Source: Oscillospiraceae bacterium (GTDB taxonomy: Bacteria > Bacillota > Clostridia > Oscillospirales > Ruminococcaceae). Taken from it: a stretch of DNA of 64,000 nt. This document shows positions 1-64,000 of the stretch, piece by piece (within the stretch, counting starts at the first letter, position 1; every line of letters begins with the position of its first letter). The position numbers and the translations under genes were made by a program. Below the pieces are notes generated by a model. It made no database searches, was not told the origin of the DNA, and worked only from the letters and a program-made list of their open reading frames with translations. The DNA is taken from the NCBI GenBank assembly GCA_017483465.1, contig JAFUWN010000102.1, positions 1-64,000 of the forward strand. Reading direction: 5' to 3'.

Positions 1-147
1 GAAGGTATGTCCGACAAAATCCGGAAAGATAGTAGAAGAACGGCTCCATGTCTTGAGCACTTTCTTCTCGCCGGCCTCGTTCATGGCAACGACTCTCTTC
101 AGGAGAACTTCCTGCACATAAGGACCTTTCTTGATACTTCTGCTCAT
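1..147 (-). CDS. rpsS: 30S ribosomal protein S19, N-terminal part (runs off the window)
   Basis: This is the first 49 codons of S19, a small-subunit head protein that contacts 16S rRNA together with S13. The reading starts [12 protein letters not shown] and continues through an [15 protein letters not shown] segment, which is the usual S19 beginning. The gene is cut by the window edge. An AAGGAGG-type ribosome binding site lies just upstream of the ATG at 147, in the 21-nt gap after rplB. Its position right after rplB is the standard S10-operon order, so it is cotranscribed leftward with the five genes to its right. Confidence 0.96.
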
Positions 148-168
148 GATTTAGTTCCTCCTTTCCGA

Positions 169-1002
169 TTACTTGCCGTTGCGGCGTTTTACGATATATT
201 TATCTGTACGGTTGTGTGTTTTTCTGGTCTTGTAACCCAGAGCAGGCTTGCCCCACGGGGTAACAGGTCCGGGACGGCCGACAGGGGATTTACCTTCACC
301 ACCACCGTGCGGATGGTCGCAGGGGTTCATAACAGAACCACGAACAGTCGGTCTCCAGCCCATGTGACGTTTTCTGCCGGCTTTGCCGTAGTTTACGTTT
401 TCGTGGTCGATATTGGAAACCTGTCCGACAGTCGCCTTGCAGCTGATCGGCACTTTTCTCATTTCGCCGCTGGGCAGACGGATAAGAGCATAATTGCCTT
501 CCTTACCCATGAGCTGTGCCATATTGCCGGCACTTCTGACGAGCTGAGCACCTTTACCGGGATAAAGTTCAATTGCATGGATGAATGTACCAACCGGAAT
601 ATCGCTGAGTTTCAGGGCATTGCCTGCCTTGATGTCGGCATCTTCACCGGCACGTACTTTATCGCCGACTTTCAGGCCGTGAGGAGCGAGGATATAACGC
701 TTTTCGCCGTCCTCGTATTCTACCAGAGCGATGAAAGCACTTCTGTTCGGATCATATTCCAAAGTCAGAACTTTAGCATCCATAGCTTCTTTATCACGCT
801 TGAAGTCGATTACACGATATTTTCTTCTGTTGCCGCCGCCTCTGTGACGAACAGTAATGCGGCCGTAGCTGTTTCTGCCGCTCTTTTTCTTGAGCGGTTC
901 GAGCAGACTCTTTTCCGGGCCGTCTTTGCTGAGAACAGAATAATCTGTCACAGTCATCTGACGGCGGGAAGGAGAAGTCGGCTTATAGCTTTTAATTGCC
1001 AT
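169..1002 (-). CDS. rplB: 50S ribosomal protein L2
   Basis: L2 is a primary 23S rRNA-binding protein needed for subunit joining and for the peptidyl transferase centre. The 277-residue product has the normal family length, with an N-terminal OB-like part (residues about 40-120), an SH3-like barrel (about 125-200) and the conserved C-terminal [15 protein letters not shown] segment that carries the functionally important His. It follows rplW by 60 nt and precedes rpsS by 21 nt in the S10 operon. A purine-rich ribosome binding site precedes the ATG at 1002. A 507-codon open frame on the opposite strand is only a shadow of this gene. Confidence 0.98.
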
Positions 1003-1062
1003 TTGATTTCTCTCCTTAATTCATACTTTTGCGGGAGTATATCCCATACTGAAAACGAAAAA

Positions 1063-1395
1063 TTAATACATGCCGTCAAAGAATTCGATTGTACCCTTCT
1101 TCTTGTCGGCTTTCTTGGTACCCTTTTCGTTTGTGGGGTTCGGATTGACAGTTACAATTGCTTTTTTATAAGCAGCTGTTGTACCGGCAAATCTGCCCAC
1201 TCTTTTTTCTCTGCCGCGGCAGTTTACTGTGTTGACTTTTGTGACTTCTACATTGAAGAGTTCTTCCACAGCATTCTTGATTTCGAGCTTGTTAGCATCT
1301 TTTGCTACTTTAAACGTATACTTGCCGCCGGGAAGCAGATCCATAGACTGTTCTGTGATAATCGGCTTGATAATAATATCCTGCGGTGCTTTCAT
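1063..1395 (-). CDS. rplW: 50S ribosomal protein L23
   Basis: L23 sits beside the peptide exit tunnel, where it docks trigger factor and SRP. The 110-residue protein opens with [16 protein letters not shown], has the central [10 protein letters not shown] strand, and ends with basic tails, all typical of bacterial L23. The C-terminus is slightly extended by a Lys-rich stretch ([11 protein letters not shown]). Its ATG overlaps the rplD stop codon by one base (TAATG), indicating translational coupling inside the S10 operon. Confidence 0.97.
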
Positions 1396-2018
1396 TATGC
1401 GAACACCTCCTCGATTTTTGCAATGGCATTCTTTGCAACGATAAATTTACCGCCGTTGAGAATATCATATACATTCAGAGTGCCCACATGTGTAGTTTTT
1501 ACACCGGGAATATTGGCAGCACTCTTGTAAACTTTCTGATCAGCATCTGCTGTCACAATCAGAGCTTTCTTTTCAACGCCGAGAGCCTTGAGCATAGCTA
1601 CGATTGTCTTTGTCTTGTACTCGTCCATTGTGAGAGTATCCAGAACAATCAGATTGCCTTCCAGAACTTTCTGGGAAAGTGCAGATTTCATAGCCAGTCT
1701 GCGTACTTTCTTATTCAGAGTATATCTGTAGCTTCTGGGCTTCGGGCCGATAGCCACACCGCCGTGTCTCCACTGCGGAGCACGGATAGAACCCTGTCTT
1801 GCGTTGCCTGTGCCCTTCTGTCTCCACGGCTTTCTGCCGCCGCCTCTTACTTCTGTACGGGTAAGAGTGGACTGTGTGCCCTGACGCTGGTTAGCGAGAT
1901 AATTGACAACGACAGCGTGCATTACAGATACATTCGGCTCAATGCCGAACACTGCATCGGAAAGTTCTGTCTGAGAAACTTCACTGCCAGTCATATCAAA
2001 TACTTTTACAGTTGCCAT
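1395..2018 (-). CDS. rplD: 50S ribosomal protein L4
   Basis: L4 binds domain I of 23S rRNA and sends a long loop into the exit tunnel. The 207-residue length is normal, and the loop region with [16 protein letters not shown] is diagnostic. In Escherichia coli L4 also represses its own operon through the S10 leader; whether this applies to the leader here is not shown. The gene lies 18 nt after rplC and shares one base with rplW. A GGAGGAAAC-type ribosome binding site precedes the ATG. Confidence 0.97.
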
Positions 2019-2036
2019 TTTCAGTTTCCTCCTTCC

Positions 2037-2666
2037 TTATGCCTTTACGCTGTCAACGATCGTTACAATACCGCCCTTAGGACCCGGAATTGCACCCTTG
2101 ATCGCAATCAGATTATTTTCAGCATCTACTTTTACAATTTCGAGATTCTGAACCGTCACTCTTTCAGCACCCATGTGACCAGCCATGCCCTTGCCCTTGT
2201 AAATTCTGGACGGAGAAGAACATGCACCCATGGAACCTGCCTGACGATGTACCGGGCCTGTACCGTGAGTTTCTTTCAGTCTGTGCTGATTGTGACGCTT
2301 GATGGCACCCTGATAGCCCTTACCTTTGCTGGTGCCGCAGACATCTACGATGTCACCGACTGCAAAGACATCAGCCTTGATGAGGCTGCCTGCTTCCAGA
2401 GCACAGTTTTCAAGCTTGAATTCTTTCAGAGTCTTCTTATAGCCAGCATTGGCTTTATCAAAATGACCTTTTTCCGGCTTGTTCACTCTGTTGGCCTTCT
2501 TGTCGCCGAAGCCGAGCTGAACAGCGTTGTAACCGTCATTTTCTTCTGTCTTGACCTGAACGACCTGACACGGACCTGCTTCTACAACAGTCACGGGAAT
2601 CATTTTGCCGTTTTCGTCAAAAATCTGAGTCATACCGACTTTTCTGCCGATAATGCCTTTCTGCAT
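2037..2666 (-). CDS. rplC: 50S ribosomal protein L3
   Basis: L3 is one of the first proteins to bind 23S rRNA and reaches towards the peptidyl transferase centre. The 209-residue product begins [16 protein letters not shown] and contains the signature HRAPGS-like element as [20 protein letters not shown], followed by [14 protein letters not shown]. These are classic L3 motifs. An AAGGAGG ribosome binding site precedes the start. It follows rpsJ by about 84 nt and leads the L3-L4-L23-L2 block. Confidence 0.97.
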
Positions 2667-2750
2667 GAAAAATTCCTCCTTATGGTTATTGGTCGGGAAA
2701 TTCCGACATGACCTGACTGCTTCACCCTAAAACAGCCGGGAAAGCGTGAG

Positions 2751-3065
2751 TTATTTTACTTCCATCATAATATCCACGCCAGCGGGAAGTTCAAGTTTCT
2801 GAAGAGCATCAGTAGTCTTTGTTGTCGGACGGATAACATCGATCAGTCTCTTGTGAGTACGCTGTTCAAACTGTTCACGGCTGTCCTTGTACTTGTGAAC
2901 CGCACGGAGAATAGTAACAATTTCTTTCTCAGTGGGGAGCGGAATCGGACCCGAAACACTTGCACCGCTTCTCTTAGCAGCTTCTACAATCTTAGCAGCG
3001 GCTGCATCTACTGTAGCATGTTCATAACCTTTGATTTTGATTCTGATTTTTTCGCTTACTGCCAT
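2751..3065 (-). CDS. rpsJ: 30S ribosomal protein S10 (NusE)
   Basis: S10 is a head protein of the small subunit and also acts in transcription antitermination with NusB. The 104-residue length is standard. The sequence contains [18 protein letters not shown] at the start and the [12 protein letters not shown] and [13 protein letters not shown] signatures. It is the first gene of the operon transcribed leftward, with an AAGGAGG ribosome binding site. About 330 nt of untranslated leader separate it from the likely promoter at 3403-3431. Confidence 0.98.
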
Positions 3066-3396
3066 TTACATTCGCCTCCTTAATTTAAAAAAATCAAAAT
3101 TGGGGGGGCGCAGTTTTCAGAGATGATGTTTTTTCCCGTTTCCGTGTGTATCGTGGGTTAGGTGATACAAAAACCGGCAATCTTTGGCAGATTCCGGCAG
3201 ACGGGCACACAGCGGGGCACAAAGGCAGATTTATTTCAAAAAAGAATAGAAATAAAAAGCTTCCTGTTTGCACATACTGTGTCATCATTTCTTGCCGACC
3301 GGTTCAAAGACCGGACATACTCCACGGAAATTACCTGACAAACCGTCAGCAACCTTCCGCTTCTGCGCATATTAATAACATCCATTCATCTGGACT
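3066..3396 (-). promoter_or_regulatory. S10 operon 5' leader (untranslated, about 330 nt)
   Basis: Between the predicted transcription start near 3396 and the rpsJ ATG there is no plausible gene. A self-complementary element (ACCGGTTCAAAGACCGG region, about 3299-3317) and a run of seven G on the + strand at 3102-3108 are visible. Long leaders of S10 operons are known sites of ribosomal protein feedback in other bacteria. No specific regulator binding site can be assigned here, so a regulatory role is inference. Confidence 0.4.
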
Positions 3397-3402
3397 TTTT
3401 AT

Positions 3403-3431
3403 ATTTTAGCATAAATTTCAGAGAATGTCAA
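3403..3431 (-). promoter_or_regulatory. Promoter of the S10 operon
   Basis: Read on the minus strand, TTGACA (3426-3431) is followed after exactly 17 nt by TGC-TAAAAT (-10 at 3403-3408). Transcription would start near 3396 and run into rpsJ. It lies between the end of the tRNA-like RNA array and the S10 leader, so the ribosomal genes do not depend on the array promoter. Confidence 0.75.
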
Positions 3432-3499
3432 GGGGTATTCTGAAATTTATGAAAATATTTTCTTAATTTTTTGTAAATAAAATCAAATATATTAACTAT

Positions 3500-3604
3500 A
3501 TCCGTCTGAGAAACTCCGCACCGGACAGGGTGCAGGGACTCGAACCCTGTCAACACTGCTCATGTGCACCTACGAAGTAGCCGGACACGCTGCATCAGAC
3601 GGAT
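3500..3604 (-). ncRNA. tRNA-like RNA module D (fourth transcribed, lacks the D-arm)
   Basis: The module is closed by a 9-bp helix (ATCCGTCTG with CAGACGGAT, fully complementary). Inside, in transcribed order, are the conserved GATGCAG and TACTTC words, then a perfect tRNA T-arm (CAGGG-TTCGAGT-CCCTG) and a capped helix GCACC-CTGTCC-GGTGC in the acceptor position. Unlike the other three modules it has no D-arm after the capped helix and goes straight to TTTCTCAG. It may be a degenerate copy or a specialised end unit. After it comes AT-rich sequence without a clear terminator hairpin. Confidence 0.6.
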
Positions 3605-3618
3605 TTATTTTTCATACG

Positions 3619-3749
3619 ATCCGCCTGAGAATATCAGCACCGGTATTTTTCATCAGTCGTTCTGAAATTGAACTACTGCCTTCCGGCAGACCGGATTTGC
3701 ACCGATATTTCCTGTCCCGAAGTAACCGGATTCCCTGCATCAGACGGAT
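3619..3749 (-). ncRNA. tRNA-like RNA module C (third transcribed)
   Basis: The closing helix is ATCCGTCTG with CAGGCGGAT (one G-U pair). The core holds GATGCAG, TACTTC, a T-arm ATCGG-TGCAAAT-CCGGT, a capped acceptor-like helix CTGCC-GGAA-GGCAG with a GNRA loop, then TA and a D-arm GTTC-AATTTCA-GAAC. T-arm before D-arm is the reverse of a normal tRNA, so the core is a circularly permuted tRNA with no free CCA end. It is separated from its neighbours by 14-nt AT-rich linkers that are identical on both sides. Confidence 0.65.
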
Positions 3750-3763
3750 TTATTTTTCATACG

Positions 3764-3901
3764 ATCTGCCTGAGAATCTCAGCATCAGTGTTTTTAACAG
3801 ACGCTCTCCCGAACTGAGCTACCGTCTTTCGACAGAGCGGACTCGAACCGCTGACTTTCTGTGCCCTATAGAAGTAACTGAATGCCCTGCATCAGGCAGA
3901 T
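3764..3901 (-). ncRNA. tRNA-like RNA module B (second transcribed)
   Basis: The closing helix is ATCTGCCTG with CAGGCAGAT, perfectly paired and carrying a compensatory change relative to module A. The core has GATGCAG, TACTTC, a T-arm AGCGG-TTCGAGT-CCGCT, a capped helix CTGTC-GAAA-GACGG, TA, then a D-arm GCTC-AGTTCGGGA-GAGC with the GG pair expected of a D-loop. The 3' part (TGCTGAGATTCTCAG) leads back to the closing helix. No anticodon loop is present because the anticodon stem position is the opened, closing helix. Confidence 0.65.
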
Positions 3902-3916
3902 TTAATTTTTTATCAT

Positions 3917-4051
3917 ATCTGTCTGAGAATTACAGTATCAGAATAATGCTGCTCTACCTCTGAGCTACTGTGCCGAGACACAGACCGGAATCGAACCGGT
4001 GACACGCCGATTGACAGTCGAAGTATCTGAAATACTCTGCATCAGACAGAT
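3917..4051 (-). ncRNA. tRNA-like RNA module A (first transcribed)
   Basis: This module starts within a few bases of the predicted transcription start. The closing helix is ATCTGTCTG with CAGACAGAT, all Watson-Crick. It holds GATGCAG, a small hairpin (AGTAT-TTCAG-ATACT), TACTTC, a canonical T-arm ACCGG-TTCGATT-CCGGT, a capped helix CTGTGT-CTCG-GCACAG, TA, and a canonical D-arm GCTC-AGAGGTA-GAGC. The design matches a tRNA opened at the anticodon and sealed at the acceptor end. Bacterial Y RNAs of the YrlA type, which bind Ro60, are known to carry tRNA-mimicking domains, and this is the closest known class I can name. The assignment is inference. Confidence 0.65.
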
Positions 4052-4060
4052 TTTTTTCTT

Positions 4061-4089
4061 ATTATAGCATATTATCAGGAAAATGTCAA
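4061..4089 (-). promoter_or_regulatory. Promoter of the tRNA-like RNA array
   Basis: On the minus strand TTGACA (4084-4089), a 17-nt spacer ending in TGC, and TATAAT (4061-4066) form a consensus sigma-A promoter with an extended -10. The start would fall near 4054, next to the 5' strand of module A at 4051. The -35 box lies inside the end of the upstream phosphoesterase gene. Confidence 0.8.
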
Positions 4090-4623
4090 CTCCATATTTT
4101 TTCTTGCAATGAGCTGATGTAAACTCTGCGGCGTGAAATCATTCAAATCCACTCCGGCATTGAATGCATTTTTAAATTCCTCACGCTTTAACAGCTGATT
4201 GGCAAAATTGGCATCATTATTATGAATATGCCCGTAAACATGATACCAGCCCTTGAAATAGCCATCCCATTCCAGAATAGGATAATGAAACAGAACGACT
4301 TTTCTGCCCTCGTCCTCGATCACCAGATAGGGATTGATTGTCACAAACAGATCACGGAATTTCTGATTTGCCAGGTATTTCTTATCATGATTGCCGATAA
4401 TCAAATGCTTGTTTCCGGGCAGATTTCTGATATATTCCGCAATTTCAGTATTAAAGCCGAAACTTACATCACCGATGATATAGACATCATCCTGTTCTGA
4501 AACAACTGCATTCCAGTTCTGCTTAATTACCTGATGCATTTCCTCCAGATCTGCAAACGGCCTGTGACTCATATGCAGAATATTCTTATGATGCAGATGC
4601 AGATCTGCAATATAATAAATCAT
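4075..4623 (-). CDS. Calcineurin-like metallophosphoesterase, small type
   Basis: The 182-residue protein has the ordered metal-binding motifs of this superfamily: ADLHLHH near residue 7, GDVSFG near 51, GNHD near 77, LFHYP near 110 and YGHIH near 130. These ligate a two-metal centre that hydrolyses phosphodiesters or phosphomonoesters. The substrate cannot be read from the sequence. Its start codon overlaps the end of the upstream membrane protein gene by 4 bp (ATGA), so the two are translationally coupled. The last codons overlap the -35 region of the RNA array promoter. Confidence 0.85.
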   Translation of the reverse strand: MIYYIADLHLHHKNILHMSHRPFADLEEMHQVIKQNWNAVVSEQDDVYIIGDVSFGFNTEIAEYIRNLPGNKHLIIGNHDKKYLANQKFRDLFVTINPYLVIEDEGRKVVLFHYPILEWDGYFKGWYHVYGHIHNNDANFANQLLKREEFKNAFNAGVDLNDFTPQSLHQLIARKNMELTFS

Positions 4624-5378
4624 GAAATTTCCTCCTTTAGGAATTGCTGTTCCTGTAAATACTCTCTGATTCTGATCTGTAAGAACAGAATCAGCATCGT
4701 GACGATTCTCGGCAGAGTCAGCCCCGTTCCGAGAATCAGGAACAAATTTCGGTGACAGCCGCTGAGCATAGTGCCGGATAATCTCACAGCTTTAAGAGCA
4801 GAGATCTCCGGATTTTCCAGAAATAAAAACGGTACGGCACTCAGACTCACACAGAACCGGAGATAATACAGTCCTGTCCAGAAAGCGAATATCAGACACT
4901 GCACTGTCAGAAACAACCAGATTCCGGCTTCTTCCATAAGAGCCGATTTCTCAAATGCTCTGACAGTCAGGTAACATGCCAGTACGAACGGAAAGAGCAT
5001 CAGAAATCTGATACTCTGGATTTTTCCGAAAAAATACAGAGCTTTCCAGTAGAATTTCCCATAGCCGAAGTGATATTTCACTCTGCCGAAGCCTGCCTGT
5101 CCGGAAAACCATCCGCAGACCGCACATAACATGGGTGTCAGAATGCAGAATGTGAGAAGATTCCAGAGCAGCATGAATAACATCCAGAAATGATCATGAT
5201 AAAAAAATACATCTTTTGGCAGCACTTGTTTTTGAAAGATCAGCACTCCGGCCATACTGTCGGGAATCAGTTTCATGATCAGCCATACAGCGGGAAGACT
5301 ATATGCCATAAACCATGCTGTTTTCTGATTTGCCTTCAATGTTTCTTTTGTAAAAGCCCTGAGTTCTCTGAATTTCAC
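4620..5378 (-). CDS. Multi-spanning membrane protein of unknown function
   Basis: The 252-residue product contains about five or six hydrophobic segments (for example residues 22-45, 65-90, 122-145 and 155-175) and a positively charged N-terminus. I do not recognise the family with confidence; the layout resembles DUF975-like integral membrane proteins of Firmicutes, but no decisive motif is seen. It is coupled by a 4-bp overlap to the phosphoesterase gene downstream. The upstream gap of about 60 nt is very AT-rich, with a repeated TAATATAATATT motif that could hold the promoter. Confidence 0.6.
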   Translation of the reverse strand: MKFRELRAFTKETLKANQKTAWFMAYSLPAVWLIMKLIPDSMAGVLIFQKQVLPKDVFFYHDHFWMLFMLLWNLLTFCILTPMLCAVCGWFSGQAGFGRVKYHFGYGKFYWKALYFFGKIQSIRFLMLFPFVLACYLTVRAFEKSALMEEAGIWLFLTVQCLIFAFWTGLYYLRFCVSLSAVPFLFLENPEISALKAVRLSGTMLSGCHRNLFLILGTGLTLPRIVTMLILFLQIRIREYLQEQQFLKEEIS

Positions 5379-5440
5379 AAGAATGCCCCCTGATTACAGA
5401 ATATTAAAATAATATAATATTAATATAATATTATGTAATC

Positions 5441-6064
5441 TCAGTTTCTGGAATAAGGTGTCATGCCTAAAATCTCAAAAGCCTGAGCATTCTGCCACAT
5501 CTGAGCCGTAAACATAATTTCAAAGCCCTCTCCGGGTTCACATTTGAGATCTTTCGGAGAAACTTTCGGCAGACCGAAACAAGCGAGCATATTACTGATC
5601 ACTCCGGCATGTGTGACAGCGGCACAATGAGAAAAATCATTTTCCATCATATCCATCAGGATTCTATATAATACTTTATAGCTCCGGATGCAGAGTTCCT
5701 CAACGCTTTCCCCGTTCGGAGGCCGAAGATCAGGAGCACCGCCTTTCAGCCATTCCCTGTAGTCTTCCCTGCCGATCAGATCGACCGCATGTTTTCCCTC
5801 GAAATCACCGAAATTGAGTTCTCTCAGTTCTTCGGCAACGAACATAGGCACATCCGGGAAGAGAATTTCCGCTGTCTCCTTGCACCGGCTCAAAGGGCTG
5901 GAATACACTCTCTGTACTCTGGGATATTCATACAAATCCAGTTTTCCGGCGAGTTCGACAGCCCCCTTATCTGACAGAGGAAAATCCGTACTGCCGATAT
6001 AAATTCCTTCTTCATTTGCTCTTGTCTGTCCGTGGCGGTACAGACTCAGACGATAACCTTTCAT
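5441..6064 (-). CDS. Histidine phosphatase family protein (phosphoglycerate mutase-like)
   Basis: Starting at the ATG at 6064, which has a GGAGGAAAG ribosome binding site, the product has 207 residues. The phosphohistidine motif is LYRHGQT near residue 7, followed by SSPLSRCKETA near residue 55, the acidic EELRELNFGDFEG and a C-terminal THAGV that supplies the second catalytic His. These define the branch 1 histidine phosphatases, which include phosphoglycerate mutase and alpha-ribazole phosphatase (CobC). No cobalamin genes lie nearby, so the substrate stays open. A longer open frame upstream lacks a good ribosome binding site and is rejected. Confidence 0.85.
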   Translation of the reverse strand: MKGYRLSLYRHGQTRANEEGIYIGSTDFPLSDKGAVELAGKLDLYEYPRVQRVYSSPLSRCKETAEILFPDVPMFVAEELRELNFGDFEGKHAVDLIGREDYREWLKGGAPDLRPPNGESVEELCIRSYKVLYRILMDMMENDFSHCAAVTHAGVISNMLACFGLPKVSPKDLKCEPGEGFEIMFTAQMWQNAQAFEILGMTPYSRN

Positions 6065-6299
6065 GAAACTTTCCTCCTTATTACTGGCTCGGATTTTGAA
6101 CATATTCATCAAAAAACGGTTCAAAAAACACTGCTTTTTTGTTTTCTCCGTTTTTTTGCACAATTTTATTCTGAAAAACAAGTGTATTTTCCACGCACTG
6201 ACAGCTTTACAAATAGTATAATCTGTACTATAATATTAATATGTGCTAAAAAATGCTTTGAAATACACTCAATACTTCAGAAAGGAGCTGTGAAAACAC

Positions 6300-6992
6300 A
6301 TGAATTCCGATTTTCCCAGAATTATTGCTTTACAGCGAAAAGAAAGACACATCAGCCAGAAACAGGCCGCTGCCGATCTTGGCATTTCTCAGGCTCTGCT
6401 TTCCCACTATGAAAAGGGTATCCGTGAATGCGGTCTGGATTTTCTTGTGAAAATTGCAGATTATTACAATGTCTCCTGTGATTATCTGCTTGGCAGAACT
6501 CCCGAACCGGAAGGCAAGACTATTTCTATCGAAGATATTCCCGATGATGACGGCAATAACAGTATGCCCAGTCCGGAAGTAGTTGCTTTCAACCGTAAGA
6601 TTGTCAATAACTCGATCAGCCTGCTGTTTTCTCTGGCACAGAAAGCCAACAGCATTACACTGATTAAAGAAATTTCTTCTTATCTGATGCTGAATGTCTA
6701 TAAATTATTCCGTATCGTTTATAATGCGAATCCGCATAACGACCAGAAACTATTCTCTGTTCCGAAAGTAGTTGCAAATGACGATGCAAGTGCAATTGTC
6801 AGCATGAACGAAGCGAATATCAAAGCGGCTTCGAGCGGCATCAGAATCGGTGATAACGATTGTGTGGAAGATTCCGAAGTATTATATCTGACTACTGCTA
6901 TTCTTTCCCAGACTTATCCGGAATATTCTTCCTCACTGCTGAATTTAATCAAAATCAGTGAAGACAGCATTCACAAGAAACGAAATGCGTAA
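6300..6992 (+). CDS. XRE/Cro family helix-turn-helix regulator
   Basis: Residues 7-62 form an HTH_3 domain (RKERHISQKQAAADLGISQALLS and GLDFLVKIADYYNVSCDYLLG read as two parts). This is the DNA-binding type found in Cro/C1 and SinR-like repressors. The remaining 165 residues have no recognised domain and end in a helical, polar tail. An AAAGGAG ribosome binding site lies 12 nt before the ATG. It is divergent from the phosphatase gene with a 235-nt spacer, so it could control that gene or itself. A bidirectional terminator follows. Confidence 0.85.
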   Translation: MNSDFPRIIALQRKERHISQKQAAADLGISQALLSHYEKGIRECGLDFLVKIADYYNVSCDYLLGRTPEPEGKTISIEDIPDDDGNNSMPSPEVVAFNRKIVNNSISLLFSLAQKANSITLIKEISSYLMLNVYKLFRIVYNANPHNDQKLFSVPKVVANDDASAIVSMNEANIKAASSGIRIGDNDCVEDSEVLYLTTAILSQTYPEYSSSLLNLIKISEDSIHKKRNA

Positions 6993-7027
6993 ATATTATT
7001 ATAGCATATTTCAGAAAAAAAAGCAAG

Positions 7028-7054
7028 TCCGGCAGGAAATTTCATCCTGCCGGA
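7028..7054. terminator. Bidirectional intrinsic terminator
   Basis: TCCGGCAGGA and TCCTGCCGGA form a 10-bp GC-rich stem with a 7-nt loop. It is followed by a T-run on the + strand and by CTTTTTTT after the hairpin on the minus strand. It sits between the convergent XRE gene and the dockerin gene. Confidence 0.85.
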
Positions 7055-7069
7055 TATTTTTATATATGC

Positions 7070-8923
7070 TTATTCATTTTCATTCAGGAGTATTTTCTTG
7101 AGAGCGACAAAATCATAGATATTCACAATGCCGTCATCTGTCAGATCAGCGAGCTGATATTCTTCCTGAGAGAGAATCTGACCGCCTAGCAGATATTTCT
7201 GAACAATGATGACATCATTGACAGAAAGCTGATTGTCGCCGTCCAGATCGCCGGAGATGACCGGAGGTTCTGTTTCGGTAACTGTTGTTTCTTCTGTGGC
7301 AGTTGTCTCCGGAGTCGTGGTTGTTTCTGTCGTGGTAGTTGTTTCCGGAGTCGTAGTTGTTGTAGAAGTCGTTGTTGTCGTAGATGTAGTAGTTGTCGTT
7401 GATGTCGTTGTTGTGGATGTGGTTGTAGTAGTGACAGTTGTTTCCGGAGTTGTAGTTGTTGTTTCTGTCGTGGTTTTCTTCTTTCCGGTTGTAGTTGTTT
7501 CTGTAGTGGTTGCAGTTGATTCTGTTGTAGTAGTTGTAGATTCTGTCGTAGTTGTTGTTTCTGTGGTGGTTTCTGTTTCCGCTGCGGATTCCGGAAGTTC
7601 ATATACATATTCATCCGGTTCGGAATCCGGTGCTGTGGAAACATAATAATATAACTTATTATTTTTTTCATATATGCCGTACAGATAGCCATTCTGAAGC
7701 TGTTCGGAATCCAGATTGAACAGCCATGTTACCTGCTGATCTTTCCATGCAAAGACTGCTTCCGGAGTGGTATAATAGATCACATCTCCCACGATAGCCG
7801 GAGTTACATAAGTATTGGAATAATAATAGCCTTCTTTCTCGAATACATACCATCTTGCCCATTTCGCATCCAGAGAGTTCAGATGCTGAATTTCTGTCGT
7901 ACAGGTATCGGCATCAAAACTGCACAGGTCAAACCAGGCTGTTGTATTGCTTGATTCCGGATAGGAATGAATAGCAAACCATCCGCCCTGATACGGCTGA
8001 ATCGCTGTAATACAGTTATTCCAGAAACCGTCAGCATAAAAATCAGAAACATTCAGATCATAAACCGAATGACCGGAAGTCAGCACCCAGTCTGTTGAGG
8101 TATGTCCTGTATTAGTCATAATTTCATCTGATTTCAGGAAATTATCATGCTGTACCATTCCGGGATGATTATTATAAACATCATCCCATGTAATATCGAC
8201 ATGATACCAGTTTCCGTCAATATAAACCAGATTCCAGCCGTGAGCGATACTTTCGCTTTCCACGAGCATAGCATTCACGCCGACACGGTGCAGAACAACG
8301 TCATACAGCCATGCATAGGCCTCGCAGACAGCTTTTTCTCTTTTCAGCATTCCATAGGCAGTATGTTTTAATTCCGTCTGATCAGAAGTTTCATATTCCG
8401 TATAGTCATAATCATAATGCACAGCAAGATAATCATGCAGATACAGGGCTTTTTCAGCATCTGACCAGTTCATGTCCACACCGGAAACGATCGTATCCAG
8501 TTCCTGCATTATATTCTGATAAACTGCATTATAATTTTCTGTTTCCAGATATTCCGGAGCCAGCTGCATACTTCCGTTATGAGGCACCTGATAAGAAATT
8601 GTCCGTCTGGAAGTCAGAATTCCGACATCCCATGCACTGACGACACTGCGATAGATTTTCATGACAGAATCCATATCATCTGACGTACTGTTAATATAAT
8701 TCGTTCTGCTGTTTCCGACTTTGATAATTTCCTGATGTTCCGCAAGACCCTGATAAATATCCTCAGCGATTTTCTGTGTTTGTTCGGCACTCAGCGAGCC
8801 GACTGCACCGAGATAAGAAAAATCAATTGTTGTTTCAGCGGCATTTGCCGGATATACAGCCCCCTGTGACAGCAGCAGACAACATGCCGCTGCTGCAGCA
8901 GATTTCTTAAAAAAATTCCCCAT
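7070..8923 (-). CDS. Secreted transglutaminase-like protein with Thr-rich linker and C-terminal dockerin
   Basis: The 617-residue protein has a signal peptide (residues 1-28, ending around ANA). A transglutaminase-like cysteine domain covers about residues 150-260, with the catalytic Cys in AVCEAYAWLY, the His in AHGWNLVY and the Asp in YHVDITWDD. A middle beta-rich region of unknown role follows, then about 110 residues almost wholly of Thr, Glu, Pro and Ser, then a type I dockerin with two calcium loops (DLDGDNQLSVND and DLTDDGIVNIYD). The dockerin implies attachment to a cohesin scaffold outside the cell. Ruminococcal cellulosomes are known to carry such transglutaminase or protease modules. 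The target of the enzyme is unknown. Confidence 0.88.
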   Translation of the reverse strand: MGNFFKKSAAAAACCLLLSQGAVYPANAAETTIDFSYLGAVGSLSAEQTQKIAEDIYQGLAEHQEIIKVGNSRTNYINSTSDDMDSVMKIYRSVVSAWDVGILTSRRTISYQVPHNGSMQLAPEYLETENYNAVYQNIMQELDTIVSGVDMNWSDAEKALYLHDYLAVHYDYDYTEYETSDQTELKHTAYGMLKREKAVCEAYAWLYDVVLHRVGVNAMLVESESIAHGWNLVYIDGNWYHVDITWDDVYNNHPGMVQHDNFLKSDEIMTNTGHTSTDWVLTSGHSVYDLNVSDFYADGFWNNCITAIQPYQGGWFAIHSYPESSNTTAWFDLCSFDADTCTTEIQHLNSLDAKWARWYVFEKEGYYYSNTYVTPAIVGDVIYYTTPEAVFAWKDQQVTWLFNLDSEQLQNGYLYGIYEKNNKLYYYVSTAPDSEPDEYVYELPESAAETETTTETTTTTESTTTTTESTATTTETTTTGKKKTTTETTTTTPETTVTTTTTSTTTTSTTTTTSTTTTTSTTTTTPETTTTTETTTTPETTATEETTVTETEPPVISGDLDGDNQLSVNDVIIVQKYLLGGQILSQEEYQLADLTDDGIVNIYDFVALKKILLNENE

Positions 8924-9111
8924 GGAAAACGCTCCTTTCTGTCTAAACGATTTATTTTATTTTAACACCATGCTCAAAAAAAGTCAATATGTTTTATATT
9001 TTTTGTAGAACTCCACAAATCCGGCACAATGTTTTTGTTTATGTATACTATCATTATAACTGAAAAACCTGAAAAAAGTCTTAAAATTTTTTAAATTTTT
9101 ATAAATAAAAA

Positions 9112-9141
9112 CCGTCCGGATTTTTTTACCAAACCGGACGG
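9112..9141 (-). terminator. Terminator downstream of mscL
   Basis: CCGTCCGG and CCGGACGG form a stem with a 14-nt loop. On the minus strand it is followed by TTTTTATTT. It lies 33 nt after the mscL stop codon. Confidence 0.8.
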
Positions 9142-9173
9142 CCGAAAATTCAGATTTTCTGTCAATTGCTGTC

Positions 9174-9626
9174 TTATTTCTTATTCTGTTCTGCAAGAAG
9201 ATCACGGATTTCCGTAAGCAGTACTTCTTCTTTGGAAGGCTCTTTGGGAGCTTCTGCGGCTTCTTCTTCTTTTTTCTTTCCGAGTTCCATAATCGACTTT
9301 ACGCCTTTCATCATCAGGAACAAAACAAAAGCCATAATCAGGAAATTAATCACAGCAGTAATAAACGCACCATAATTAATATACTGGTCACCGATCAGAT
9401 GAATTTTACCCTGTACTTCCGTACCGCCGATACAGCCGATAATCGGATTGATGAAATTTTCTGTCAGTGCTGTTACAATATCCTGAAACGCACCACCGAT
9501 GATGACACCGATTGCCATGTCCATGACGTTGCCCTTGAGTGCGAATTCCTTGAATTCTTTCAGGAAACCGCCTGCTTTTTCTGCACCGGCAGCAGCCATG
9601 TCTTTTGCTTTGTTTTCGTTTGCCAT
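9174..9626 (-). CDS. mscL: Large-conductance mechanosensitive channel
   Basis: MscL opens under membrane tension to release solutes during hypo-osmotic shock. The 150-residue length is normal. The N-terminal amphipathic stretch [20 protein letters not shown] with [11 protein letters not shown] is the TM1 signature, and a second hydrophobic helix (residues about 78-100) is followed by a charged Glu/Lys/Ala-rich tail. The first 15 residues are a slightly longer leader than in Escherichia coli. A GGAGATAA ribosome binding site precedes the ATG at 9626. It stands as a single gene with its own terminator. Confidence 0.95.
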
Positions 9627-9712
9627 AAGTATTATCTCCTTTTTGAAATTTTAAATTTTTATATTCAGAACAGTCTTCACTGTTTCAGAATCTTGATATA
9701 AATTAATTTATA

Positions 9713-11197
9713 TTAATCTTTCGTGCTCTTGGGGAAAATGCCCTGATTCAGCTGTTCAAGAGCCTTTGCAATTTCGGCAGATTCAATTGAATCATATGCC
9801 TGCTGAACCACTTCTTCTGTAAGGGCTTTTCTTGCGAGCGGATCATCTGCCATGGATTCCAGTGTCACTTCGGCATCAATCATAGAACGTCTGGATTTTT
9901 TACCGCCATATTTCATTTCTCTGATCTTATCATCCACAGCCTTGTCATCGCCGTCTATAGAAACACCGAGCATTTCTACTTTATGTTTTTTACTATCACC
10001 AAAGATTTCATCAGGGTCCACAATAATTGTTTTATGCTTAGGTTTTTCTTTATTTTTCTTGCTTCTGAAAAATTTCAGGCCCTCGCTTTTGGATTCTTTA
10101 GGCTCCGGCGGAGGTTCGGGAGCAGGAGGAGGCGGCTCGGATTTTCTGACAGGTTTAGAAACCGGACTTCTGGAAACGGTTTTTTCAGAATTCTGATACA
10201 GATTTTTTTCCGAAACGCTTTTGACCTCATCTGCCGGGACATCCACAGCAAATGTAGAATTCCCGTTTCCGGTATTCATCTGATATTCTTTCTGTTTCGA
10301 TTCAAAAATTTTTTTGAGAACGGTAGTTTCATCCGGAGGTTCCTGAGAAAGTCTGGCCTGGGGTACAAAAGCAGTACGGGCATCTTCCCGGAGCAGTTCC
10401 TGAGCATTCATGGGCTGCTGACCATAACCGGCCTGCATTTGTTTCTGCTGCTGCATTCTTGCGAAGAAAGAGCCTGTACCCTGTACATTTTGCTGCTGCT
10501 GTGCAGCGGTATACATAGCCGAAGCGAGTGAAGAAGCACGGATAGCAGGTCTGTCCGGAACAGAAACCGCAGGTTGTTCCGGCTGTTCACCGGGACGGGG
10601 CAGCACCGGAACAGGAGGCGGCTTCACATTATTCTGAGGGCTAAACTGGGTATTTTCCCCGGAGGCCGGCGGCATCTGCTGAGGATACCTCTGCTGCGGC
10701 TGCATCTGCTGGGATTGCATCTGCTGAGACTGCATCTGCTGGGATTGCATTTGCTGGGATTGCATTTGCTGAGACTGCATCTGCTGGGAGGGAATCACCT
10801 GTCCAACAGGCACCATATTATACACAGGTTTTCCGGCGGCATCCCGCCCGACAATTTTTGGCATCATTTGTACATAAACTGGTTTTCCGGTTCTGTCATA
10901 CATCAGCTGAACATAGACCTGATTCCCATTTGCATCATACATGATCTGCATATTCCCCGTATTCTGCGGCGGCGGCTGTACAGGCTGATTTTGTGCCGGA
11001 TACGGAATCTGATTATACTGCTGCTGGGGCATTGGCTGATTTCTCCTTGCAGCGGAATACGCATCGGCTCTGGAATAGCCTGTCTGACTGGACTTTGAAA
11101 AAAATCCCTGCTGTCTGGTCTGCAAAGGATAATTGCACCGGACACAATAAGCAAGATTATTCTGCGGCTGCTGCATCTGACAATTCGGACAAATCAT
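9713..11197 (-). CDS. Zinc-ribbon and Gln/Pro-rich low-complexity protein, unknown function
   Basis: The 494-residue protein starts with a short zinc ribbon (MICPNCQMQQ then YCVRCNYP, two CxxC pairs). A Gln/Pro/Met-rich region follows, with six to seven copies of a QMQSQ-type pentapeptide (residues about 140-170), then acidic and Pro-rich segments and a basic SKKHK and KKSRR part. There is no signal peptide or membrane segment, so it is probably cytosolic. I do not recognise a family. The ribosome binding site is weak. The next gene upstream is about 130 nt away, so it may be transcribed alone. Confidence 0.6.
   Translation of the reverse strand: MICPNCQMQQPQNNLAYCVRCNYPLQTRQQGFFSKSSQTGYSRADAYSAARRNQPMPQQQYNQIPYPAQNQPVQPPPQNTGNMQIMYDANGNQVYVQLMYDRTGKPVYVQMMPKIVGRDAAGKPVYNMVPVGQVIPSQQMQSQQMQSQQMQSQQMQSQQMQSQQMQPQQRYPQQMPPASGENTQFSPQNNVKPPPVPVLPRPGEQPEQPAVSVPDRPAIRASSLASAMYTAAQQQQNVQGTGSFFARMQQQKQMQAGYGQQPMNAQELLREDARTAFVPQARLSQEPPDETTVLKKIFESKQKEYQMNTGNGNSTFAVDVPADEVKSVSEKNLYQNSEKTVSRSPVSKPVRKSEPPPPAPEPPPEPKESKSEGLKFFRSKKNKEKPKHKTIIVDPDEIFGDSKKHKVEMLGVSIDGDDKAVDDKIREMKYGGKKSRRSMIDAEVTLESMADDPLARKALTEEVVQQAYDSIESAEIAKALEQLNQGIFPKSTKD
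10695..10790 (-). repeat. In-frame 15-bp tandem repeat in the Gln-rich gene
   Basis: About six copies of a 15-bp unit (variants of TGCTGGGATTGCATC) encode the SQQMQ pentapeptide. Copies differ at a few third positions. Because the unit is a multiple of three, gain or loss of copies keeps the frame and changes protein length only. Confidence 0.8.
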
Positions 11198-11327
11198 ACG
11201 GATTCACCAACTTTCTGACTGCATTTTTTTCTGTTAATTTTATTATAGCACAGTATTGAAAAAATAGCAAGACATTTCTGAAATTTGTTTATTATCATCA
11301 CAAAATAGATTATATTTCTGTATATTT

Positions 11328-12395
11328 TTACGAATTTGTCTCCTGGACAGAATCAGTTTCTTCCTGAGCCGGGGTCTCTTCCTCCGGGATTGTATCCGTC
11401 TGTGGTTCAGCCTGTTTTCCAGTATCGAACGTTACAATAAAGCCGTCTCTGTTATTGCCGGAAACAGAATATTCCTTATCTGCCGGAACGGGCAGCATGG
11501 TAGTTTCTCCGGAAGTATCTGCCGGATAATAATAAATTTCATAAAGTTCATTCTGCTGGTCTGCAATCTGCAAATGCTCACTTTCATAATCATAGCCATA
11601 CAGAAGTGTAATATATTCTTCCAGGCAGATATTATTATTCCTGACATATGCCGCATGGGGAATGCCGACATAGCGATAATGCCACGGCTCGAAAGCGATA
11701 CGGGTCACTTCTGTTTTATTTTCCGGATAGCGGAGAATAATGCCGTAATCGGCACAATGTTCATCAATATAGCTATAAATGCCAGTACCGTCATAATCGG
11801 CTTCAAACAGGGACAAATCCACACAAAGGCCTGTCTGGTGCTCACTGTAGCCGGCTTTTGCGACCCGTTCTGATTCTTCCAGGCCGGTGCTTGCAAGATC
11901 TGCATCATAGAGTTCCTGCTGACGCTGCGGAGAGCGATAGCCGCTCTGGACGATAATATTATTATCAAAACTTTCATTATAGAATGCATCAAACAGAGCG
12001 ATCAGCTGTTCGGCATAAACTCTCTGCACTTTGACATCGGCATCTCTTGCACCGAAACTATGGCAGTCCTTTTCCAGCATGACCTGATACAGACTGACAA
12101 GATTTTCTTCGCTGCCTGAAAACGGGAGTTCATAATTGACAAGAATCAGATTACCTTCATGAATTTCCTGATTGGAAATTTCAACAGTATCATAAATCTG
12201 CTGCGGTTCTGTCGGAGGTTCTGTGGTTTCTTCCGGCAGATTTGCTGTATAATTATCTTTCTGTTCCACAGCAGTTCCATGTGTAGCGACATAATAGCCG
12301 CCATAGCCGATACCTGCACACAAGGCAAGTGCAAGCAGCACATCAAAAAAACGTGCTGCACCGTTTTGTTTTTTCTCTTTCTTTTTGTTGCTCAT
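11328..12395 (-). CDS. VanY-type D-alanyl-D-alanine carboxypeptidase (M15B), membrane anchored
   Basis: The ATG at 12395 is preferred over one seven codons upstream because GGGAG sits 6 nt before it. This gives 355 residues. A cytosolic Lys-rich start is followed by one membrane helix (about residues 18-40), a linker rich in Thr/Glu/Pro, and an M15 zinc peptidase domain (about 90-240) with SGYRSPQRQQ, the metal-binding HQTGLCVDLS (HxxxxxxD), and EPWHYRYVG. These cleave the terminal D-Ala of peptidoglycan stems. A C-terminal acidic, Thr/Gln-rich tail is of low complexity. No vancomycin resistance genes are near, so a cell-wall maintenance role is likely. Confidence 0.88.
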   Translation of the reverse strand: MSNKKKEKKQNGAARFFDVLLALALCAGIGYGGYYVATHGTAVEQKDNYTANLPEETTEPPTEPQQIYDTVEISNQEIHEGNLILVNYELPFSGSEENLVSLYQVMLEKDCHSFGARDADVKVQRVYAEQLIALFDAFYNESFDNNIIVQSGYRSPQRQQELYDADLASTGLEESERVAKAGYSEHQTGLCVDLSLFEADYDGTGIYSYIDEHCADYGIILRYPENKTEVTRIAFEPWHYRYVGIPHAAYVRNNNICLEEYITLLYGYDYESEHLQIADQQNELYEIYYYPADTSGETTMLPVPADKEYSVSGNNRDGFIVTFDTGKQAEPQTDTIPEEETPAQEETDSVQETNS

Positions 12396-12566
12396 GACGT
12401 TACTCCCTTTCTGCACAATGCAGTATTTGTTTACACAGTAATATTATAGCATAAAATTTTTAAAAAAGAAAGTCTTTTTTTACATTTTCTGCAAATTTTT
12501 TTGAAATATTCTTTGCATGAGCGATTTTTCTTCTGCATAGACTATTTGAGAAAGAAGGGATGTCCT

Positions 12567-13823
12567 ATGCGTTATAAAATTTTATTATTTATAATTATAT
12601 TTTCATTTATTTTATCCGGATGCAGTCAGCCGCCGGAACAGGAAGAGTCTTATTATATCCATGAAATCGCACATCTTCATCTCGAAGATGCGATGCAGAA
12701 TCTTCCGGAAGACACAGAAATCCGTGCTGTCTGGATTCCGGTTATGCTGTACCACAACTGGATGGAATATCAATCCGAATCTCAGTTCCGTGAAACTGTC
12801 CGGAATGCTTTCCAGAACTGTACTGATCTGGGATTGAATACAGTTTTTGTGCATGTCCGAGCCTATTGTGATGCGTATTATCCATCTGAAATTTTTCCGA
12901 AAGGGGCATATCTGACAGAAGATTATGACCCTCTTGCCATCATGCTGGAAGAAGCCCATGCTTTGAATTTATCTCTTCATGCGTGGATTAATCCCATGCG
13001 TGCCCAGACAGCACAGAATTTTACTTCTATAGATTCAAACTATCTGCTTCGTCAGTGGTATGACGATCCGGAAAAAAACGGAACCTATCTTGTCAATTAT
13101 GACGGCAGATATTATTTAAATCCGGCTTATCCGGAAGTCCGGCAGCTGATTGCTGACGGTATCAGCGAAATCATGCAGAATTATCCTGTTGACGGCATTC
13201 ATATTGATGATTATTTCTATCCTACGACAAATCCGGATTTCGATGCTCAGGCTTTTTCTGAAAGCTCCGCTTCTGATCTGGCCGGCTGGAGAAGAAATAA
13301 CTGCAATGAAATGATAAAATTATTATATCAGACTGTAAAAGATCATAATCCTGAAATTCCGTTCAGTATCAGTCCGCAGGGAAATTTTGATGTCAATTAC
13401 AATGAACTCTATGCTGATGTCAAACTCTGGTCATCCGAAGCCGGTTTCTGTGATATGATCATTCCTCAGATTTATTATGGATTCAAGAACGATACCTGCC
13501 CTTTTGCGGAAACGGCTCAGCTCTGGGCAGAAACCGTCACTGTTCCCGAACTTGTGATCGGTCTGGGAGCTTACAAGACAGGCTATGCCGATCAATGGGC
13601 AGGTTCGGGACAATCAGAATTTCTGACAGACAGCACGGTCATCGCAAGAGAACTGGAATATATTTCCACTCTGGAAAACATCTCCGGAATCGCACTCTAC
13701 AGCTATACTTCTATTTTTGAACCGGAACAGGAAGTTTCAGCACTCGTCAGCGAGGAAAAAAATCAGATTTTTGATGTATTTCAGAAAAATTCTGCTCCGG
13801 ACGATGCCGGAGCAGAATACTAA
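12567..13823 (+). CDS. Lipoprotein of the GHL10 (DUF187) glycoside hydrolase-like family
   Basis: The ATG at 12567 has an AAGAAGGGA ribosome binding site and begins a lipoprotein signal peptide ending in the lipobox LSGC (Cys at about residue 18). The 418-residue protein contains EIRAVWIPVM, LGLNTVFVHVRAYCDAYYPS, HAWINPMRA, VDGIHIDDYFYP and SISPQGNFD. These match the GHL10 family of TIM-barrel proteins related to glycoside hydrolases. The substrate is not known for most members; cell-wall glycans are often suggested. It ends convergently with nfi, overlapping it by 4 bp. Confidence 0.88.
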   Translation: MRYKILLFIIIFSFILSGCSQPPEQEESYYIHEIAHLHLEDAMQNLPEDTEIRAVWIPVMLYHNWMEYQSESQFRETVRNAFQNCTDLGLNTVFVHVRAYCDAYYPSEIFPKGAYLTEDYDPLAIMLEEAHALNLSLHAWINPMRAQTAQNFTSIDSNYLLRQWYDDPEKNGTYLVNYDGRYYLNPAYPEVRQLIADGISEIMQNYPVDGIHIDDYFYPTTNPDFDAQAFSESSASDLAGWRRNNCNEMIKLLYQTVKDHNPEIPFSISPQGNFDVNYNELYADVKLWSSEAGFCDMIIPQIYYGFKNDTCPFAETAQLWAETVTVPELVIGLGAYKTGYADQWAGSGQSEFLTDSTVIARELEYISTLENISGIALYSYTSIFEPEQEVSALVSEEKNQIFDVFQKNSAPDDAGAEY

Positions 13824-14500
13824 ATTCCTGATATTTCTTTTCTTGCAATATGCGTTTCCAGATCGGCAAGCCTGGTCGGAGTCGGAATCCGGCTTTCTTT
13901 CGTGACAAAATGCTGAATAATCTGCATTGCCGTATCCAGTGAAATTCCCGTTCCGATCGACAGAAACACCGGCTTGACCTGATTATGTGTCCGGAGTACT
14001 CTGCCATAGACTTCATCCTGAATGACAAGATCTGTATAACTTCCGGCAGACTGTTCCGGTTCCGTATAATCCGTATCAAACACCCTGTAATATGTTTTCG
14101 CCACGCCGATTGAGGGCTTATGCAGAAGCAGTCCGGCATGTGTTGCAATGCCCATATGCCTTGGATGCAGATAGCCATTGCCGTCAAAAATATACAAATC
14201 CGGCTGATTCTGCAATAATTTCACTGTTTCGAGAATCAGGGGCAGTTCTCTGAATGCTAAGAATCCGGACACATACGGGACTTGAATCTGATCATGAAAT
14301 CTCTGCTTCTCGATAATTTCGCCTGTCTGATAATCCAGAACAACAATACAGCACACGGCATATTCCTGCTGATTTTCTTTCCAGTAAGCCAGATCGACTC
14401 CGGCGACAGTTTTCAGATTTTTTATCTCAAAACTATCCTGACAGGAAATCTGAGATTTCAGCTCATTCTGGATTTTTAAAAATTCCTGTTCGTGAGTCAT
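13820..14500 (-). CDS. nfi: Endonuclease V, deoxyinosine-specific repair nuclease
   Basis: Endonuclease V cuts DNA one base 3' of deoxyinosine and starts repair of deaminated adenine. The 226-residue protein has [10 protein letters not shown] with the first catalytic Asp, [12 protein letters not shown] with the lesion-recognising Tyr wedge, [19 protein letters not shown] and SIGVAKT, all hallmark motifs. Its ATG overlaps the metK stop codon (ATGA), so it is translationally coupled to metK and may share the SAM-I control upstream. Confidence 0.93.
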
Positions 14501-15654
14501 TTTACAGCGTCAAGAAGCTCCTGCACTTTATCTGTCTTTTCCCATGCAACATTGATATTTTCACGGCCGAAATGTCCGTAAGCAGCTACTTTTCTGTACT
14601 GCGGCTTTCTTAAATCCAGCATTTTGATAATACCGTCAGGAGTCAGACTGAAAATTTCAGTAACAGCTTTTTCGAGTTTTGCTTCTTCGACCTTTGCTGT
14701 TCCGAACGTATCGACACGCACAGAAACCGGATTTGCAACACCGATGGCATAAGCAAGCTGAATTTCACACTTGTCAGCGAGTCCGGCTGCTACGATATTT
14801 TTCGCAATATATCTTGCGGCATAAGCGGCACTTCTGTCGACTTTTGTCGGGTCTTTACCGGAGAAAGCTCCGCCGCCGTGACGGGCATAGCCGCCGTAAG
14901 TATCTACGATAATTTTTCTGCCTGTCAGACCGCTGTCACCCTGCGGGCCGCCGACTACAAATCTGCCTGTCGGATTGATGAATATCTTTGTATTTTCATC
15001 CATGAGTTCAGCCGGAATGACGGCATCAATCACGAGTTCTTTAATATCATCACGAATCTGCTGTGTTGTCACATCCGGAGCGTGCTGAGTCGATACGACA
15101 ACCGCATCAATACGGACGGGCTTGTTATTCTCATCATATTCCACAGTTACCTGTGTCTTGCCGTCCGGTCTTAAATACCGGAGTGTTCCGTTTTTACGGA
15201 CTTCTGTCAATTTGATTGCCAGTTTATTGGCCAGAGAAATCGGCATCGGCATGAGTTCCGGCGTTTCATTGCAGGCATAGCCGAACATTAAGCCCTGATC
15301 TCCGGCACCGGTTTCCTGCGTATCATAAGATTCATTGACACCCATCGCAATATCAGGCGACTGTTCATCCATAGCAATCATGACGTTGCAGGTATGACCA
15401 TCAAAGCCGAATTTTGCTCTGTCATAGCCGATATCGACAACGACCTGACGGGCAATCTTAGCAATATCCACATCAGCTTTTGTAGAAATTTCACCCATAC
15501 ACATGACTAAGCCTGTTGTAGTAACCGTTTCGCAGGCAACACGGCCGAGCGGATCCTGTGCTAAAATGGCATCCAGTACTGCATCGGAAATCTGATCGCA
15601 GATTTTATCGGGATGTCCTTCGGTTACGGATTCTGAAGTAAATACTCTTTTCAT
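14497..15654 (-). CDS. metK: S-adenosylmethionine synthetase
   Basis: MetK makes S-adenosylmethionine from methionine and ATP. The start at 15654 ([19 protein letters not shown]) has an AGGAGG ribosome binding site and gives 385 residues, the normal length. Motifs include the ATP-binding [15 protein letters not shown], the P-loop-like [13 protein letters not shown] and [17 protein letters not shown]. An upstream in-frame extension lies in the leader and is rejected. It is preceded by a SAM-I riboswitch with terminator, so expression should fall when the product is abundant. nfi follows with a 4-bp overlap. Confidence 0.98.
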
Positions 15655-15713
15655 AATAATAGCCTCCTGTTTCAGATAAAAAATGACATAATGCGACACA
15701 ACAGAGGCAGAAT

Positions 15714-15748
15714 CAAAAAAAACAGCGTCCGGAGTTCACCGAACGCTG
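15714..15748 (-). terminator. metK: Riboswitch-controlled terminator before metK
   Basis: CAGCGTTCGG and CCGGACGCTG (minus strand) form a 10-bp stem with a 6-nt loop, followed by eight or nine U. It stands between the SAM-I aptamer and the metK ribosome binding site, the usual expression platform. Confidence 0.9.
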
Positions 15749-15773
15749 TGAATTAAACTTGAATCGTTCCTCA

Positions 15774-15886
15774 TCTCTCGGTAATACCGCAGGATTTAGC
15801 ACCATCAACAAAAAAATGTCAGGTTGCCGGACGTCACAGGACCTGTTTCCTCAGTCGCTCTTGATAAGGTTAGTTGCATAAGAGAG
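15774..15886 (-). promoter_or_regulatory. metK: SAM-I riboswitch (S-box) aptamer
   Basis: Read on the minus strand the leader contains CTTATCAAGAG, GACTGAGGAAAC, GGCAACC and GGTGCTAAATCC in the order and spacing of the S-box consensus. The P1 helix pairs CTCTCT with GAGAGA at 15881-15886 and 15774-15779. SAM binding in this class favours the terminator, shutting off metK. A consensus promoter lies just upstream. Confidence 0.95.
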
Positions 15887-15903
15887 TTATGCCGCTATTG
15901 TTT

Positions 15904-15932
15904 ATTATAGCATATTATATTCTATTTGTCAA
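15904..15932 (-). promoter_or_regulatory. Promoter of the metK-nfi unit
   Basis: On the minus strand TTGACA (15927-15932), 17 nt, then TGC-TATAAT (15904-15909). Transcription would start about 15897, just before the SAM-I aptamer. Confidence 0.8.
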
Positions 15933-16004
15933 GGCCTGTAGCACAGGCTTACGGAAATTTAATCATAAAAAATATCTATTGCTGATCATAAAAAATAATT
16001 AGAA

Positions 16005-16641
16005 TTAGAATCAGTATCTGATACAACACATCTGCACAGGCTTTTATTCACCTTGCATGGACAGCTTCTCAATGTATTCGGCCACCGGGAGAATAAGTCT
16101 GAACAGACAGGAGCGACCCGCTGCTTCTTACCCTGCATTGCTGCCATAGCCCGGACAGGATTTATACCTGCAATACCGCCACAGCATTCAGAAATAAAAT
16201 CATAATTTCCATAGGGGATTAACCTATATTAACTGTACCTTACGGCAGTATACTTCCTTCAACTGCTGTACGGATTTCTCCGCACAGTATCGGCACCCCC
16301 TCTTGGCTGGACGTTCTTGCGAACTACCTGTGGCGGCTCATGTTTCCACACATGGTCTTACAGGCTTCTTCCTCCCCATGGAGGCGGTCTATTGCGAGGG
16401 GCAGTCGGTCAGAATGCCTTACATCTACATACACCTCATGTGCTGTATCTTCTCTGTTGAACAGGCTTTCGCTCTGTCTTCTGAAACATCGTGTTACCAC
16501 ATTATTTCAATCTCAAAGCCGCCTTGCAAACGTATCCGTCTGCCTGACGACTCAGCGGTTCCGATACACCCGTGCAGAGCAGCCGGCTCTCATTTTAACA
16601 CACGGTTATGCAGACATGCTGTATCAGATACTGATAAAATA
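16005..16641 (-). ncRNA. Large structured noncoding RNA of about 630 nt, unassigned (ROOL-like candidate)
   Basis: The predicted transcript starts about 7 nt after a consensus minus-strand promoter and is closed by a 26-nt terminal helix: 16609-16634 pairs with 16011-16036 with only three mismatch or wobble positions. Inside are many short hairpins with stable loops on the transcribed strand, for example GTTC-GCAA-GAAC (16313-16324), a 7-bp stem with GAAA loop (16268-16285), CCTCC-ATGG-GGAGG (16371-16384) and a GTAA-capped stem (16234-16251). No credible protein gene is present. It does not match tmRNA, RNase P, 6S or SRP RNA signatures known to me. Size, layout and host type resemble the ROOL class of large rumen RNAs, but that is a guess. 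Confidence 0.6.
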
Positions 16642-16647
16642 TTTTAT

Positions 16648-16676
16648 ATTATAGCATATAACAATCCGCTTGTCAA
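16648..16676 (-). promoter_or_regulatory. Promoter of the large noncoding RNA
   Basis: On the minus strand TTGACA (16671-16676), exactly 17 nt, then TGC-TATAAT (16648-16653). The start would be near 16641, a few bases before the terminal helix of the RNA. Confidence 0.85.
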
Positions 16677-16754
16677 GAGTTTTTTAAAAAAATTTTTCAA
16701 TCAGAATTTACAGTACAGATATTTGTATATCATTAGTCAGTTTTGAAGATTATG

Positions 16755-16840
16755 CAGACTATGCAGGGTTTACTATCCCTTCGCACGAAAAAATATATTT
16801 TTTAAAATATATAAAAGGGTACTATATAACCCTGCATACC
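16755..16840. repeat. Imperfect inverted repeat with AT-rich centre
   Basis: ATGCAGGGTT near the left end and AACCCTGCAT near the right end form the outer arms, and TCCCTT with AAGGGT extend them inward. The centre is a run of A and T (AAAAAATATATTTTTT). Extra copies of CCCTGCAT and GCAGACTATGCAGGG flank both arms. It lies between the large RNA promoter and the 3' end of the MBL-GNAT gene. It could be a strong bidirectional terminator or a small mobile palindrome. Confidence 0.6.
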
Positions 16841-16890
16841 CTGCATGACTTATGGTACGATAAATTTTAACTTATCACACAAGCAAATCA

Positions 16891-18162
16891 TTATTCTTCC
16901 AGAATTTTCATAGTAATATTTTTATATAAAATTTTTCCTGTCAGGCCTGTAAAAGAAGAGATTAAAGCCTGATACTCTTCCGGTGAAACATCTCCGCCGA
17001 TACCTAATAATTCATAGATCACACTGGCTTCCTGTACTCTGCGATGCAAATCCTGAAAATGATTTTTCAGATAGAAATATTTCCGGCTGATACGTTTTTC
17101 ATAATCAGCTTTCAGAATATCCGGCTGTTCGATGCCTAAGAATAATTTTCTTCCGTGATAAAATTTCTGTAATCTCTGCAAGGCCTGACTGCCAATGCCC
17201 TGATTTCTGAACTCCGGCCGAATCGCAAAATAAAAAATATAAGATAAATTTTTATGATTCACAATATAGAAAAATCCTGCCCATTGTTTCCCTGCATAGA
17301 TGGATAAGAAATCCACATCTGCACAGTACTGTTTTACCGCTAACATCCAGAACGGAGCCTGTTCCTCCGGCGGAAAGGACAATTCATAGAGAGCTTTCAC
17401 CGATTCCAGGTCTGAGAATTTCGTTTTGACCAGGCGGACAGGAATATTTTTCCGGAACGGATACAGCGGAGCTAATTTCAATCCTGTGCCTTGTATGCAT
17501 TTCAGGATTTCTTTTTCCTGATCCAGATGCATTAAATAGACTTTTATGCCGTTCTGAATCAATTCCAGCAGAACCGGCTTGATTTCTTCCAAAGAAAGAT
17601 GTACTGCATTTTCATCATCCGGCTTTTGATAATAAGAAATTTCTGTATAGAGAACATCGCCCTTTTTCAGATACGGCAGAAACGGTTTCAGCGTTCTGGT
17701 ATCTCCTGTATAGACAATATTTTTATCCTGAATTTTCAGACAATAGCCGAAACATTTATCAGATAGCTGATTTGCATGTTGTGTCGGAATCACATCGACA
17801 AGCCAGGATTCTTCCAGTTCTTTTGCAGTAATCAGCATATAGGCCTTTTTATTGCAGCCCTCCAGCCGATGTAAAAGTATATTCAAATCCCGTCTTACTG
17901 TTTCTGACGGAGCAGCGACAATTACAGGAATCTCCAGTACAAACTGTGCATAATGAATCATCGTTCCGATTCCGCTGATATGATCGCCATGTGTGTGGGT
18001 CACTAAAATCACAATCTGATTGATAAACTCATAATTCAGAAGCTTATATTTCTGAAATGCTGACATGGGACAATCCAGTAAAATCAGTGTTTTATTTTCA
18101 ATAAAAAACGCTGCATTATGTTCATCTGTAAAAGCTGAACCTCTTCCGGCGAATGCTAACAT
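16891..18162 (-). CDS. Metallo-beta-lactamase fold hydrolase fused to a GNAT acetyltransferase
   Basis: The 423-residue protein joins two domains. Residues about 1-235 form a metallo-beta-lactamase fold with the zinc motif THTHGDH near residue 55 and the later YTGDTRT and HLDQE elements. The domain is related to RNase Z or MBL phosphodiesterases. Residues about 240-390 form a GNAT N-acetyltransferase with the acetyl-CoA loop RPEFRNQGIGSQAL. The rest is a short helical tail. Neither substrate is evident. It is the last gene of a run of minus-strand genes and follows a 228-residue unknown gene by 12 nt. Confidence 0.8.
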   Translation of the reverse strand: MLAFAGRGSAFTDEHNAAFFIENKTLILLDCPMSAFQKYKLLNYEFINQIVILVTHTHGDHISGIGTMIHYAQFVLEIPVIVAAPSETVRRDLNILLHRLEGCNKKAYMLITAKELEESWLVDVIPTQHANQLSDKCFGYCLKIQDKNIVYTGDTRTLKPFLPYLKKGDVLYTEISYYQKPDDENAVHLSLEEIKPVLLELIQNGIKVYLMHLDQEKEILKCIQGTGLKLAPLYPFRKNIPVRLVKTKFSDLESVKALYELSFPPEEQAPFWMLAVKQYCADVDFLSIYAGKQWAGFFYIVNHKNLSYIFYFAIRPEFRNQGIGSQALQRLQKFYHGRKLFLGIEQPDILKADYEKRISRKYFYLKNHFQDLHRRVQEASVIYELLGIGGDVSPEEYQALISSFTGLTGKILYKNITMKILEE

Positions 18163-18174
18163 AAAAAAATCACC

Positions 18175-18861
18175 TCACACATGCAGATCAGTCTGATCAT
18201 AAATCAAAAGCCAGTAATCTGACATACTGCCTGTTTCATAAGACAGTCTTTTCTTACCTGTTCCGGCCTGTTCAGGGAATTTCTCTGATTTCTGATAAGT
18301 TTCAATCACATGATCTCCGGAAAGCTGAATTTTCAGAGCATGTTCCTGTAAATCAAGATTTAAAATTTCCAATCCGGATAATAAATTTTTCAAATCCTGA
18401 CAAGTCTTTTCATAAAGCTCATGCATATTATTTCCCCAGATAATCCAAGGATGATATTTTTCTATAAATTCCGGATGACATTCTATGATTCTATCATCCA
18501 ATAAAATATGCTCTCCTGCTGACCAGATACAATAGACAAGCCATCTGATACCGAAATCACCTTCTAATTTCAGGCCGAAAAATCCTGCTCCGCCCATACC
18601 GTAACTTCTGAAATACAGACTATAATCTATTATTTTACTATGAATCAGATTTTCTGTTCCGAATTCTAAAATCTTCTGAGGCCTGCCGAGCATAATCACT
18701 TCCGCCGGATTCGGCTTATATCGAAAAATGGGATATTTCCGGATTTTCTGAAATCCACGTTCTTCCCATAATTTCTGATCTTCTTTCTTTACAATCGTGA
18801 AATTCTCTTTGACAAGCCCCATATTCAGATTTAAATACGGATGTTTCCGGAATAACAGCAT
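18175..18861 (-). CDS. Hypothetical cytosolic protein
   Basis: The 228-residue product has no signal peptide or membrane segment. It is rich in aromatic residues and includes the segments YSLYFRSYGMGGAGFFG and GIRWLVYCIWSAG. I do not recognise a family. Its stop and start lie between the MBL-GNAT gene (12 nt away) and upp (adjacent, with no gap), so it is cotranscribed with both. A ribosome binding site would lie in the end of upp. Confidence 0.6.
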   Translation of the reverse strand: MLLFRKHPYLNLNMGLVKENFTIVKKEDQKLWEERGFQKIRKYPIFRYKPNPAEVIMLGRPQKILEFGTENLIHSKIIDYSLYFRSYGMGGAGFFGLKLEGDFGIRWLVYCIWSAGEHILLDDRIIECHPEFIEKYHPWIIWGNNMHELYEKTCQDLKNLLSGLEILNLDLQEHALKIQLSGDHVIETYQKSEKFPEQAGTGKKRLSYETGSMSDYWLLIYDQTDLHV

Positions 18862-19491
18862 TTATTTTGTACCGAAAATTCTGTCTCCGGCATCACCCAG
18901 GCCCGGAATGATATATTTATCTTCATTCAGACCTTCATCCATAACACCGCAATAAATATCTACATCAGGATGAGTCTGAATCATATTCGCCGCACCCTCC
19001 GGAGAGCAGAGAATACACATAAACTTGATATTCTTAACTCCGGCTTTTTTGAGTTCTGTAATTGCAGCACAGGCTGTCGAGCCGGTTGCTAACATCGGAT
19101 CGACAATAATGACATCACGTTCAGCAATATCATCCGGAAGCTTACAGTAATATTTAACAGATTCATGTGTTTCCGGATCACGGAACATGCCGATATGTCC
19201 GATTTTTGCCGCAGGTACAAGAGAAGTTACGCCATCAATCATGCCTAATCCTGCTCTCAGAACCGGAACAACAGCTAATTTTCTGCCGGATACGATCTTA
19301 GTCCGAGCCATACAGAGCGGTGTTTCCATCTCGATTTCTTTCAGAGGCAGATCTCTGGTTGCTTCATAGCAGATCAGCATTGCCGTTTCGTTGACGAGTT
19401 CTCTGAATTCTTTTGTACCGGTATTCTTATCACGCATCAGCGAAATTTTATGCTGAATCAGCGGATGATCAATAATGTGTAAGTTAGCCAT
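18862..19491 (-). CDS. upp: Uracil phosphoribosyltransferase
   Basis: Upp salvages uracil to UMP using PRPP. The 209-residue length is standard. The PRPP-binding loop [14 protein letters not shown] and the uracil-binding C-terminal [11 protein letters not shown] are present, as are the early [18 protein letters not shown] and [10 protein letters not shown] motifs. A GGAGG ribosome binding site precedes the ATG. rpiB lies 33 nt upstream in the same direction. The pairing of a ribose-5-phosphate enzyme and a PRPP user fits nucleotide salvage. Confidence 0.97.
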
Positions 19492-19524
19492 AATAAAAAA
19501 ACCTCCAGTTTGATAAATTATATT

Positions 19525-19956
19525 TTATTTCTCCAGTGCGGAAATCTTATCCACACGCCGCTGATGTCTGCCGCCCTCGAATTCTGTTTCAATAAAAATA
19601 TCTACTAATTCCAATGCAAGACCCGTTCCGATAACACGCTCGCCCATACAGAGGACATTCGCATTGTTATGCTTACGGGTATATCTTGTCGAAAAGCAGT
19701 CGTTACAAACAGCCGCACGGATACCCTTGATTTTATTTGCAGCGATACTCATGCCGACTCCTGTACCGCAGACAAGAATCCCCTTTTCTGCCTCGCCGGA
19801 AATGATCTTATTGCAGACTTTCTCAGCAATATCGGGATAATCACAGGCTTCTCCGTCCGTACCCATATCGAGATAAGCAATATTCTGTTCTTTCAGATGT
19901 TCGATAATCGCCTTTTTGAGATTTACTGCCGCATGGTCACAGCCGATTACTATCAT
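19525..19956 (-). CDS. rpiB: Ribose-5-phosphate isomerase B
   Basis: RpiB interconverts ribose 5-phosphate and ribulose 5-phosphate in the pentose phosphate pathway. The 143-residue protein has the signature start VIGCDHAAVNLKK, the catalytic VCGTGVGMSIAANK with the active-site Cys and Thr, and AAVCNDCFSTRYTRKHNNANVL. The family also includes allose and galactose 6-phosphate isomerases, but no sugar operon is near, and the upp neighbour supports the housekeeping role. Confidence 0.94.
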   Translation of the reverse strand: MIVIGCDHAAVNLKKAIIEHLKEQNIAYLDMGTDGEACDYPDIAEKVCNKIISGEAEKGILVCGTGVGMSIAANKIKGIRAAVCNDCFSTRYTRKHNNANVLCMGERVIGTGLALELVDIFIETEFEGGRHQRRVDKISALEK

Positions 19957-19978
19957 ACATCAATCACAAACCTTTCTG

Positions 19979-20821
19979 TTATAATTTTAATTTTTTATCA
20001 ATCTGACTGGTATCAGACATAAAATGCTGATATTTATAATCCGTCAGTATGACCTGACATTCCGGACTGCCGGATTTCTGTGTATGTGCAATTGCATACT
20101 GAATCAGGAAATCAATATTTTTCTTTGTGACAAAACCGGTATTCAGCAGAATTTTTAAAAGCTCTGTATCATTCCGGTCAATCGCAAGCGTGACCGCTTT
20201 CCTGATACTTCGTTTCAGATAGGCATTAATTTTATCATCTGTATTATAATAGCTGACAGCCACCTGAATTTTATAAGCCGGTTCCAGTACTGAAAAATTT
20301 TCATAACATGGATGATCAAAAAAATCAAGAAGACGATATTCGGGTGTATAACCAAGCCAGAGGATTTCTATTAAAATCTTTGTTTTCTTCTGATTTTTAT
20401 GAAAATTCAGTATAATTTTATCAACATCATTACTGGGTGTACCGACTGCACAGCTTCCAAGCTCATGGAGGCTCTCCGGAATATCCAGTTCTCTGATACC
20501 GGTATTGAAAAAAGCAGAACCCTCTATCTGTTCCAATCCGTCCGGAAGATCAATATGCTTCAGAGAGGTACACTCTTCAAATGCCCCTGCACCGATGAGT
20601 TTCAGATTTGACGAAAGTCTGACTTTCTCCAGAAACATACAGCTGTCAAATGCACCATATCCGATTTCTGTCACTGTATCCGGAATATATACCGATTTCA
20701 GATGACTTTCTACAAACGCATCTTCTTCTATTTTTGTGATTCCGTCCGGGATTCTGACTTCTGTCACATCCGGATCATCCGTATATTTTATTAAGATATT
20801 ATTTTTAATTTCAAACCCCAT
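19979..20821 (-). CDS. Leucine-rich repeat protein (BspA/LRR_5 type), cytosolic
   Basis: Residues about 15-140 hold five LRR_5 repeats of about 22 residues, with the pattern IPDTVTEIGYGAFDSC and LPDGLEQIEGSAF. These occur in many gut Firmicutes, often in surface proteins, but this 280-residue protein has no signal peptide. The C-terminal half (about 150-280) is helical and unrecognised; a stretch around KAVTLAIDRNDTELLKILLNTGF looks ankyrin-like. The function is unknown. It sits between rpiB and tsaB in the same direction. Confidence 0.75.
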   Translation of the reverse strand: MGFEIKNNILIKYTDDPDVTEVRIPDGITKIEEDAFVESHLKSVYIPDTVTEIGYGAFDSCMFLEKVRLSSNLKLIGAGAFEECTSLKHIDLPDGLEQIEGSAFFNTGIRELDIPESLHELGSCAVGTPSNDVDKIILNFHKNQKKTKILIEILWLGYTPEYRLLDFFDHPCYENFSVLEPAYKIQVAVSYYNTDDKINAYLKRSIRKAVTLAIDRNDTELLKILLNTGFVTKKNIDFLIQYAIAHTQKSGSPECQVILTDYKYQHFMSDTSQIDKKLKL

Positions 20822-20834
20822 AAAATAACATCCT

Positions 20835-21551
20835 TTATTTATCTGATTTTTTCTTCTGAATCTGAACCGCTTGCAGATAGCTTGCAGTCAGGTCAGAAGC
20901 AGAACCGAAATTTCCGTCATAAGCCGCCGCCATGCAGACCCCTGCCGCAGACTGCAATTGCAGAACAGCCGGCGGATAGACAATCCACAGCGGATATTTC
21001 CGGATTTTCTGATACTGTTCCATAAAAAGCTCTGCACCGTCGCCGACAATCATCATTTTATCATAAGCTTTAATTTTTTCAGCAATTTCTTCTGTATATG
21101 CCAGAGTGCCCATATCCTGCATATGAAAGCCTCCCCGGACAGAATCAATATGATGCCGCTGATAGATTCCATAATAGAATAAATTTTCTCTTGCGTGCAT
21201 CACAGAAAGAATATGCTCATCACTGCCGACACGAGCTGCCATTGCTGCCAGTGTAGAAACACCCTTACAAGGCGTATGATTCACCATAGCCATGCCCTGC
21301 ACAGCGGCAATGCCGATTCTTAATCCGGTATAAGAACCGGGGCCGACTGCAACAGCAAAGCAATCCACATCTTTGACAGTCATATTGCATTCTGCAAGCA
21401 GATTCTTACACATCGGCATAATGACCTGTGAATGTGTCCGGCTGGTATAGACAGTATGTTCCCCGAGCAGAATATTTTTTTCTGTATCAAGAATCGCCGC
21501 AGAAGCTGTTTTTCCTGATGTATCAAGGCCTAAAATCCGCAAAGCGTTCAT
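20835..21551 (-). CDS. tsaB: tRNA threonylcarbamoyladenosine biosynthesis protein TsaB
   Basis: TsaB partners TsaD and TsaE to place threonylcarbamoyl on A37 of ANN-decoding tRNAs. The 238-residue protein starts ILGLDTSGKTASAAI, contains VAVGPGSYTGLRIG and has the actin-like ATPase fold of the family. Its start overlaps the end of tsaE by 29 nt, a common arrangement in Firmicutes, so the two are coupled. tsaD is not in the window. Confidence 0.94.
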   Translation of the reverse strand: MNALRILGLDTSGKTASAAILDTEKNILLGEHTVYTSRTHSQVIMPMCKNLLAECNMTVKDVDCFAVAVGPGSYTGLRIGIAAVQGMAMVNHTPCKGVSTLAAMAARVGSDEHILSVMHARENLFYYGIYQRHHIDSVRGGFHMQDMGTLAYTEEIAEKIKAYDKMMIVGDGAELFMEQYQKIRKYPLWIVYPPAVLQLQSAAGVCMAAAYDGNFGSASDLTASYLQAVQIQKKKSDK

Positions 21552-21975
21552 CCTCCTGCGTTTCTAAAATAATCTTTCTTTCCTCATCGCTGAGGTGTTC
21601 CAGTGTCAGCCGGATCGTATGTTCCGGAAGAGCATTCATAATATTTTCTGACCATTCGACAGCGAAAATGCTTTCATGCAGGTCATAATCATAGAAACCT
21701 GTTGTTTCGAGTTCATTTTCATCCGTAATACGATACATATCGAAATGGCACAACTGCAAAGGCGGCTGACCGTAGACATGCACTAAAGCAAATGTCGGAG
21801 AAGTAACCAGATCTTTCAGCCCCAGTCCCAGAGCAAGACCTCTGGTAAATGTTGTTTTTCCTGCTCCCAGATCTCCCAAATAGGCGATCACATCTCCGGC
21901 ACGAAGCCGCTTGCCGAACTGTTCAGCAAGCGAGATCGTTTCTTCGGGAGAACGGGTAATAAATTCTTTTCTCAT
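21523..21975 (-). CDS. tsaE: tRNA threonylcarbamoyladenosine biosynthesis ATPase TsaE
   Basis: TsaE is the small P-loop ATPase that powers the TsaBD cycle. It shows the Walker A motif GDLGAGKTTFTRGLA, the SPTFALVHVY segment and the Walker B-like HFDMYRI followed by EWSEN. The ATG at 21975 begins one base after the fhs stop codon. A longer reading needs a TTG start inside fhs and is less likely. The product has 150 residues, normal for TsaE. It overlaps tsaB by 29 nt. Confidence 0.93.
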   Translation of the reverse strand: MRKEFITRSPEETISLAEQFGKRLRAGDVIAYLGDLGAGKTTFTRGLALGLGLKDLVTSPTFALVHVYGQPPLQLCHFDMYRITDENELETTGFYDYDLHESIFAVEWSENIMNALPEHTIRLTLEHLSDEERKIILETQEDERFADFRP

Positions 21976-21976
21976 C

Positions 21977-23650
21977 TCAGAACAGACCGCTGATATTTCC
22001 CTGATTATCGCAGTCAATCCGCAGAGCCGCAGGAGATTTCGGCAATCCGGGCATAGTCATGATTTCTCCGGTCAGGACGACAACAAATCCGGCTCCGGCG
22101 GAGACTCTCATATCACTGACAGTAATTCTGAAATTCTCCGGCTTGCCGAGCAAGGCGGGATTATCCGAAAGCGAATACTGTGTTTTGGCAATGCAGACGG
22201 GCAGATTTCCGAAACCGAGCGATTCGATTTCTTTGAGCGATTTCAGAGCTTTATTCTGGAAATCAACACCATCCGCACGATAGATTTCTTTTGCGATCTT
22301 CTCAATTTTTTCTGTGAGGGATAATTCTGTATCATAGAGCACTTCAAATTCAGATTCCTGCTCATCGACAATCTGAGAAACTTTTTCAGCCAGATCTGTA
22401 CCGCCTTCGCTGCCTTTTGCGAAAATTTCACACATAGAAGTCTGAACGCCGTACTGTTTTTCACAATATTCAGCGATATAATTCAATTCTTCGTCAGTAT
22501 CAGTATAGAATTTATTAATTGCTACCACAACAGGCATATGATATTTCTGCATATTCTCGATATGCACACCCAGATTGACAATGCCTTTCTTGAGAGCTTC
22601 CAGATTCGGAGCAGAAAGTTCAGTTTTCGGCACACCGCCGTTATATTTCAATGCTCTAACGGTCGCAACCAGTACGACACAAGAGGGCTTTAACCCTGCA
22701 TAACGGCATTTAATATCAAAGAATTTTTCGGCACCCAGATCAGAGCCGAATCCGGCTTCTGTAATGCAGTAATCGCCTAATTTGAGAGCTAATTTTGTCG
22801 CTCTTACAGAATTGCATCCATGTGCGATATTAGCAAACGGTCCTCCGTGAATCAGCACAGGCGTATGCTCCAGAGTCTGTACTAAATTCGGCTTGAGTGC
22901 ATCTTTCAGCAGAGCTGTCATAGCACCCTGAGCCTGTAAATCTCTGGCATAGATCGGCTGATTATCCAGACTCCAGGCGACTAAAATATTTCCGAGACGT
23001 TTCTTGAGATCATCCAGATCAGAAGCAAGACAGAGAATCGCCATGACTTCTGAGGCAACTGTGATCTGAAAACTGTCTTCACGGGGAACACCGTTGACTT
23101 TACCGCCCATACCAATCACAATATTTCTTAAAGCTCTGTCATTCATATCCAGACAGCGTTTGAATAAAATTCTTCTGGTATCAATCCGGAGTTCATTTCC
23201 CTGCTGAATATGATTATCAATCAGGGCACAAAGCAGATTATTAGCGGCTGTCATAGCATGAATATCACCGGTAAAATGCAGATTAATATCCTCCATCGGA
23301 ACAACCTGAGAATAGCCGCCTCCGGCCGCACCGCCCTTAATGCCGAATACAGGCCCTAAAGACGGCTCTCTGAGGGCAAGAACAGCTTTTTTGCCGATTT
23401 TTGCCATAGCCTGTCCGAGTCCGACACTGACAGTTGTTTTTCCTTCTCCGGCGGGAGTCGGATTGATTGCTGTGACCAGAATCAGTTTTCCATCCGGCTG
23501 ACAGACAGTATCTGCAAACAGAGATTCACTTAACTTTGCCTTATACCGTCCATAAGGCTCTAATTTTTCCTGCGGAATGCCTAAATTCTCAGCAATTTCC
23601 GTAATCGGCAGCATTTCGGCCGCCTGAGCGATTTCAATATCAGAAAGCAT
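21977..23650 (-). CDS. fhs: Formate-tetrahydrofolate ligase
   Basis: This enzyme makes 10-formyltetrahydrofolate from formate, THF and ATP, and feeds purine synthesis or the Wood-Ljungdahl methyl branch. With the start at 23650 (GGAGG ribosome binding site) it has 557 residues, the family norm. The P-loop TPAGEGKTT, the [19 protein letters not shown] signature and [13 protein letters not shown] are present. It is of interest that a CO dehydrogenase lies elsewhere in this window, but no acetyl-CoA synthase or methyl-branch genes are seen. tsaE starts one base after its stop. Confidence 0.97.
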
Positions 23651-23684
23651 AAATAAAATTCCTCCTGTCGGTTTTTTAAAAATA

Positions 23685-23720
23685 AAGCAGCCGTTCCGCA
23701 ATCGAGCAAAGCGGCTGCTT
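23685..23720 (-). terminator. Terminator between the YbjN-like gene and fhs
   Basis: On the minus strand AAGCAGCCG and CGGCTGCTT form a 9-bp stem with an 18-nt loop, followed by TTATTTTTAAAAAA. It ends transcription of the upstream 23735-24190 gene shortly before the fhs ribosome binding site. Confidence 0.75.
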
Positions 23721-23734
23721 ATGTGTAACTATAA

Positions 23735-24190
23735 TTATTCAGGCTTTACAGTCTTTGCGGCGGCCTCTTCCGGGGAAATTTCTCCGTTCAGAAGCGGAAG
23801 CAGCTGCGTGACAATATCCTGCATCATTGTCATTGTATAGCCTGTAATTGCTCCGACCTGTTCTATTGTCGGCGGATTATCGGCACAGATCAGACTTGTC
23901 CGGAATGTCAGCATTTTTTCTTCCTGATCCAGATAAGCACAGCCGATTCCCAGCAGTCGGTTCAGCTCTGCCGCATAGATCAGTATATCAGAAAATTTTT
24001 CTTCCGGAATTTCCATATCCGGAGCAGTCAGCACCAGAAATGATTTCTCATGTACAGCGATCTGAAACATAGCTCCGGCTTCATAGCCGTCGAGTGTAAA
24101 GCCGCTGATGAAAACATTTTGTCTCTCATCAAAATTCCATTGTTGTTCCTGAAAATACTCCCGCATTTTCTGCATCATTAATTCCTGCAT
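23735..24190 (-). CDS. YbjN/CesT-like small protein
   Basis: The ATG at 24190 has a GGAGGAAAT ribosome binding site and gives 151 residues. The fold suggested by the alternating pattern (MREYFQEQQWNFDERQ, then strands, then IYAAELNRLLGIGCAYLD) resembles YbjN or the type III chaperone-like family, which bind protein partners. This is a tentative assignment. The C-terminus is Glu/Ala-rich (EISPEEAAAKTVKPE). A terminator follows, and a hairpin separates it from pspA upstream. Confidence 0.6.
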   Translation of the reverse strand: MQELMMQKMREYFQEQQWNFDERQNVFISGFTLDGYEAGAMFQIAVHEKSFLVLTAPDMEIPEEKFSDILIYAAELNRLLGIGCAYLDQEEKMLTFRTSLICADNPPTIEQVGAITGYTMTMMQDIVTQLLPLLNGEISPEEAAAKTVKPE

Positions 24191-24220
24191 GATAAATTTC
24201 CTCCTGTTTTCTATAAGGCA

Positions 24221-24251
24221 CACCCTTTCCCTGTATGCCAGGAAAAGGGTG
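24221..24251. repeat. Inverted repeat downstream of pspA
   Basis: CACCCTTTCC and GGAAAAGGGTG can pair around a 10-nt loop with one bulge. It has no U-run on either side, so it is a weak terminator candidate or an RNA-stabilising hairpin between pspA and the next gene. Confidence 0.45.
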
Positions 24252-24263
24252 CAGAATTGTTAT

Positions 24264-25046
24264 TCAGACATTTTTTTGTAAGGAGATTCCCCCTGCACCC
24301 TCAGCAACGGCCGCTTTTGCAGCGGCTTCGGCAGCGGCGATCTGTTCTTCAAGGGAAAGTTCTCCCTCAGTAGGTGTAATCTGTCCCATTTCTGCCATCA
24401 GACGCTGTAATTCTGTATCGACTTTGGCATCTGTCTGGAGCTGTTCAAATGTCTCATAATCTTTGGACATGGCAGTTCCGGCGATTTCAGCGAATGCATC
24501 GGCTTCGGCTTCTTTGCGGGTGACTTTTTCTTCCATGCGGTTGAGTTTATCATATGCACTGGAAGTATCAATACCGCTGATAGTCTGAGCCAGATTTTTC
24601 TTTGTATCGGCCATCTGAGAACGGGCAATCAGCATAGCCTGACGGCTCTTTGCTTCAGAGAGTTTTGCTTTGAGGGTTTCGACCTGTGTGCGGATGGCTT
24701 CGGTCTGGTTGGTGATTGTCTCATACATTTCTTTATATGTATTGACTTCTTCATCCGCCTTGATTTTCTGAGCGAGTGCTCTTTTTGCCAGATCGACATT
24801 ATTGGAAGCAAGAGCGGCTTTGGCTTTGGCTTCCCAGTCAGCAGATCTTCTTTGTGCCTCCTGATACTGTTTCTGGGCGAGGCGTTCACTGGCGACAGCT
24901 TTTCCGAGGGCTTGTGTAGATTTATTCAGCTCCTGCTGCATATCCATGATGATTTGTTTCACCATTTTTTCAGGGTCTTCGGCTCTGTCGATCAGATCGT
25001 TGACATTGGATTTAAAAATATCGATCATTCTGGAAAAAAATCCCAT
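24264..25046 (-). CDS. pspA: PspA/IM30 family membrane-stress protein
   Basis: PspA-type proteins assemble into ESCRT-III-like polymers on damaged membranes. The 260-residue product is almost wholly helical, opening MGFFSRMIDIFKSNVNDLID with AEDPEKMVKQIIMDMQQEL, followed by long coiled-coil stretches (residues about 30-200). The second ATG (25046) is chosen because GGAGG is 8 nt before it and only 2 nt before the first. A short Ala/Glu-rich tail is present. It is not next to pspBC or liaRS genes and may be controlled alone. Confidence 0.9.
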   Translation of the reverse strand: MGFFSRMIDIFKSNVNDLIDRAEDPEKMVKQIIMDMQQELNKSTQALGKAVASERLAQKQYQEAQRRSADWEAKAKAALASNNVDLAKRALAQKIKADEEVNTYKEMYETITNQTEAIRTQVETLKAKLSEAKSRQAMLIARSQMADTKKNLAQTISGIDTSSAYDKLNRMEEKVTRKEAEADAFAEIAGTAMSKDYETFEQLQTDAKVDTELQRLMAEMGQITPTEGELSLEEQIAAAEAAAKAAVAEGAGGISLQKNV

Positions 25047-25274
25047 ATGCATATCCTCCGTTGAGACTCATGTATAGTAATCAATCATAATTTTATCATA
25101 CCACAAATTGATAAAATTGTCAAGAGTCTGTGCTAATTTTTCAGGCTTTCTGTCAAGAGGGATATTTTTGTGAATTTCACACAAATTTCACATAATTATC
25201 ACCCCCCCCCGCAAAACTATGTTAAGATTATATAAAATATACAAATTTAAATTTTCTATGAAAGGATGATGTTG

Positions 25275-26276
25275 ATGTCACAGGAAATCAGCAGAGATGC
25301 ATTATTAATCTATCTGAACAACGTCCGGATGCTCGAAACTATGATAGCAGAAAATCAGAAAATGAGCAAGAAACTGGAAAATAAATACGCAGATGTCATT
25401 ACAGGTGACTCTCGTCCGGATATTCCTGAACCAAAAGAACCACATCGGCCGATGGAACCAATTGAGAGTATGACCCTTGCATTCAAGCCTAAATTTTTCA
25501 ATGAGATGCTCATGGCGAGTACAAAAATTGCTATAGGATGGATACTCCTTCTTCCGCTTGGGATTCTTGGTCTGTTTGTATTTCATGATGGTTTTTTTCA
25601 TAGTATGAGCATACTTTATTTCATTGTCGGCATAATTACTCTCATCATCAGCTTAGTAAAAGGAATTAGTGCCTATCGTGAAGCAATGGAAGCGTATGAA
25701 ACAGCACAAAATAACTATGGAAGAGAACTTGCCGAATATGAACAGGAAAAAGAAGCATATCCACGTAAACAGGCAGAATATATGGAAGCACGCCGGAAAG
25801 CTCTGAATGAATTTCATGAAAAAGCAACTCAGAAACTTCAGGAATTGAGACACCTGTCTCATGCTGCGAAAAATGAAGCTAATAGCCTGAAAGCAGATTT
25901 ACAGGATGCCTATAATGCAAATATTATTCCCATCCAGTTCAGGAATATCGAGGGTGTCTATTATCTCTATGATTACTTATCCACTTCAAACGAATCTCTG
26001 ACCAGTGCTCTCATGCAGGCGAATCTGGAAGCCATCAAACAGAAACTGGATAACATGATTGCCTTGCAAGGTGCCATGATCATCCAGCAGGCTCAGGCGA
26101 ATCAGGCCATATTTGAACAAAATCAGCAGATTCTCGAAACTGCTCAGAGTATCGAAAATAATACTGCTGTTGCTGCTCAGTATGCGAAAATTTCTGCCGT
26201 CAACAGTGCTGTTTCTCTCCGTTTGCAGGAACAGCAGCTTGCCTATCAGAAAGCCGATTTCTGGCTCAATCTTTAA
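25275..26276 (+). CDS. Membrane protein with two central helices and a long coiled coil, unknown function
   Basis: About 333 residues starting from the ATG at 25275, which sits 8-10 nt after GAAAGG. Two adjacent hydrophobic segments (residues about 80-105 and 110-130) are followed by a charged coiled-coil stretch (about 140-210) rich in Glu, Lys and Ala. A final Gln/Ala-rich part (about 250-310) with repeated QAQANQAIFEQNQQI-like pattern follows. I do not recognise the family. It is a single gene between pspA (divergent) and a phosphoesterase. A tract of nine C at 25202-25210 lies in its promoter region. Confidence 0.6.
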   Translation: MSQEISRDALLIYLNNVRMLETMIAENQKMSKKLENKYADVITGDSRPDIPEPKEPHRPMEPIESMTLAFKPKFFNEMLMASTKIAIGWILLLPLGILGLFVFHDGFFHSMSILYFIVGIITLIISLVKGISAYREAMEAYETAQNNYGRELAEYEQEKEAYPRKQAEYMEARRKALNEFHEKATQKLQELRHLSHAAKNEANSLKADLQDAYNANIIPIQFRNIEGVYYLYDYLSTSNESLTSALMQANLEAIKQKLDNMIALQGAMIIQQAQANQAIFEQNQQILETAQSIENNTAVAAQYAKISAVNSAVSLRLQEQQLAYQKADFWLNL

Positions 26277-26421
26277 GTTCTATCCGAATCCGGTTTCTGC
26301 CGGATTCTTTTTATTCCCTCTCGATGCAAAATCAAATTTCTGACAATACTTGCTTTTTTTCTGCTATTATGTTATAATAATATAAACAGGAACATTTACC
26401 ATAGACAGGGGGATTTTCTAT

Positions 26422-27141
26422 ATGACTTTTATTACAGGAGATATTCACGGAGATTATGATATTCATAAATTTTCTGCCAGGCGGTTCACTCTGCAAAAAA
26501 CGCTTTCCCGTTCGGATTATATGATTATCTGCGGAGATTTCGGCCTGCTCTGGGACGGCTCGAAATGTGAAAAATGGTGGCTCAACTGGTTAGAGAATAA
26601 ACCTTGGACGACACTCTGGATTGACGGCAATCATGAAAATTTTGATATGCTTGAGGCCTATCCGGTTACCGAATGGAACGGCATTCAGGTGCATCGCATT
26701 ACAGATCATATTATGCATATCCTCAGAGGACAGTGCTTTGAACTCGAAGGCCGGAAATTTTTCGCTTTCGGCGGTGCCGAGAGTCATGACAAGGCTTTCC
26801 GGAAATGGGGGGAATCCATCTGGAAACAGGAAATTCCGAGCATCGCTGAAATGAAACGAGGCCGAAAGGCTCTCGAACAGGCCGGATGGAATACCGATAT
26901 TGTGATTACACATTCTCTGCCTCAGCATATTCAGCTGGATATGTTCGGCTGGGAGGCCTATAACCGAAATGAATTGACTGATTATTTTGATGAAATTGAT
27001 TCTAAATTAAAATTCAAGCTCTGGTTCAGCGGTCATTATCATCTGTCCATGCCCTGCGACGAGAAACATTTTTTAGTCTATAATGATATTTTAAAATTAA
27101 CAGATCATGGCTTTGAATGTGTCTATTCGCCGTTTATATAA
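26422..27141 (+). CDS. Calcineurin-like metallophosphoesterase
   Basis: The 239-residue protein has TGDIHGD at residues 5-11, ICGDFGLLW near 35, the GNHENF motif near 70, ITHSLP near 158 and a final SGHYH near 200. These are the five metal-binding motifs of the superfamily in order. It is longer than and distinct from the phosphoesterase at 4.1 kb. A ribosome binding site GGGGG lies ahead of the ATG. A bidirectional terminator separates it from tenA. The substrate is unknown. Confidence 0.85.
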   Translation: MTFITGDIHGDYDIHKFSARRFTLQKTLSRSDYMIICGDFGLLWDGSKCEKWWLNWLENKPWTTLWIDGNHENFDMLEAYPVTEWNGIQVHRITDHIMHILRGQCFELEGRKFFAFGGAESHDKAFRKWGESIWKQEIPSIAEMKRGRKALEQAGWNTDIVITHSLPQHIQLDMFGWEAYNRNELTDYFDEIDSKLKFKLWFSGHYHLSMPCDEKHFLVYNDILKLTDHGFECVYSPFI

Positions 27142-27176
27142 CAATCTCCTGTAACAGCATGATATAAAAAAATAAA

Positions 27177-27202
27177 AGAAAGACAGCCGGAACTGTCTTT
27201 CT
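27177..27202. terminator. Bidirectional terminator between a phosphoesterase gene and tenA
   Basis: AGAAAGACAG and CTGTCTTTCT make a 10-bp stem with a 6-nt loop. T-runs flank it on both strands (TTATTTTTTTATTTT on the + side, TTTTATTTTTTT on the minus side). Confidence 0.85.
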
Positions 27203-27219
27203 TATTTTTTTATTTTCGC

Positions 27220-27894
27220 TTACGGTGTGTAGCTTTCGCCCTGTGTCCATGCCATATCCCAGAACTGATATTCATACTTACTGCAAATCTTCACAATATT
27301 TTCCAGATTCTGAATCTGTTCTTCCGAGAAATTTTCTGTAAATCTGTCACACATCTCGATCATATCGTCATTACAGGAGCGATATTCTTCCGAAGTATAG
27401 GTATTCACCCAGTTTGCATAAAATTCATCCTGCTTGCTTTCCGGATAATTTTTCTCGATATAATCACCAATCAGCTTATAACTCCAGGAACATGCCAGTA
27501 CAGCGGCGGCGATTTCCGCAAGTCCGCCCTTGAATCCGATGGAAATCATATAATTCGTATAAGATTCGTTATTCAGACACATCGGAGTCGTATCAATTTT
27601 TTCTCTGGTGATGCCGAACTTCGCAAGATAACTCTGATGTACTGCGTTTTCTGTATCAAGAGTTTCTGTAATCAGACTGCTGAACATTCTCATATCACTT
27701 TCTTTTTCGGCACGGATTAAGCCTAATGCAAATACTTTTGCATACTGCAACAGATATTTATGATCCTGAATCATATAGAATGCAAATTTTTCATGCTCCA
27801 GAGAACCGTCAGCAATTCCCTGTACAAACGGATGTGTATAATAACTTTCCCAGATCGGCAGAGCCGCCTGATATAATCTTTCTGAAACTTTCAT
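27220..27894 (-). CDS. tenA: Thiaminase II / aminopyrimidine aminohydrolase
   Basis: TenA hydrolyses formylaminopyrimidine or aminopyrimidine breakdown products of thiamine to HMP for reuse. The start MKVSERLYQAALPIW at 27894 gives 224 residues, the normal length. Conserved features include YMIQDHKYLLQYAK, the catalytic Cys in AAVLACSWSYKLIG and the late YTSEEYRSCNDDMIEM acidic pair. It is the last gene of the TPP-controlled operon, four bases after thiD, and its HMP product is the ThiD substrate. Confidence 0.94.
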   Translation of the reverse strand: MKVSERLYQAALPIWESYYTHPFVQGIADGSLEHEKFAFYMIQDHKYLLQYAKVFALGLIRAEKESDMRMFSSLITETLDTENAVHQSYLAKFGITREKIDTTPMCLNNESYTNYMISIGFKGGLAEIAAAVLACSWSYKLIGDYIEKNYPESKQDEFYANWVNTYTSEEYRSCNDDMIEMCDRFTENFSEEQIQNLENIVKICSKYEYQFWDMAWTQGESYTP

Positions 27895-27898
27895 GATC

Positions 27899-28702
27899 TT
27901 ATTTCTCCTCTGTAAACTGATTTTCGATTGCAAATGCATGATTCATAGGCCCTGAGCCCTTTCCGAGATTCAGCATCGCTCCTAACGCTCCGGAAATATA
28001 AGCTTTTGCTCTCTCGACCGACTCCGGCAGAGAAAAGCCTTTTGCCAGGTTAGAAGCAATCGCACTCGAAAGCGTACAGCCTGTTCCATGCGTATTCGTA
28101 TTATCAATTCTCTTACCCTCGAACCATTGTGAACCGTCTTTCCAGATCAGCAGATCATTCGCATCATTGAGCGAGTGTCCGCCTTTGAGCAGTACCGCAC
28201 AGCCATAAGCAGAAAAAATCTGTTTTGCGGCCTGTTCCATATCTGCAACTGTTTTGATTTCGATTCCTGTTAATTCTTCCGCTTCCGGAATATTCGGGGT
28301 AATGACTTCGGCAAGCGGAATCAGTTTTTCTTTCAGAGCAGAAATCGCATCCGGACTGATAAGTCTTGCTCCGCTCGTAGCGACCATGACAGGATCAAGA
28401 ACAATATGCTTTGCCTGATACTGTGTCAGTTTTTCAGCGATAATTGCAATCAGTGCAGAAGAAGAAACCATGCCGATCTTGACAGCATCCGGAAAAATAT
28501 CCGTAAAGATACAATCAAGCTGCTGAGCTAAGAACTCCGGTGAAGATTCTAAGACTCCGGTGACTCCGGTGGTATTCTGAGCGGTCAGAGCTGTAACAGC
28601 ACTCATAGCGAATACGCCGTTTGCGGTCATGGTTTTAATATCTGCCTGAATGCCAGCGCCTCCGCTGGAATCGCTTCCAGCGATTGTTAATGCAGTTTTC
28701 AT
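27899..28702 (-). CDS. thiD: Hydroxymethylpyrimidine/phosphomethylpyrimidine kinase
   Basis: ThiD phosphorylates HMP twice to HMP-PP for thiamine synthesis. The 267-residue ribokinase-fold protein has TIAGSDSSGGAGIQADIKTM at the start, VLDPVMVATSGA and the anion-hole motif NTHGTGCTLSSAIAS near the C-terminus. It lies in the salvage operon with thiE, thiM and thiW. No thiC is seen, so HMP must come from TenA or from uptake. Confidence 0.96.
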   Translation of the reverse strand: MKTALTIAGSDSSGGAGIQADIKTMTANGVFAMSAVTALTAQNTTGVTGVLESSPEFLAQQLDCIFTDIFPDAVKIGMVSSSALIAIIAEKLTQYQAKHIVLDPVMVATSGARLISPDAISALKEKLIPLAEVITPNIPEAEELTGIEIKTVADMEQAAKQIFSAYGCAVLLKGGHSLNDANDLLIWKDGSQWFEGKRIDNTNTHGTGCTLSSAIASNLAKGFSLPESVERAKAYISGALGAMLNLGKGSGPMNHAFAIENQFTEEK

Positions 28703-28779
28703 GATAAAAAACTCCTTTCTTGAAATGCATTAATTTTATAGAACGACAGAAAGTGGTGCTCCCGATCTGCCGTTGTATA

Positions 28780-29235
28780 TCAGTAAAATACAGAATTACC
28801 CTGTATTTCAGATAATTCTTTAAAAAATCGGCTCATCGCCTTCATAGAATCAATCAGATAAGACTGATCAAGTTTCATCTGGAAATTGATTCCGTTCTGA
28901 TAGTGGCTTTCTCTGCTGAGAAATCTGCTTTTTAAAGTACAATGCCCTTTTCTGTCAAATTCTACAGAAAATTCAGTTCTGTCGAGTGAACCGTAAGTTT
29001 CCAGAACAGCTTTTGTCTCTGTCCCATCAAGCAGATCATAAGCCATATCAAGAGAAACATAAAAATCATAGACATTTCCGATCGTAATATCACAGGAAAA
29101 TTTTGCATTGACTTCCGGACTTCTATAGATAATTCCAAATTTTACATACATCGTATTATAATCTATACTAAGACACTGAAAGATAAATTTCCGATGATCA
29201 TCAGAAAGCGTAATTAAAGCATAGGGTAACTGCAA
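28780..29235 (-). CDS. Hypothetical protein inside the thiamine operon (TTG start)
   Basis: The 151-residue reading frame begins with TTG at 29235, ten bases after a GGAG ribosome binding site in the end of thiE. It is beta-rich and charged, with no signal peptide, membrane helix or Cys cluster beyond two Cys. I do not recognise it, and it is not a known thiamine enzyme. The general pattern resembles small WapI-type or DUF immunity proteins, but the evidence is weak. The gap of 77 nt to thiD is larger than between the other genes. Confidence 0.6.
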   Translation of the reverse strand: MQLPYALITLSDDHRKFIFQCLSIDYNTMYVKFGIIYRSPEVNAKFSCDITIGNVYDFYVSLDMAYDLLDGTETKAVLETYGSLDRTEFSVEFDRKGHCTLKSRFLSRESHYQNGINFQMKLDQSYLIDSMKAMSRFFKELSEIQGNSVFY

Positions 29236-29241
29236 ATCACA

Positions 29242-29886
29242 TCAACTCCGTACAATCTGATCTGATAATTTTTTTAATTCGATACAAGTCTGCTGAATAT
29301 TTTCAGCTGAGAATATTGCTGATACCAAAGCGACTCCATCCATACCAAGACCGGCAAGCTGAGTCATATTTTCTCTTGTAATGCCTCCGATCGCTACTAC
29401 CGGAATCGTAACCGCTTTGCAGATTGCCTTGAATTCTTCATAATCAATCGGCCATGTATCTGTTTTGGTAGAAGTCACAAACATTGCTCCTGAGCCGAGA
29501 TAATCTGCTCCGAGTTCCTGAGCTTTCAGAGCCTGATCAACTGTTTTCGCCGTGACACCGATGATTTTATTATCTCCGAGAATTTTCCGTACTTCATCGG
29601 CAGGCATATCCCCCTGACCGACATGCACACCATCCGCATCGGATTCCAGAGCAATCTTAATATTATCGTTAATAATCAAAGGCACCTCATACTGACTGCA
29701 TATTTTTTTTAAAGCAATTGCTTCCTGAAGAAAGGCTTTTTCATCCAGATTTTTTTCACGGAGCTGAATACAAGTCGCTCCGCCTTTGAGAGCCTCTTCG
29801 ACCTGCTGAGCGAGTGTCTGATTTCCAAGCCAATGTCTGTCTGTCACGGCATAGAGCCGTAAAATTTCGGATTTCAATTTCATCAT
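29242..29886 (-). CDS. thiE: Thiamine phosphate synthase
   Basis: ThiE joins HMP-PP and hydroxyethylthiazole phosphate to thiamine phosphate. It is a TIM barrel of about 214 residues with LYAVTDRHW, CIQLREKNLDE, INDNIKIALESDADGVHVGQGDMP, GVTAKT, DYLGSGAMFVTSTK and VAIGGI motifs. Several ATG codons stand in a row at the start; the one at 29886 has AAAGGA at a workable distance. It works with thiM and thiD on either side. Confidence 0.95.
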   Translation of the reverse strand: MMKLKSEILRLYAVTDRHWLGNQTLAQQVEEALKGGATCIQLREKNLDEKAFLQEAIALKKICSQYEVPLIINDNIKIALESDADGVHVGQGDMPADEVRKILGDNKIIGVTAKTVDQALKAQELGADYLGSGAMFVTSTKTDTWPIDYEEFKAICKAVTIPVVAIGGITRENMTQLAGLGMDGVALVSAIFSAENIQQTCIELKKLSDQIVRS

Positions 29887-29907
29887 AAACATCCTTTCGT
29901 GTCAGAA

Positions 29908-30729
29908 TTAAAAAATCTGATAATTTGCTTTTTGTTCTAAGATTTCAGAATCAAGACGATAGACACTATCAATTATTTTATTCCGGAACGAAGCATTTCC
30001 CTCGTAAGATTCGAGATGTTCAAGGGCAATTTCTCCGCATACACCCATTGTACAGACAGCCGCTGCTGCTGATTCCAGAATCTGATCAGGATTCGCTGTA
30101 ATAAAAGCGGCCGTCAATGCAGATAGCTGACAGCCTGCTCCCGTAACGGATTTCATCATAGAACAGCCGTTATGAATACAGAATGCCTGATTCTGATCAG
30201 CGATAATATCAATCTGTCCGGTCACGGCAATCACACAATTCTGCCGATCAGCGATATTCTTGATTAATCTGATCATATCCGGAAGATTTTCTTCTGTGAT
30301 ATTATCCGAACTCATTGCATCCACACCATGCGAATTTTTAGCATCACAGAATAAAGCCTTGATTTCTGACAAATTCGCTCTGATGGCAGAAAACTGAATT
30401 TCCTGTAATAAGATTCTGATTGATTCCGTCCGGAATTGTGATGCTCCTGCTCCGACCGGATCAAGAATCACAGGATGATGCAGAAGATTTGCTGTTTTTC
30501 CGGATTTCCGCATAGCAGAGAGTTTATCCGGATTCAGTGTTCCGGTATTCAGCAGCAGTCCGTCACACAGAGCTGTGATTTCAGCAGATTCTTCCGGAGA
30601 ATCGGCCATAATCGGAGACCCTCCGGAAGCAAGCAGAATATTCGCACAGTCATTGGCTGTGACATAATTGGTAATACAGTGAATATGCGGTCTGATTTCT
30701 CTGACACGAGATAATAAAGCTCCGAACAT
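29908..30729 (-). CDS. thiM: Hydroxyethylthiazole kinase
   Basis: ThiM phosphorylates the thiazole moiety for ThiE. The protein of about 273 residues has HCITNYVTANDCANILLASG, the nucleotide-binding VILDPVGAGAS and the catalytic Cys in SVTGAGCQLSAL. The ATG at 30729 lies just after the thiW stop; a TTG two codons earlier is an alternative. Coupling with the thiazole transporter ThiW makes a salvage route for external thiazole. Confidence 0.95.
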   Translation of the reverse strand: MFGALLSRVREIRPHIHCITNYVTANDCANILLASGGSPIMADSPEESAEITALCDGLLLNTGTLNPDKLSAMRKSGKTANLLHHPVILDPVGAGASQFRTESIRILLQEIQFSAIRANLSEIKALFCDAKNSHGVDAMSSDNITEENLPDMIRLIKNIADRQNCVIAVTGQIDIIADQNQAFCIHNGCSMMKSVTGAGCQLSALTAAFITANPDQILESAAAAVCTMGVCGEIALEHLESYEGNASFRNKIIDSVYRLDSEILEQKANYQIF

Positions 30730-30735
30730 AGGCAA

Positions 30736-31245
30736 TCAGGTTTCTTTCTGTAATTTCAGCACATTGGCTTTTATGAGCGATTCAATAATAATTGCTGATA
30801 AAATCGCACCGCCGGCGGTAGAGATCAGGAACGGAATCACATAGGCATAGAAAGCGATCTCTCCGGCACTTTTGCCCATAAACAAGATTGCAACCGGATA
30901 GGCACAGAGTCCGCCGAGTATCGCCGTTCCGAAGACTTCGGCAAGATATGTCAGCCATGTATTTTTGGTTTTATGATACATGATACCGCATAACAATGCT
31001 CCGAACATACTGCCGGGAAATGCCATCAGCGAGCCGAGGCCTAACAGATTCCGGATCAGACTGGCTGCAAAGGCGACTCCTACGCCATACCAGGGGCCTA
31101 ATAATACCGCACATAAGATATTGACCATATGCTGTACCGGAGCACATTTGCTTCCGAATACCGGTACGGAAAACATACTTCCGACAACGGCGACTGCACA
31201 GAGTATGCCTGCTAATACGATTTTTTTAGTTTTGTTCTGATTCAT
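30736..31245 (-). CDS. thiW: Thiazole uptake S-component ThiW
   Basis: Starting at 31245 (MNQNKTKKIVLAGILCAV, AAGGAG ribosome binding site) the product has 169 residues and five to six membrane helices. The APVQHMVNILCAVLLGPWYG and GSLMAFPGSMFGALLCG segments are typical of ThiW, an ECF transporter substrate-binding component for thiazole. It would need the shared EcfA/EcfT module, which is not in the window. A 52-codon upstream extension covers the leader and is rejected. Confidence 0.9.
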   Translation of the reverse strand: MNQNKTKKIVLAGILCAVAVVGSMFSVPVFGSKCAPVQHMVNILCAVLLGPWYGVGVAFAASLIRNLLGLGSLMAFPGSMFGALLCGIMYHKTKNTWLTYLAEVFGTAILGGLCAYPVAILFMGKSAGEIAFYAYVIPFLISTAGGAILSAIIIESLIKANVLKLQKET

Positions 31246-31440
31246 GATGATTTTCTCCTTTTTTCTGATACTTTGAGAGAACTGCCGATTCACAGCGATT
31301 CTCTCAGGATAGACAAAATTATCCCGTAAAGACAATCGGTCGAAGCTTACTGGCTTCCTCTCACGCCGGAACACGGCTTCCCTCGCTGGAATCTCAGGCA
31401 AAAGACGCTCCTCATCTGCCCGTTATGCAATTCTCTCCTC
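31246..31440 (-). other. Leader segment with sequence resembling a broken second TPP aptamer
   Basis: Between the terminator of the TPP riboswitch and thiW there are about 190 nt without a gene. On the minus strand it carries GTTCCGGC, GAGAGGAAG, CTTCGACC, CTTTAC and GGATAAT in the same order as the intact aptamer upstream, but without the ACCTGA and GCGTAGGG core. A CCAGCGAGGGAAG piece, similar to a normal 3' end of a TPP aptamer, lies in front of them. It looks like a decayed or rearranged duplicate. Confidence 0.4.
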
Positions 31441-31446
31441 CTTTCA

Positions 31447-31480
31447 GAAAAAAGACATTCTGTTATCAAGCAGAATGTCT
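31447..31480 (-). terminator. TPP riboswitch terminator
   Basis: On the minus strand AGACATTCTG and CAGAATGTCT form a 10-bp stem with an 8-nt loop, followed by TTTTTT. It is the expression platform after the TPP aptamer and before thiW. Confidence 0.9.
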
Positions 31481-31500
31481 CCGTAATCATCAATATAAAC

Positions 31501-31589
31501 TTGACTTCCTACGGCGGCATGATCCGCATCAGGTAAAGGGTCGAAGTCTGACACTTCCTCTCAGCCTGCCGAACAGACTCCCCTGTCAA
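31501..31589 (-). promoter_or_regulatory. TPP riboswitch (THI element)
   Basis: The minus strand reads GGCTGAGAGGAAG, then CTTCGACCC, TTTACCTGATGCGGATCATGCC split in two parts, and GCCGTAGGAAG, which is the THI-box order with P1 formed by TTGAC (31585-31589) and GTCAA (31501-31505). TPP binding should favour the terminator downstream and lower expression of thiW to tenA. A -10-like TATGAT lies at 31597-31602. Confidence 0.93.
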
Positions 31590-31724
31590 TATTTTTATCA
31601 TAGCATAAAAACATGAATAAACTATGAATTTTTTGCAGATAAATTATGAATCATAAAAATCTTTACTTTTTGATTTTTCTATGCTATAATATAGCAGAAA
31701 TCAGAAATTGCAGGAGGTTTGTTT

Positions 31725-32540
31725 ATGATTATCGAAATTGAAAATTTATCTGCTCCGGAGTTACAGCCTTATACCTGTACCAATGAAATACAGCTGTTCC
31801 GCTGGAATGAACCGGAACAGGGAATTTTTATCGCTGAAAGTCCGAAAGTCATCCGCAGGGCTTTGGATGCCGGTTATCAGCCGATTTCTCTGTTATGTGA
31901 AAGAAAATATATCACAGGACAAGCCCGGGATATTATAGAACGCATCGGAGAAATTCCGGTCTATACGGCAGATTCTGAGATTCTGACGGCGATCACAGGC
32001 TTTAAGCTGACACAGGGTGTATTATGTGCGATGTACCGGCATGAACTGCCGTGTGCAGAAAGTTTATGTCAGAATGCCTCCCGGGTTGCTGTGCTGGAAG
32101 ATATTATGAATCAGACAAATATCGGAGCAATCATGCGTTCAGCGGCTGCTCTGGGAATAGATGCGGTCTTGCTGACACCTTCATGCAGCGATCCTTTATA
32201 CCGCCGTTCGGTGCGTGTCAGTATGGGAACCGTTTTTCAGATTCCATGGGGCTATCTGGATGACAATGCTCCGGATTATGTCACATTCCTGAAAAAACAA
32301 GGATTCCGGACAGTCGCAATGGCTCTCCGGAATGATACGCTTTCTATTGATGATGAAACATTTTCTTCTGCCGAACGTCTTGCCGTCATCCTCGGAACAG
32401 AGGGCGAGGGCTTAAAGCAAGAAACAATTCAGGCCTGTGACGATACTGTAAAAATTCCCATGTTTCACGGAGTGGATTCCCTGAATGTTGCGGCAGCGAG
32501 TGCCGTTGCATTCTGGGAACTCCGGAAAAGAAAAGCTTAA
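31725..32540 (+). CDS. TrmH/SpoU family RNA 2'-O-methyltransferase
   Basis: The ATG at 31725 has AGGAGG five to ten bases upstream and gives 271 residues. The C-terminal SPOUT knot shows NIGAIMRSAAALGIDAVLL, RRSVRVSMGTVF, LAVILGTEGEGL and the final IPMFHGVDSLNVAAASAV. The N-terminal part has an L30e-like substrate-binding fold (ESPKVIRRALDAG). Family members methylate ribose in rRNA (RlmB, TsnR-like) or tRNA. The exact target cannot be set. Upstream TGCTATAAT marks its promoter. Confidence 0.88.
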   Translation: MIIEIENLSAPELQPYTCTNEIQLFRWNEPEQGIFIAESPKVIRRALDAGYQPISLLCERKYITGQARDIIERIGEIPVYTADSEILTAITGFKLTQGVLCAMYRHELPCAESLCQNASRVAVLEDIMNQTNIGAIMRSAAALGIDAVLLTPSCSDPLYRRSVRVSMGTVFQIPWGYLDDNAPDYVTFLKKQGFRTVAMALRNDTLSIDDETFSSAERLAVILGTEGEGLKQETIQACDDTVKIPMFHGVDSLNVAAASAVAFWELRKRKA

Positions 32541-33115
32541 TCAAAGCGATTCAGAATCCGGATTGCCTTTTCCGCATGAGTCTCTTCCAGACCATAGCGA
32601 TATTGAAAGCTTCCGTCCGGATGAATGCCGACCGGAGATTTTGTCTGTACCCAGAACTGTCTGAGCCACTGCCAGTTGAATGCCTCGTCATCCAGAATCA
32701 CAAAACTGCGGACATCTGCCCGGTCAAGCAGAAATGTCCTGATTTCGAGCGGTCTGCCGTTTTCACCGAGCAGACTGTAAGGCGTAAAGCCGGAAATTTC
32801 CAGATCATATTTTGCAAGCATCTGTTTCAAATCTGCGAGGCTTTTGCTTTCATGATCAGAAATATATTCTGTCAGCTGATTTTCTTCAAGAAATTCCGGA
32901 TAGCCTAATCTCCAGGAAGAGGACAGAATCAATTCCGCACCGGTAGCTTCGACAATTTTTTTCAGAATCTGCACACGTTCTTCCTGTACAATATCATCTG
33001 TACTATAATCATGCATCACACCGTCTATATCAAGAAAAATAATTTTAGAGCTTTCCCGGCGGGCATTGGCTTTTACAGCCTGATCAAGCAGATCAGCATT
33101 CAGATAGGCTTTCAT
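32537..33115 (-). CDS. HAD-like phosphatase domain protein, first of a tandem pair
   Basis: The 192-residue protein has the HAD nucleophile motif IIFLDIDGVMHD near residue 25, ILSSSWR (motif II Ser) and the late FVILDDEAFNW (motif IV acidic pair). This set resembles the HAD domain linked to Swiss-Army-Knife RNA repair proteins. It shares about half its residues with the next gene upstream and ends with the same YGLEE and KAIRILNRFD pattern, so the pair arose by duplication. It overlaps the convergent methyltransferase gene by 4 bp. Confidence 0.75.
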   Translation of the reverse strand: MKAYLNADLLDQAVKANARRESSKIIFLDIDGVMHDYSTDDIVQEERVQILKKIVEATGAELILSSSWRLGYPEFLEENQLTEYISDHESKSLADLKQMLAKYDLEISGFTPYSLLGENGRPLEIRTFLLDRADVRSFVILDDEAFNWQWLRQFWVQTKSPVGIHPDGSFQYRYGLEETHAEKAIRILNRFD

Positions 33116-33128
33116 AAAACCGCTCCTT

Positions 33129-33707
33129 TCAGTCGAATTGATTCAAAATTTCAATAGCTTTCTGCACATGATACTCTTCCAGTCCATAGAGATACTGCGG
33201 ATTTTCTTCATCTTCCGATATTGTTTCCCGTGTCCGGACGAGAAAGCGGTTCAGCCACTGCCAGTTGAAATCATCATCATCCAGAATTACAAAACTTCTG
33301 GTATCTGTCTTATCGAGAAGCCATGCTCTGATTTCAAGCGGCCGGGAATCTGCTCCGAAGCCGATATAAGGCGTAAAGCCTCTGATATGTAAATCAAAAT
33401 AATCCAGATATTTCTGAAGAATCATCAGACTTGGATTTTCGCTCCGGTACTGGTGCAGACAAAAATCCTGATAGGCATATCTCCAGGAAGAAGACATAAT
33501 AATTTCTGCTCCTGTGGCATCGACAATTTTTCTGACCCTTCCGACCCGTACAGGGTCAATAATCTGCTGTCCGGACTGATAGCTTTCTCCATAGTCATGC
33601 AGAACGCCGTCAACATCAAGAAAAATAATTTTTTCATATGTCTGTCCCTGATAGCTGACTTCATTTTCCAGCTGTGGAATATTGAGATACTGCATTTTTT
33701 CATACAC
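33129..33707 (-). CDS. HAD-like phosphatase domain protein, second of a tandem pair
   Basis: Also 192 residues, with IIFLDVDGVLHDYGESY, IIMSSSWRYAYQDF, RGFTPYIGFGADSRPLEIRAW (two parts) and FVILDDDDFNW. The same order of motifs as in its downstream twin, and a 13-nt gap, indicate a recent tandem duplication and cotranscription. HAD enzymes use the first Asp to form a phosphoaspartate. The substrate is unknown. A minus-strand promoter lies at 33732-33760. Confidence 0.75.
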   Translation of the reverse strand: MYEKMQYLNIPQLENEVSYQGQTYEKIIFLDVDGVLHDYGESYQSGQQIIDPVRVGRVRKIVDATGAEIIMSSSWRYAYQDFCLHQYRSENPSLMILQKYLDYFDLHIRGFTPYIGFGADSRPLEIRAWLLDKTDTRSFVILDDDDFNWQWLNRFLVRTRETISEDEENPQYLYGLEEYHVQKAIEILNQFD

Positions 33708-33731
33708 CCTCTAAGAACATCTTTCTTATTT

Positions 33732-33760
33732 ATTATAGCACAATCTTCTGTTCTGTGCAA
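33732..33760 (-). promoter_or_regulatory. Promoter of the HAD gene pair
   Basis: On the minus strand TTGCAC (33755-33760), 17 nt, TGC-TATAAT (33732-33737). It is back to back with the glpK promoter. Confidence 0.7.
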
Positions 33761-33776
33761 GAGAGAATTCCCATAA

Positions 33777-33805
33777 TTGACAATTTTTTTGCAATATGCT
33801 ATAAT
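33777..33805 (+). promoter_or_regulatory. glpK: Promoter of glpK
   Basis: TTGACA (33777-33782), 17 nt, then TATAAT (33800-33805) with an extended TGC. It places the start about 30 nt before the glpK ATG. Confidence 0.85.
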
Positions 33806-33841
33806 AAGAAAAATATTATTTTCCGGAAAGGACTGCTATTT

Positions 33842-35326
33842 ATGAAAAAATTTATTTTATCACTTGATCAGGGCACAACTTCTTCCAGAGCTGTGATGTT
33901 TGATCAACATGGAAAAAAATTATATGCTTCTCAGTATGAGTTCAGACAGATCTTTCCGCAGGCCGGATGGGTCGAACATGATCCGGAAGAAATTCTTCAG
34001 ACACAGTTACAGGCTGCCCGTGACTGTATTGCCTGGCTGGAACAGCACGGCGGAAATGTTTCTGAAATTGATTCCATCGGCGTGACGAACCAGAGAGAAA
34101 CAACGATTCTCTGGAATAAGCATACCGGAAAGCCTGTTTGTCATGCGATTGTCTGGCAATGCCGCAGAACTGCCGATTTCTGCAAAGAACTGGAACAACA
34201 GAATCTGAATGCTTTCTTCCGGAACAAGACCGGGCTTCTGATTGACCCGTATTTTTCAGCGACTAAAATTAAATGGATTCTGGAACATATTCCCGATGTC
34301 AGAAAACAGGCCGAAAACGGCGATATCTTATTCGGCACAGTTGATACCTGGCTGATCTGGAATCTGACAGGCGGAAAAGTCCATGCAACGGATTTCTCTA
34401 ACGCATCCAGAACCATGCTATTTAATATTCATGAGCGGAAATGGGATGCAGAAATTCTGGATTTATTTTCGATTCCGGAACAGATGCTTCCGGAAGTCCG
34501 GAACAGTTCCGGAGATTTCGGCATGACAGAAAAATTGGTTTTCAATGCCGAAATTCCTGTCTGCGGATGTGCAGGCGATCAGCAGGCGGCTCTGTTCGGA
34601 CAGGCCTGTTTCCGGAAAGGCGATGTCAAGAATACTTACGGCACAGGCGGTTTTCTGCTCATGAATACAGGTACATCCGGCATTGAAAGTCGGCATGGAT
34701 TATTAACTACTATTGCATGGGGCATTAAAAATCAGATTACCTATGCTCTGGAAGGTTCTGTCTTTATCTCCGGAGCGGTGATCAAATGGCTCAGGGATGA
34801 ACTGCAGATAATTCATCATGCAGAAGAAACTGCTGAAATCGCCGGAAGTATTCCGGATAACGGCGGTGTGTATTTTGTTCCGGCTTTTACAGGACTCGGC
34901 ACGCCTTACTGGAACAGTGAAGCAAGAGGTCTGCTCTGCGGTCTGACCAGAGGAACGGGAAAAGCACATATTGTCAGAGCCGCCCTGGAAGCAATCGCCT
35001 ATCAGACAGCCGATGTCATTCAAGCTATGGAACAGGATACCGGTACACTGGGGCTGATCAAGACAGACGGCGGAGCTTCCCGGAATGATTTTTTAATGCA
35101 GTTTCAGGCCGATATTCTGAACAGAAACATCATCCGGCCGGAAAATATCGAATCCACAGCACAGGGAGCCGCTTACTTAGCCGGACTGCATACCGGCTTC
35201 TGGCAGAGTCCGGAAGAAATCGCTGCTTTACCGCAGAATTTCAGAACTTTTACACCGGCTATGGAATCCGGTCAGATAGAAAAACTGCTTCGGGAATGGA
35301 ATACTGCTGTAAAAAGGACTTTCTGA
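33842..35326 (+). CDS. glpK: Glycerol kinase
   Basis: GlpK phosphorylates glycerol to glycerol 3-phosphate. With the start at 33842 (GGAAAGGA ribosome binding site) the protein has 494 residues, the usual length. The FGGY fold shows LSLDQGTTSSRAVMFD, NQRETTILWNKHTGKP, FGTVDTWLIWNLTGG and the C-terminal DGGASRNDFLMQFQAD. It is not beside glpF or glpD here. Longer upstream extensions lack a ribosome binding site. A strong terminator follows. Confidence 0.96.
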   Translation: MKKFILSLDQGTTSSRAVMFDQHGKKLYASQYEFRQIFPQAGWVEHDPEEILQTQLQAARDCIAWLEQHGGNVSEIDSIGVTNQRETTILWNKHTGKPVCHAIVWQCRRTADFCKELEQQNLNAFFRNKTGLLIDPYFSATKIKWILEHIPDVRKQAENGDILFGTVDTWLIWNLTGGKVHATDFSNASRTMLFNIHERKWDAEILDLFSIPEQMLPEVRNSSGDFGMTEKLVFNAEIPVCGCAGDQQAALFGQACFRKGDVKNTYGTGGFLLMNTGTSGIESRHGLLTTIAWGIKNQITYALEGSVFISGAVIKWLRDELQIIHHAEETAEIAGSIPDNGGVYFVPAFTGLGTPYWNSEARGLLCGLTRGTGKAHIVRAALEAIAYQTADVIQAMEQDTGTLGLIKTDGGASRNDFLMQFQADILNRNIIRPENIESTAQGAAYLAGLHTGFWQSPEEIAALPQNFRTFTPAMESGQIEKLLREWNTAVKRTF

Positions 35327-35351
35327 TTTGCGTTTTTTGAAAAAATTTATC

Positions 35352-35384
35352 AAAAGCCCCTGAAATTTTCATTCAGGGGCTTTT
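35352..35384 (+). terminator. glpK terminator
   Basis: AAAAGCCCCTGAA and TTCAGGGGCTTTT form a 13-bp stem with a 7-nt loop that includes the A and T runs. Confidence 0.9.
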
Positions 35385-35428
35385 CAGCAATAATTTTGTA
35401 TTTTTCAAAATCAAATCAGCAAAGCAGC

Positions 35429-36163
35429 TTAGTACCAGCCGCCTTCTTTTCCGTCATTGATTTGTCTATTTGCTAAAGAAATTTTATATGAGTCTCCTTT
35501 GGCGGCCATTCCTGCATCTCTATAGATCTCACTCCATACATTTGTACCGATAAAGTGTGCATCTTCATTCGCATTAGCAATATATTCGCCATTGATATAG
35601 GTCACCAATATCCCCTTACGGTAAATTTGCAGCATACGGACACTAAAATCTCTGTTATACACAACAACCAGTCCAAAATTGGTCTCTGCCTTTTTCAGAT
35701 AATCAGCACAAGTACCACTGCTTCCGTAAAGCAGCGGATTGATATCTTTGCCTGCATCCCATACTTCAGAAAATGATTCATCCAGTCCGGCGGCAATCGT
35801 CGTATCGACTATCTGAGAGGCACCGTTATCCTTTATTTTCTTTTTATATTTACGCCAGCTTCTGTTTGTGAAAGCACCTACTATTTCTCTTTCTCTTTTC
35901 CCTGTATTACTGCTTTGGTCAAGATAGAGAATTTTGTTAAAAGCACCTGATATATCTCCGCCATCTTTATTAACCGAAAATCGTGTCATCAGAGAAGATT
36001 CTACTGATGTTTTGATTGTCTGTGCATCCGCAATTGCAACTGCAATCTTTGCCCTTTTGACATAGCCAATCAAAGACGGCACAAGTATACCTGCTAAAAT
36101 GCCTATAATGGCAATGACGACAATCATTTCCATTAGCGTAAAGCCCTTTACCTTTCTTTTCAT
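35429..36163 (-). CDS. Type IV pilin-like/pseudopilin protein, orphan
   Basis: The 244-residue protein has a class III prepilin signal: KRKVKGFTLMEMIVVIAIIG, with cleavage expected after Gly7 and the conserved Glu5 of the mature form, followed by a single N-terminal helix. The C-terminal 180 residues form a variable globular part. Such proteins form type IV pili or Com/type II pseudopili and need PilD, PilB and PilC, none of which is in the window. It ends near the glpK terminator and has an AGGAAGG-type ribosome binding site. Confidence 0.85.
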   Translation of the reverse strand: MKRKVKGFTLMEMIVVIAIIGILAGILVPSLIGYVKRAKIAVAIADAQTIKTSVESSLMTRFSVNKDGGDISGAFNKILYLDQSSNTGKREREIVGAFTNRSWRKYKKKIKDNGASQIVDTTIAAGLDESFSEVWDAGKDINPLLYGSSGTCADYLKKAETNFGLVVVYNRDFSVRMLQIYRKGILVTYINGEYIANANEDAHFIGTNVWSEIYRDAGMAAKGDSYKISLANRQINDGKEGGWY

Positions 36164-36374
36164 GGTGTATCATCCTTCCTTCAAATATTAAATAGCATTA
36201 TGATATTATAAAAGATATTTTGCTTTTGCATGACATACTTCAATAAATTTTTATTTTCCTCTGTGCCACTATAAATATTTTATTTATTATATCATATTTT
36301 TGATAAAATGTCAATATTTTTTATTTATTTTTTCTATTACTCATTTCACTCTTTTTGGCAATCTCTGGATTGCA

Positions 36375-36408
36375 CGAGGCTGTTACAGTTTTATCTGTAA
36401 CAGCCTCG
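36375..36408. terminator. Hairpin terminator candidate between the pilin and xylanolytic genes
   Basis: CGAGGCTGTTACAG and CTGTAACAGCCTCG form a 14-bp perfect stem with a 6-nt loop just after the 36420 stop codon. A T-run follows only on the + strand, so on the minus strand it may act as a 3' stabilising hairpin. Confidence 0.65.
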
Positions 36409-36419
36409 CTAAAATTTTT

Positions 36420-39400
36420 TTAAGATTCATGGAAGAAATACGGCAGTGCATCATAGACATAATGCCGGACAGCTCCCCACCAGTGTGTCTGATTTTCAGC
36501 AACCATAAAATAGAAATTACCTTTGGAGAAATCAGAAGTATAATTAAAATAATTTGTTCTGCCTTTCAGATCTTCCATTTCAGGCCGCATATTCGGATAT
36601 GCAAGATCTTCGCTTCCGGTTGCACAGAAGAAGAAATACTGATTCTGTTTTAAGCCTAAGCTGTCAATTTCTTTTGTCAGAGTGTTCATACCCTCCCAGT
36701 TATTACCGGATAACGGCATAAAATAGCCGACTAAATCCATATCATGATCTGCAACGCACCATGTGGAAAGACTGCCCATCGAGAAGCCGCCGTAAGCACG
36801 GTGCATTCTGGAAGCCTGTAAATCTGCTTCATTTGCAGATTTCGCATACGTAGAATATTTGCCTTCTACGAACGGAACAACATCTTTACGGAATTCTTCC
36901 CAGAAATTTCCTGCTTCACTTCCGGAACCGTTAAAAGTAGGTGTTACTACAATCATGGGTTCCAGTTCTCCGTTCATGATCATATGGTCAAGCATATTGC
37001 CGAGTCTTACATCATTACTGAAAATCGTATTTTCATTTTCACCTCCGCCGTGCATCAGATAGAAAATATTATATTTCTTAGACGGATCATAATTATAAGG
37101 CGTATAGACATTCAGACTCTTTGTACCTCTAATGCCTGTGTAAGTTTCTTTTGTGATCGTACCGGCCTGAACACAGGGTTCAAGATACTCTCCGGGTGCA
37201 GTATGATACTGTACAGCAGAATCATACACAAAACTGCCGGAAGTTTTTTCTTCTTCCTGAGCCGAAGCTTTCGGAAAATGCTGAATTTCTCTTTTCAGAT
37301 ATTTATGAATTGAAACAAGATCAGTCACTTCTGCTTTTCCGTTTCCGTCAATATCTGCACTTTTTTCGTCATAAGCGTTATTGAAGCCATAAAGCAGACC
37401 TTTTTTTGCAAGAATCCAGTCATATACATTGATTATGCCATCGCCGTTCACATCGCCCTGTAAAACAGTTCTGACCGTGCTCTTGCCTGCACCCTGGATT
37501 TCCGTACCGGCAACGGCACCGATGACATCATCTACATAGAAACTGTTTGTACTGTTATCCGTCTCCACATAAAGAACCAGATTTTTCGCACCTGCCGGAA
37601 TTGTAAATTCTGTATTGGCAAGCTGAACCCATTCGCCCTTAGCAGCCGCACCGGTAGCGACTTTATCATAATGAGCTTCACCGTCGGCACCGTCATATTG
37701 AAGTGTTAAATGGAACGTATCTGTTTCACTGCCTTCGGGATACATGACATTTGCAGAGAAGCTGTAGCTTTCTCCGGGAACAAAGGCATTACTGAGCTTT
37801 TTCGCTGCACCGTTCCAGGCAGATTCACGGCCGGAGCAGTACAATGCGTGATTGCCCTCATAGCAGGCCTCCCCATCAGAGACAATTTTTGCAGAACCTC
37901 TGCCAGACCAGCTGTTTTCTGAGTTTTCAAACGTATCATGGAAATAATAGCCGTTTGCATCCGGTTCAATATTCTGAACATTTTTCTGACCGGATTCTAA
38001 ATTCTTAGAATTATTCCAGTTTTCACGTTCATAATCAAAGAAATCAATATCCGCATAACCGCCGGTTGTCTTGGTCGGATAGCTGTAAATTGCACTTCTG
38101 TAGCCTGTAAAGAGTTTCAGATCATAAGTCATATTGATTGTATCTCCGATTTTCGTCCATTCAGAGCCATCCAGAGAATAATAGAAATCGACTTTATCAA
38201 TATTATTGGAAACGTTAAAATCATTATCTACTGTATTAAACTGAAAATCAGCTTTCAGATAAGCAATATCTCCGGAGAGCGGTACTTCTTCTATGATATT
38301 ATCATAGCTGTCCGTGATCTGAGCGTTATTTCCGCCATAGACGGCATTTTTTGCCATATAGATATATTTTCTGCCGTCATCACCGACACGGACACCGACA
38401 TTTCCGTAATTGAACTGAAATGCTGAAAGTCCTGCATAATCTCCGTCTTTCATGTTAGAAGCATCCAGACGAATCGCAGAAGAACAGGCCGGACCCTCTG
38501 TACGCATCGTCAGGGTATTTCTCGCATTCATAATGCTCTTGGCGATATGAGCGTTATGCAGTCTCAGCCAGCCGTCACGCTCTGTCACAGACCATGCATT
38601 ATGATCAGGATTATGATTCCACTGCCATTCCAGCATGAGCTGATCGGAACTATAGCTGAAATCATCATCTTTTGCTAAAGCTGTGCCTGTATAGTCAGTA
38701 TCAATTGTCAGAGTTGTCGGAGCTTTGCCGTTTATCCCCATCATCGGGAAACCGTCTTCCCATGTGACAGGAACCAGCACCGGAATCCGTCCGACACTGC
38801 CATGATCCTGGAATAATAAGCCATACCATTCGCCGGACGGTGTATCAATAATACCGCCCTGAGCAACACCGCTTCCGTAAGTACCTAAACCGGAATTTAA
38901 AATTGTCTTGCCCTCGTAATCTCCTAAGAGTTCTTTGCTTCTGTAGCATAACTCAATCCGTCCGGAAGTTGACGGCCATGCAATAACAAATACATAATAA
39001 TAATCGCCTATTTTCTGGATATGGGAACCCTCTCCGGCCAGATTGTCAAGACCCGTCTTGAACAATGTCTTTTCTGCTCCGTTCGGCTGGAATCCGGTCA
39101 TATCAGAATTCAGTTCCTTGATCTTAATTTCTCCGCCTCCGCCGTAGACAAGATAATTTCGGCCGTCATCATCCAGGAGCATTGAGGCATCATGATACAT
39201 GCCATTGATTTCACTTCTTGTCCAGGTGCCGTGTTCAATATCATCTGTTTTATAGATATAAGAATTACCTGTTCCGTAACTGCCGAAAAATACATAGAAA
39301 GTTCCGTTTTTATACCGGAGTGAAGCCGCCCATTGTCCGTGTGCATAGTCATGCTCATTCCCGACCAGATTCTGTTTCTCTCCGTCTGCATAAATATCAT

Positions 39401-39674
39401 AGACATAATTGCAGATTTCCCATGATACTAAATCTTTAGATTTCATAATCGGAGCACCGGGTGAAAAATACATTGTCGTACTTATCATATAATAAGTATC
39501 TCCTACACGGATAATATCATCATCCGGCACGTCAGCCCAGATAATCGGGTTTGCTACTGTCGTAGGTGCTGCCGCTGCTGTCATTGTTCCGACAGGAAAA
39601 GCACAGCTGACTGTCAGCATAGAAGCAGTCATTAAAATGGCTGCCGCACGTTTCAAAATATGTCTTTGTTTCAT
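36420..39674 (-). CDS. Dockerin-bearing bifunctional xylanolytic enzyme: GH43, CBM22, dockerin, CE1 esterase
   Basis: The 1084-residue secreted protein has a signal peptide (1-36). A GH43 five-blade domain (about 40-320) starts NPIIWADVPDDDIIRVGD with the catalytic Asp, and has EGSHIQKIGDYYYVF for the acid Glu. A beta-sandwich C2-type module (about 335-540) and a CBM22-like module (about 570-720, HDTFENSENSWSGRG) follow. A type I dockerin (about 735-800) has loops DVNGDGIINVYDW and DIDGNGKAEVTDL. A CE1 esterase (about 830-1084) has YLMHGGGENE and the nucleophile motif GGFSMGS. It would cut xylo-oligosaccharides or arabinoxylan and remove feruloyl or acetyl esters on a cellulosome. Confidence 0.9.
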   Translation of the reverse strand: MKQRHILKRAAAILMTASMLTVSCAFPVGTMTAAAAPTTVANPIIWADVPDDDIIRVGDTYYMISTTMYFSPGAPIMKSKDLVSWEICNYVYDIYADGEKQNLVGNEHDYAHGQWAASLRYKNGTFYVFFGSYGTGNSYIYKTDDIEHGTWTRSEINGMYHDASMLLDDDGRNYLVYGGGGEIKIKELNSDMTGFQPNGAEKTLFKTGLDNLAGEGSHIQKIGDYYYVFVIAWPSTSGRIELCYRSKELLGDYEGKTILNSGLGTYGSGVAQGGIIDTPSGEWYGLLFQDHGSVGRIPVLVPVTWEDGFPMMGINGKAPTTLTIDTDYTGTALAKDDDFSYSSDQLMLEWQWNHNPDHNAWSVTERDGWLRLHNAHIAKSIMNARNTLTMRTEGPACSSAIRLDASNMKDGDYAGLSAFQFNYGNVGVRVGDDGRKYIYMAKNAVYGGNNAQITDSYDNIIEEVPLSGDIAYLKADFQFNTVDNDFNVSNNIDKVDFYYSLDGSEWTKIGDTINMTYDLKLFTGYRSAIYSYPTKTTGGYADIDFFDYERENWNNSKNLESGQKNVQNIEPDANGYYFHDTFENSENSWSGRGSAKIVSDGEACYEGNHALYCSGRESAWNGAAKKLSNAFVPGESYSFSANVMYPEGSETDTFHLTLQYDGADGEAHYDKVATGAAAKGEWVQLANTEFTIPAGAKNLVLYVETDNSTNSFYVDDVIGAVAGTEIQGAGKSTVRTVLQGDVNGDGIINVYDWILAKKGLLYGFNNAYDEKSADIDGNGKAEVTDLVSIHKYLKREIQHFPKASAQEEEKTSGSFVYDSAVQYHTAPGEYLEPCVQAGTITKETYTGIRGTKSLNVYTPYNYDPSKKYNIFYLMHGGGENENTIFSNDVRLGNMLDHMIMNGELEPMIVVTPTFNGSGSEAGNFWEEFRKDVVPFVEGKYSTYAKSANEADLQASRMHRAYGGFSMGSLSTWCVADHDMDLVGYFMPLSGNNWEGMNTLTKEIDSLGLKQNQYFFFCATGSEDLAYPNMRPEMEDLKGRTNYFNYTSDFSKGNFYFMVAENQTHWWGAVRHYVYDALPYFFHES

Positions 39675-40043
39675 AATCGTTCCTCCTGTTATAAAAATTT
39701 ATCGCATTCAGAAATCATAGTCTATTTTCACAAAAATATAAAACATTTTTCTTTACAAATTATACATAATTTATTCAAAAATGTCAACGCAAAATTTGCA
39801 GATTAAGTGGATAATTTGCAGGCTTTTAAAAAAAGGAAAAACTCATTCAGGATAAATTAACTCCAAAAAAGTCAGACAAAAAAGAAGCAGATATACATCA
39901 TCGAACAAAAGGGCGAAAATATGGCAAAAAACGAAAAAATATGGTCAAAATTATATTAGGGTTAATTTTATAGTGTATCTTTGGTATAATGAACACATAC
40001 AGTTAAGTCACTGTAATCTTTAAATATTCATAGGAAGGTTATT
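39675..40043 (+). other. Long intergenic region, AT-rich, with one promoter
   Basis: No gene is seen. The right part holds TTTGG-TATAAT (about 39985-39993) with an upstream TTAATT, reading towards the small peptide gene. The left part would contain the promoter of the 36420-39674 gene on the minus strand. The rest is A-rich without a recognised motif. Confidence 0.4.
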
Positions 40044-40169
40044 ATGAAGAAAGATAAACTGACCACAATACTTACAAGTGCAATGATTTTTGCAGGTTCA
40101 GCATTCTGCGGTTGTCCTGTCTCGACAGAAACAGGAGAAACAATGTGGAGTAATCCAAATTTTCTGTAA
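40044..40169 (+). CDS. Small secreted peptide candidate (41 residues)
   Basis: An ATG at 40044 follows AGGAAGG at 40032-40038. The peptide has a basic start (MKKDKL), a hydrophobic core (TTILTSAMIFAGSAF) and a short mature part CGCPVSTETGETMWSNPNFL with two Cys. A TATAAT-type promoter stands upstream and a Rho-independent terminator follows at 40203-40239, so it is a free-standing transcription unit. It is too short for normal gene callers. It may be a signal or antimicrobial peptide, but no family is recognised. Confidence 0.55.
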   Translation: MKKDKLTTILTSAMIFAGSAFCGCPVSTETGETMWSNPNFL

Positions 40170-40202
40170 TACATGACAGCTGTGTCCTTAAATACAGACA
40201 AA

Positions 40203-40239
40203 TCCCCTGCAACTGTGCAGAGGACTTGTTCTTTTTTCT
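40203..40239 (+). terminator. Terminator of the small peptide gene
   Basis: TCCCCTGCA and TGCAGAGGA form a 9-bp stem with one mismatch and a 4-nt loop, followed by CTTGTTCTTTTTTC. Confidence 0.8.
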
Positions 40240-40358
40240 TTAAACTCTTGGAAAATACAACAATGAATATATTTCATCTCCTGAAAAACTACATATCCCA
40301 GCCGGAACAAGCATATATTGAGGTATCATAAAAAATTTATTTCCGGAGGTTATGTTAC

Positions 40359-40532
40359 ATGCAGACAAACTATCTGATGAAAATCGGTTCAATCGCAGCA
40401 GCTGTAACTTTAGTTATTGCCGGTTCCTGGTACAGTGTCCGGCAGATGAATCAAAAAACTGCACAGGTGAATTCATCAGCAGCTGACGGACAGATTATTA
40501 TCCTGGATGCCGGTCATGGCGAATCGTCTTAA
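40359..40532 (+). pseudogene. N-acetylmuramoyl-L-alanine amidase (CwlD-like), 5' part, split by the island
   Basis: A GGAGGT ribosome binding site at 40345-40350 precedes the ATG at 40359. The reading gives an N-terminal membrane anchor (about residues 8-26) and then GQIIILDAGHGE, the start of an Amidase_3 domain with its first zinc His. After codon 54 it leaves the family and stops at TAA in the island. The remaining 189 codons are found 21.3 kb away at 61837-62403. Joined at CATGGCG they make a 240-residue protein, the size of CwlD, a sporulation cortex amidase. In the current arrangement no active enzyme can be made. Confidence 0.9.
40515..40521 (+). repeat. Left attachment core of the island (attL)
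   Basis: CATGGCG occurs here and again at 61837-61843. Left of it is amidase sequence; right of it the histidine kinase gene of the island ends within 8 bases. Confidence 0.85.
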
Positions 40533-41521
40533 ACATAGTTCATCAGCCGGATTCTGATGATAAAGGCTTTTGTATATTCATTATTTTCTTTCTCTGCACA
40601 GATAGTTCCGCCGTGCTGTTCGATAATCCGCTTTGTGATGGCAAGCCCCAGTCCTGTGCCGTGACCGTTTGTTCGAGCGGTATTCTCTGTCACAAACGGC
40701 TCGAAAATATCCATATTCTCCGGGAGTGCAGTGCCGCTGTCAGCGATTCTGATAACAGCGTTATTCTCATTTTGGAAGACTGCTATTTCAGCTTTTATGC
40801 CGTCCGGATTATGCTTATAAATATTGACAATCAGATTTGTGAAAGCTCGCCGCAGTTCCTTTTTATCTCCGTTTATGATCATCTCACTTTCAGGAATATC
40901 AAGTGCAAGTTCTATATGATGGTCTTCAAAGTCATTATAATTTTCTGCAATCACATCTCTGACAAGTGTACATATATTATTAGGCGACATCTGGGGCTGA
41001 CAGCCGTCTGTTCCGAGTCTGGCATATTCAAACAGCGTATTTATCATATCATTCATGCTGTTCGATTTGCGATAGATAATATCAAATATTTCCTGCTGTT
41101 CCTCCGGCTTCACCTTTCCGTCAGAGAGTGCCTTTGCAAATCCCTGTACCGAAGTCATAGGGGTTTTCAGGTCATGTGCAAGTGCGGCGTAGATAAGATT
41201 CTGTTCTTCAAGTTTTCGCTTTGTTTCCTGCCGGATGGCACGAGCCGTGAGCTTATAAAACACATATGCTACGGCAATGAATATCAGTAAATTCAGAATC
41301 AGATACAGGATTCTTGACGGAGTGTTCTGATTATAATTCGTAACACTGGGATTCAGCTTCTGATCTAATATCTCCCAGTAGATATAATCCAGATTTTTTA
41401 TGATCACCACTACACTGAAGCAGACAGCGATAAAGCTGGAAAATATTTTATTTTTGAGTGAAAAGCCTTTCTTATGTTTCAAAACGATACCCCAGTCCTC
41501 TGATAGTTTTGATATGTTCAC
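40529..41521 (-). CDS. Sensor histidine kinase (VanS/PhoR-like)
   Basis: Two membrane helices (about residues 27-47 and 72-92) flank a short extracellular loop. The HisKA motif is AALAHDLKTPMTSVQG with the phospho-acceptor His, followed by the N box (FTNLIVNIYKHNP), G1 (IADSGTALP) and G2 (GHGTGLGLAI). The listed start is a GTG; a TTG at about 41482 would also fit and would reduce the overlap with the response regulator gene. Its stop codon falls 8 bases inside the left end of the island. It pairs with the regulator upstream and probably senses envelope stress or a peptide. Confidence 0.85.
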   Translation of the reverse strand: MNISKLSEDWGIVLKHKKGFSLKNKIFSSFIAVCFSVVVIIKNLDYIYWEILDQKLNPSVTNYNQNTPSRILYLILNLLIFIAVAYVFYKLTARAIRQETKRKLEEQNLIYAALAHDLKTPMTSVQGFAKALSDGKVKPEEQQEIFDIIYRKSNSMNDMINTLFEYARLGTDGCQPQMSPNNICTLVRDVIAENYNDFEDHHIELALDIPESEMIINGDKKELRRAFTNLIVNIYKHNPDGIKAEIAVFQNENNAVIRIADSGTALPENMDIFEPFVTENTARTNGHGTGLGLAITKRIIEQHGGTICAEKENNEYTKAFIIRIRLMNYV

Positions 41522-42140
41522 TTCCTATCTTGTCCCGCAGACGGCTGATAATCACACGAATCGTATTATCATCCACAGCACCGTCATCATACCATGCAGT
41601 TTCGTATATCTGTTCTTTTGTGAACACTCTTTTCGGCTGGCTCATCAGCAGTTCCAGCACCTTGAATTCCGATTTTGTCAGCTCAGTCACTTCACCGTTT
41701 TTTATAAAGATACATTTATCAAGATCAAGCTGCATATCACCGGCAGTGATGACATTCTTACTCTCTGTATGAGTCACATTCAGCCGCCTGAGCTGTGCTC
41801 TGACCTTTGCCGCAACTTCAAGCGGTTCAAAGGGCTTTGTGATATAATCATCCGCACCGAGGTCAATACCAAGCACTCTGTCCGAAAGTGTCACTTTTGC
41901 AGAAATTACCATGACGGGAATATAGTTTTCCCGTTCACGGATAGCCTTGATAAGCTGATAACCGTCAATTTTCGGCATCATGATGTCAACAAGTGCAAGG
42001 TCAATTTCCGTATTTTTTATGATTTCAAGTGCCTGTACACCGTCATTTGCTTCATAGACTGCAATGCCGTCCGATTCAAGATAGATTTTCAGCAGTCTGA
42101 CAATTTCCTTTTCATCATCTGCAATCAGAATATTCGGCAT
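41472..42140 (-). CDS. Response regulator, OmpR/PhoB family (VanR-like)
   Basis: The start at 42140 (MPNILIADDEKEI, GAGGTGA ribosome binding site) gives 222 residues. The receiver domain (1-120) has DDE at 9-11, the phospho-acceptor Asp in LALVDIMMPK and the Lys in YITKPFEP. A winged-helix DNA-binding domain (about 130-220) ends with VIISRLRDKIG and TIRGLGYRFE. It overlaps the kinase gene. Its operon suggests control of the ABC exporter and M13 peptidase next to it. Confidence 0.9.
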   Translation of the reverse strand: MPNILIADDEKEIVRLLKIYLESDGIAVYEANDGVQALEIIKNTEIDLALVDIMMPKIDGYQLIKAIRERENYIPVMVISAKVTLSDRVLGIDLGADDYITKPFEPLEVAAKVRAQLRRLNVTHTESKNVITAGDMQLDLDKCIFIKNGEVTELTKSEFKVLELLMSQPKRVFTKEQIYETAWYDDGAVDDNTIRVIISRLRDKIGSEHIKTIRGLGYRFET

Positions 42141-42165
42141 GAACTCACCTCCGATGATAATTATA

Positions 42166-42834
42166 TCACAAAATCTGACCGTTTGCAAGTCTTACCGTTC
42201 TGGTTCCGTAAGCCGCACACTCTTCCGAATGTGTGACCTGTAGAATCGTAATATTCTTTTCCTTGTTGATTCTTGCGAAAAGATTCATGATTTCCTCACC
42301 TGATACAGAATCCAAGTTGCCTGTTGCTTCATCCGCAAGAATAATCTGCGGAGAGGCGATAACAGCTCTTGCGACTGCCGTCCTCTGCTGCTGTCCGCCG
42401 GAAAGTTGATTTGGCATGGATTTTCGCTTTTCGGTCAGTCCCGTGATTTCCAGTATCTCTTCAAGATCGTTTCTGAGTTCGGCTCTTGTGCGGCCTTTTG
42501 TCAGCTGCGGAAGCAGAATATTATCCTCTACACTCAGATTCTGTACAAGATTGTAGAATTGAAAGATAAAGCCGGTTGTTTCCAGTCTCAGTTTTGAAAG
42601 TTCACGTTCTTTCATTTTTGTAATATCCTTGCCGCAAACTTTGATTGTACCGTCAAATTCTCTGTCAAGACCGCCGATAAGATACAGCAGTGTAGATTTT
42701 CCGCTGCCGGATGCACCCATAAGCGAAACAAATTCACCCTGTTCCACCTGCAATGATACATGATTCAATACCTTAGCGGCAGCTTCTCCCCTGCCGAATG
42801 TCTTGCTGACATCTGTTACTTCTATCAGATTCAT
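42166..42834 (-). CDS. ABC transporter ATP-binding protein, MacB/LolD type
   Basis: The 222-residue ATPase has Walker A GASGSGKST, the Q-loop, the signature LSGGQQQRTAVARA and Walker B IILADEAT with the H-loop HSEE. The IFQFYNLVQNLSVEDN stretch is typical of MacB and LolD. It partners the FtsX-type permease immediately upstream. Such systems export peptides or act mechanically on the cell envelope and are commonly controlled by a VanRS or BceRS type system. Confidence 0.92.
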   Translation of the reverse strand: MNLIEVTDVSKTFGRGEAAAKVLNHVSLQVEQGEFVSLMGASGSGKSTLLYLIGGLDREFDGTIKVCGKDITKMKERELSKLRLETTGFIFQFYNLVQNLSVEDNILLPQLTKGRTRAELRNDLEEILEITGLTEKRKSMPNQLSGGQQQRTAVARAVIASPQIILADEATGNLDSVSGEEIMNLFARINKEKNITILQVTHSEECAAYGTRTVRLANGQIL

Positions 42835-42848
42835 CTTGATTTCCTCCG

Positions 42849-45299
42849 TTATTCATATTTGAGTTGTGCGGCTATGTTCATTTTTCTGAGTGCTTTTATG
42901 GGGAACAGTGCTGAAAGCGTAAACACTATCCACATCAGCAGACCGAGCAGCAGACTGCTGCCGATATTCATGTGTATCGGGATTGTTATCATAAGCCCGT
43001 CAAGAAGATTCATAAATATTCTGTACATAAACATTGAGAGCGGAACTGCTGTGATCAGTGCGGCTCCGGAGGCAAAAGCACTTTCTGCCAGAAACATTTT
43101 CGACAATCTGCCTCTTGTCAGAGCCGTGGACATCAGTACGGCACATTCACGCTTTCTGCCTTCAAAACCTATCAGACAATTGCTGACTACCCCAATAAAA
43201 GTGATACCCAATGCAAGCATTATGACAGCATCAATGATTATCATAATACTGGCACTGCCCTGTTTTGTGCTCTCGACAGCTTCTTCATAGGTCTGTATTT
43301 CTGTAATTCTATCCGCAGAATGATTTTTAATCACTGCTCCGACTGTTTCGGGATCACTGCAATCGAGATAGATATTGGACGGAATATCCTTGTAAAGCTC
43401 TTTAAATAAGGCTTCAGATATGACAAGTGTCGTACCGACAGAATTTTCATAGTCAGTCAGTGCAATGCTTCTGACCGTCAGTTTCTTTACAGAAGGCATA
43501 AAGCCTTCTGCTCTGAATGTGATTTCGATCGTATCTCCATCATGCAGACTGTATTTCCGGGCAAGCCCTTTACTGATAACAATCTCATCATATCCGAGAT
43601 TATCAGGAATGCCCTCAACACCATGATAAAATCTATATCCGCCTTCTTTCCAGCCGTATATCGGAACACCGTTCGGCATGGATTCTCCGTTGATTTCTAT
43701 CACATCATTTTTGAAATAACCGTATTCTGTGCCGCTTACGCCTTCAATATCCTCAATATAGGAAAAGAATGTTTTATCAGCAGAATCATTTGTTACAATA
43801 CTGAGTGAAGCAGAACTGTTTTCATGAGCATAAAATGCACTCATTGACGATGCAAAGCCATACACTACGATGCAGACCGCAGCTGCCGTAAAACACAGTA
43901 CAGCACTGCCGACTGTACTCTTTTTTTCTCCTGCTTCGACTGCCGCAAGCCTTGCAACAGGCATATTCTGCTTATCGAAAATTTTTACTAAAATCCTGGA
44001 AATCAATCGCAGAAGATAGGGAAATAACAGTGCTGCACTCACCGCCGTGCTGACAAAACACAGCAGTCCGCCGAAAAAGTTCTTTGAACAGAAAGCTGTC
44101 ACACAGGCAGTCACTGCAAGAATGATACCTGCAATTGTGGAAATTTTACTGTATTGATACTGTGTATCTTTATTGGAGAAAATAATATCTCTGATAGAAG
44201 TTTTTACCGCTGACAGAATTTCTTTTATCGGGCAAAGACATTCTAACAAGATACAGAACAGGATAACTCCGAAGACAGCTTTCAGATTGATACTACCAAA
44301 ATCCGCCCGTCCGGAAAGCATTGTCCTGAAAAATAAAGGTCTTATCAGTCCATAAACGGCAATCCCCACAAGTGAACCTGTGATACCATAGGCGATATTT
44401 TCTCCAAGCAGTACTGTATAGGTCAGCTCTGACGAAATTCCAAGACTTCTGAAAGTGCCTGTTACGGGCATTTTTTCTGTAATAATCCGCTGTGAAGCCG
44501 ATACTGTTACAAATATCACCAGCATCAGACAAACCGCAAACAGTACTGTGAAAACTCTCGTGATATTTTCTATCATATTCTGTGTCTGCTCGTTTTCAAA
44601 GACAGCCTGTACATTGGCCGAGGGTGAATTTTCTGCAAGCATTTCGACTGCACTGCTGATTTTATTATCATCAGCAATATCTATGTAGACAAGCCTGATA
44701 CCCGGCATTTCTCCGCCATACAGATTTGCCATGGATTCAAGATTAATGACAATCGTATCACCGGAGCTGAACAATCCGACTGTACTGTCATAAAGTGCAC
44801 AGACAGTAAAATCAACCGGCTGTTTTTTATCATTATAGAGTGTGATAGTATCACCGACAGAATATCCGAATTCATCGGCAAAATCCTTGCTGACTGCCGC
44901 CTGCATACCGCCTATTTCAGCATCATCCGGAAGAACAGCCATAGTCTTTGCACTGTCGATATTCACACCATGAATACTGCATACTTTCTGAGTCAGCATA
45001 TCATAAGTACCGTCAATATGACGGGTGAAAACAGTTGAGCCTGTAGACATCGCAAGCACTGTACTTTCGGGAATGCCGTCTGCAAAACTTTCATCCAGAC
45101 TGTAAGCGGCACTGATGATAATATCCGCATTGCCGAGAGCCGCCGAAGAGGAAGATTTCACCGCAGATGCAAGAGACCCCGACATATCAAAGCAGAGCAT
45201 TGCCGCAAGACTACAGATACTGACACAGAACAGCAGCAGAAAAGTACGCATTTTATGTGCCCACATACTTTTGAGTGTATGCTTGATAATCAGTTCCAT
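42849..45299 (-). CDS. ABC transporter permease, FtsX/MacB-like, large
   Basis: The 816-residue protein has an N-terminal helix (about 15-38), a large extracellular domain, three helices around 255-370, two near 390-440, another extracellular part, and three C-terminal helices (about 690-800) with the FtsX pattern. Two FtsX repeats are present, as in the BceB-like and larger exporters. It follows the M13 peptidase gene by one base, showing close coupling. The cargo is unknown. Confidence 0.88.
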   Translation of the reverse strand: MELIIKHTLKSMWAHKMRTFLLLFCVSICSLAAMLCFDMSGSLASAVKSSSSAALGNADIIISAAYSLDESFADGIPESTVLAMSTGSTVFTRHIDGTYDMLTQKVCSIHGVNIDSAKTMAVLPDDAEIGGMQAAVSKDFADEFGYSVGDTITLYNDKKQPVDFTVCALYDSTVGLFSSGDTIVINLESMANLYGGEMPGIRLVYIDIADDNKISSAVEMLAENSPSANVQAVFENEQTQNMIENITRVFTVLFAVCLMLVIFVTVSASQRIITEKMPVTGTFRSLGISSELTYTVLLGENIAYGITGSLVGIAVYGLIRPLFFRTMLSGRADFGSINLKAVFGVILFCILLECLCPIKEILSAVKTSIRDIIFSNKDTQYQYSKISTIAGIILAVTACVTAFCSKNFFGGLLCFVSTAVSAALLFPYLLRLISRILVKIFDKQNMPVARLAAVEAGEKKSTVGSAVLCFTAAAVCIVVYGFASSMSAFYAHENSSASLSIVTNDSADKTFFSYIEDIEGVSGTEYGYFKNDVIEINGESMPNGVPIYGWKEGGYRFYHGVEGIPDNLGYDEIVISKGLARKYSLHDGDTIEITFRAEGFMPSVKKLTVRSIALTDYENSVGTTLVISEALFKELYKDIPSNIYLDCSDPETVGAVIKNHSADRITEIQTYEEAVESTKQGSASIMIIIDAVIMLALGITFIGVVSNCLIGFEGRKRECAVLMSTALTRGRLSKMFLAESAFASGAALITAVPLSMFMYRIFMNLLDGLMITIPIHMNIGSSLLLGLLMWIVFTLSALFPIKALRKMNIAAQLKYE

Positions 45300-45300
45300 T

Positions 45301-47307
45301 TTACCACCTGCTTACCCTTTCTTCAGGAGAATAATACATGCCGTCTCCCTCTTTCACATTGTAAAGCTTATAAAATGCATCACAAGAGGAAAGCACTGCA
45401 TTTACTCTTACTTTGCCGGGACTGTGTTCATCCGTTTCAAGAGATTCTATTGCATAGCTGTCGATTCTGGTTTCCGCCATGGTGACTGCATAATTTTCAA
45501 AGAAGTTTCTGAGCTGATTACTATCATCTTTCAGAATGTTTACGATACACTCTACAGAGCCTAAATCCGCATAGTTCTCGCCGCTGGTTTTTATGCCGTC
45601 CACATGATAAATATCAAGAACAGTATAGCCGCTGAAATATGTCTGCATTTTTTCGGCACGTTCTCTGAATGCCTGTCTGTCCGCTTCACTGAGCCAGTCA
45701 GGGGCATACTCGCCGTTTTCGTTATAATCCATACAAGTTGTATCAAAGCCGTGACCCATTTCATGTCCGATGATCCAGCCCAAACCGCCGAAATTCGTTC
45801 CTTCATCCGCATTCAGATCAAAGAACGGTGCGTGCATAATTGCCGCTGTAATGGTTACGGTATTATTAGGATTATAGCAGGCATTCACTTCAAACGATGC
45901 CATCCCCGGACGGTTCTTGTCAAATTTCGCACCGATATTTTTTACAGTATCATCATAAGACATTTCCCTGACAGCACGGAGTGTTTCTGGATAGCTGTCT
46001 TTTATCAGCTCCGCACGGGCAGGGTCAGTTTCAAGGGGAGTACTGTCCGGCAGAATAAACCGCATATTTTCAAGTTTTTTAAGCAGGGCTTTCCGACCGT
46101 TCTCCGTCAGCCAGTCTGCATCACTGATAAGTTCACGATAACTTTGTCTGAGCTGTTCGCACATTTCTTTCAAAGCTCTGTCCATTTCAGGTGTATAGTA
46201 TATTTCAGTATAAATATCACTTAATTCAAAATAAAACATTGTCGCAAGCTTCAGACATACTGCACTTTCCCGGTCTTCTGCCGTGCTGTATGCCGCAAGA
46301 CTTTCCGCTTCGGTGCTGAGAAACTCCATATTCGCATTGACAAGTTCAGAAATCAGGAGAGTTTTCCATTGCTCCAGATATTCATCTGTCAGCAGTGTGT
46401 TTATTTTTTCAAGCTGTTCTTTATCCTTGACATACCAGCCATGATAGGGATTTTCATCAAGTCCGAAAAATAATTTTATGATACTTTCATCAAGATGGGA
46501 GAAAACCTGATTCATTTCCTCCTCGGTGACAAACGTAAAAGCTGCAAAGGGATTTTCCGATTTTCCTGCTGAAAAGTCAGTGCTATGAGCAATCTCCAGT
46601 GCAAGACAAACTGCATGAGCTGCTTTGCTGTCGGCAGTATTTTTATCATACCCGACGGCCATCAGCATATTTCTGATATTGTTTTTCATGCTGATACAAT
46701 CATCATCACTGTCGGAAATAGTTTCATATTCTGCACCGCACATACCACGGCTCTGATCAATCATCAGAGCATATTCCCCTGACTTGAAATAATCCTGCTT
46801 TACAAGCGGTGTGAACGGAGGATTTGCACCGTAAGAACGATACAATTCAGCCCATAGCTTCATTAGTTTCTGCATATTTTCCGCATTCTCTATCTCGTGA
46901 CACAGACCGGATATTTCCAGCATAACTGTCGCATTATCTTCAAAATTCATTGCCTGGGAACAGATTTCTTTCAGGAGATATTCTGTACTGCCCGGCTCAT
47001 ATGTTTCGTTTCCTTCGGTGATATTTTTAATCAGACTGAACACTTCCTGAACGGTTTCGGCATCGATTTCTTCAAATGTACCGAAGGTCATTTCTCCGTA
47101 TGCAGGCACAGTTTCAAGCAGTCGCCGGGCATTGACAGAGCCGTAAAAATCTTCCTGCGGACGGATAGCGGATATATCTATTGTTTCAGTCTTTGCAGAT
47201 ACAGATACAGTTTCTTCCTTTATGCTTTCGGAAGTACAGCCGCATACTATCACTGCTGTGACAGCGACTGCACTCAGGAGTGCTGTCAGTCTCTGGATTC
47301 GCTTCAC
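45301..47307 (-). CDS. M13 family zinc metallopeptidase, lipoprotein (PepO/neprilysin-like)
   Basis: The 668-residue protein starts with a lipoprotein signal peptide ending VCGCTSES. It has the N-terminal M13 lid domain, VNACYNPNNTVTITAAI, the zinc motif IIGHEMGHGFD and the downstream ENYADLGSVE that holds the third ligand. The C-terminus ends in an RVSRW tail like the CxxW tails of the family. M13 enzymes cleave small extracellular peptides. Being first in a unit with a two-component system and exporter suggests that it processes or removes the exported or sensed peptide. A minus-strand promoter (TTGTTC, 17 nt, TATAAT) lies near 47357-47385. Confidence 0.9.
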   Translation of the reverse strand: MKRIQRLTALLSAVAVTAVIVCGCTSESIKEETVSVSAKTETIDISAIRPQEDFYGSVNARRLLETVPAYGEMTFGTFEEIDAETVQEVFSLIKNITEGNETYEPGSTEYLLKEICSQAMNFEDNATVMLEISGLCHEIENAENMQKLMKLWAELYRSYGANPPFTPLVKQDYFKSGEYALMIDQSRGMCGAEYETISDSDDDCISMKNNIRNMLMAVGYDKNTADSKAAHAVCLALEIAHSTDFSAGKSENPFAAFTFVTEEEMNQVFSHLDESIIKLFFGLDENPYHGWYVKDKEQLEKINTLLTDEYLEQWKTLLISELVNANMEFLSTEAESLAAYSTAEDRESAVCLKLATMFYFELSDIYTEIYYTPEMDRALKEMCEQLRQSYRELISDADWLTENGRKALLKKLENMRFILPDSTPLETDPARAELIKDSYPETLRAVREMSYDDTVKNIGAKFDKNRPGMASFEVNACYNPNNTVTITAAIMHAPFFDLNADEGTNFGGLGWIIGHEMGHGFDTTCMDYNENGEYAPDWLSEADRQAFRERAEKMQTYFSGYTVLDIYHVDGIKTSGENYADLGSVECIVNILKDDSNQLRNFFENYAVTMAETRIDSYAIESLETDEHSPGKVRVNAVLSSCDAFYKLYNVKEGDGMYYSPEERVSRW

Positions 47308-47498
47308 TTTTCAAACACCTCTCTGATAATTTTTTCATCTGACATGCTATATTATATTACCTGCCTCTTAACTGAACAATTGAAAAACATTAACGGAACA
47401 TTAAAATATTAGCTGTATGATAAAAAGTTATAAATTTATATTGACAAGTCGCATAAAATATAGTGAAAATTACATTAAAAAAATATCATATTTTTATA

Positions 47499-47527
47499 TT
47501 GACAATCTGTATAAAATATGTTAAAAT
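47499..47527 (+). promoter_or_regulatory. Promoter of the PL11 gene, with an upstream near-copy
   Basis: TTGACA (47499-47504), 17 nt, TAAAAT (47522-47527). The same arrangement appears 58 bp upstream with TTGACA at 47441-47446 and TGAAAA in place of the -10, within a direct repeat. Confidence 0.7.
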
Positions 47528-47594
47528 TTACTTATATAAAAGATATGAACAGAATAGAATTGTTTATCAATTCATTTTCAGGGGGAATTTTTGT

Positions 47595-50171
47595 ATGAAA
47601 TATTTATCCAGTCGCTTTGCAGGGATTTTCCTTGCAACAGGGATGATTTTGTCATCCGCTTCCGGTATAATTCCGGAACAGCACAGTTTTCACGCTCATG
47701 CCGAAGAAAAAACATATTACTACGGCGATCTTGACGGTGACGAAAAACTGACAGTCTTTGATTTGGTGCTGATGAAAAAAGGCTGTCTGAATCCGGACAG
47801 CCTGACCGATTTGCAGAAAGCTCTCTGTGATGTCAGCAAAAATGATACATTCGATACAGAAGATATTCGTTTATTACAGGACTATCTGCATGTCAGAATC
47901 AAGGGCTTCCCGTCAGGAGCAGTCTACACACCGCCTAAGTCACAGGAAAATGTCTATAACGGACAAAAAATACTTACCGGAAGCAGAATGTATGAATATC
48001 TCGACCGTGGAACATACGCTGTCAGTGCCGGAAATTCGGTATTTATCTCATGGAGACTGCTTGCAAGTGATGAAGCGGATATCGGCTTCAATGTGTACCG
48101 CACCACAAACGGCGAGACTGTAAAACTGAATGATACACCTGTCACAGGCGGTACGAATTATACAGATACCACTGCGGATATGAGTCAGGACAATACTTAC
48201 TATGTCACAACAGTTTACAATGATGTCGAAACGCCTACAGACGGTGAATTCACATTGAAACCCGGTGCATTTGTCGCCGGAGACAAGAATAATGCCGGCT
48301 CTGCACAGATTATTCCGATTCAAGAAGGCGGTACTATCCATTTTGTATGGGTAGGCGACTTTAACGGCGATGGTGCTTATGATTTCCTTGTTGACCGCTG
48401 TACAGATGATCATCAGAAACTCGAAGCCTATCTGAATGACGGCACTTATCTCTGGACACTTGATCTCGGTGTGAACAGCGAAAATAAGAATAATATTTCT
48501 CCCGGTGCATCCACAATAGATGTCGGTATGTGGGACGGTGCAACAGTCTATGACATTGACTGTGACGGCACAGCAGAAGTTCTGGTTCGTATCGCAGATG
48601 GTGTCACCTTCGGCAACGGCAAGACATTTTCCAATAATTCCGGCGGAAACGGACAGGCAATTGCTGTGATCAACGGCATGACAGGTACACTCGAAACCTC
48701 AGTCAATCTTCCACAGGATTATATGAGCGTAGGGCCTATGGCTTGTATGATGGAAGTCGGCTATCTGGACGGCGTACATCCGAGCCTTGTCTGCTGGCTG
48801 AAAAATCGAAATTCTGATAAGAGTTTCAACAGCCTGATGGTCGCCTATGGCTATGCCGGCGGTGACAGCTTTAAACAGCTCTGGAAGTATGATGCGAAAG
48901 ATATGGGCGGTGCAGAAGCCCATCAATTCCGTGTTGAAGATGTAGATTATGACGGTAAAGATGAAGTTCTTCATATGGGCTATGCTCTGAACGGTGACGG
49001 AACACTCCGTTATCAGGTCAAAGATGTCGTTCACGGCGACCGCTGGCATGTGACTGCATTCTCCAATGCAGACAACGGAAAAGAAATGATCGGCTACGGT
49101 GTACAGCAGAGAAATCCCAATACACTGCTTGAATATATTTATAATGCTTCTACAGGGAAACTGCTCTGGACAAATTACGGCGGTGACGGTTCTGTAGATA
49201 TCGGACGTGGTGACATCGGCGATGTTGATCCGACTCATGAAGGCTATGAAGTCTGGTCATTCCAGGGCATGTATGATAAAGACGGCAATAAAATCAGTGA
49301 TACAAACGCTTATCCGTCATTAAAGCTCTACTGGGACGGCGATTTACTCTCTGAATCTTACAATGACAGCAAAATCGAAAAATGGAACTATGAGAGTCAA
49401 TCTGTCAGCCGTCTTGCGACAACATGGAAAATCACAGACTGTTCCTCCAGTGACAGAGGTGCTCCGATGTTCTATGGTGATATTCTCGGTGACTGGCGTG
49501 AAGAAATCATCTGTACCGGATATGATTATGCAAGTCTGGTTATCATTTCCACAACAATTCCGACGGATTACAGATTCAACACTTTTGCACAAGACCCTGC
49601 TTATCGTAACGATATGACTTCTAAAGGCTATGTACAGTCCAATATGCTCAGTTATTATTTCGGAACGGATATGGATACTCCGTCACAGCCGGATATTAAT
49701 ATTATCGGTCAGGTGGCTCTTGAAGAAAATGCAGTATATGCTGTCAGAAATGTCAACAGCGGCCGCTGTCTGGATGTATACAAATCCAGTTCCGCTGACG
49801 GTACAAATGTACAGCAGTACAGTACCGTTGCAAGCAAAGCAGGCAATACCTGGACAGTCAAGAAATCGGATGACGGGTATTATTATATCATTTCTCAGCT
49901 CTCCAACGGAACAACCGGCTACTTGACAGTAGCAAACGGTGAGAATAAAGACGGTACAAATATAGAAATCTCTTCATTCAAAGGGGGTGACTCACAGAAG
50001 TTCAAGCTGAAACGCAATTCTGATGGTTCTTATATGATACTGACAAAAGTTTCCGGTGAAAAACGCTGTGTGGAAGTCATTAATGCTGAAACAGGTGCAG
50101 GAGCAAATGTTCAGCAGTGGGTACTGACAGGCAGCACCTGTCAGAACTGGAAGTTCGAGAAAACAGAATAA
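47595..50171 (+). CDS. Dockerin-bearing rhamnogalacturonan lyase (PL11) with C-terminal ricin-type CBM13
   Basis: From the ATG at 47595 (AGGGGGAA ribosome binding site) the protein has 858 residues with a signal peptide of about 36. An N-terminal type I dockerin (about 40-105) has a clear first calcium loop DLDGDEKLTVFD and a weaker second loop. The PL11 eight-blade propeller (about 135-715) shows VAGDKNNAGSA, HFVWVGDFNGDGAYDF, WDGATVYDIDCDG, GDRWHVTAF and GDILGDWREEII. A beta-trefoil CBM13 with QW repeats (about 725-858) closes it. PL11 enzymes cleave rhamnogalacturonan I of pectin. It lies on the mobile island and is the only carbohydrate enzyme there. Confidence 0.92.
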   Translation: MKYLSSRFAGIFLATGMILSSASGIIPEQHSFHAHAEEKTYYYGDLDGDEKLTVFDLVLMKKGCLNPDSLTDLQKALCDVSKNDTFDTEDIRLLQDYLHVRIKGFPSGAVYTPPKSQENVYNGQKILTGSRMYEYLDRGTYAVSAGNSVFISWRLLASDEADIGFNVYRTTNGETVKLNDTPVTGGTNYTDTTADMSQDNTYYVTTVYNDVETPTDGEFTLKPGAFVAGDKNNAGSAQIIPIQEGGTIHFVWVGDFNGDGAYDFLVDRCTDDHQKLEAYLNDGTYLWTLDLGVNSENKNNISPGASTIDVGMWDGATVYDIDCDGTAEVLVRIADGVTFGNGKTFSNNSGGNGQAIAVINGMTGTLETSVNLPQDYMSVGPMACMMEVGYLDGVHPSLVCWLKNRNSDKSFNSLMVAYGYAGGDSFKQLWKYDAKDMGGAEAHQFRVEDVDYDGKDEVLHMGYALNGDGTLRYQVKDVVHGDRWHVTAFSNADNGKEMIGYGVQQRNPNTLLEYIYNASTGKLLWTNYGGDGSVDIGRGDIGDVDPTHEGYEVWSFQGMYDKDGNKISDTNAYPSLKLYWDGDLLSESYNDSKIEKWNYESQSVSRLATTWKITDCSSSDRGAPMFYGDILGDWREEIICTGYDYASLVIISTTIPTDYRFNTFAQDPAYRNDMTSKGYVQSNMLSYYFGTDMDTPSQPDINIIGQVALEENAVYAVRNVNSGRCLDVYKSSSADGTNVQQYSTVASKAGNTWTVKKSDDGYYYIISQLSNGTTGYLTVANGENKDGTNIEISSFKGGDSQKFKLKRNSDGSYMILTKVSGEKRCVEVINAETGAGANVQQWVLTGSTCQNWKFEKTE

Positions 50172-50190
50172 TTTATATATAAAATAAAAA

Positions 50191-50219
50191 AATCGCTCTG
50201 CTGTAACTGCGGAGCGATT
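50191..50219 (+). terminator. Terminator after the PL11 gene
   Basis: AATCGCTC and GAGCGATT form an 8-bp stem extended by A/T runs on both sides (AAAAAA and TTTTTT), so it may work in both directions. Confidence 0.85.
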
Positions 50220-50305
50220 TTTTATTTCTAATCAATCCAAAACCGGATATGTCAAATCATAATATTTCAGAATCCGGCATACGATTCACAGAAAGGAGAA
50301 TTATC

Positions 50306-50431
50306 ATGAAAGATAAACTTCATATTAAGAATACGTTCAAAACTACAGATTCGGAACTGCTCAAAAAGACAGTTACTGCAAAAGTTGAAAAAATCATCAA
50401 TACACAGAGGTGTGATCAATGCCGAAAGTAG
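50306..50431 (+). CDS. Small protein (41 residues) leading the recombinase gene
   Basis: An ATG at 50306 follows GAAAGGAG and gives a 41-residue charged helical peptide (MKDKLHIKNTFKTTDSE start, RCDQCRK end with a CxxC). It overlaps the recombinase start by 13 nt, so they are coupled. Small proteins in this place in serine-recombinase elements include TnpW-like or excision-helper peptides; whether this one acts that way is unknown. A longer reading upstream lacks a ribosome binding site. Confidence 0.6.
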   Translation: MKDKLHIKNTFKTTDSELLKKTVTAKVEKIINTQRCDQCRK

Positions 50432-51975
50432 GTATCTATTGTCGTCTGTCTATCGAGGACAGAGGCAAGTTAAAATGTGATGACAGTCAGAGCATTCAGA
50501 ATCAGAAAGCTATGCTCCGGGAATACTGCAAAGAACGCAGCTGGGAAATCTATGACATCTATTGTGATGACGGCTACAGCGGAATTGACCGCAATCGTCC
50601 TGAATTTAACAGATTACTGCATGACTGCGAAACAGGAAAAATTAATATCGTCCTCTGTAAAGATCAGTCAAGATTTTCCAGAGATATTGTCGTGATCGAG
50701 CAGATGATCAATGATAAGTTCCTTGAATGGGGAATTCGGTTCATCGGCATTGCTGACAATGCCGATACAGACAGTGAAAGCTATAGTACAATGCGATTAT
50801 TTACAAGTGCCTATAACGAAATGTATGTCAAAGATATTTCCGCTAAGATTCGACGGACACTCGCCTATAAACGGGAACAGGGTCAGTTTATCGGTTCTTT
50901 TGCACCTTACGGATATGCGATTGACCCGAAAGATAAGCATCATCTTGTCATTGACTCGGAAACCGCACCAGTCGTAAAACAGATTTTCTCTATGTATATT
51001 GAAGGAAACGGCTATCGGAAAATTGTCAGAACGCTGAATGACCAACATATTGTCAGTCCCAGTGAATACAAACATCAGAAAGGCTCAAATTATGTAAACA
51101 GCAATGCTGATGCCAGTCATGCCAAAGGCTTATGGACACAGTCAACGATTGCGAAGATACTGACCAATGAAATGTATATCGGTACACTTGTACAGGGAAA
51201 ATCGCATCATATCAGCTATAAAAATAAGAAACGGAAAAAAGTCAGCCGGAATGACTGGATCCGGATTCCGGATGCTCATGAAGCTGTTATAGACTTGGAA
51301 ACATGGACAAGAACGCAGGAACGTCTTCACAGTAATACCAGAGTCGGAAAACGTTCACAGAAACTTTCTCCGCTTTCCGGAAAAGTGAAATGTGCCGTCT
51401 GCAAACGGCCTATGAAACGGAATATATATTATAATAAGGCTAAGACAATCAAATATTATGGGCTTCAATGCACTACTTATAAAACCGGAGCGATGAACTG
51501 TCCGAATCAGAAGACAATCAGCGGTCTGATGCTGGAGCAGAAAATTCTTGATGAACTGAATCATATCATAGAAAGCTGCTGTCAGCCGGATGAAATTCAG
51601 CTGACTGATATTCATCAGAAACAGATTGCCGATCTCAAAAAGCAGCTTTCTGCTCTGGAAGAACGTCATAACTCAGCCAGAAACCGATTACTCTCCATGT
51701 ATAAAGATAAGCTTGACGGCAATATCTCCGATGAAGATTATGTACTGTTCCGTGAAAATCTGACGATCGAAGAGCAAACTATTTCCGGGCAGATAGATGA
51801 GATTAAACAGCAGATTGAAGATTCTCATAAACGTCTGGAAAATGCAGAGAGTCAGAAATATATTCACTTCGACCATCTTGACCGCAATATTGCTGATGAA
51901 TTTATTGATATGATAGAAATCGGCATGGTCAGCGAAACAGGTGAACGTGAGGTACATATCTACTGGAAATTATAA
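50419..51975 (+). CDS. Large serine recombinase (site-specific integrase)
   Basis: The 518-residue protein has an N-terminal resolvase domain (about 3-150) with the catalytic Ser in YCRLSIED and the arginines of LCKDQSRFSRD. A recombinase domain (about 165-285) carries SFAPYGYAID. A zinc ribbon (about 310-370) has KCAVCKRPM and the later CTTYKTGAMNC cysteine pair. A coiled-coil segment (about 385-470) precedes a C-terminal piece. This is the full layout of integrases that move elements through attP and attB sites, and it is the likely agent of the island insertion into the amidase gene. Confidence 0.93.
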   Translation: MPKVGIYCRLSIEDRGKLKCDDSQSIQNQKAMLREYCKERSWEIYDIYCDDGYSGIDRNRPEFNRLLHDCETGKINIVLCKDQSRFSRDIVVIEQMINDKFLEWGIRFIGIADNADTDSESYSTMRLFTSAYNEMYVKDISAKIRRTLAYKREQGQFIGSFAPYGYAIDPKDKHHLVIDSETAPVVKQIFSMYIEGNGYRKIVRTLNDQHIVSPSEYKHQKGSNYVNSNADASHAKGLWTQSTIAKILTNEMYIGTLVQGKSHHISYKNKKRKKVSRNDWIRIPDAHEAVIDLETWTRTQERLHSNTRVGKRSQKLSPLSGKVKCAVCKRPMKRNIYYNKAKTIKYYGLQCTTYKTGAMNCPNQKTISGLMLEQKILDELNHIIESCCQPDEIQLTDIHQKQIADLKKQLSALEERHNSARNRLLSMYKDKLDGNISDEDYVLFRENLTIEEQTISGQIDEIKQQIEDSHKRLENAESQKYIHFDHLDRNIADEFIDMIEIGMVSETGEREVHIYWKL

Positions 51976-51983
51976 AGAAATTT

Positions 51984-52012
51984 ATCCCTGTTCTCATTTT
52001 AAGAACAGGGAT
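51984..52012. terminator. Terminator between the recombinase and the ABC importer genes
   Basis: ATCCCTGTTCT and AGAACAGGGAT form an 11-bp stem with a 7-nt loop, then TTTTTG. It serves the + strand recombinase and lies just after the stop of the convergent ABC gene. Confidence 0.88.
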
Positions 52013-52018
52013 TTTTGA

Positions 52019-52792
52019 TTAAATAATATATTCAATTTTATTATCCGGTTTCATGTTAAACAGCTGGAAAATCTTATCACGCACTTGCAGGAAATCACCG
52101 CTGGTACGATCACGATGCTGTCCGAGCGGCACTTCATACACACATTTCAGCTTGCCCGGATTCGGTGTAAGAATCACAATTCTGTCTGCCAGATAGACAG
52201 CTTCCTCAATATCATGCGTAACAAAAATGATAGTCTTTTTTTCCTCACGGGAGATTTTCAGAATATCATCCTGTAATTTCATACGGGTAATGGCATCGAG
52301 TGCACCGAACGGCTCATCCATGAATACAATCTCCGGATCAACGGCAAGTGCCCTTGCAATTGACACTCTTTGCTGCATACCGCCGAAAAGCTGACGGGGA
52401 TGTACTTTCTTAAAATTGGAAAGTCCGACAAGATCGATATACTTTTCTGCGATTTCCGCACGTTTCTCTTTCGGGATTTTTTTCTGCTCCAGACCCAGTT
52501 CCACATTTTTCTGAACGCTCCGCCACGGCAGAAGCCCGTAATTCTGGAAAATTGTCACATACTTTGTGGAGGGTGCTTTCACTTCCTGTCCGTCGATGGC
52601 AATACTTCCTTTAGTCACAAGGTCAAATCCTGCCATTGCATTGAGTAAAGTACTCTTTCCGCATCCGGAAGGGCCTAATAAACAGATAAATTCGCCTTTC
52701 TCGATATTCAGTGTAATATCTTCAAATGCCGTGAACAGTTTATCTTTCTGCAAAAAAGTTTTACTTGCTTCTTTGACTTCGATAAAGCTCAT
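52019..52792 (-). CDS. ABC importer ATP-binding protein, NitT/TauT (SsuB-like) type
   Basis: With the start at 52792 the product has 257 residues. Walker A is GPSGCGKST, the signature is LFGGMQQRVSIARA (a Phe replaces the usual Ser in LSGG), and Walker B is IVFMDEPFGALDA with a later IFVTHDIEEAV. These fit SsuB/TauB/NrtD-type ATPases. It overlaps the permease gene by 4 bp. It is the last gene of the CODH-ABC unit. Confidence 0.9.
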   Translation of the reverse strand: MSFIEVKEASKTFLQKDKLFTAFEDITLNIEKGEFICLLGPSGCGKSTLLNAMAGFDLVTKGSIAIDGQEVKAPSTKYVTIFQNYGLLPWRSVQKNVELGLEQKKIPKEKRAEIAEKYIDLVGLSNFKKVHPRQLFGGMQQRVSIARALAVDPEIVFMDEPFGALDAITRMKLQDDILKISREEKKTIIFVTHDIEEAVYLADRIVILTPNPGKLKCVYEVPLGQHRDRTSGDFLQVRDKIFQLFNMKPDNKIEYII

Positions 52793-53553
52793 TGCTCTGC
52801 ACCTCCCCAAGCCTTGAGAATCTGCTTTTCCAGAACTTTCAGCAGACCATCCAGAAGCAGACCAATGATGCCGATCACAACAATCGTTGCAAGCAGAATA
52901 TCCGTCCGCAGATTATTTCTTGCATCAATAATCAGATAGCCAAGACCTGACTGTGTGCCGACCATTTCACCGGCTACAAGAAAAATCCAGCTCGTACCCA
53001 GTGCCAGATGAATGCCGTTTGCAATTTGCGGAAATGCTGCCGGGAAGATCACTTTCCACATCAGTGCAGGCTGACGGATGCCGAAATTCTTCGAGACCTT
53101 GAAATAAATCGGGTCAATGTTGCCGACTGCCGCTACTGTAGACAGCAGTACAGGAAAGAATCCGGCAATAAAAATAATCACAATCGCCGGAATATCGCCA
53201 ATACCAAACCACAGCACAATAAACGGCATCCATGCCGTCGGCGAGATAGGCCGCAGCAGCTGTACAACCGGATTGACATACTGAAAGACTTTCGAGAACC
53301 ATCCCAGAATCAGTCCGAGCAGTACGGCGACTACAATCGAACTGATATAGCCTGCTGCAAACCGATACATACTTGTTCCGATATGTCGGAATAAAGAGCC
53401 GTCTCCTGCCATTTCGAGCAGTGCTTTCAATGCCTTTACCGGAGAGGGAAACAATGCTTCATTGAAATGACTGATACTGAACAGCAGCTGCCACAGAAGA
53501 ATCAGTACAGCAAAGGAAACTATAACATTCTTGACAGAAATCAGTTTTTTCAT
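52789..53553 (-). CDS. ABC importer permease, NitT/TauT (SsuC-like) type
   Basis: The start at 53553 gives 254 residues with six membrane helices. The ALGTSWIFLVAGEMVGTQSGLGYLI region is the SsuC/TauC EAA-like motif. It sits between the ATPase and binding protein genes with short spacers, forming a complete importer. The class carries nitrate, sulfonates, taurine, aminopyrimidine or other small anions. Confidence 0.9.
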   Translation of the reverse strand: MKKLISVKNVIVSFAVLILLWQLLFSISHFNEALFPSPVKALKALLEMAGDGSLFRHIGTSMYRFAAGYISSIVVAVLLGLILGWFSKVFQYVNPVVQLLRPISPTAWMPFIVLWFGIGDIPAIVIIFIAGFFPVLLSTVAAVGNIDPIYFKVSKNFGIRQPALMWKVIFPAAFPQIANGIHLALGTSWIFLVAGEMVGTQSGLGYLIIDARNNLRTDILLATIVVIGIIGLLLDGLLKVLEKQILKAWGGAEQ

Positions 53554-53566
53554 GTATGACCGCCCC

Positions 53567-54517
53567 TTAAAAATCATTCTTCACAAATTCTTCATAAGTC
53601 GGCGGATTGTCGGAAAGTCCGTATTCTTTCACCTTATCGAACAGCACCTGATAAGTATCCGCAGTAATTTCCAAATCATCATAGCGAATCCATTTCAGTG
53701 ACAGATCGAGTACGGCATCATCCTGCTGTAAATATTCAACAGCGATTTCCTTTGCCTTCGCAGGAGTCAGATTTTTTCCGGCTTCCTTATAGCTCTGAAC
53801 AAAATGTGAGGCATCTTCGGTACGGTTTTCAATGAAATCATCTGTCAGCACCAGACCGCAGCACAGGGAATCCTGCCACAGTTCCTCAGAAGAATACAAT
53901 ACATGCCCTGCATTAATTGTCACGGCCTTTGCTCCGAAGGGTTCTGCCACGCAGTAGCCGTCAATCTGACCGCTTGCCAGTGCAGAAGGCATTTCCGGCG
54001 GTGAAAGTTCTGTTACATTCACATCATCAACAGTCAAACCAGCTTGAGCAAGTGCATCATTCAGGAGGATATTATGTGATGACTGCCGATGCGGAATTGC
54101 AAAAGTTTTTCCCTTTAAATCTTCGGCTTTCTGCACAGAATCGTTTGTGACAATCACATTTCCGTCTTTATGACCGAGAGCGACTGCCTTGATGCCAATT
54201 CCCTCCTGTTTGGATTTCATAGCAAGTTCAATCAATACGGAAGCACCGTCCACACGTCCGGTATTCAGTGCATCAAGCAGTTCAGGCCACGAGCCGTATT
54301 TGACAAGCTCCACTTGTAATTCATCATCGGATGCTTTCAGTTCTTCAGCGGCTTCAAATACCGGAAGTGCATGAGTAATCGGAAGATACGCAATTTTGAC
54401 GGTTTTCTTTCCGTCTGTATTTTCACTGCCTTCAGCGGAAGTATTTCCGCAGCCGGTCAGAGCAGCACCCAGTGCCAATGCAGTTAAAAATGCAAAAATT
54501 CGATTCTGTTTCATCAT
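53567..54517 (-). CDS. ABC importer substrate-binding lipoprotein, NMT1/SsuA-like
   Basis: From the ATG pair at 54514-54517 the product has about 316 residues with a lipobox LTGCGN. It has the NMT1 fold with IAYLPITHALPVFEA, GRVDGASVLIE, GKTFAIPHRQSSHNILL and SGQIDGYCVAEPFGAKA. Its ligand cannot be read. It follows cooS by about 94 nt in the same direction. The Ni enzyme neighbour suggests that the importer may supply something for CO metabolism, but that is open. Confidence 0.88.
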   Translation of the reverse strand: MMKQNRIFAFLTALALGAALTGCGNTSAEGSENTDGKKTVKIAYLPITHALPVFEAAEELKASDDELQVELVKYGSWPELLDALNTGRVDGASVLIELAMKSKQEGIGIKAVALGHKDGNVIVTNDSVQKAEDLKGKTFAIPHRQSSHNILLNDALAQAGLTVDDVNVTELSPPEMPSALASGQIDGYCVAEPFGAKAVTINAGHVLYSSEELWQDSLCCGLVLTDDFIENRTEDASHFVQSYKEAGKNLTPAKAKEIAVEYLQQDDAVLDLSLKWIRYDDLEITADTYQVLFDKVKEYGLSDNPPTYEEFVKNDF

Positions 54518-54611
54518 AAAACCCACTTTCTTATTTCTTATCATACATAGCGAAATACTATGTTTTGTGTTATGAAATCTGTCACAGCATCCGCTGTGAC
54601 AAATTTGTGAT

Positions 54612-56714
54612 TTACTCGGCATCCCATCCCAGAGCTTTCCGCTTTGTTCTGAAATCTTCCACAATCTTTTCACCGACCTTTACAGGGTCAGTATTGACGT
54701 ACATCACAGAGCCGAGCAGTTCTCGTGTACCGTCTTTCAGAAATTCAATAACATTCTTTGAACCATAGATCTGAGCTTCTACACAATGATAGGAATTGAT
54801 ACCCATCAGACGGAAACCAAGTGCGGCATCAATGCCCTTTTCGTTGCCCCACTCCGGAGAAGTAAAGGCAAGCGGCATCTCAAAAATCCTATGCCCCAGT
54901 GCATTGGAAACACCTGCAAAAATACCGGAAGAACGAGTATTATCAATACATTCGCCTACATGCCATACCGGAGGCAAATCCTCACCAAGGAATTCACGAA
55001 GGCTTTCTCCTGCTTTATCCTGTGCATGTTTACTGCAATAGCCCAGTTTCATCAACGGGAAAGATGCACAGCCATTCGAGAGAATCAGCACATTGTTTTT
55101 CAGAAGCACATCTGCCACATCCACAATGCATTTTTCATATAATACTTTCGGATTGTTACAGCCGACCATGTTTACAATACCGAGTATCTGCCCGGATTTA
55201 ATTGCATCTGCCAGCGGCTGCATACTTCCGAAACGCTTGTGAACGTATTCCACAGAGAAGCCGACTTCCGCTTCTACCTCATAGGGCGGAATATAAACCG
55301 GAATCCCCTTTCTCTGCTCGAAACTCTCGATTGCACGGAGAACAATTTTTTCGGCAAGCTCTCTTGTTTCACCAATATTGGCATGATGATGATCATATTC
55401 ATAACGTTCTGCACCGGGAAGCCTTGCAGATTCACTTGTTGTCACAACCGTTGTTTTGAAACAGCGGGCGACTTCCATAATCGACGGAAATACATCCTGT
55501 ACATCCGCAACCCAGAGGTCAAGTGCCCCTGTTCCAAGCACAAGTTCTGCAGAAACTGCATTCGACAGCGGAATGACTCCGCCGTAACGATACATTGCGG
55601 CAAGTCCTGAACAGCAGATGCCATAGAATTTAATTCCTTTTGCACCGGCTTTCTTTGCAAGGCTGATAAATTTTTCTTCCTGGCCGACTGCTACAATCTG
55701 ACTGACAAGCGTCGGCAGATGCCCATGAACTGCAATATTTACATAGCCTTTTTCCAGTGCACCGATATTGACTTTGGAAGTGACTCTGTCACCGACTCCG
55801 AACAGACTGTCAGTTGCAATATTTGCACCCACAACACCCGAAAAAGTAAATGCTAATCCGCAGCGTAAAAACTGCTGCATAATACTTTTCCAGTCGCCGT
55901 CCGTCGCACAGCCCGATTTATGATATGCTTCAAATACTTCATGATATGCACTGATTGGAAGAATATCAAGTTCTTCCCAGACTTTCTGCCGTTCCGGAGG
56001 GGCACAAGCCTGAATTGTCCTGTAAGTATCAGGTACGGAACGGGACATATCTTCCAGAAGCACATCTGCCAAATCAGCAGCGATATGTTTCAGCTGCCGA
56101 TGCTTTGTCGGAATTCCGAAAGATGCGGCAGTATCTTTAATCTTCTGTTCGCCCATAATCGGAATATTGAGTTTTCCTTCAGCCGCCCATTTCAGTGCGA
56201 GCATCACTTCTCTTGCGTGCATTCCGTGCTGTGCTGCACCAGCCGCAGCAGAACGAAGCAGATTTCTTGCAACAATCAGATCAGCATCCGCACCACAGAC
56301 ACCTCTTGAGGATTTCGCTGTAATACGGCACGGCCCCATGTTACAAATTTTACAGCAGATACCTGCCAGTCCGAAATTACACTGCGGCTTCTGTTGATCG
56401 AAGCGATCAAATGTGGTATCCAATCCGAGCTGTTCCATCCGGAGAATCATCTCACGGACAGCCGGGTCAGGAGTCTGTTCAATGACATCCTGTTTGGACG
56501 GGAATGTTTTCCGGTATTCGGAAACCGCATTCATATAATCCCGTATAAATGCCTGCGGATCATCGTCATCCTGATGGTCAGCCTTATGTGTGACAGTCGG
56601 GATTCCGTGTTCATCAAAGCAGATCAGTGCACGATGAGAATGAATGTGTGCAGGACTGTGATCATGTTCATGACAGACTTCTTCGTCATGATGATGGTGA
56701 TGATGTTCAGACAT
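54612..56714 (-). CDS. cooS: Ni-dependent carbon monoxide dehydrogenase, catalytic subunit
   Basis: CooS oxidises CO to CO2 at a Ni-Fe-S C-cluster. From the second ATG (56714, GGAGG 9 nt upstream) the protein has 700 residues. It begins with a His-rich tail (MSEHHHHHH, then HEHDHSPAHIHSH) that may bind nickel. The B/D-cluster cysteines are in CNFGLAGICC and CNMGPCRI. C-cluster elements include AVHGHLPTLV, GICCSGLAAMYR, NMVGCNNPK, NGCASFPLMKLGYC and HVGECIDN. There is no cooC, cooF, acsA/B or hydrogenase gene in the window. It overlaps the small membrane protein gene before it by 8 bp. Confidence 0.95.
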   Translation of the reverse strand: MSEHHHHHHDEEVCHEHDHSPAHIHSHRALICFDEHGIPTVTHKADHQDDDDPQAFIRDYMNAVSEYRKTFPSKQDVIEQTPDPAVREMILRMEQLGLDTTFDRFDQQKPQCNFGLAGICCKICNMGPCRITAKSSRGVCGADADLIVARNLLRSAAAGAAQHGMHAREVMLALKWAAEGKLNIPIMGEQKIKDTAASFGIPTKHRQLKHIAADLADVLLEDMSRSVPDTYRTIQACAPPERQKVWEELDILPISAYHEVFEAYHKSGCATDGDWKSIMQQFLRCGLAFTFSGVVGANIATDSLFGVGDRVTSKVNIGALEKGYVNIAVHGHLPTLVSQIVAVGQEEKFISLAKKAGAKGIKFYGICCSGLAAMYRYGGVIPLSNAVSAELVLGTGALDLWVADVQDVFPSIMEVARCFKTTVVTTSESARLPGAERYEYDHHHANIGETRELAEKIVLRAIESFEQRKGIPVYIPPYEVEAEVGFSVEYVHKRFGSMQPLADAIKSGQILGIVNMVGCNNPKVLYEKCIVDVADVLLKNNVLILSNGCASFPLMKLGYCSKHAQDKAGESLREFLGEDLPPVWHVGECIDNTRSSGIFAGVSNALGHRIFEMPLAFTSPEWGNEKGIDAALGFRLMGINSYHCVEAQIYGSKNVIEFLKDGTRELLGSVMYVNTDPVKVGEKIVEDFRTKRKALGWDAE

Positions 56715-57039
56715 TTTCATTTGCCTCCTTTACAGCAGATACCCGTATTTTCTTCCGGAAAATGCCTTTCGGGTCATGTATCAGCAAGTCAGCAAGCCAG
56801 ATGACAAGTGCAAATACCACAACCGAAATCCCGAGAAACGCATCATTAAGCATATCTGCCGGAGCCGGTGTGAAATATTCGTCACGCAGTTCCATATATT
56901 CCGAAACCGCATCCACCAGCCACATCAGAGAAGCTCCCCAGAACATCCAGCAGAGTGCAGATACACGGTAAGTATTGCCCTTGGTATACCAGATAACCGT
57001 ACTGATCACAGCAGCGGTCACAGCAATCAGTAATGTCAA
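56707..57039 (-). CDS. Small membrane protein linked to CODH, unknown function
   Basis: The 110-residue protein has three hydrophobic helices (about residues 2-18, 26-44 and 64-86) and a basic, charged C-terminus. I do not recognise the family. Its gene begins one base after the 131-residue membrane gene ends and overlaps cooS, so all are translated together. This fixed packing suggests that it serves as a membrane partner or anchor for CooS or its electron acceptor. Confidence 0.65.
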   Translation of the reverse strand: MTLLIAVTAAVISTVIWYTKGNTYRVSALCWMFWGASLMWLVDAVSEYMELRDEYFTPAPADMLNDAFLGISVVVFALVIWLADLLIHDPKGIFRKKIRVSAVKEANENV

Positions 57040-57040
57040 A

Positions 57041-57436
57041 TTACTGCACCTCCTGAATAGATTTTTTCTGCCGGATATGATTCACAGCGACCATGCCAAT
57101 CCAGACAGCTGTCACAAGTACCGCCATACCGACACCGTTTGTCGCCATTTCATGGAGCATTGCGGATGTGGATTCAGAATCACGCATTGCAGTCAGAAAC
57201 GGAAACCACGGCTGCACTTCTCCATGCCATACATGCTCAAAGGCAAGCAGTACACTTCCGCCCCAGAGCAGATTTGTCAGCCAGCGGGTCTGATGCAGGA
57301 TTCCGTTTTTCTTTTCAAGTACTGCCTCGGGATTGACTTTTGTGACTGAATATTTTTTATCATGTTTGCTTTCAGCAATTCTGCGTACAATAGTAACAAC
57401 TGCCGCTTCGACGGCAGGTACGATAAAACATGCCAT
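57041..57436 (-). CDS. Membrane protein heading the CODH operon, unknown function
   Basis: The 131-residue protein has an N-terminal hydrophobic stretch (about 2-18), a basic loop, and two helices (about 52-70 and 97-118). Three His lie near or in the membrane part, in EHVWHGEV and LHEMATNG, which might bind heme or metal. No family is recognised. It is first in the operon, about 45 nt after the promoter at 57482-57510. Confidence 0.65.
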   Translation of the reverse strand: MACFIVPAVEAAVVTIVRRIAESKHDKKYSVTKVNPEAVLEKKNGILHQTRWLTNLLWGGSVLLAFEHVWHGEVQPWFPFLTAMRDSESTSAMLHEMATNGVGMAVLVTAVWIGMVAVNHIRQKKSIQEVQ

Positions 57437-57481
57437 AATTTTTCTCCTGTTTCTTCTAAACTTATTGATTTTCTATTATTG

Positions 57482-57510
57482 ATTATACCGCAATACAGCC
57501 GGATTGTCAA
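57482..57510 (-). promoter_or_regulatory. Promoter of the CODH-ABC operon
   Basis: On the minus strand TTGACA (57505-57510), 17 nt, TATAAT (57482-57487). It would drive the two membrane proteins, cooS and the three ABC genes as one unit of about 5.4 kb. Confidence 0.8.
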
Positions 57511-57614
57511 TATATTGTGAGATAATTGGCATATACCGTATTTCAATACAATTTAATAGATTTTTTCTATATATGAGTGATTTTCTTTATGTTTATTTTA
57601 TATCTAAACAGAAT

Positions 57615-57821
57615 TTAATCCATCAAAACATTGACTGTTTTTCCGCAGTTTTCACAATTGCTTTCTACAGCACTCCATGTCCGATACTTTTCGTTTGGAT
57701 ATTCCTCTGTCTGAACTCGTTTCATACAGTAAGGATTGGTGTATTCCAATACAAAAAACCCCTTGCGGACTGTTTCTGCCGCTCCCCTTGCTTCCTTGCT
57801 ATAATTCATATCGCTGTTCAT
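57615..57821 (-). CDS. Small CxxC protein, hypothetical
   Basis: The 68-residue product has a GAGGAAA ribosome binding site. The C-terminal half contains CENCGK with another Cys earlier (NPYCMKR), so a metal site is possible. No family is recognised. It lies 7 nt after the aldose epimerase-like gene and reads in the same direction. Confidence 0.55.
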   Translation of the reverse strand: MNSDMNYSKEARGAAETVRKGFFVLEYTNPYCMKRVQTEEYPNEKYRTWSAVESNCENCGKTVNVLMD

Positions 57822-57828
57822 AGTTTCC

Positions 57829-58683
57829 TCACTTTACACAAATTCTGTATGAATAAGAAAAACGCTGTCCGGCCTCGAGTGAAACAGCGTGTTTCTTGCG
57901 TGACAATTCCGGCTCTGCATTATCAAAATCTGTCGGGACAGATGTCCACGGTTCGAGGCAGACAAATGCTGCACGGTCATCACCTGTTGCAGACCAGACA
58001 GTAATACAGTCAGATTCCGGAAATTCCAGTGTGACAGAATGACTGGATTTTTCGGATTTTAAAGAAATTTTATGCGAATCAGGAGACGGCAGAATAATAG
58101 AATCATAATCGAAAAGTGTTCTGCTCATAGGCAAAATACGGCCTTCTCTAAGTTCTGTTACTTCCATGCCGTCCTGATGTGTAAGATGTTCCGGCTTTTC
58201 ATACTCCACATAATAATCTGAAAATTCGCCGTCATTTCCGATAGGACACTGAAAAGCCGGATGTCCGCCAAGATAAAAATACATTGGCTGATGATCTGTA
58301 TTTTCCACGATATGACAGACTTCCACACTGTCCTGTGAAAGCCGATATCTGATTTCAAGCCGGAAATGAAACGGATACTGTGCCAGTGTGTCGGCATTCT
58401 CCGTCAGCTCGAAGGCAAGTTCATTTTCTGTTTGTTTTAAGAATGTAAATTCCATATCTCTTGCGAATCCATGATTTGCCTTCATCTGATATTCTTTGCC
58501 ATTCACAAGATATTTTTTATCCGCCGGAGCACAGATGAACGGAAACAGAATCGGTGCATAGCGTTTCCATGCGTCTCCGCACTGCCAGAGATATTCTGTT
58601 TCTCCGCATTTCAGCGAGTGGAGTTCTGCACCGAACGTATCGGCACTGATTGAAATGTGATTGTTTTGAATTGTATAAAGCAT
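57829..58683 (-). CDS. Aldose 1-epimerase family protein (LacX-like)
   Basis: The 284-residue protein has the galactose mutarotase-like fold. It begins TIQNNHISISADTFGAELHSL, contains LFPFICAPAD and KANHGFARDMEF with the catalytic His, and YFYLGGHPAFQCPI with the second His. Members interconvert sugar anomers, or hexose 6-phosphate anomers in some branches. It is next to a GGDEF gene reading away and a small CxxC gene. A GGAG ribosome binding site is present. Confidence 0.88.
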   Translation of the reverse strand: MLYTIQNNHISISADTFGAELHSLKCGETEYLWQCGDAWKRYAPILFPFICAPADKKYLVNGKEYQMKANHGFARDMEFTFLKQTENELAFELTENADTLAQYPFHFRLEIRYRLSQDSVEVCHIVENTDHQPMYFYLGGHPAFQCPIGNDGEFSDYYVEYEKPEHLTHQDGMEVTELREGRILPMSRTLFDYDSIILPSPDSHKISLKSEKSSHSVTLEFPESDCITVWSATGDDRAAFVCLEPWTSVPTDFDNAEPELSRKKHAVSLEAGQRFSYSYRICVK

Positions 58684-58806
58684 AATTTTTCTCCTTTCAT
58701 GTTACTGTCAGCGAGTTTAACATGCTAAAATTATATCAAAAAATACAGCATTTGTCAATAGAAAATCAGATTCCGGCATAGCATATAAAATTTTACTAAA
58801 AGTTCA

Positions 58807-58835
58807 TTGAAAAACATGTAAAAATATGTTATACT
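58807..58835 (+). promoter_or_regulatory. Promoter of the GGDEF-DctP unit
   Basis: TTGAAA (58807-58812), 17 nt, TATACT (58830-58835). Confidence 0.65.
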
Positions 58836-58871
58836 ATAATTAAGAAATTTTGCATGAAAGGGAATGACATC

Positions 58872-60692
58872 ATGAAAAAAAGAAAAGCTGCACATCTCCG
58901 CACTTTTGCTGTCGTTGCTTTTGTATTGCTTGCACTGTCAGTTGGGTTTCTGATTTTTAGAAATCGGCTGAATGCGAAAATACAGGCTGTCGAAGAAACG
59001 CATCTGACAGAAAGTGCAAAGGCAGTATCGGAGATTTTTTATATCAAGCTGGACGATCAGCTGACCATGCTGGAATCACAGGCACGTTATTTTCAAAGCA
59101 TTGACCTTTCCGACTACAATGCCATGAAAGAAACCATTATGTCTACCAAGGGCATAGGGGAATTTAAAAATATCGGCGTTGCCAATTCTTCGGGGGCGAC
59201 TATCAATTATAACGGCACATCCTCCGGAAATATCCTGCTGTCTGATTATTATCAGGAAGCTATGCAGGGAAATCATGCAATTTCTATTTCAACTGTTCTG
59301 GATGAAGAGGGCGACGAAGTTCTTGTGCTGGCAGTTCCGATTCAGAAAGAAAACCACGTGGAAGGGGTTATCTATGGAACATTCACCAAAGAAACACTTA
59401 ATTCTATTCTGGAATCTATTACTTTCTCAAACACTGCATCGAACATACTGTTTAACCGGGAAGGGAAAATCCTTGCAAAATCTTCCGGAGGATTCGTCAG
59501 GGAAGATGCCCAGTCAGTTGCCGAAGTCATTCCTGATGTGCAGATTCCTGATGACGGCAGTACTGCATCTGTTTATTATACGGATTCCGGACGGCGGTTT
59601 ATTGCACTGATGATTCCCATCGGCATTCATGACTGGTATTTTACAAATATCATGCCGGAATCCATTGTCACTAAGCAGACAATGCAGATTATGATTTATG
59701 TCGGCATGATGATTGTAGTCGTCATTGGATTATTCCTGATTATCCTGCTGCATATTCTGTCTCTGATTCGGAGCAGTGACAAGATTGCGGATATGAACGA
59801 GCGTTTCAGGCTTGTGAATAACCAAGCCCATAATATTATTTTTTCTTACAATTACAAATCCCAGACCATGACCGTAGAAGGCAACGTCTCTCATATCATT
59901 GCGGACTGCAAACCTGTATACAGTCATGAGGAGGCAAAAGGATTTCTGAAACTGATTCATGAAGAGGATTCCCATATTTGTCAGGCAATCCGCACAATCC
60001 CTGAAAGCGGTCAGTCTGCAATACAGGGAGAATTCCGGATTAAAAACAGGGATGATTCTTACTACTGGTACCGGATGAATGCAACTATCATCCGGAACGA
60101 ATCCGGAAAACCTGTGCAGATACTCGGCAGTATGTTCGATGTGGATGAGCAGAGAAACAAAGAAATGGAACTCATGGAACAGGCTTCAACAGATTCACTG
60201 ACAGGGATTCTGAACAAAGGTGCTTTTCAGACACAGACCAGCAGAATGCTATCCCGTCCGCCGGAAGCACTGGCACTGTATATTATTGATCTGGATAATT
60301 TTAAAGCCGTCAATGATAATCTCGGTCATGCCATGGGCGATAAGGTGCTGACAGACGTAGCAGACAAACTTTCGGAAATCTTCGGCAGTAAAGAATGTGT
60401 AGGACGTATCGGCGGCGATGAGTTTGCAGCATTCTATACCAGTGATGCTCTGACAGAAGAGATGATTACAGAGCGTGCATCTCAGATTTGTACACGGATG
60501 GAACAGACTTATACCGGCTATGCAACGGAAGTGCATGTTTCTGTCAGTGTCGGTGTTGCAATATACGGAACTGCCGGAACAGACTATGATACATTATACC
60601 GCAATGCTGACACTGCTCTCTACCGGGTAAAAGGAAACGGAAAGAATATGTATGCACTTTTCAGGAAAGGAGAAACTGAACATGAAACATAA
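58872..60692 (+). CDS. Membrane diguanylate cyclase with Cache sensor, PAS and GGDEF domains
   Basis: From the ATG at 58872 the protein has 606 residues. One membrane helix (about 12-32) and another near 280-302 enclose an extracellular Cache-type sensor. A PAS domain (about 320-425) and a GGDEF domain (about 440-600) with the intact catalytic motif RIGGDEFAAFY follow. It should make c-di-GMP in answer to an outside ligand. It overlaps the DctP gene by 11 bp, which suggests that the binding protein delivers the ligand. Confidence 0.9.
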   Translation: MKKRKAAHLRTFAVVAFVLLALSVGFLIFRNRLNAKIQAVEETHLTESAKAVSEIFYIKLDDQLTMLESQARYFQSIDLSDYNAMKETIMSTKGIGEFKNIGVANSSGATINYNGTSSGNILLSDYYQEAMQGNHAISISTVLDEEGDEVLVLAVPIQKENHVEGVIYGTFTKETLNSILESITFSNTASNILFNREGKILAKSSGGFVREDAQSVAEVIPDVQIPDDGSTASVYYTDSGRRFIALMIPIGIHDWYFTNIMPESIVTKQTMQIMIYVGMMIVVVIGLFLIILLHILSLIRSSDKIADMNERFRLVNNQAHNIIFSYNYKSQTMTVEGNVSHIIADCKPVYSHEEAKGFLKLIHEEDSHICQAIRTIPESGQSAIQGEFRIKNRDDSYYWYRMNATIIRNESGKPVQILGSMFDVDEQRNKEMELMEQASTDSLTGILNKGAFQTQTSRMLSRPPEALALYIIDLDNFKAVNDNLGHAMGDKVLTDVADKLSEIFGSKECVGRIGGDEFAAFYTSDALTEEMITERASQICTRMEQTYTGYATEVHVSVSVGVAIYGTAGTDYDTLYRNADTALYRVKGNGKNMYALFRKGETEHET

Positions 60693-61722
60693 AATGCTTT
60701 CAGCCGCTGCTGCATTTCTGCTGCTGACGGGCTGTCAGAGCAAAACCGATACTGTTTCTATAGAAACGGAATCGCCTGCCGAAACGGCTGTCAGCAGTAT
60801 CGAATATCCGGTCACAGTCCGTGTGGGCTATTCCACTGGAAAAGATGACCCTCGAGGAATCGCACTCGACAGCTTTAAAGAAACTGTGGAATCCCAAACC
60901 AACGGCGATATTCTCATAGAAATCCACCCGTCCGGAGAACTCGGAAGCGACTCGGAACTCATTGCCGGCATGATCAGTGGTGATGTGGATATGACAGTAT
61001 CCAGTGCCGGAAACTATGCATTATATGCGACAAGAGTCGGTGTGTCAGCTCTGCCGTTCCTGTTCGAGGATTTTGAATCCGCATGGAATTTCATTGACAG
61101 TCCTGAAATACAGGAAGTAGATGACGAACTGGAATTATATAATATGCACGTACTTGCCTATTTTGACAACGGATTCCGATGTGTCACAACTTCGGAAAAT
61201 GCCGGAGCAGTTCAGAAAGTGTCCGATATGGAAGGCTTGAATATCCGTACACCGGAAAATCAGATTGTAATGGAAACCATGTCGGTTCTCCATGCCAATC
61301 CCAGAAGCTACCCGTTTGCAGAACTGAAACAGGCTCTTGCGGACGGTGAGTTTGATGCACAGGAAAACCCGATTCCGGTAATTTATAATAATCAGCTCTA
61401 CGAAGTGCAGAAGTATCTTTCTGTGACGAATCACAGCTATGATGCCATGCCCCTGACAATCCGTCAGGAACTCTGGGCAGACCTGACACCTGAATATCAG
61501 AGTATCATCCAGAATGCTGCTAAAGATGCTGAAAGTCAGAACAGAGCACTTGTGAAACAGCAGACAGAAGACTATGTAAAAGAATTGGAAAATGTTGGAA
61601 TGAAGATCGTATATCCCGATTTACAGCCCTTCCGGAAAGCAACAGAAAGTGTTATGGATATGTTCCGGACAATGTATGGTGAAGAACTGATTGCTTTTGT
61701 GACATCCTATGAAAAATCGTAA
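60682..61722 (+). CDS. TRAP-type DctP substrate-binding lipoprotein, without permease genes
   Basis: From the ATG at 60682 (AAAGGAG about 10 nt upstream) the product has 346 residues with a lipobox LTGCQS. The DctP fold is marked by GYSTGKDDPRG, IHPSGELGSDSELI and the central Arg region NIRTPENQIV, which binds carboxylates in known members. No DctQ or DctM membrane genes are near, so it may work as a ligand receptor for the cyclase rather than for uptake. It is the last gene before the right end of the island. Confidence 0.88.
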   Translation: MKHKMLSAAAAFLLLTGCQSKTDTVSIETESPAETAVSSIEYPVTVRVGYSTGKDDPRGIALDSFKETVESQTNGDILIEIHPSGELGSDSELIAGMISGDVDMTVSSAGNYALYATRVGVSALPFLFEDFESAWNFIDSPEIQEVDDELELYNMHVLAYFDNGFRCVTTSENAGAVQKVSDMEGLNIRTPENQIVMETMSVLHANPRSYPFAELKQALADGEFDAQENPIPVIYNNQLYEVQKYLSVTNHSYDAMPLTIRQELWADLTPEYQSIIQNAAKDAESQNRALVKQQTEDYVKELENVGMKIVYPDLQPFRKATESVMDMFRTMYGEELIAFVTSYEKS

Positions 61723-61734
61723 TGAAGTTTTATA

Positions 61735-61843
61735 AGCTGTATGAACAGCTCCCCCGCCTATAGAGACGGGGGATTCCTGTCTGACAGACCTCATTTGAAA
61801 AACTGAACCGGCGGCTCAGTTTAAGTTGACCCGCCACATGGCG
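61735..61843 (+). other. Right-end region of the island with hairpins and attR core
   Basis: Two hairpins follow each other: AGCTGT-ATGA-ACAGCT (61735-61750) and CCCCCG with CGGGGG (61751-61756 and 61767-61772). Then come the attP arm motifs CCGGC and GTTTAAG and a palindrome CCCGCCACATGGCGGG that includes the CATGGCG core. The first hairpins look somewhat like right ends of IS200/IS605-type elements. No tnpA or tnpB is present. Confidence 0.5.
61837..61843 (+). repeat. Right attachment core of the island (attR)
   Basis: The second copy of CATGGCG. Amidase sequence continues in frame from here. Confidence 0.85.
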
Positions 61844-62403
61844 GGATTGACGGCGGATGTGTCTCTATCAACGGCGATCCTGAAAAAAATATCAATCTTG
61901 CGATTTTATTAAATCTACGGGATATGCTCCGGATGTCCGGCTATACTGTTTTGACAACCCGTGACACAGACCGTTCTATTCATGATGAGGGAATTGAAGG
62001 CATTGCCAATCAGAAAAGTTCCGATATGGATAACCGGCTTGCATTATTCAATTCTGTGCAAGGGGCGATCTGTCTTTCGATTCATCAGAATCAGTTCACA
62101 GATTCCCGATACAGCGGAGCACAGATGTTTTATTCTGATACGAATTCTGAAAATGCTGCTCTGGCACAGAGACTTCAGAATCAGTTTGTGGCATTCTTAC
62201 AGCCGGAGAATCAAAGAGAAATCAAGCTTTGCGGAAAAGAATTATTTCTCTGTTATTACAGTAAAAATCCTACTGTCATGGCGGAATGCGGCTTTTTATC
62301 CAATCCGGAAGAAGCAGCCCTGCTGATCACTCCGGAATATCAGCAGAAAGTTGCATTTACGCTCTATTCGGCTCTGATTCAGTATTGTGCTGAAATTTCC
62401 TGA
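61837..62403 (+). pseudogene. N-acetylmuramoyl-L-alanine amidase (CwlD-like), 3' part, split by the island
   Basis: From CAT at 61837 the frame reads HGGIDGGCVSINGDPEKNIN, then LRDMLRMSGYTVLTTRDTD, the later CLSIHQNQFTD zinc His and VMAECGFLSNPEE with the catalytic Glu. These are the remaining Amidase_3 motifs after the first His that lies on the other fragment. There is no start codon or ribosome binding site of its own near the break. It is followed by the C39-like peptidase gene 77 nt on. Confidence 0.92.
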
Positions 62404-62480
62404 TGCCACTTGACAAATATCATATTTTGCAGTAAAATAAAATAGATCTTCTGATACTATCATGAAAGTGAGGCTGTTTC

Positions 62481-63335
62481 ATGCCTGAAAAAATTACTGC
62501 ATTTTTTAAGAAATATTCTTTTATATTTTTAATAATAATATTATTATTTATTTTTAAAATTCTGACCAGATCACCGGAAGTTGCTGCCAGAAGTATTCCG
62601 GTTTCCCATTCACTGATTATCGAATCTCATCCGGAAACTTCCGAAACGGAAACCGTACCGGAATCCGAACCCCAGGAAACAGAATCTGAAACCGAAACGA
62701 CAGAACCGCCGGAATCCGTTATGATTGAAGATGTTCCCTATTATTCGCAGGCAGGACTGCTCCCGACCGGATGTGAAATTGTCAGTGCTAAAATGCTGTT
62801 GGAATATTATACTAAACAGGAAATTGATATTCATAAAATTATTGATTTATTAGATTGTCAGTATCCGGAAGATGTTGACGGCGTTACCTGTGCTCCGCAT
62901 CCGGAAGATGCTTTTATCGGCATTCCGGAAGAATCTTCCGGCTTCGGATGCTTTGCACCGATTATCGTGAAAGCACTGAATCAGCTTCTTCCGAAAGAAT
63001 ATAAAGCCGTAGACATTTCCGGCTTCGATTTGCAGGAGATTGCAGAAACTTATCTTCCGCAGGGAAAGCCCGTTTTAGTATGGGCAACTATTTATTTATG
63101 GGAACCGCATGAATATTTAGGCTGGTATCTCGTGGATGACAAGGGCAAGCCTACTGATGAATGGTATGACTGGCTTGCAAATGAACATTGTATGGTATTG
63201 GTCGGCTATGATGCGGATTATTATTATTTTAATGACCCCTATGATTCCAACGGACTGATTTCTTTCAGCCGTGAAAAAACAGAAAAACGCTTTGCACAGA
63301 TCGGAAAATATGCCGCTGTAGTAACAGAAAAATAA
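62481..63335 (+). CDS. Membrane-anchored C39-like cysteine peptidase
   Basis: The 284-residue protein has one membrane helix (about 13-29), an acidic Glu/Thr/Pro-rich linker (about 45-80) and a Peptidase_C39_2-type papain-like domain (about 80-284). The Cys is in LLPTGCEIVSAKM, the His in ANEHCMVLVGYD, and the Asp or Asn in YYFNDPYDSNG. Homologues cut proteins or process peptides outside the cell. It follows the broken amidase gene and has a GTGAGG ribosome binding site. Confidence 0.87.
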   Translation: MPEKITAFFKKYSFIFLIIILLFIFKILTRSPEVAARSIPVSHSLIIESHPETSETETVPESEPQETESETETTEPPESVMIEDVPYYSQAGLLPTGCEIVSAKMLLEYYTKQEIDIHKIIDLLDCQYPEDVDGVTCAPHPEDAFIGIPEESSGFGCFAPIIVKALNQLLPKEYKAVDISGFDLQEIAETYLPQGKPVLVWATIYLWEPHEYLGWYLVDDKGKPTDEWYDWLANEHCMVLVGYDADYYYFNDPYDSNGLISFSREKTEKRFAQIGKYAAVVTEK

Positions 63336-63341
63336 AAATTG

Positions 63342-63998
63342 ATGCCTATGAATAAATTTGAAAAATTAATTTCTCTGGAAGAAAAACAAATTTCTCCGGA
63401 AGATATGCAATTTATTTATCACTGTCTTACTGATGAAGATGCTCTTATCCGCTGTCAGGCAGTCAGTTTTCTCTTATATCCGGAATTTAAAAATACAGAA
63501 AAAGACATTCGGCTTTTGCTTTCCATGTGTGATGATCCGGATGCACTCGTCCGCACGGAAGTCTATGATGTTCTTTCCGGATTTCATGATCAAAGAATTC
63601 TGATCAGACTTCAGCAGGCTGTTCTGACGGAATCTGACGAACTTGCCCGCAGTTATGCTGTCATGTCATGGGCGGATTCTGCTTCTTATTTTCCTGAATC
63701 TATCCGGTTCCTACAGGATTATGAGAAAAAAGAAACTTCTGAAAGCTGTCTTTTCGCATGTGCCTATGCACGGTATCAGTTTCATGATACCGGAAGTCTG
63801 GAAAAAATTCTTTCTTTCCTGAACAGTAAAGACTATCGTATCCGCTGTTCTGTAGTGAACTCTCTCCGATATGCAGATGAAAATGATCTGCCTGTGATCT
63901 GTCAGGCATTCCGGAACTGTTATGCATCAGAAAAAACAAGAGCCGTCCGCTCGACAATTGAAAAATTTTTCCGGTTTCATAATCAGTATGTACTTTAA
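63342..63998 (+). CDS. HEAT-repeat protein
   Basis: The product of about 218 residues is built of five or so helical HEAT repeats, seen as repeated pairs such as EDALIRCQAVSFLLYP, DPDALVRTEVYDVLSGF and DYRIRCSVVNSLRYA. These form a protein-binding solenoid. No enzymatic motif is present. Two ATG codons stand six bases apart with no clear ribosome binding site, suggesting coupling to the peptidase gene that ends 7 nt before. It ends at the window edge. Confidence 0.8.
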   Translation: MPMNKFEKLISLEEKQISPEDMQFIYHCLTDEDALIRCQAVSFLLYPEFKNTEKDIRLLLSMCDDPDALVRTEVYDVLSGFHDQRILIRLQQAVLTESDELARSYAVMSWADSASYFPESIRFLQDYEKKETSESCLFACAYARYQFHDTGSLEKILSFLNSKDYRIRCSVVNSLRYADENDLPVICQAFRNCYASEKTRAVRSTIEKFFRFHNQYVL

Positions 63999-64000
63999 AG

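Follow-up and report, generated by a model that had tools for sequence, protein, structure and literature searches.

The window, by which we mean the whole stretch of 64,000 nucleotides that was analysed, comes from a Ruminococcus bacterium (G000 among the genomes compared here) and carries, beside ribosomal protein genes, an array of four RNA units (U1-U4) at 3500-4051 on the minus strand:

4061-4089, minus strand: sigma-70 promoter, TTGACA-17-TATAAT, with TG preceding the second hexamer
3917-4051, minus strand: U1, 135 nt, putative Y RNA; head tRNA-like and permuted, likely including an anticodon-arm mimic
4008-4020, minus strand: candidate anticodon-arm mimic of U1, CGA-CTGTCAA-TCG (tRNA positions 29-31, 32-38 and 39-41)
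3984-4000, minus strand: T-arm of U1, ACCGG-TTCGATT-CCGGT
3968-3983, minus strand: capped acceptor-like helix of U1, CTGTGT-CTCG-GCACAG
3951-3965, minus strand: D-arm of U1, GCTC-AGAGGTA-GAGC, with UA (8-9) just before it
3764-3901, minus strand: U2, 138 nt, putative Y RNA; head tRNA-like and permuted
3852-3836, 3835-3822 and 3819-3803, minus strand: T-arm, cap and D-arm of U2
3619-3749, minus strand: U3, 131 nt, putative Y RNA; head tRNA-like and permuted, without the D-loop GG or T55
3706-3690, 3689-3676 and 3673-3659, minus strand: T-arm, cap and D-arm of U3
3500-3604, minus strand: U4, 105 nt, putative Y RNA; head a T-arm minihelix, D-arm absent
3292-3373, minus strand: S10-Clostridia ribosomal protein leader, 127 nt 3′ of U4

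A sequence-only reading of this DNA had described four units of 105-138 nt, linkers of 14-15 nt and a TTGACA-17-TATAAT promoter. All were recovered, with linkers of 15, 14 and 14 nt between successive units and a 12/12 promoter at 4089-4061 whose −10 element ends 9 nt before the start of U1. The conserved closing helix, given at first as 9 bp, comprises 10 pairs in each of U1-U4. Every unit is opened by ATCYGYCTGATGCAG and ended by TTCTCAGRCRGAT, and TACTTC lies 3′ of the second stem. The handle is made up of the basal stem, GAUGCAG, the second stem and UACUUC, with UUCUC in its return strand. In U1-U3 the full order is basal stem, GATGCAG internal loop, second stem (CAG/CTG or CGG/CCG), TACTTC, T-arm, capped acceptor-like helix, UA, D-arm and return. 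A tRNA-like domain is generally present in at least one bacterial Y RNA per species, and its succession of T-arm, capped acceptor helix and D-arm was found in U1-U3 and not in U4. Among the outer five cap bases, 4-5 pair within a unit compared with 3-4 between successive tRNA-bearing units, a modest difference, and folding z-scores of the single units U1-U4 were only −1.21 (U1 without its last 7 nt), −1.66, −2.52 and −2.28. Near-copies of the promoter region at ~4049-4089 (83-87% over ~40 nt) occur at other sites of the genome and within the genus, including G000:C10:56042-56085, G000:C50:109438-109474 and window positions 33777-33816; these are probably strong consensus promoters.

In U4 the T-arm (3549-3533) is flanked on the minus strand by the helix GGTG (3570-3567)/CACC (3532-3529), and this acceptor-like helix encloses the T-arm in the normal order, with the handle kept and the D-arm absent. 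The statement that the T-arm precedes the D-arm in every unit was thus borne out for U1-U3 and fails for U4. Likewise, capped acceptor-like helices with covariation had been proposed for all four units and were found for U1-U3 in a 17-unit alignment, but the U4 cap GCACC-CTGTCC-GGTGC was rejected, since it draws on bases that we assign to the second stem. For the predicted fold of the U4 class (six sequences), 92.4% of cells pair compared with 30.0 to 54.6% in slid controls, 5 pairs are changed on both sides (shuffles give 3.6, and 97 of 500 are as high as the real count), and the GGTG/CACC helix contributes one doubly changed pair, in 2 of the 6 sequences. Covariation in this class is weak, and the U4 fold is backed less firmly than those of U1-U3.

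A DNA search of 61 genomes returned long array matches in five genomes besides our own; the array of G014 was found via a weak match in the same search and that of G061 via a pattern search. There are four units per array in G000, G008, G027 and G061, three in G018, G020 and G029, and two in G014. Seventeen of these 27 units from eight genomes entered the tRNA-bearing alignment (A3) and six the U4-class alignment (A4), with G008 unit 1, G014 unit 2, G027 unit 2 and G061 unit 2 omitted from both. A promoter matching at 11 or 12 of 12 positions lies 7-9 nt 5′ of unit 1 in 7/8 arrays, the window's included, the exception being G014 (10/12, 40 nt 5′ of unit 1). As a genome-wide marker the pattern GATGCAG-N4-12-TACTTC was too loose, matching 35/38 genus genomes, and it was kept only for clusters.

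Across the 17 tRNA-bearing units, 89% of cells pair compared with 28-44% in slid controls, and 19 of 32 pairs show change on both sides. Covariation at homologous loci, which the earlier reading had made decisive, was therefore observed: 47 cells are doubly changed, whereas shuffles give 16.2 and slid structures 5-15. Covariants include GCTC/GAGC, GTTC/GAAC and GTGT/ACAC in the D-arm and CTGT/ACAG and TCAT/ATGA in the cap. Tertiary marks were counted in 20 rows (the 17 aligned units plus G026_1, G026_2 and G035_1). The tertiary pair 15-48 is G-C in 11, A-U in 8 and A-A in 1, with 0 of 20,000 shuffles as good, and the D-loop GG is present in 13/14 rows with T55C56 and in none of the 6 rows without (Fisher 1.8e-4); these shuffle and P values overstate the evidence because the aligned rows are related. 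Helix 6 of A3 (the D-arm) is 68.8% paired, and the structure string of R1, a covariance model built from the 17 tRNA-bearing array units only, puts the 3′ strand of the D-arm in the wrong place for several rows; a separate count gave four D-arm pairs in 17/17 rows, a figure biased towards pairing because the D-arm was placed by a best-pairing search. Overall, across 17 tRNA-bearing units from eight genomes the predicted head shows strong covariation, down to its tertiary pairing.

The location claimed for the four-unit array, at the S10 operon, was confirmed, and related genomes keep it. An S10-Clostridia leader follows the array in 7/8 cases, with a gap of 127 nt here, 111-128 nt in five relatives and 766 nt in G008; in G020 the leader was not found between the array and the contig end. 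In the window a promoter-like site (11/12) at 3431-3403 lies between array and leader. Other RNAs were noted in passing: a match to RAGATH-18 RNA near the S10 genes of G014 (L055 1124-1189, minus strand) and, elsewhere in the window, a ROOL RNA (16018-16630, minus strand, 220 bits) adjoining a SAM riboswitch (15768-15870, minus strand), and a TPP riboswitch (31489-31594, minus strand).

That no Ro60 gene was in sight holds inside the window; however, the search of the same genome that the sequence-only reading had proposed found a TROVE/Ro60 gene on another contig (G000:C47:11076-12719), the sole TROVE match in the genome. The array is on contig C83, and even with abutting contigs the two would lie at least ~15 kb apart. 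Against PF05731 the divergent protein scores 28 bits (cut-off 23). Its matches include two TROVE structures, 9l5y and 9kop (E 7e-9), and a nine-row profile, whose rows include the divergent G026 protein and one protein twice, matches TROVE structures at E 2e-29. The protein contains DNSGS, a DxSGS motif of the MIDAS type. Directly downstream of this ro60 are three same-strand RNAs with the array handle (locus L034):

8731-8824, strand as ro60: first ro60-downstream RNA
8842-8933, strand as ro60: second ro60-downstream RNA
8950-9275, strand as ro60: third ro60-downstream RNA

GAAGCAG replaces GATGCAG in the first and third of these, and the third ends in its closing stem followed by seven T; automatic calling got the closing stems of several RNAs wrong, chiefly at ro60 loci. 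R1 finds two of the three at E 4.7e-9 and 2.9e-7, neither having been used to build it, and the third is not among the matches listed. Together with the four array units, these three bring the count of putative Y RNAs in the genome to seven. Downstream RNAs with the same handle are also found in seven other genus genomes of this ro60 lineage. In G026, three tandem units (R1 35.2, 51.0 and 24.4 bits) lie immediately upstream of a ro60 scoring 84 bits against TROVE, and the T-cap-D head occurs in two of the three. The basal module of the array is thus common with ro60-linked Y RNAs. Closeness to ro60 was found for the three L034 RNAs and the G026 array and not for the array in the window; bacterial Y RNAs are usually encoded near ro60, as their usual state and not by definition. 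In G026 and G035 the handle has ATTG in place of GATGCAG, as if, judging from these two genomes, handle and Ro60 lineage had changed together; by locus, L057 and L107 carry ATTG and L034 and L060 carry GATGCAG. Nearly all Bacillota Y RNAs examined retain UACUUC, an exception being UGCUUC at L049 7967. Neighbouring genes at L034 include one after the Y RNA cluster (9333-9854) with a weak EndoU-like match (21.4 bits, cut-off 25.3) and a macro-domain gene upstream of ro60 (3511-4308).

R1 scored U1 at 123.2 bits (U1, U2 and U3 are among its building units) and U4, absent from them, at 55.7 bits. Within the genus R1 matched 12/38 genomes at E≤0.01 and TROVE was found in 10/38, all 10 overlapping; G025, G026 and G035, the TROVE genomes outside the making of R1, were all matched. 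The R1-positive genus genomes in which TROVE was not found are G020, which bears an array and is 77% complete, and G001, whose match is 36 nt long (E 0.0017) and by its letters a simple hairpin. TROVE was present in 3/297 genomes drawn from the family, all three of our own genus. Across the phylum, R1 matched 8/398 genomes at E≤1e-4 and TROVE 10/398, with 8/8 overlapping (Fisher 3e-15, species not being independent), and R1 gave no match at this threshold among the 388 phylum genomes without TROVE. The sole contributor to R1 among the eight was our own genome. The two 398-genome draws, for R1 and for TROVE, had identical genome ids among the matches listed, and the R1 search applied stricter filters at which weak matches are lost. 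Two phylum TROVE genomes, G450 and G556, gave no R1 match at E≤1e-4. At the nine other phylum TROVE loci, a full-length R1 match of 43.5-64.2 bits lies within ~0.5 kb of the TROVE gene or match in 7/9, the eighth (L138; G556) scores 20.6 bits, and at the ninth a real tRNA cluster scores 15.9 bits. The TROVE match of G356 has an internal stop.

Comparison with Rfam, also proposed earlier, gave matches of U1 (43.1 bits) and U2 (34.9 bits) to YrlA (RF02553), but the gathering score of 69 was missed, and the units are therefore not filed under RF02553 as Rfam delimits it. U3 and U4 are absent from the YrlA matches listed. Of the 398 phylum genomes none reached the gathering score, and in seven the TROVE-linked RNAs scored 27.9-39.9 bits. 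A sub-threshold YrlA score was rejected as proof, such matches being found in 248/398 phylum and 6/14 control genomes. Such matches, which controls including E. coli and B. subtilis also give, are an annotation trap; our guess is that they fall at tRNA gene junctions.

Could the units be tandem degenerate copies of ordinary tRNA genes, their junctions merely looking permuted? The Rfam tRNA model gives 27.6 bits for U1 and 24.6 for the U1-U2 junction (gathering 29), sub-threshold YrlA matches are common, and in another genome ARAGORN calls a tRNA of unknown type over a Y RNA match at L135. In the window, however, ARAGORN finds no tRNA, caps covary within units, closing stems and handle are conserved even in RNAs with no tRNA part, and R1 barely scores a true tRNA cluster (15.9 bits). 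Normal arm order with free acceptor ends, as in transfer RNA, was not found in the array, and we give this explanation almost no credence. At G026:C75 (L108 ~4868-4993) two successive T-cap-D cores lack the handle; they may be degenerate normal tRNAs and were omitted. A cis-acting leader of the S10 operon, sensing tRNA or translation state, would account for the S10 leader directly downstream of the array in most relatives, but a separate promoter-like site stands between array and leader, the leader is 766 nt away in G008, and kindred RNAs adjoin ro60; we regard such a role as very improbable.

In U1, the segment UUCGA-CUGUCAA-UCGGC-GUGUC-T-arm has exact tRNA spacing (32-38, 39-43, 44-48), and the partners for pairs 27-43 and 28-42 come from two bases 3′ of A26. 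Pairs 29-31/39-41 are all present, with loops of 7-9 allowed, in 15 of 28 Y RNAs (the 17 aligned units plus 11, the match at L138 omitted; rows G419 and G725 are identical in this region), compared with a mean of 4.1 and a maximum of 11 in 2,000 controls with the following 22 nt shuffled. The arm is absent from 13/28, U2 and U3 included, and present in 6/7 TROVE-linked Y RNAs of other Bacillota. In the 15 arm-bearing RNAs, pair 31-39 is A-U (11), C-G (2), G-C (1) or U-A (1), and the loop has 8 or 9 bases in four. The seven-base loops are CUGUUAA (5), CUUCUAA (3), CUGUCAA, CUCCUAA and AUUUAGG, with GUC at 34-36 in the window and UCU, CCU or GUU elsewhere. The minimum-free-energy fold of U1, which ignores tertiary contacts, prefers another hairpin (−45.0 compared with −35.6 kcal/mol with the anticodon arm). 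We hold it likely that U1 carries an anticodon-arm mimic, common to ro60-linked Y RNAs of other Bacillota.

The anatomy of the array, its covariation, the common handle, the co-occurrence with TROVE and the ro60 linkage in relatives are what the analysis shows, and the locus is very probably an array of co-transcribed Y RNAs whose handle would bind an unlinked Ro60 and whose heads would serve as tethers. We favour Y RNAs because the handle is common with the ro60-downstream RNAs and the units co-occur with TROVE in genus and phylum. Of the earlier proposal, a Y-RNA-like or otherwise new tRNA-mimic family, the first part therefore stands and the second lacks support. One promoter would drive a single transcript of four Y RNAs, to be processed into units, and the common handle of U1-U4 would be bound by the Ro60 (TROVE) protein. 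The U1-U3 heads resemble tRNAs whose acceptor end is sealed and whose chain is opened in or beside the anticodon stem, and would therefore be able to dock on tRNA-binding surfaces. By analogy with other species, the head may tether Ro60 to an RNA-processing partner as in RYPER, most simply PNPase, and the Y RNA may gate access to Ro60.

Alternatively, Ro60 might be a carrier of heads that act mainly as decoys or substrates of tRNA enzymes such as anticodon nucleases, modification enzymes and RNase P or Z, the U1 anticodon loop being the active part. The retention of C32-U33 and A37-A38 in 10/11 seven-base loops while 34-36 vary would suit this, as would the suggestion that YrlA is a possible competitive inhibitor of anticodon nuclease (PMC7790460, excerpt). 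However, U2 and U3 lack the anticodon arm and U4, in our reading, any such segment, and that same study detected no YrlA fragments, which leaves this alternative improbable. A further reading would have Ruminococcus employ Ro60 as a common socket with exchangeable RNA heads, partly in a separate, co-transcribed array. The U1 class would then be a whole tRNA with its anticodon arm, opened in the anticodon stem between 28 and 29 and variable in its anticodon, through which Ro60 complexes could offer anticodon-loop enzymes a decoy or substrate loop; we offer this tentatively, as a rather doubtful proposal.

The closest known systems were consulted as excerpts. The permuted, capped tRNA core has a precedent in bacterial Y RNA and hence is not new, 6CU1 reportedly forming circularly permuted superpositions with tRNAs (PMC11472068). 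By the Rfam structure annotation YrlA (RF02553; PDB 6CU1) has, like U1-U3, a basal stem, second stem, T-arm, capped acceptor helix, UA and D-arm, and the array's genome also has a Ro60-type gene; the array units differ in scoring below gathering, in being unlinked from ro60, in standing four in tandem and in their GAUGCAG/UACUUC handle. Whereas D, T and acceptor arms are named for YrlA (PMC8394870), U1 has a likely anticodon-arm mimic and U4 lacks a D-arm. The Salmonella rsr-yrlBA-rtcBA locus likewise places Y RNAs and a Ro60 ortholog in one genome (PMC7790460), but there the Y RNAs are inside the Ro60-gene operon and here 4/7 are at the S10 operon. YrlA, Rsr and PNPase are treated in PMC8394870, PMC4726728 and PMC7790460, and as of 2020 Ro60/Y RNA functions in bacteria had been studied only in Deinococcus radiodurans (PMC7790460). 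There, RYPER (Rsr-Y RNA-PNPase) uses the Y RNA as tether and gate (PMC4726728, PMC8394870), the principle proposed here, whereas the array is known from its sequence and we infer the binding. Excerpts of PMC7824862, PMC9569102 and PMC8058203 mention neither arrays nor an anticodon arm beside Y RNA, YrlA or TROVE, and a survey of titles and abstract openings returned neither; absence from print is not claimed.

Possibly new, then, are seven Y RNAs in one genome with four arrayed at the S10 operon away from ro60, and different heads on one handle, U1 with a likely anticodon-arm mimic. If this mimic is real, some Y RNAs would copy the whole tRNA and not three arms alone. A genome in which seven Y RNAs have one handle in common while their heads are of three or more types (permuted tRNA, T-arm minihelix, or without any tRNA part) would make the role of the head testable.
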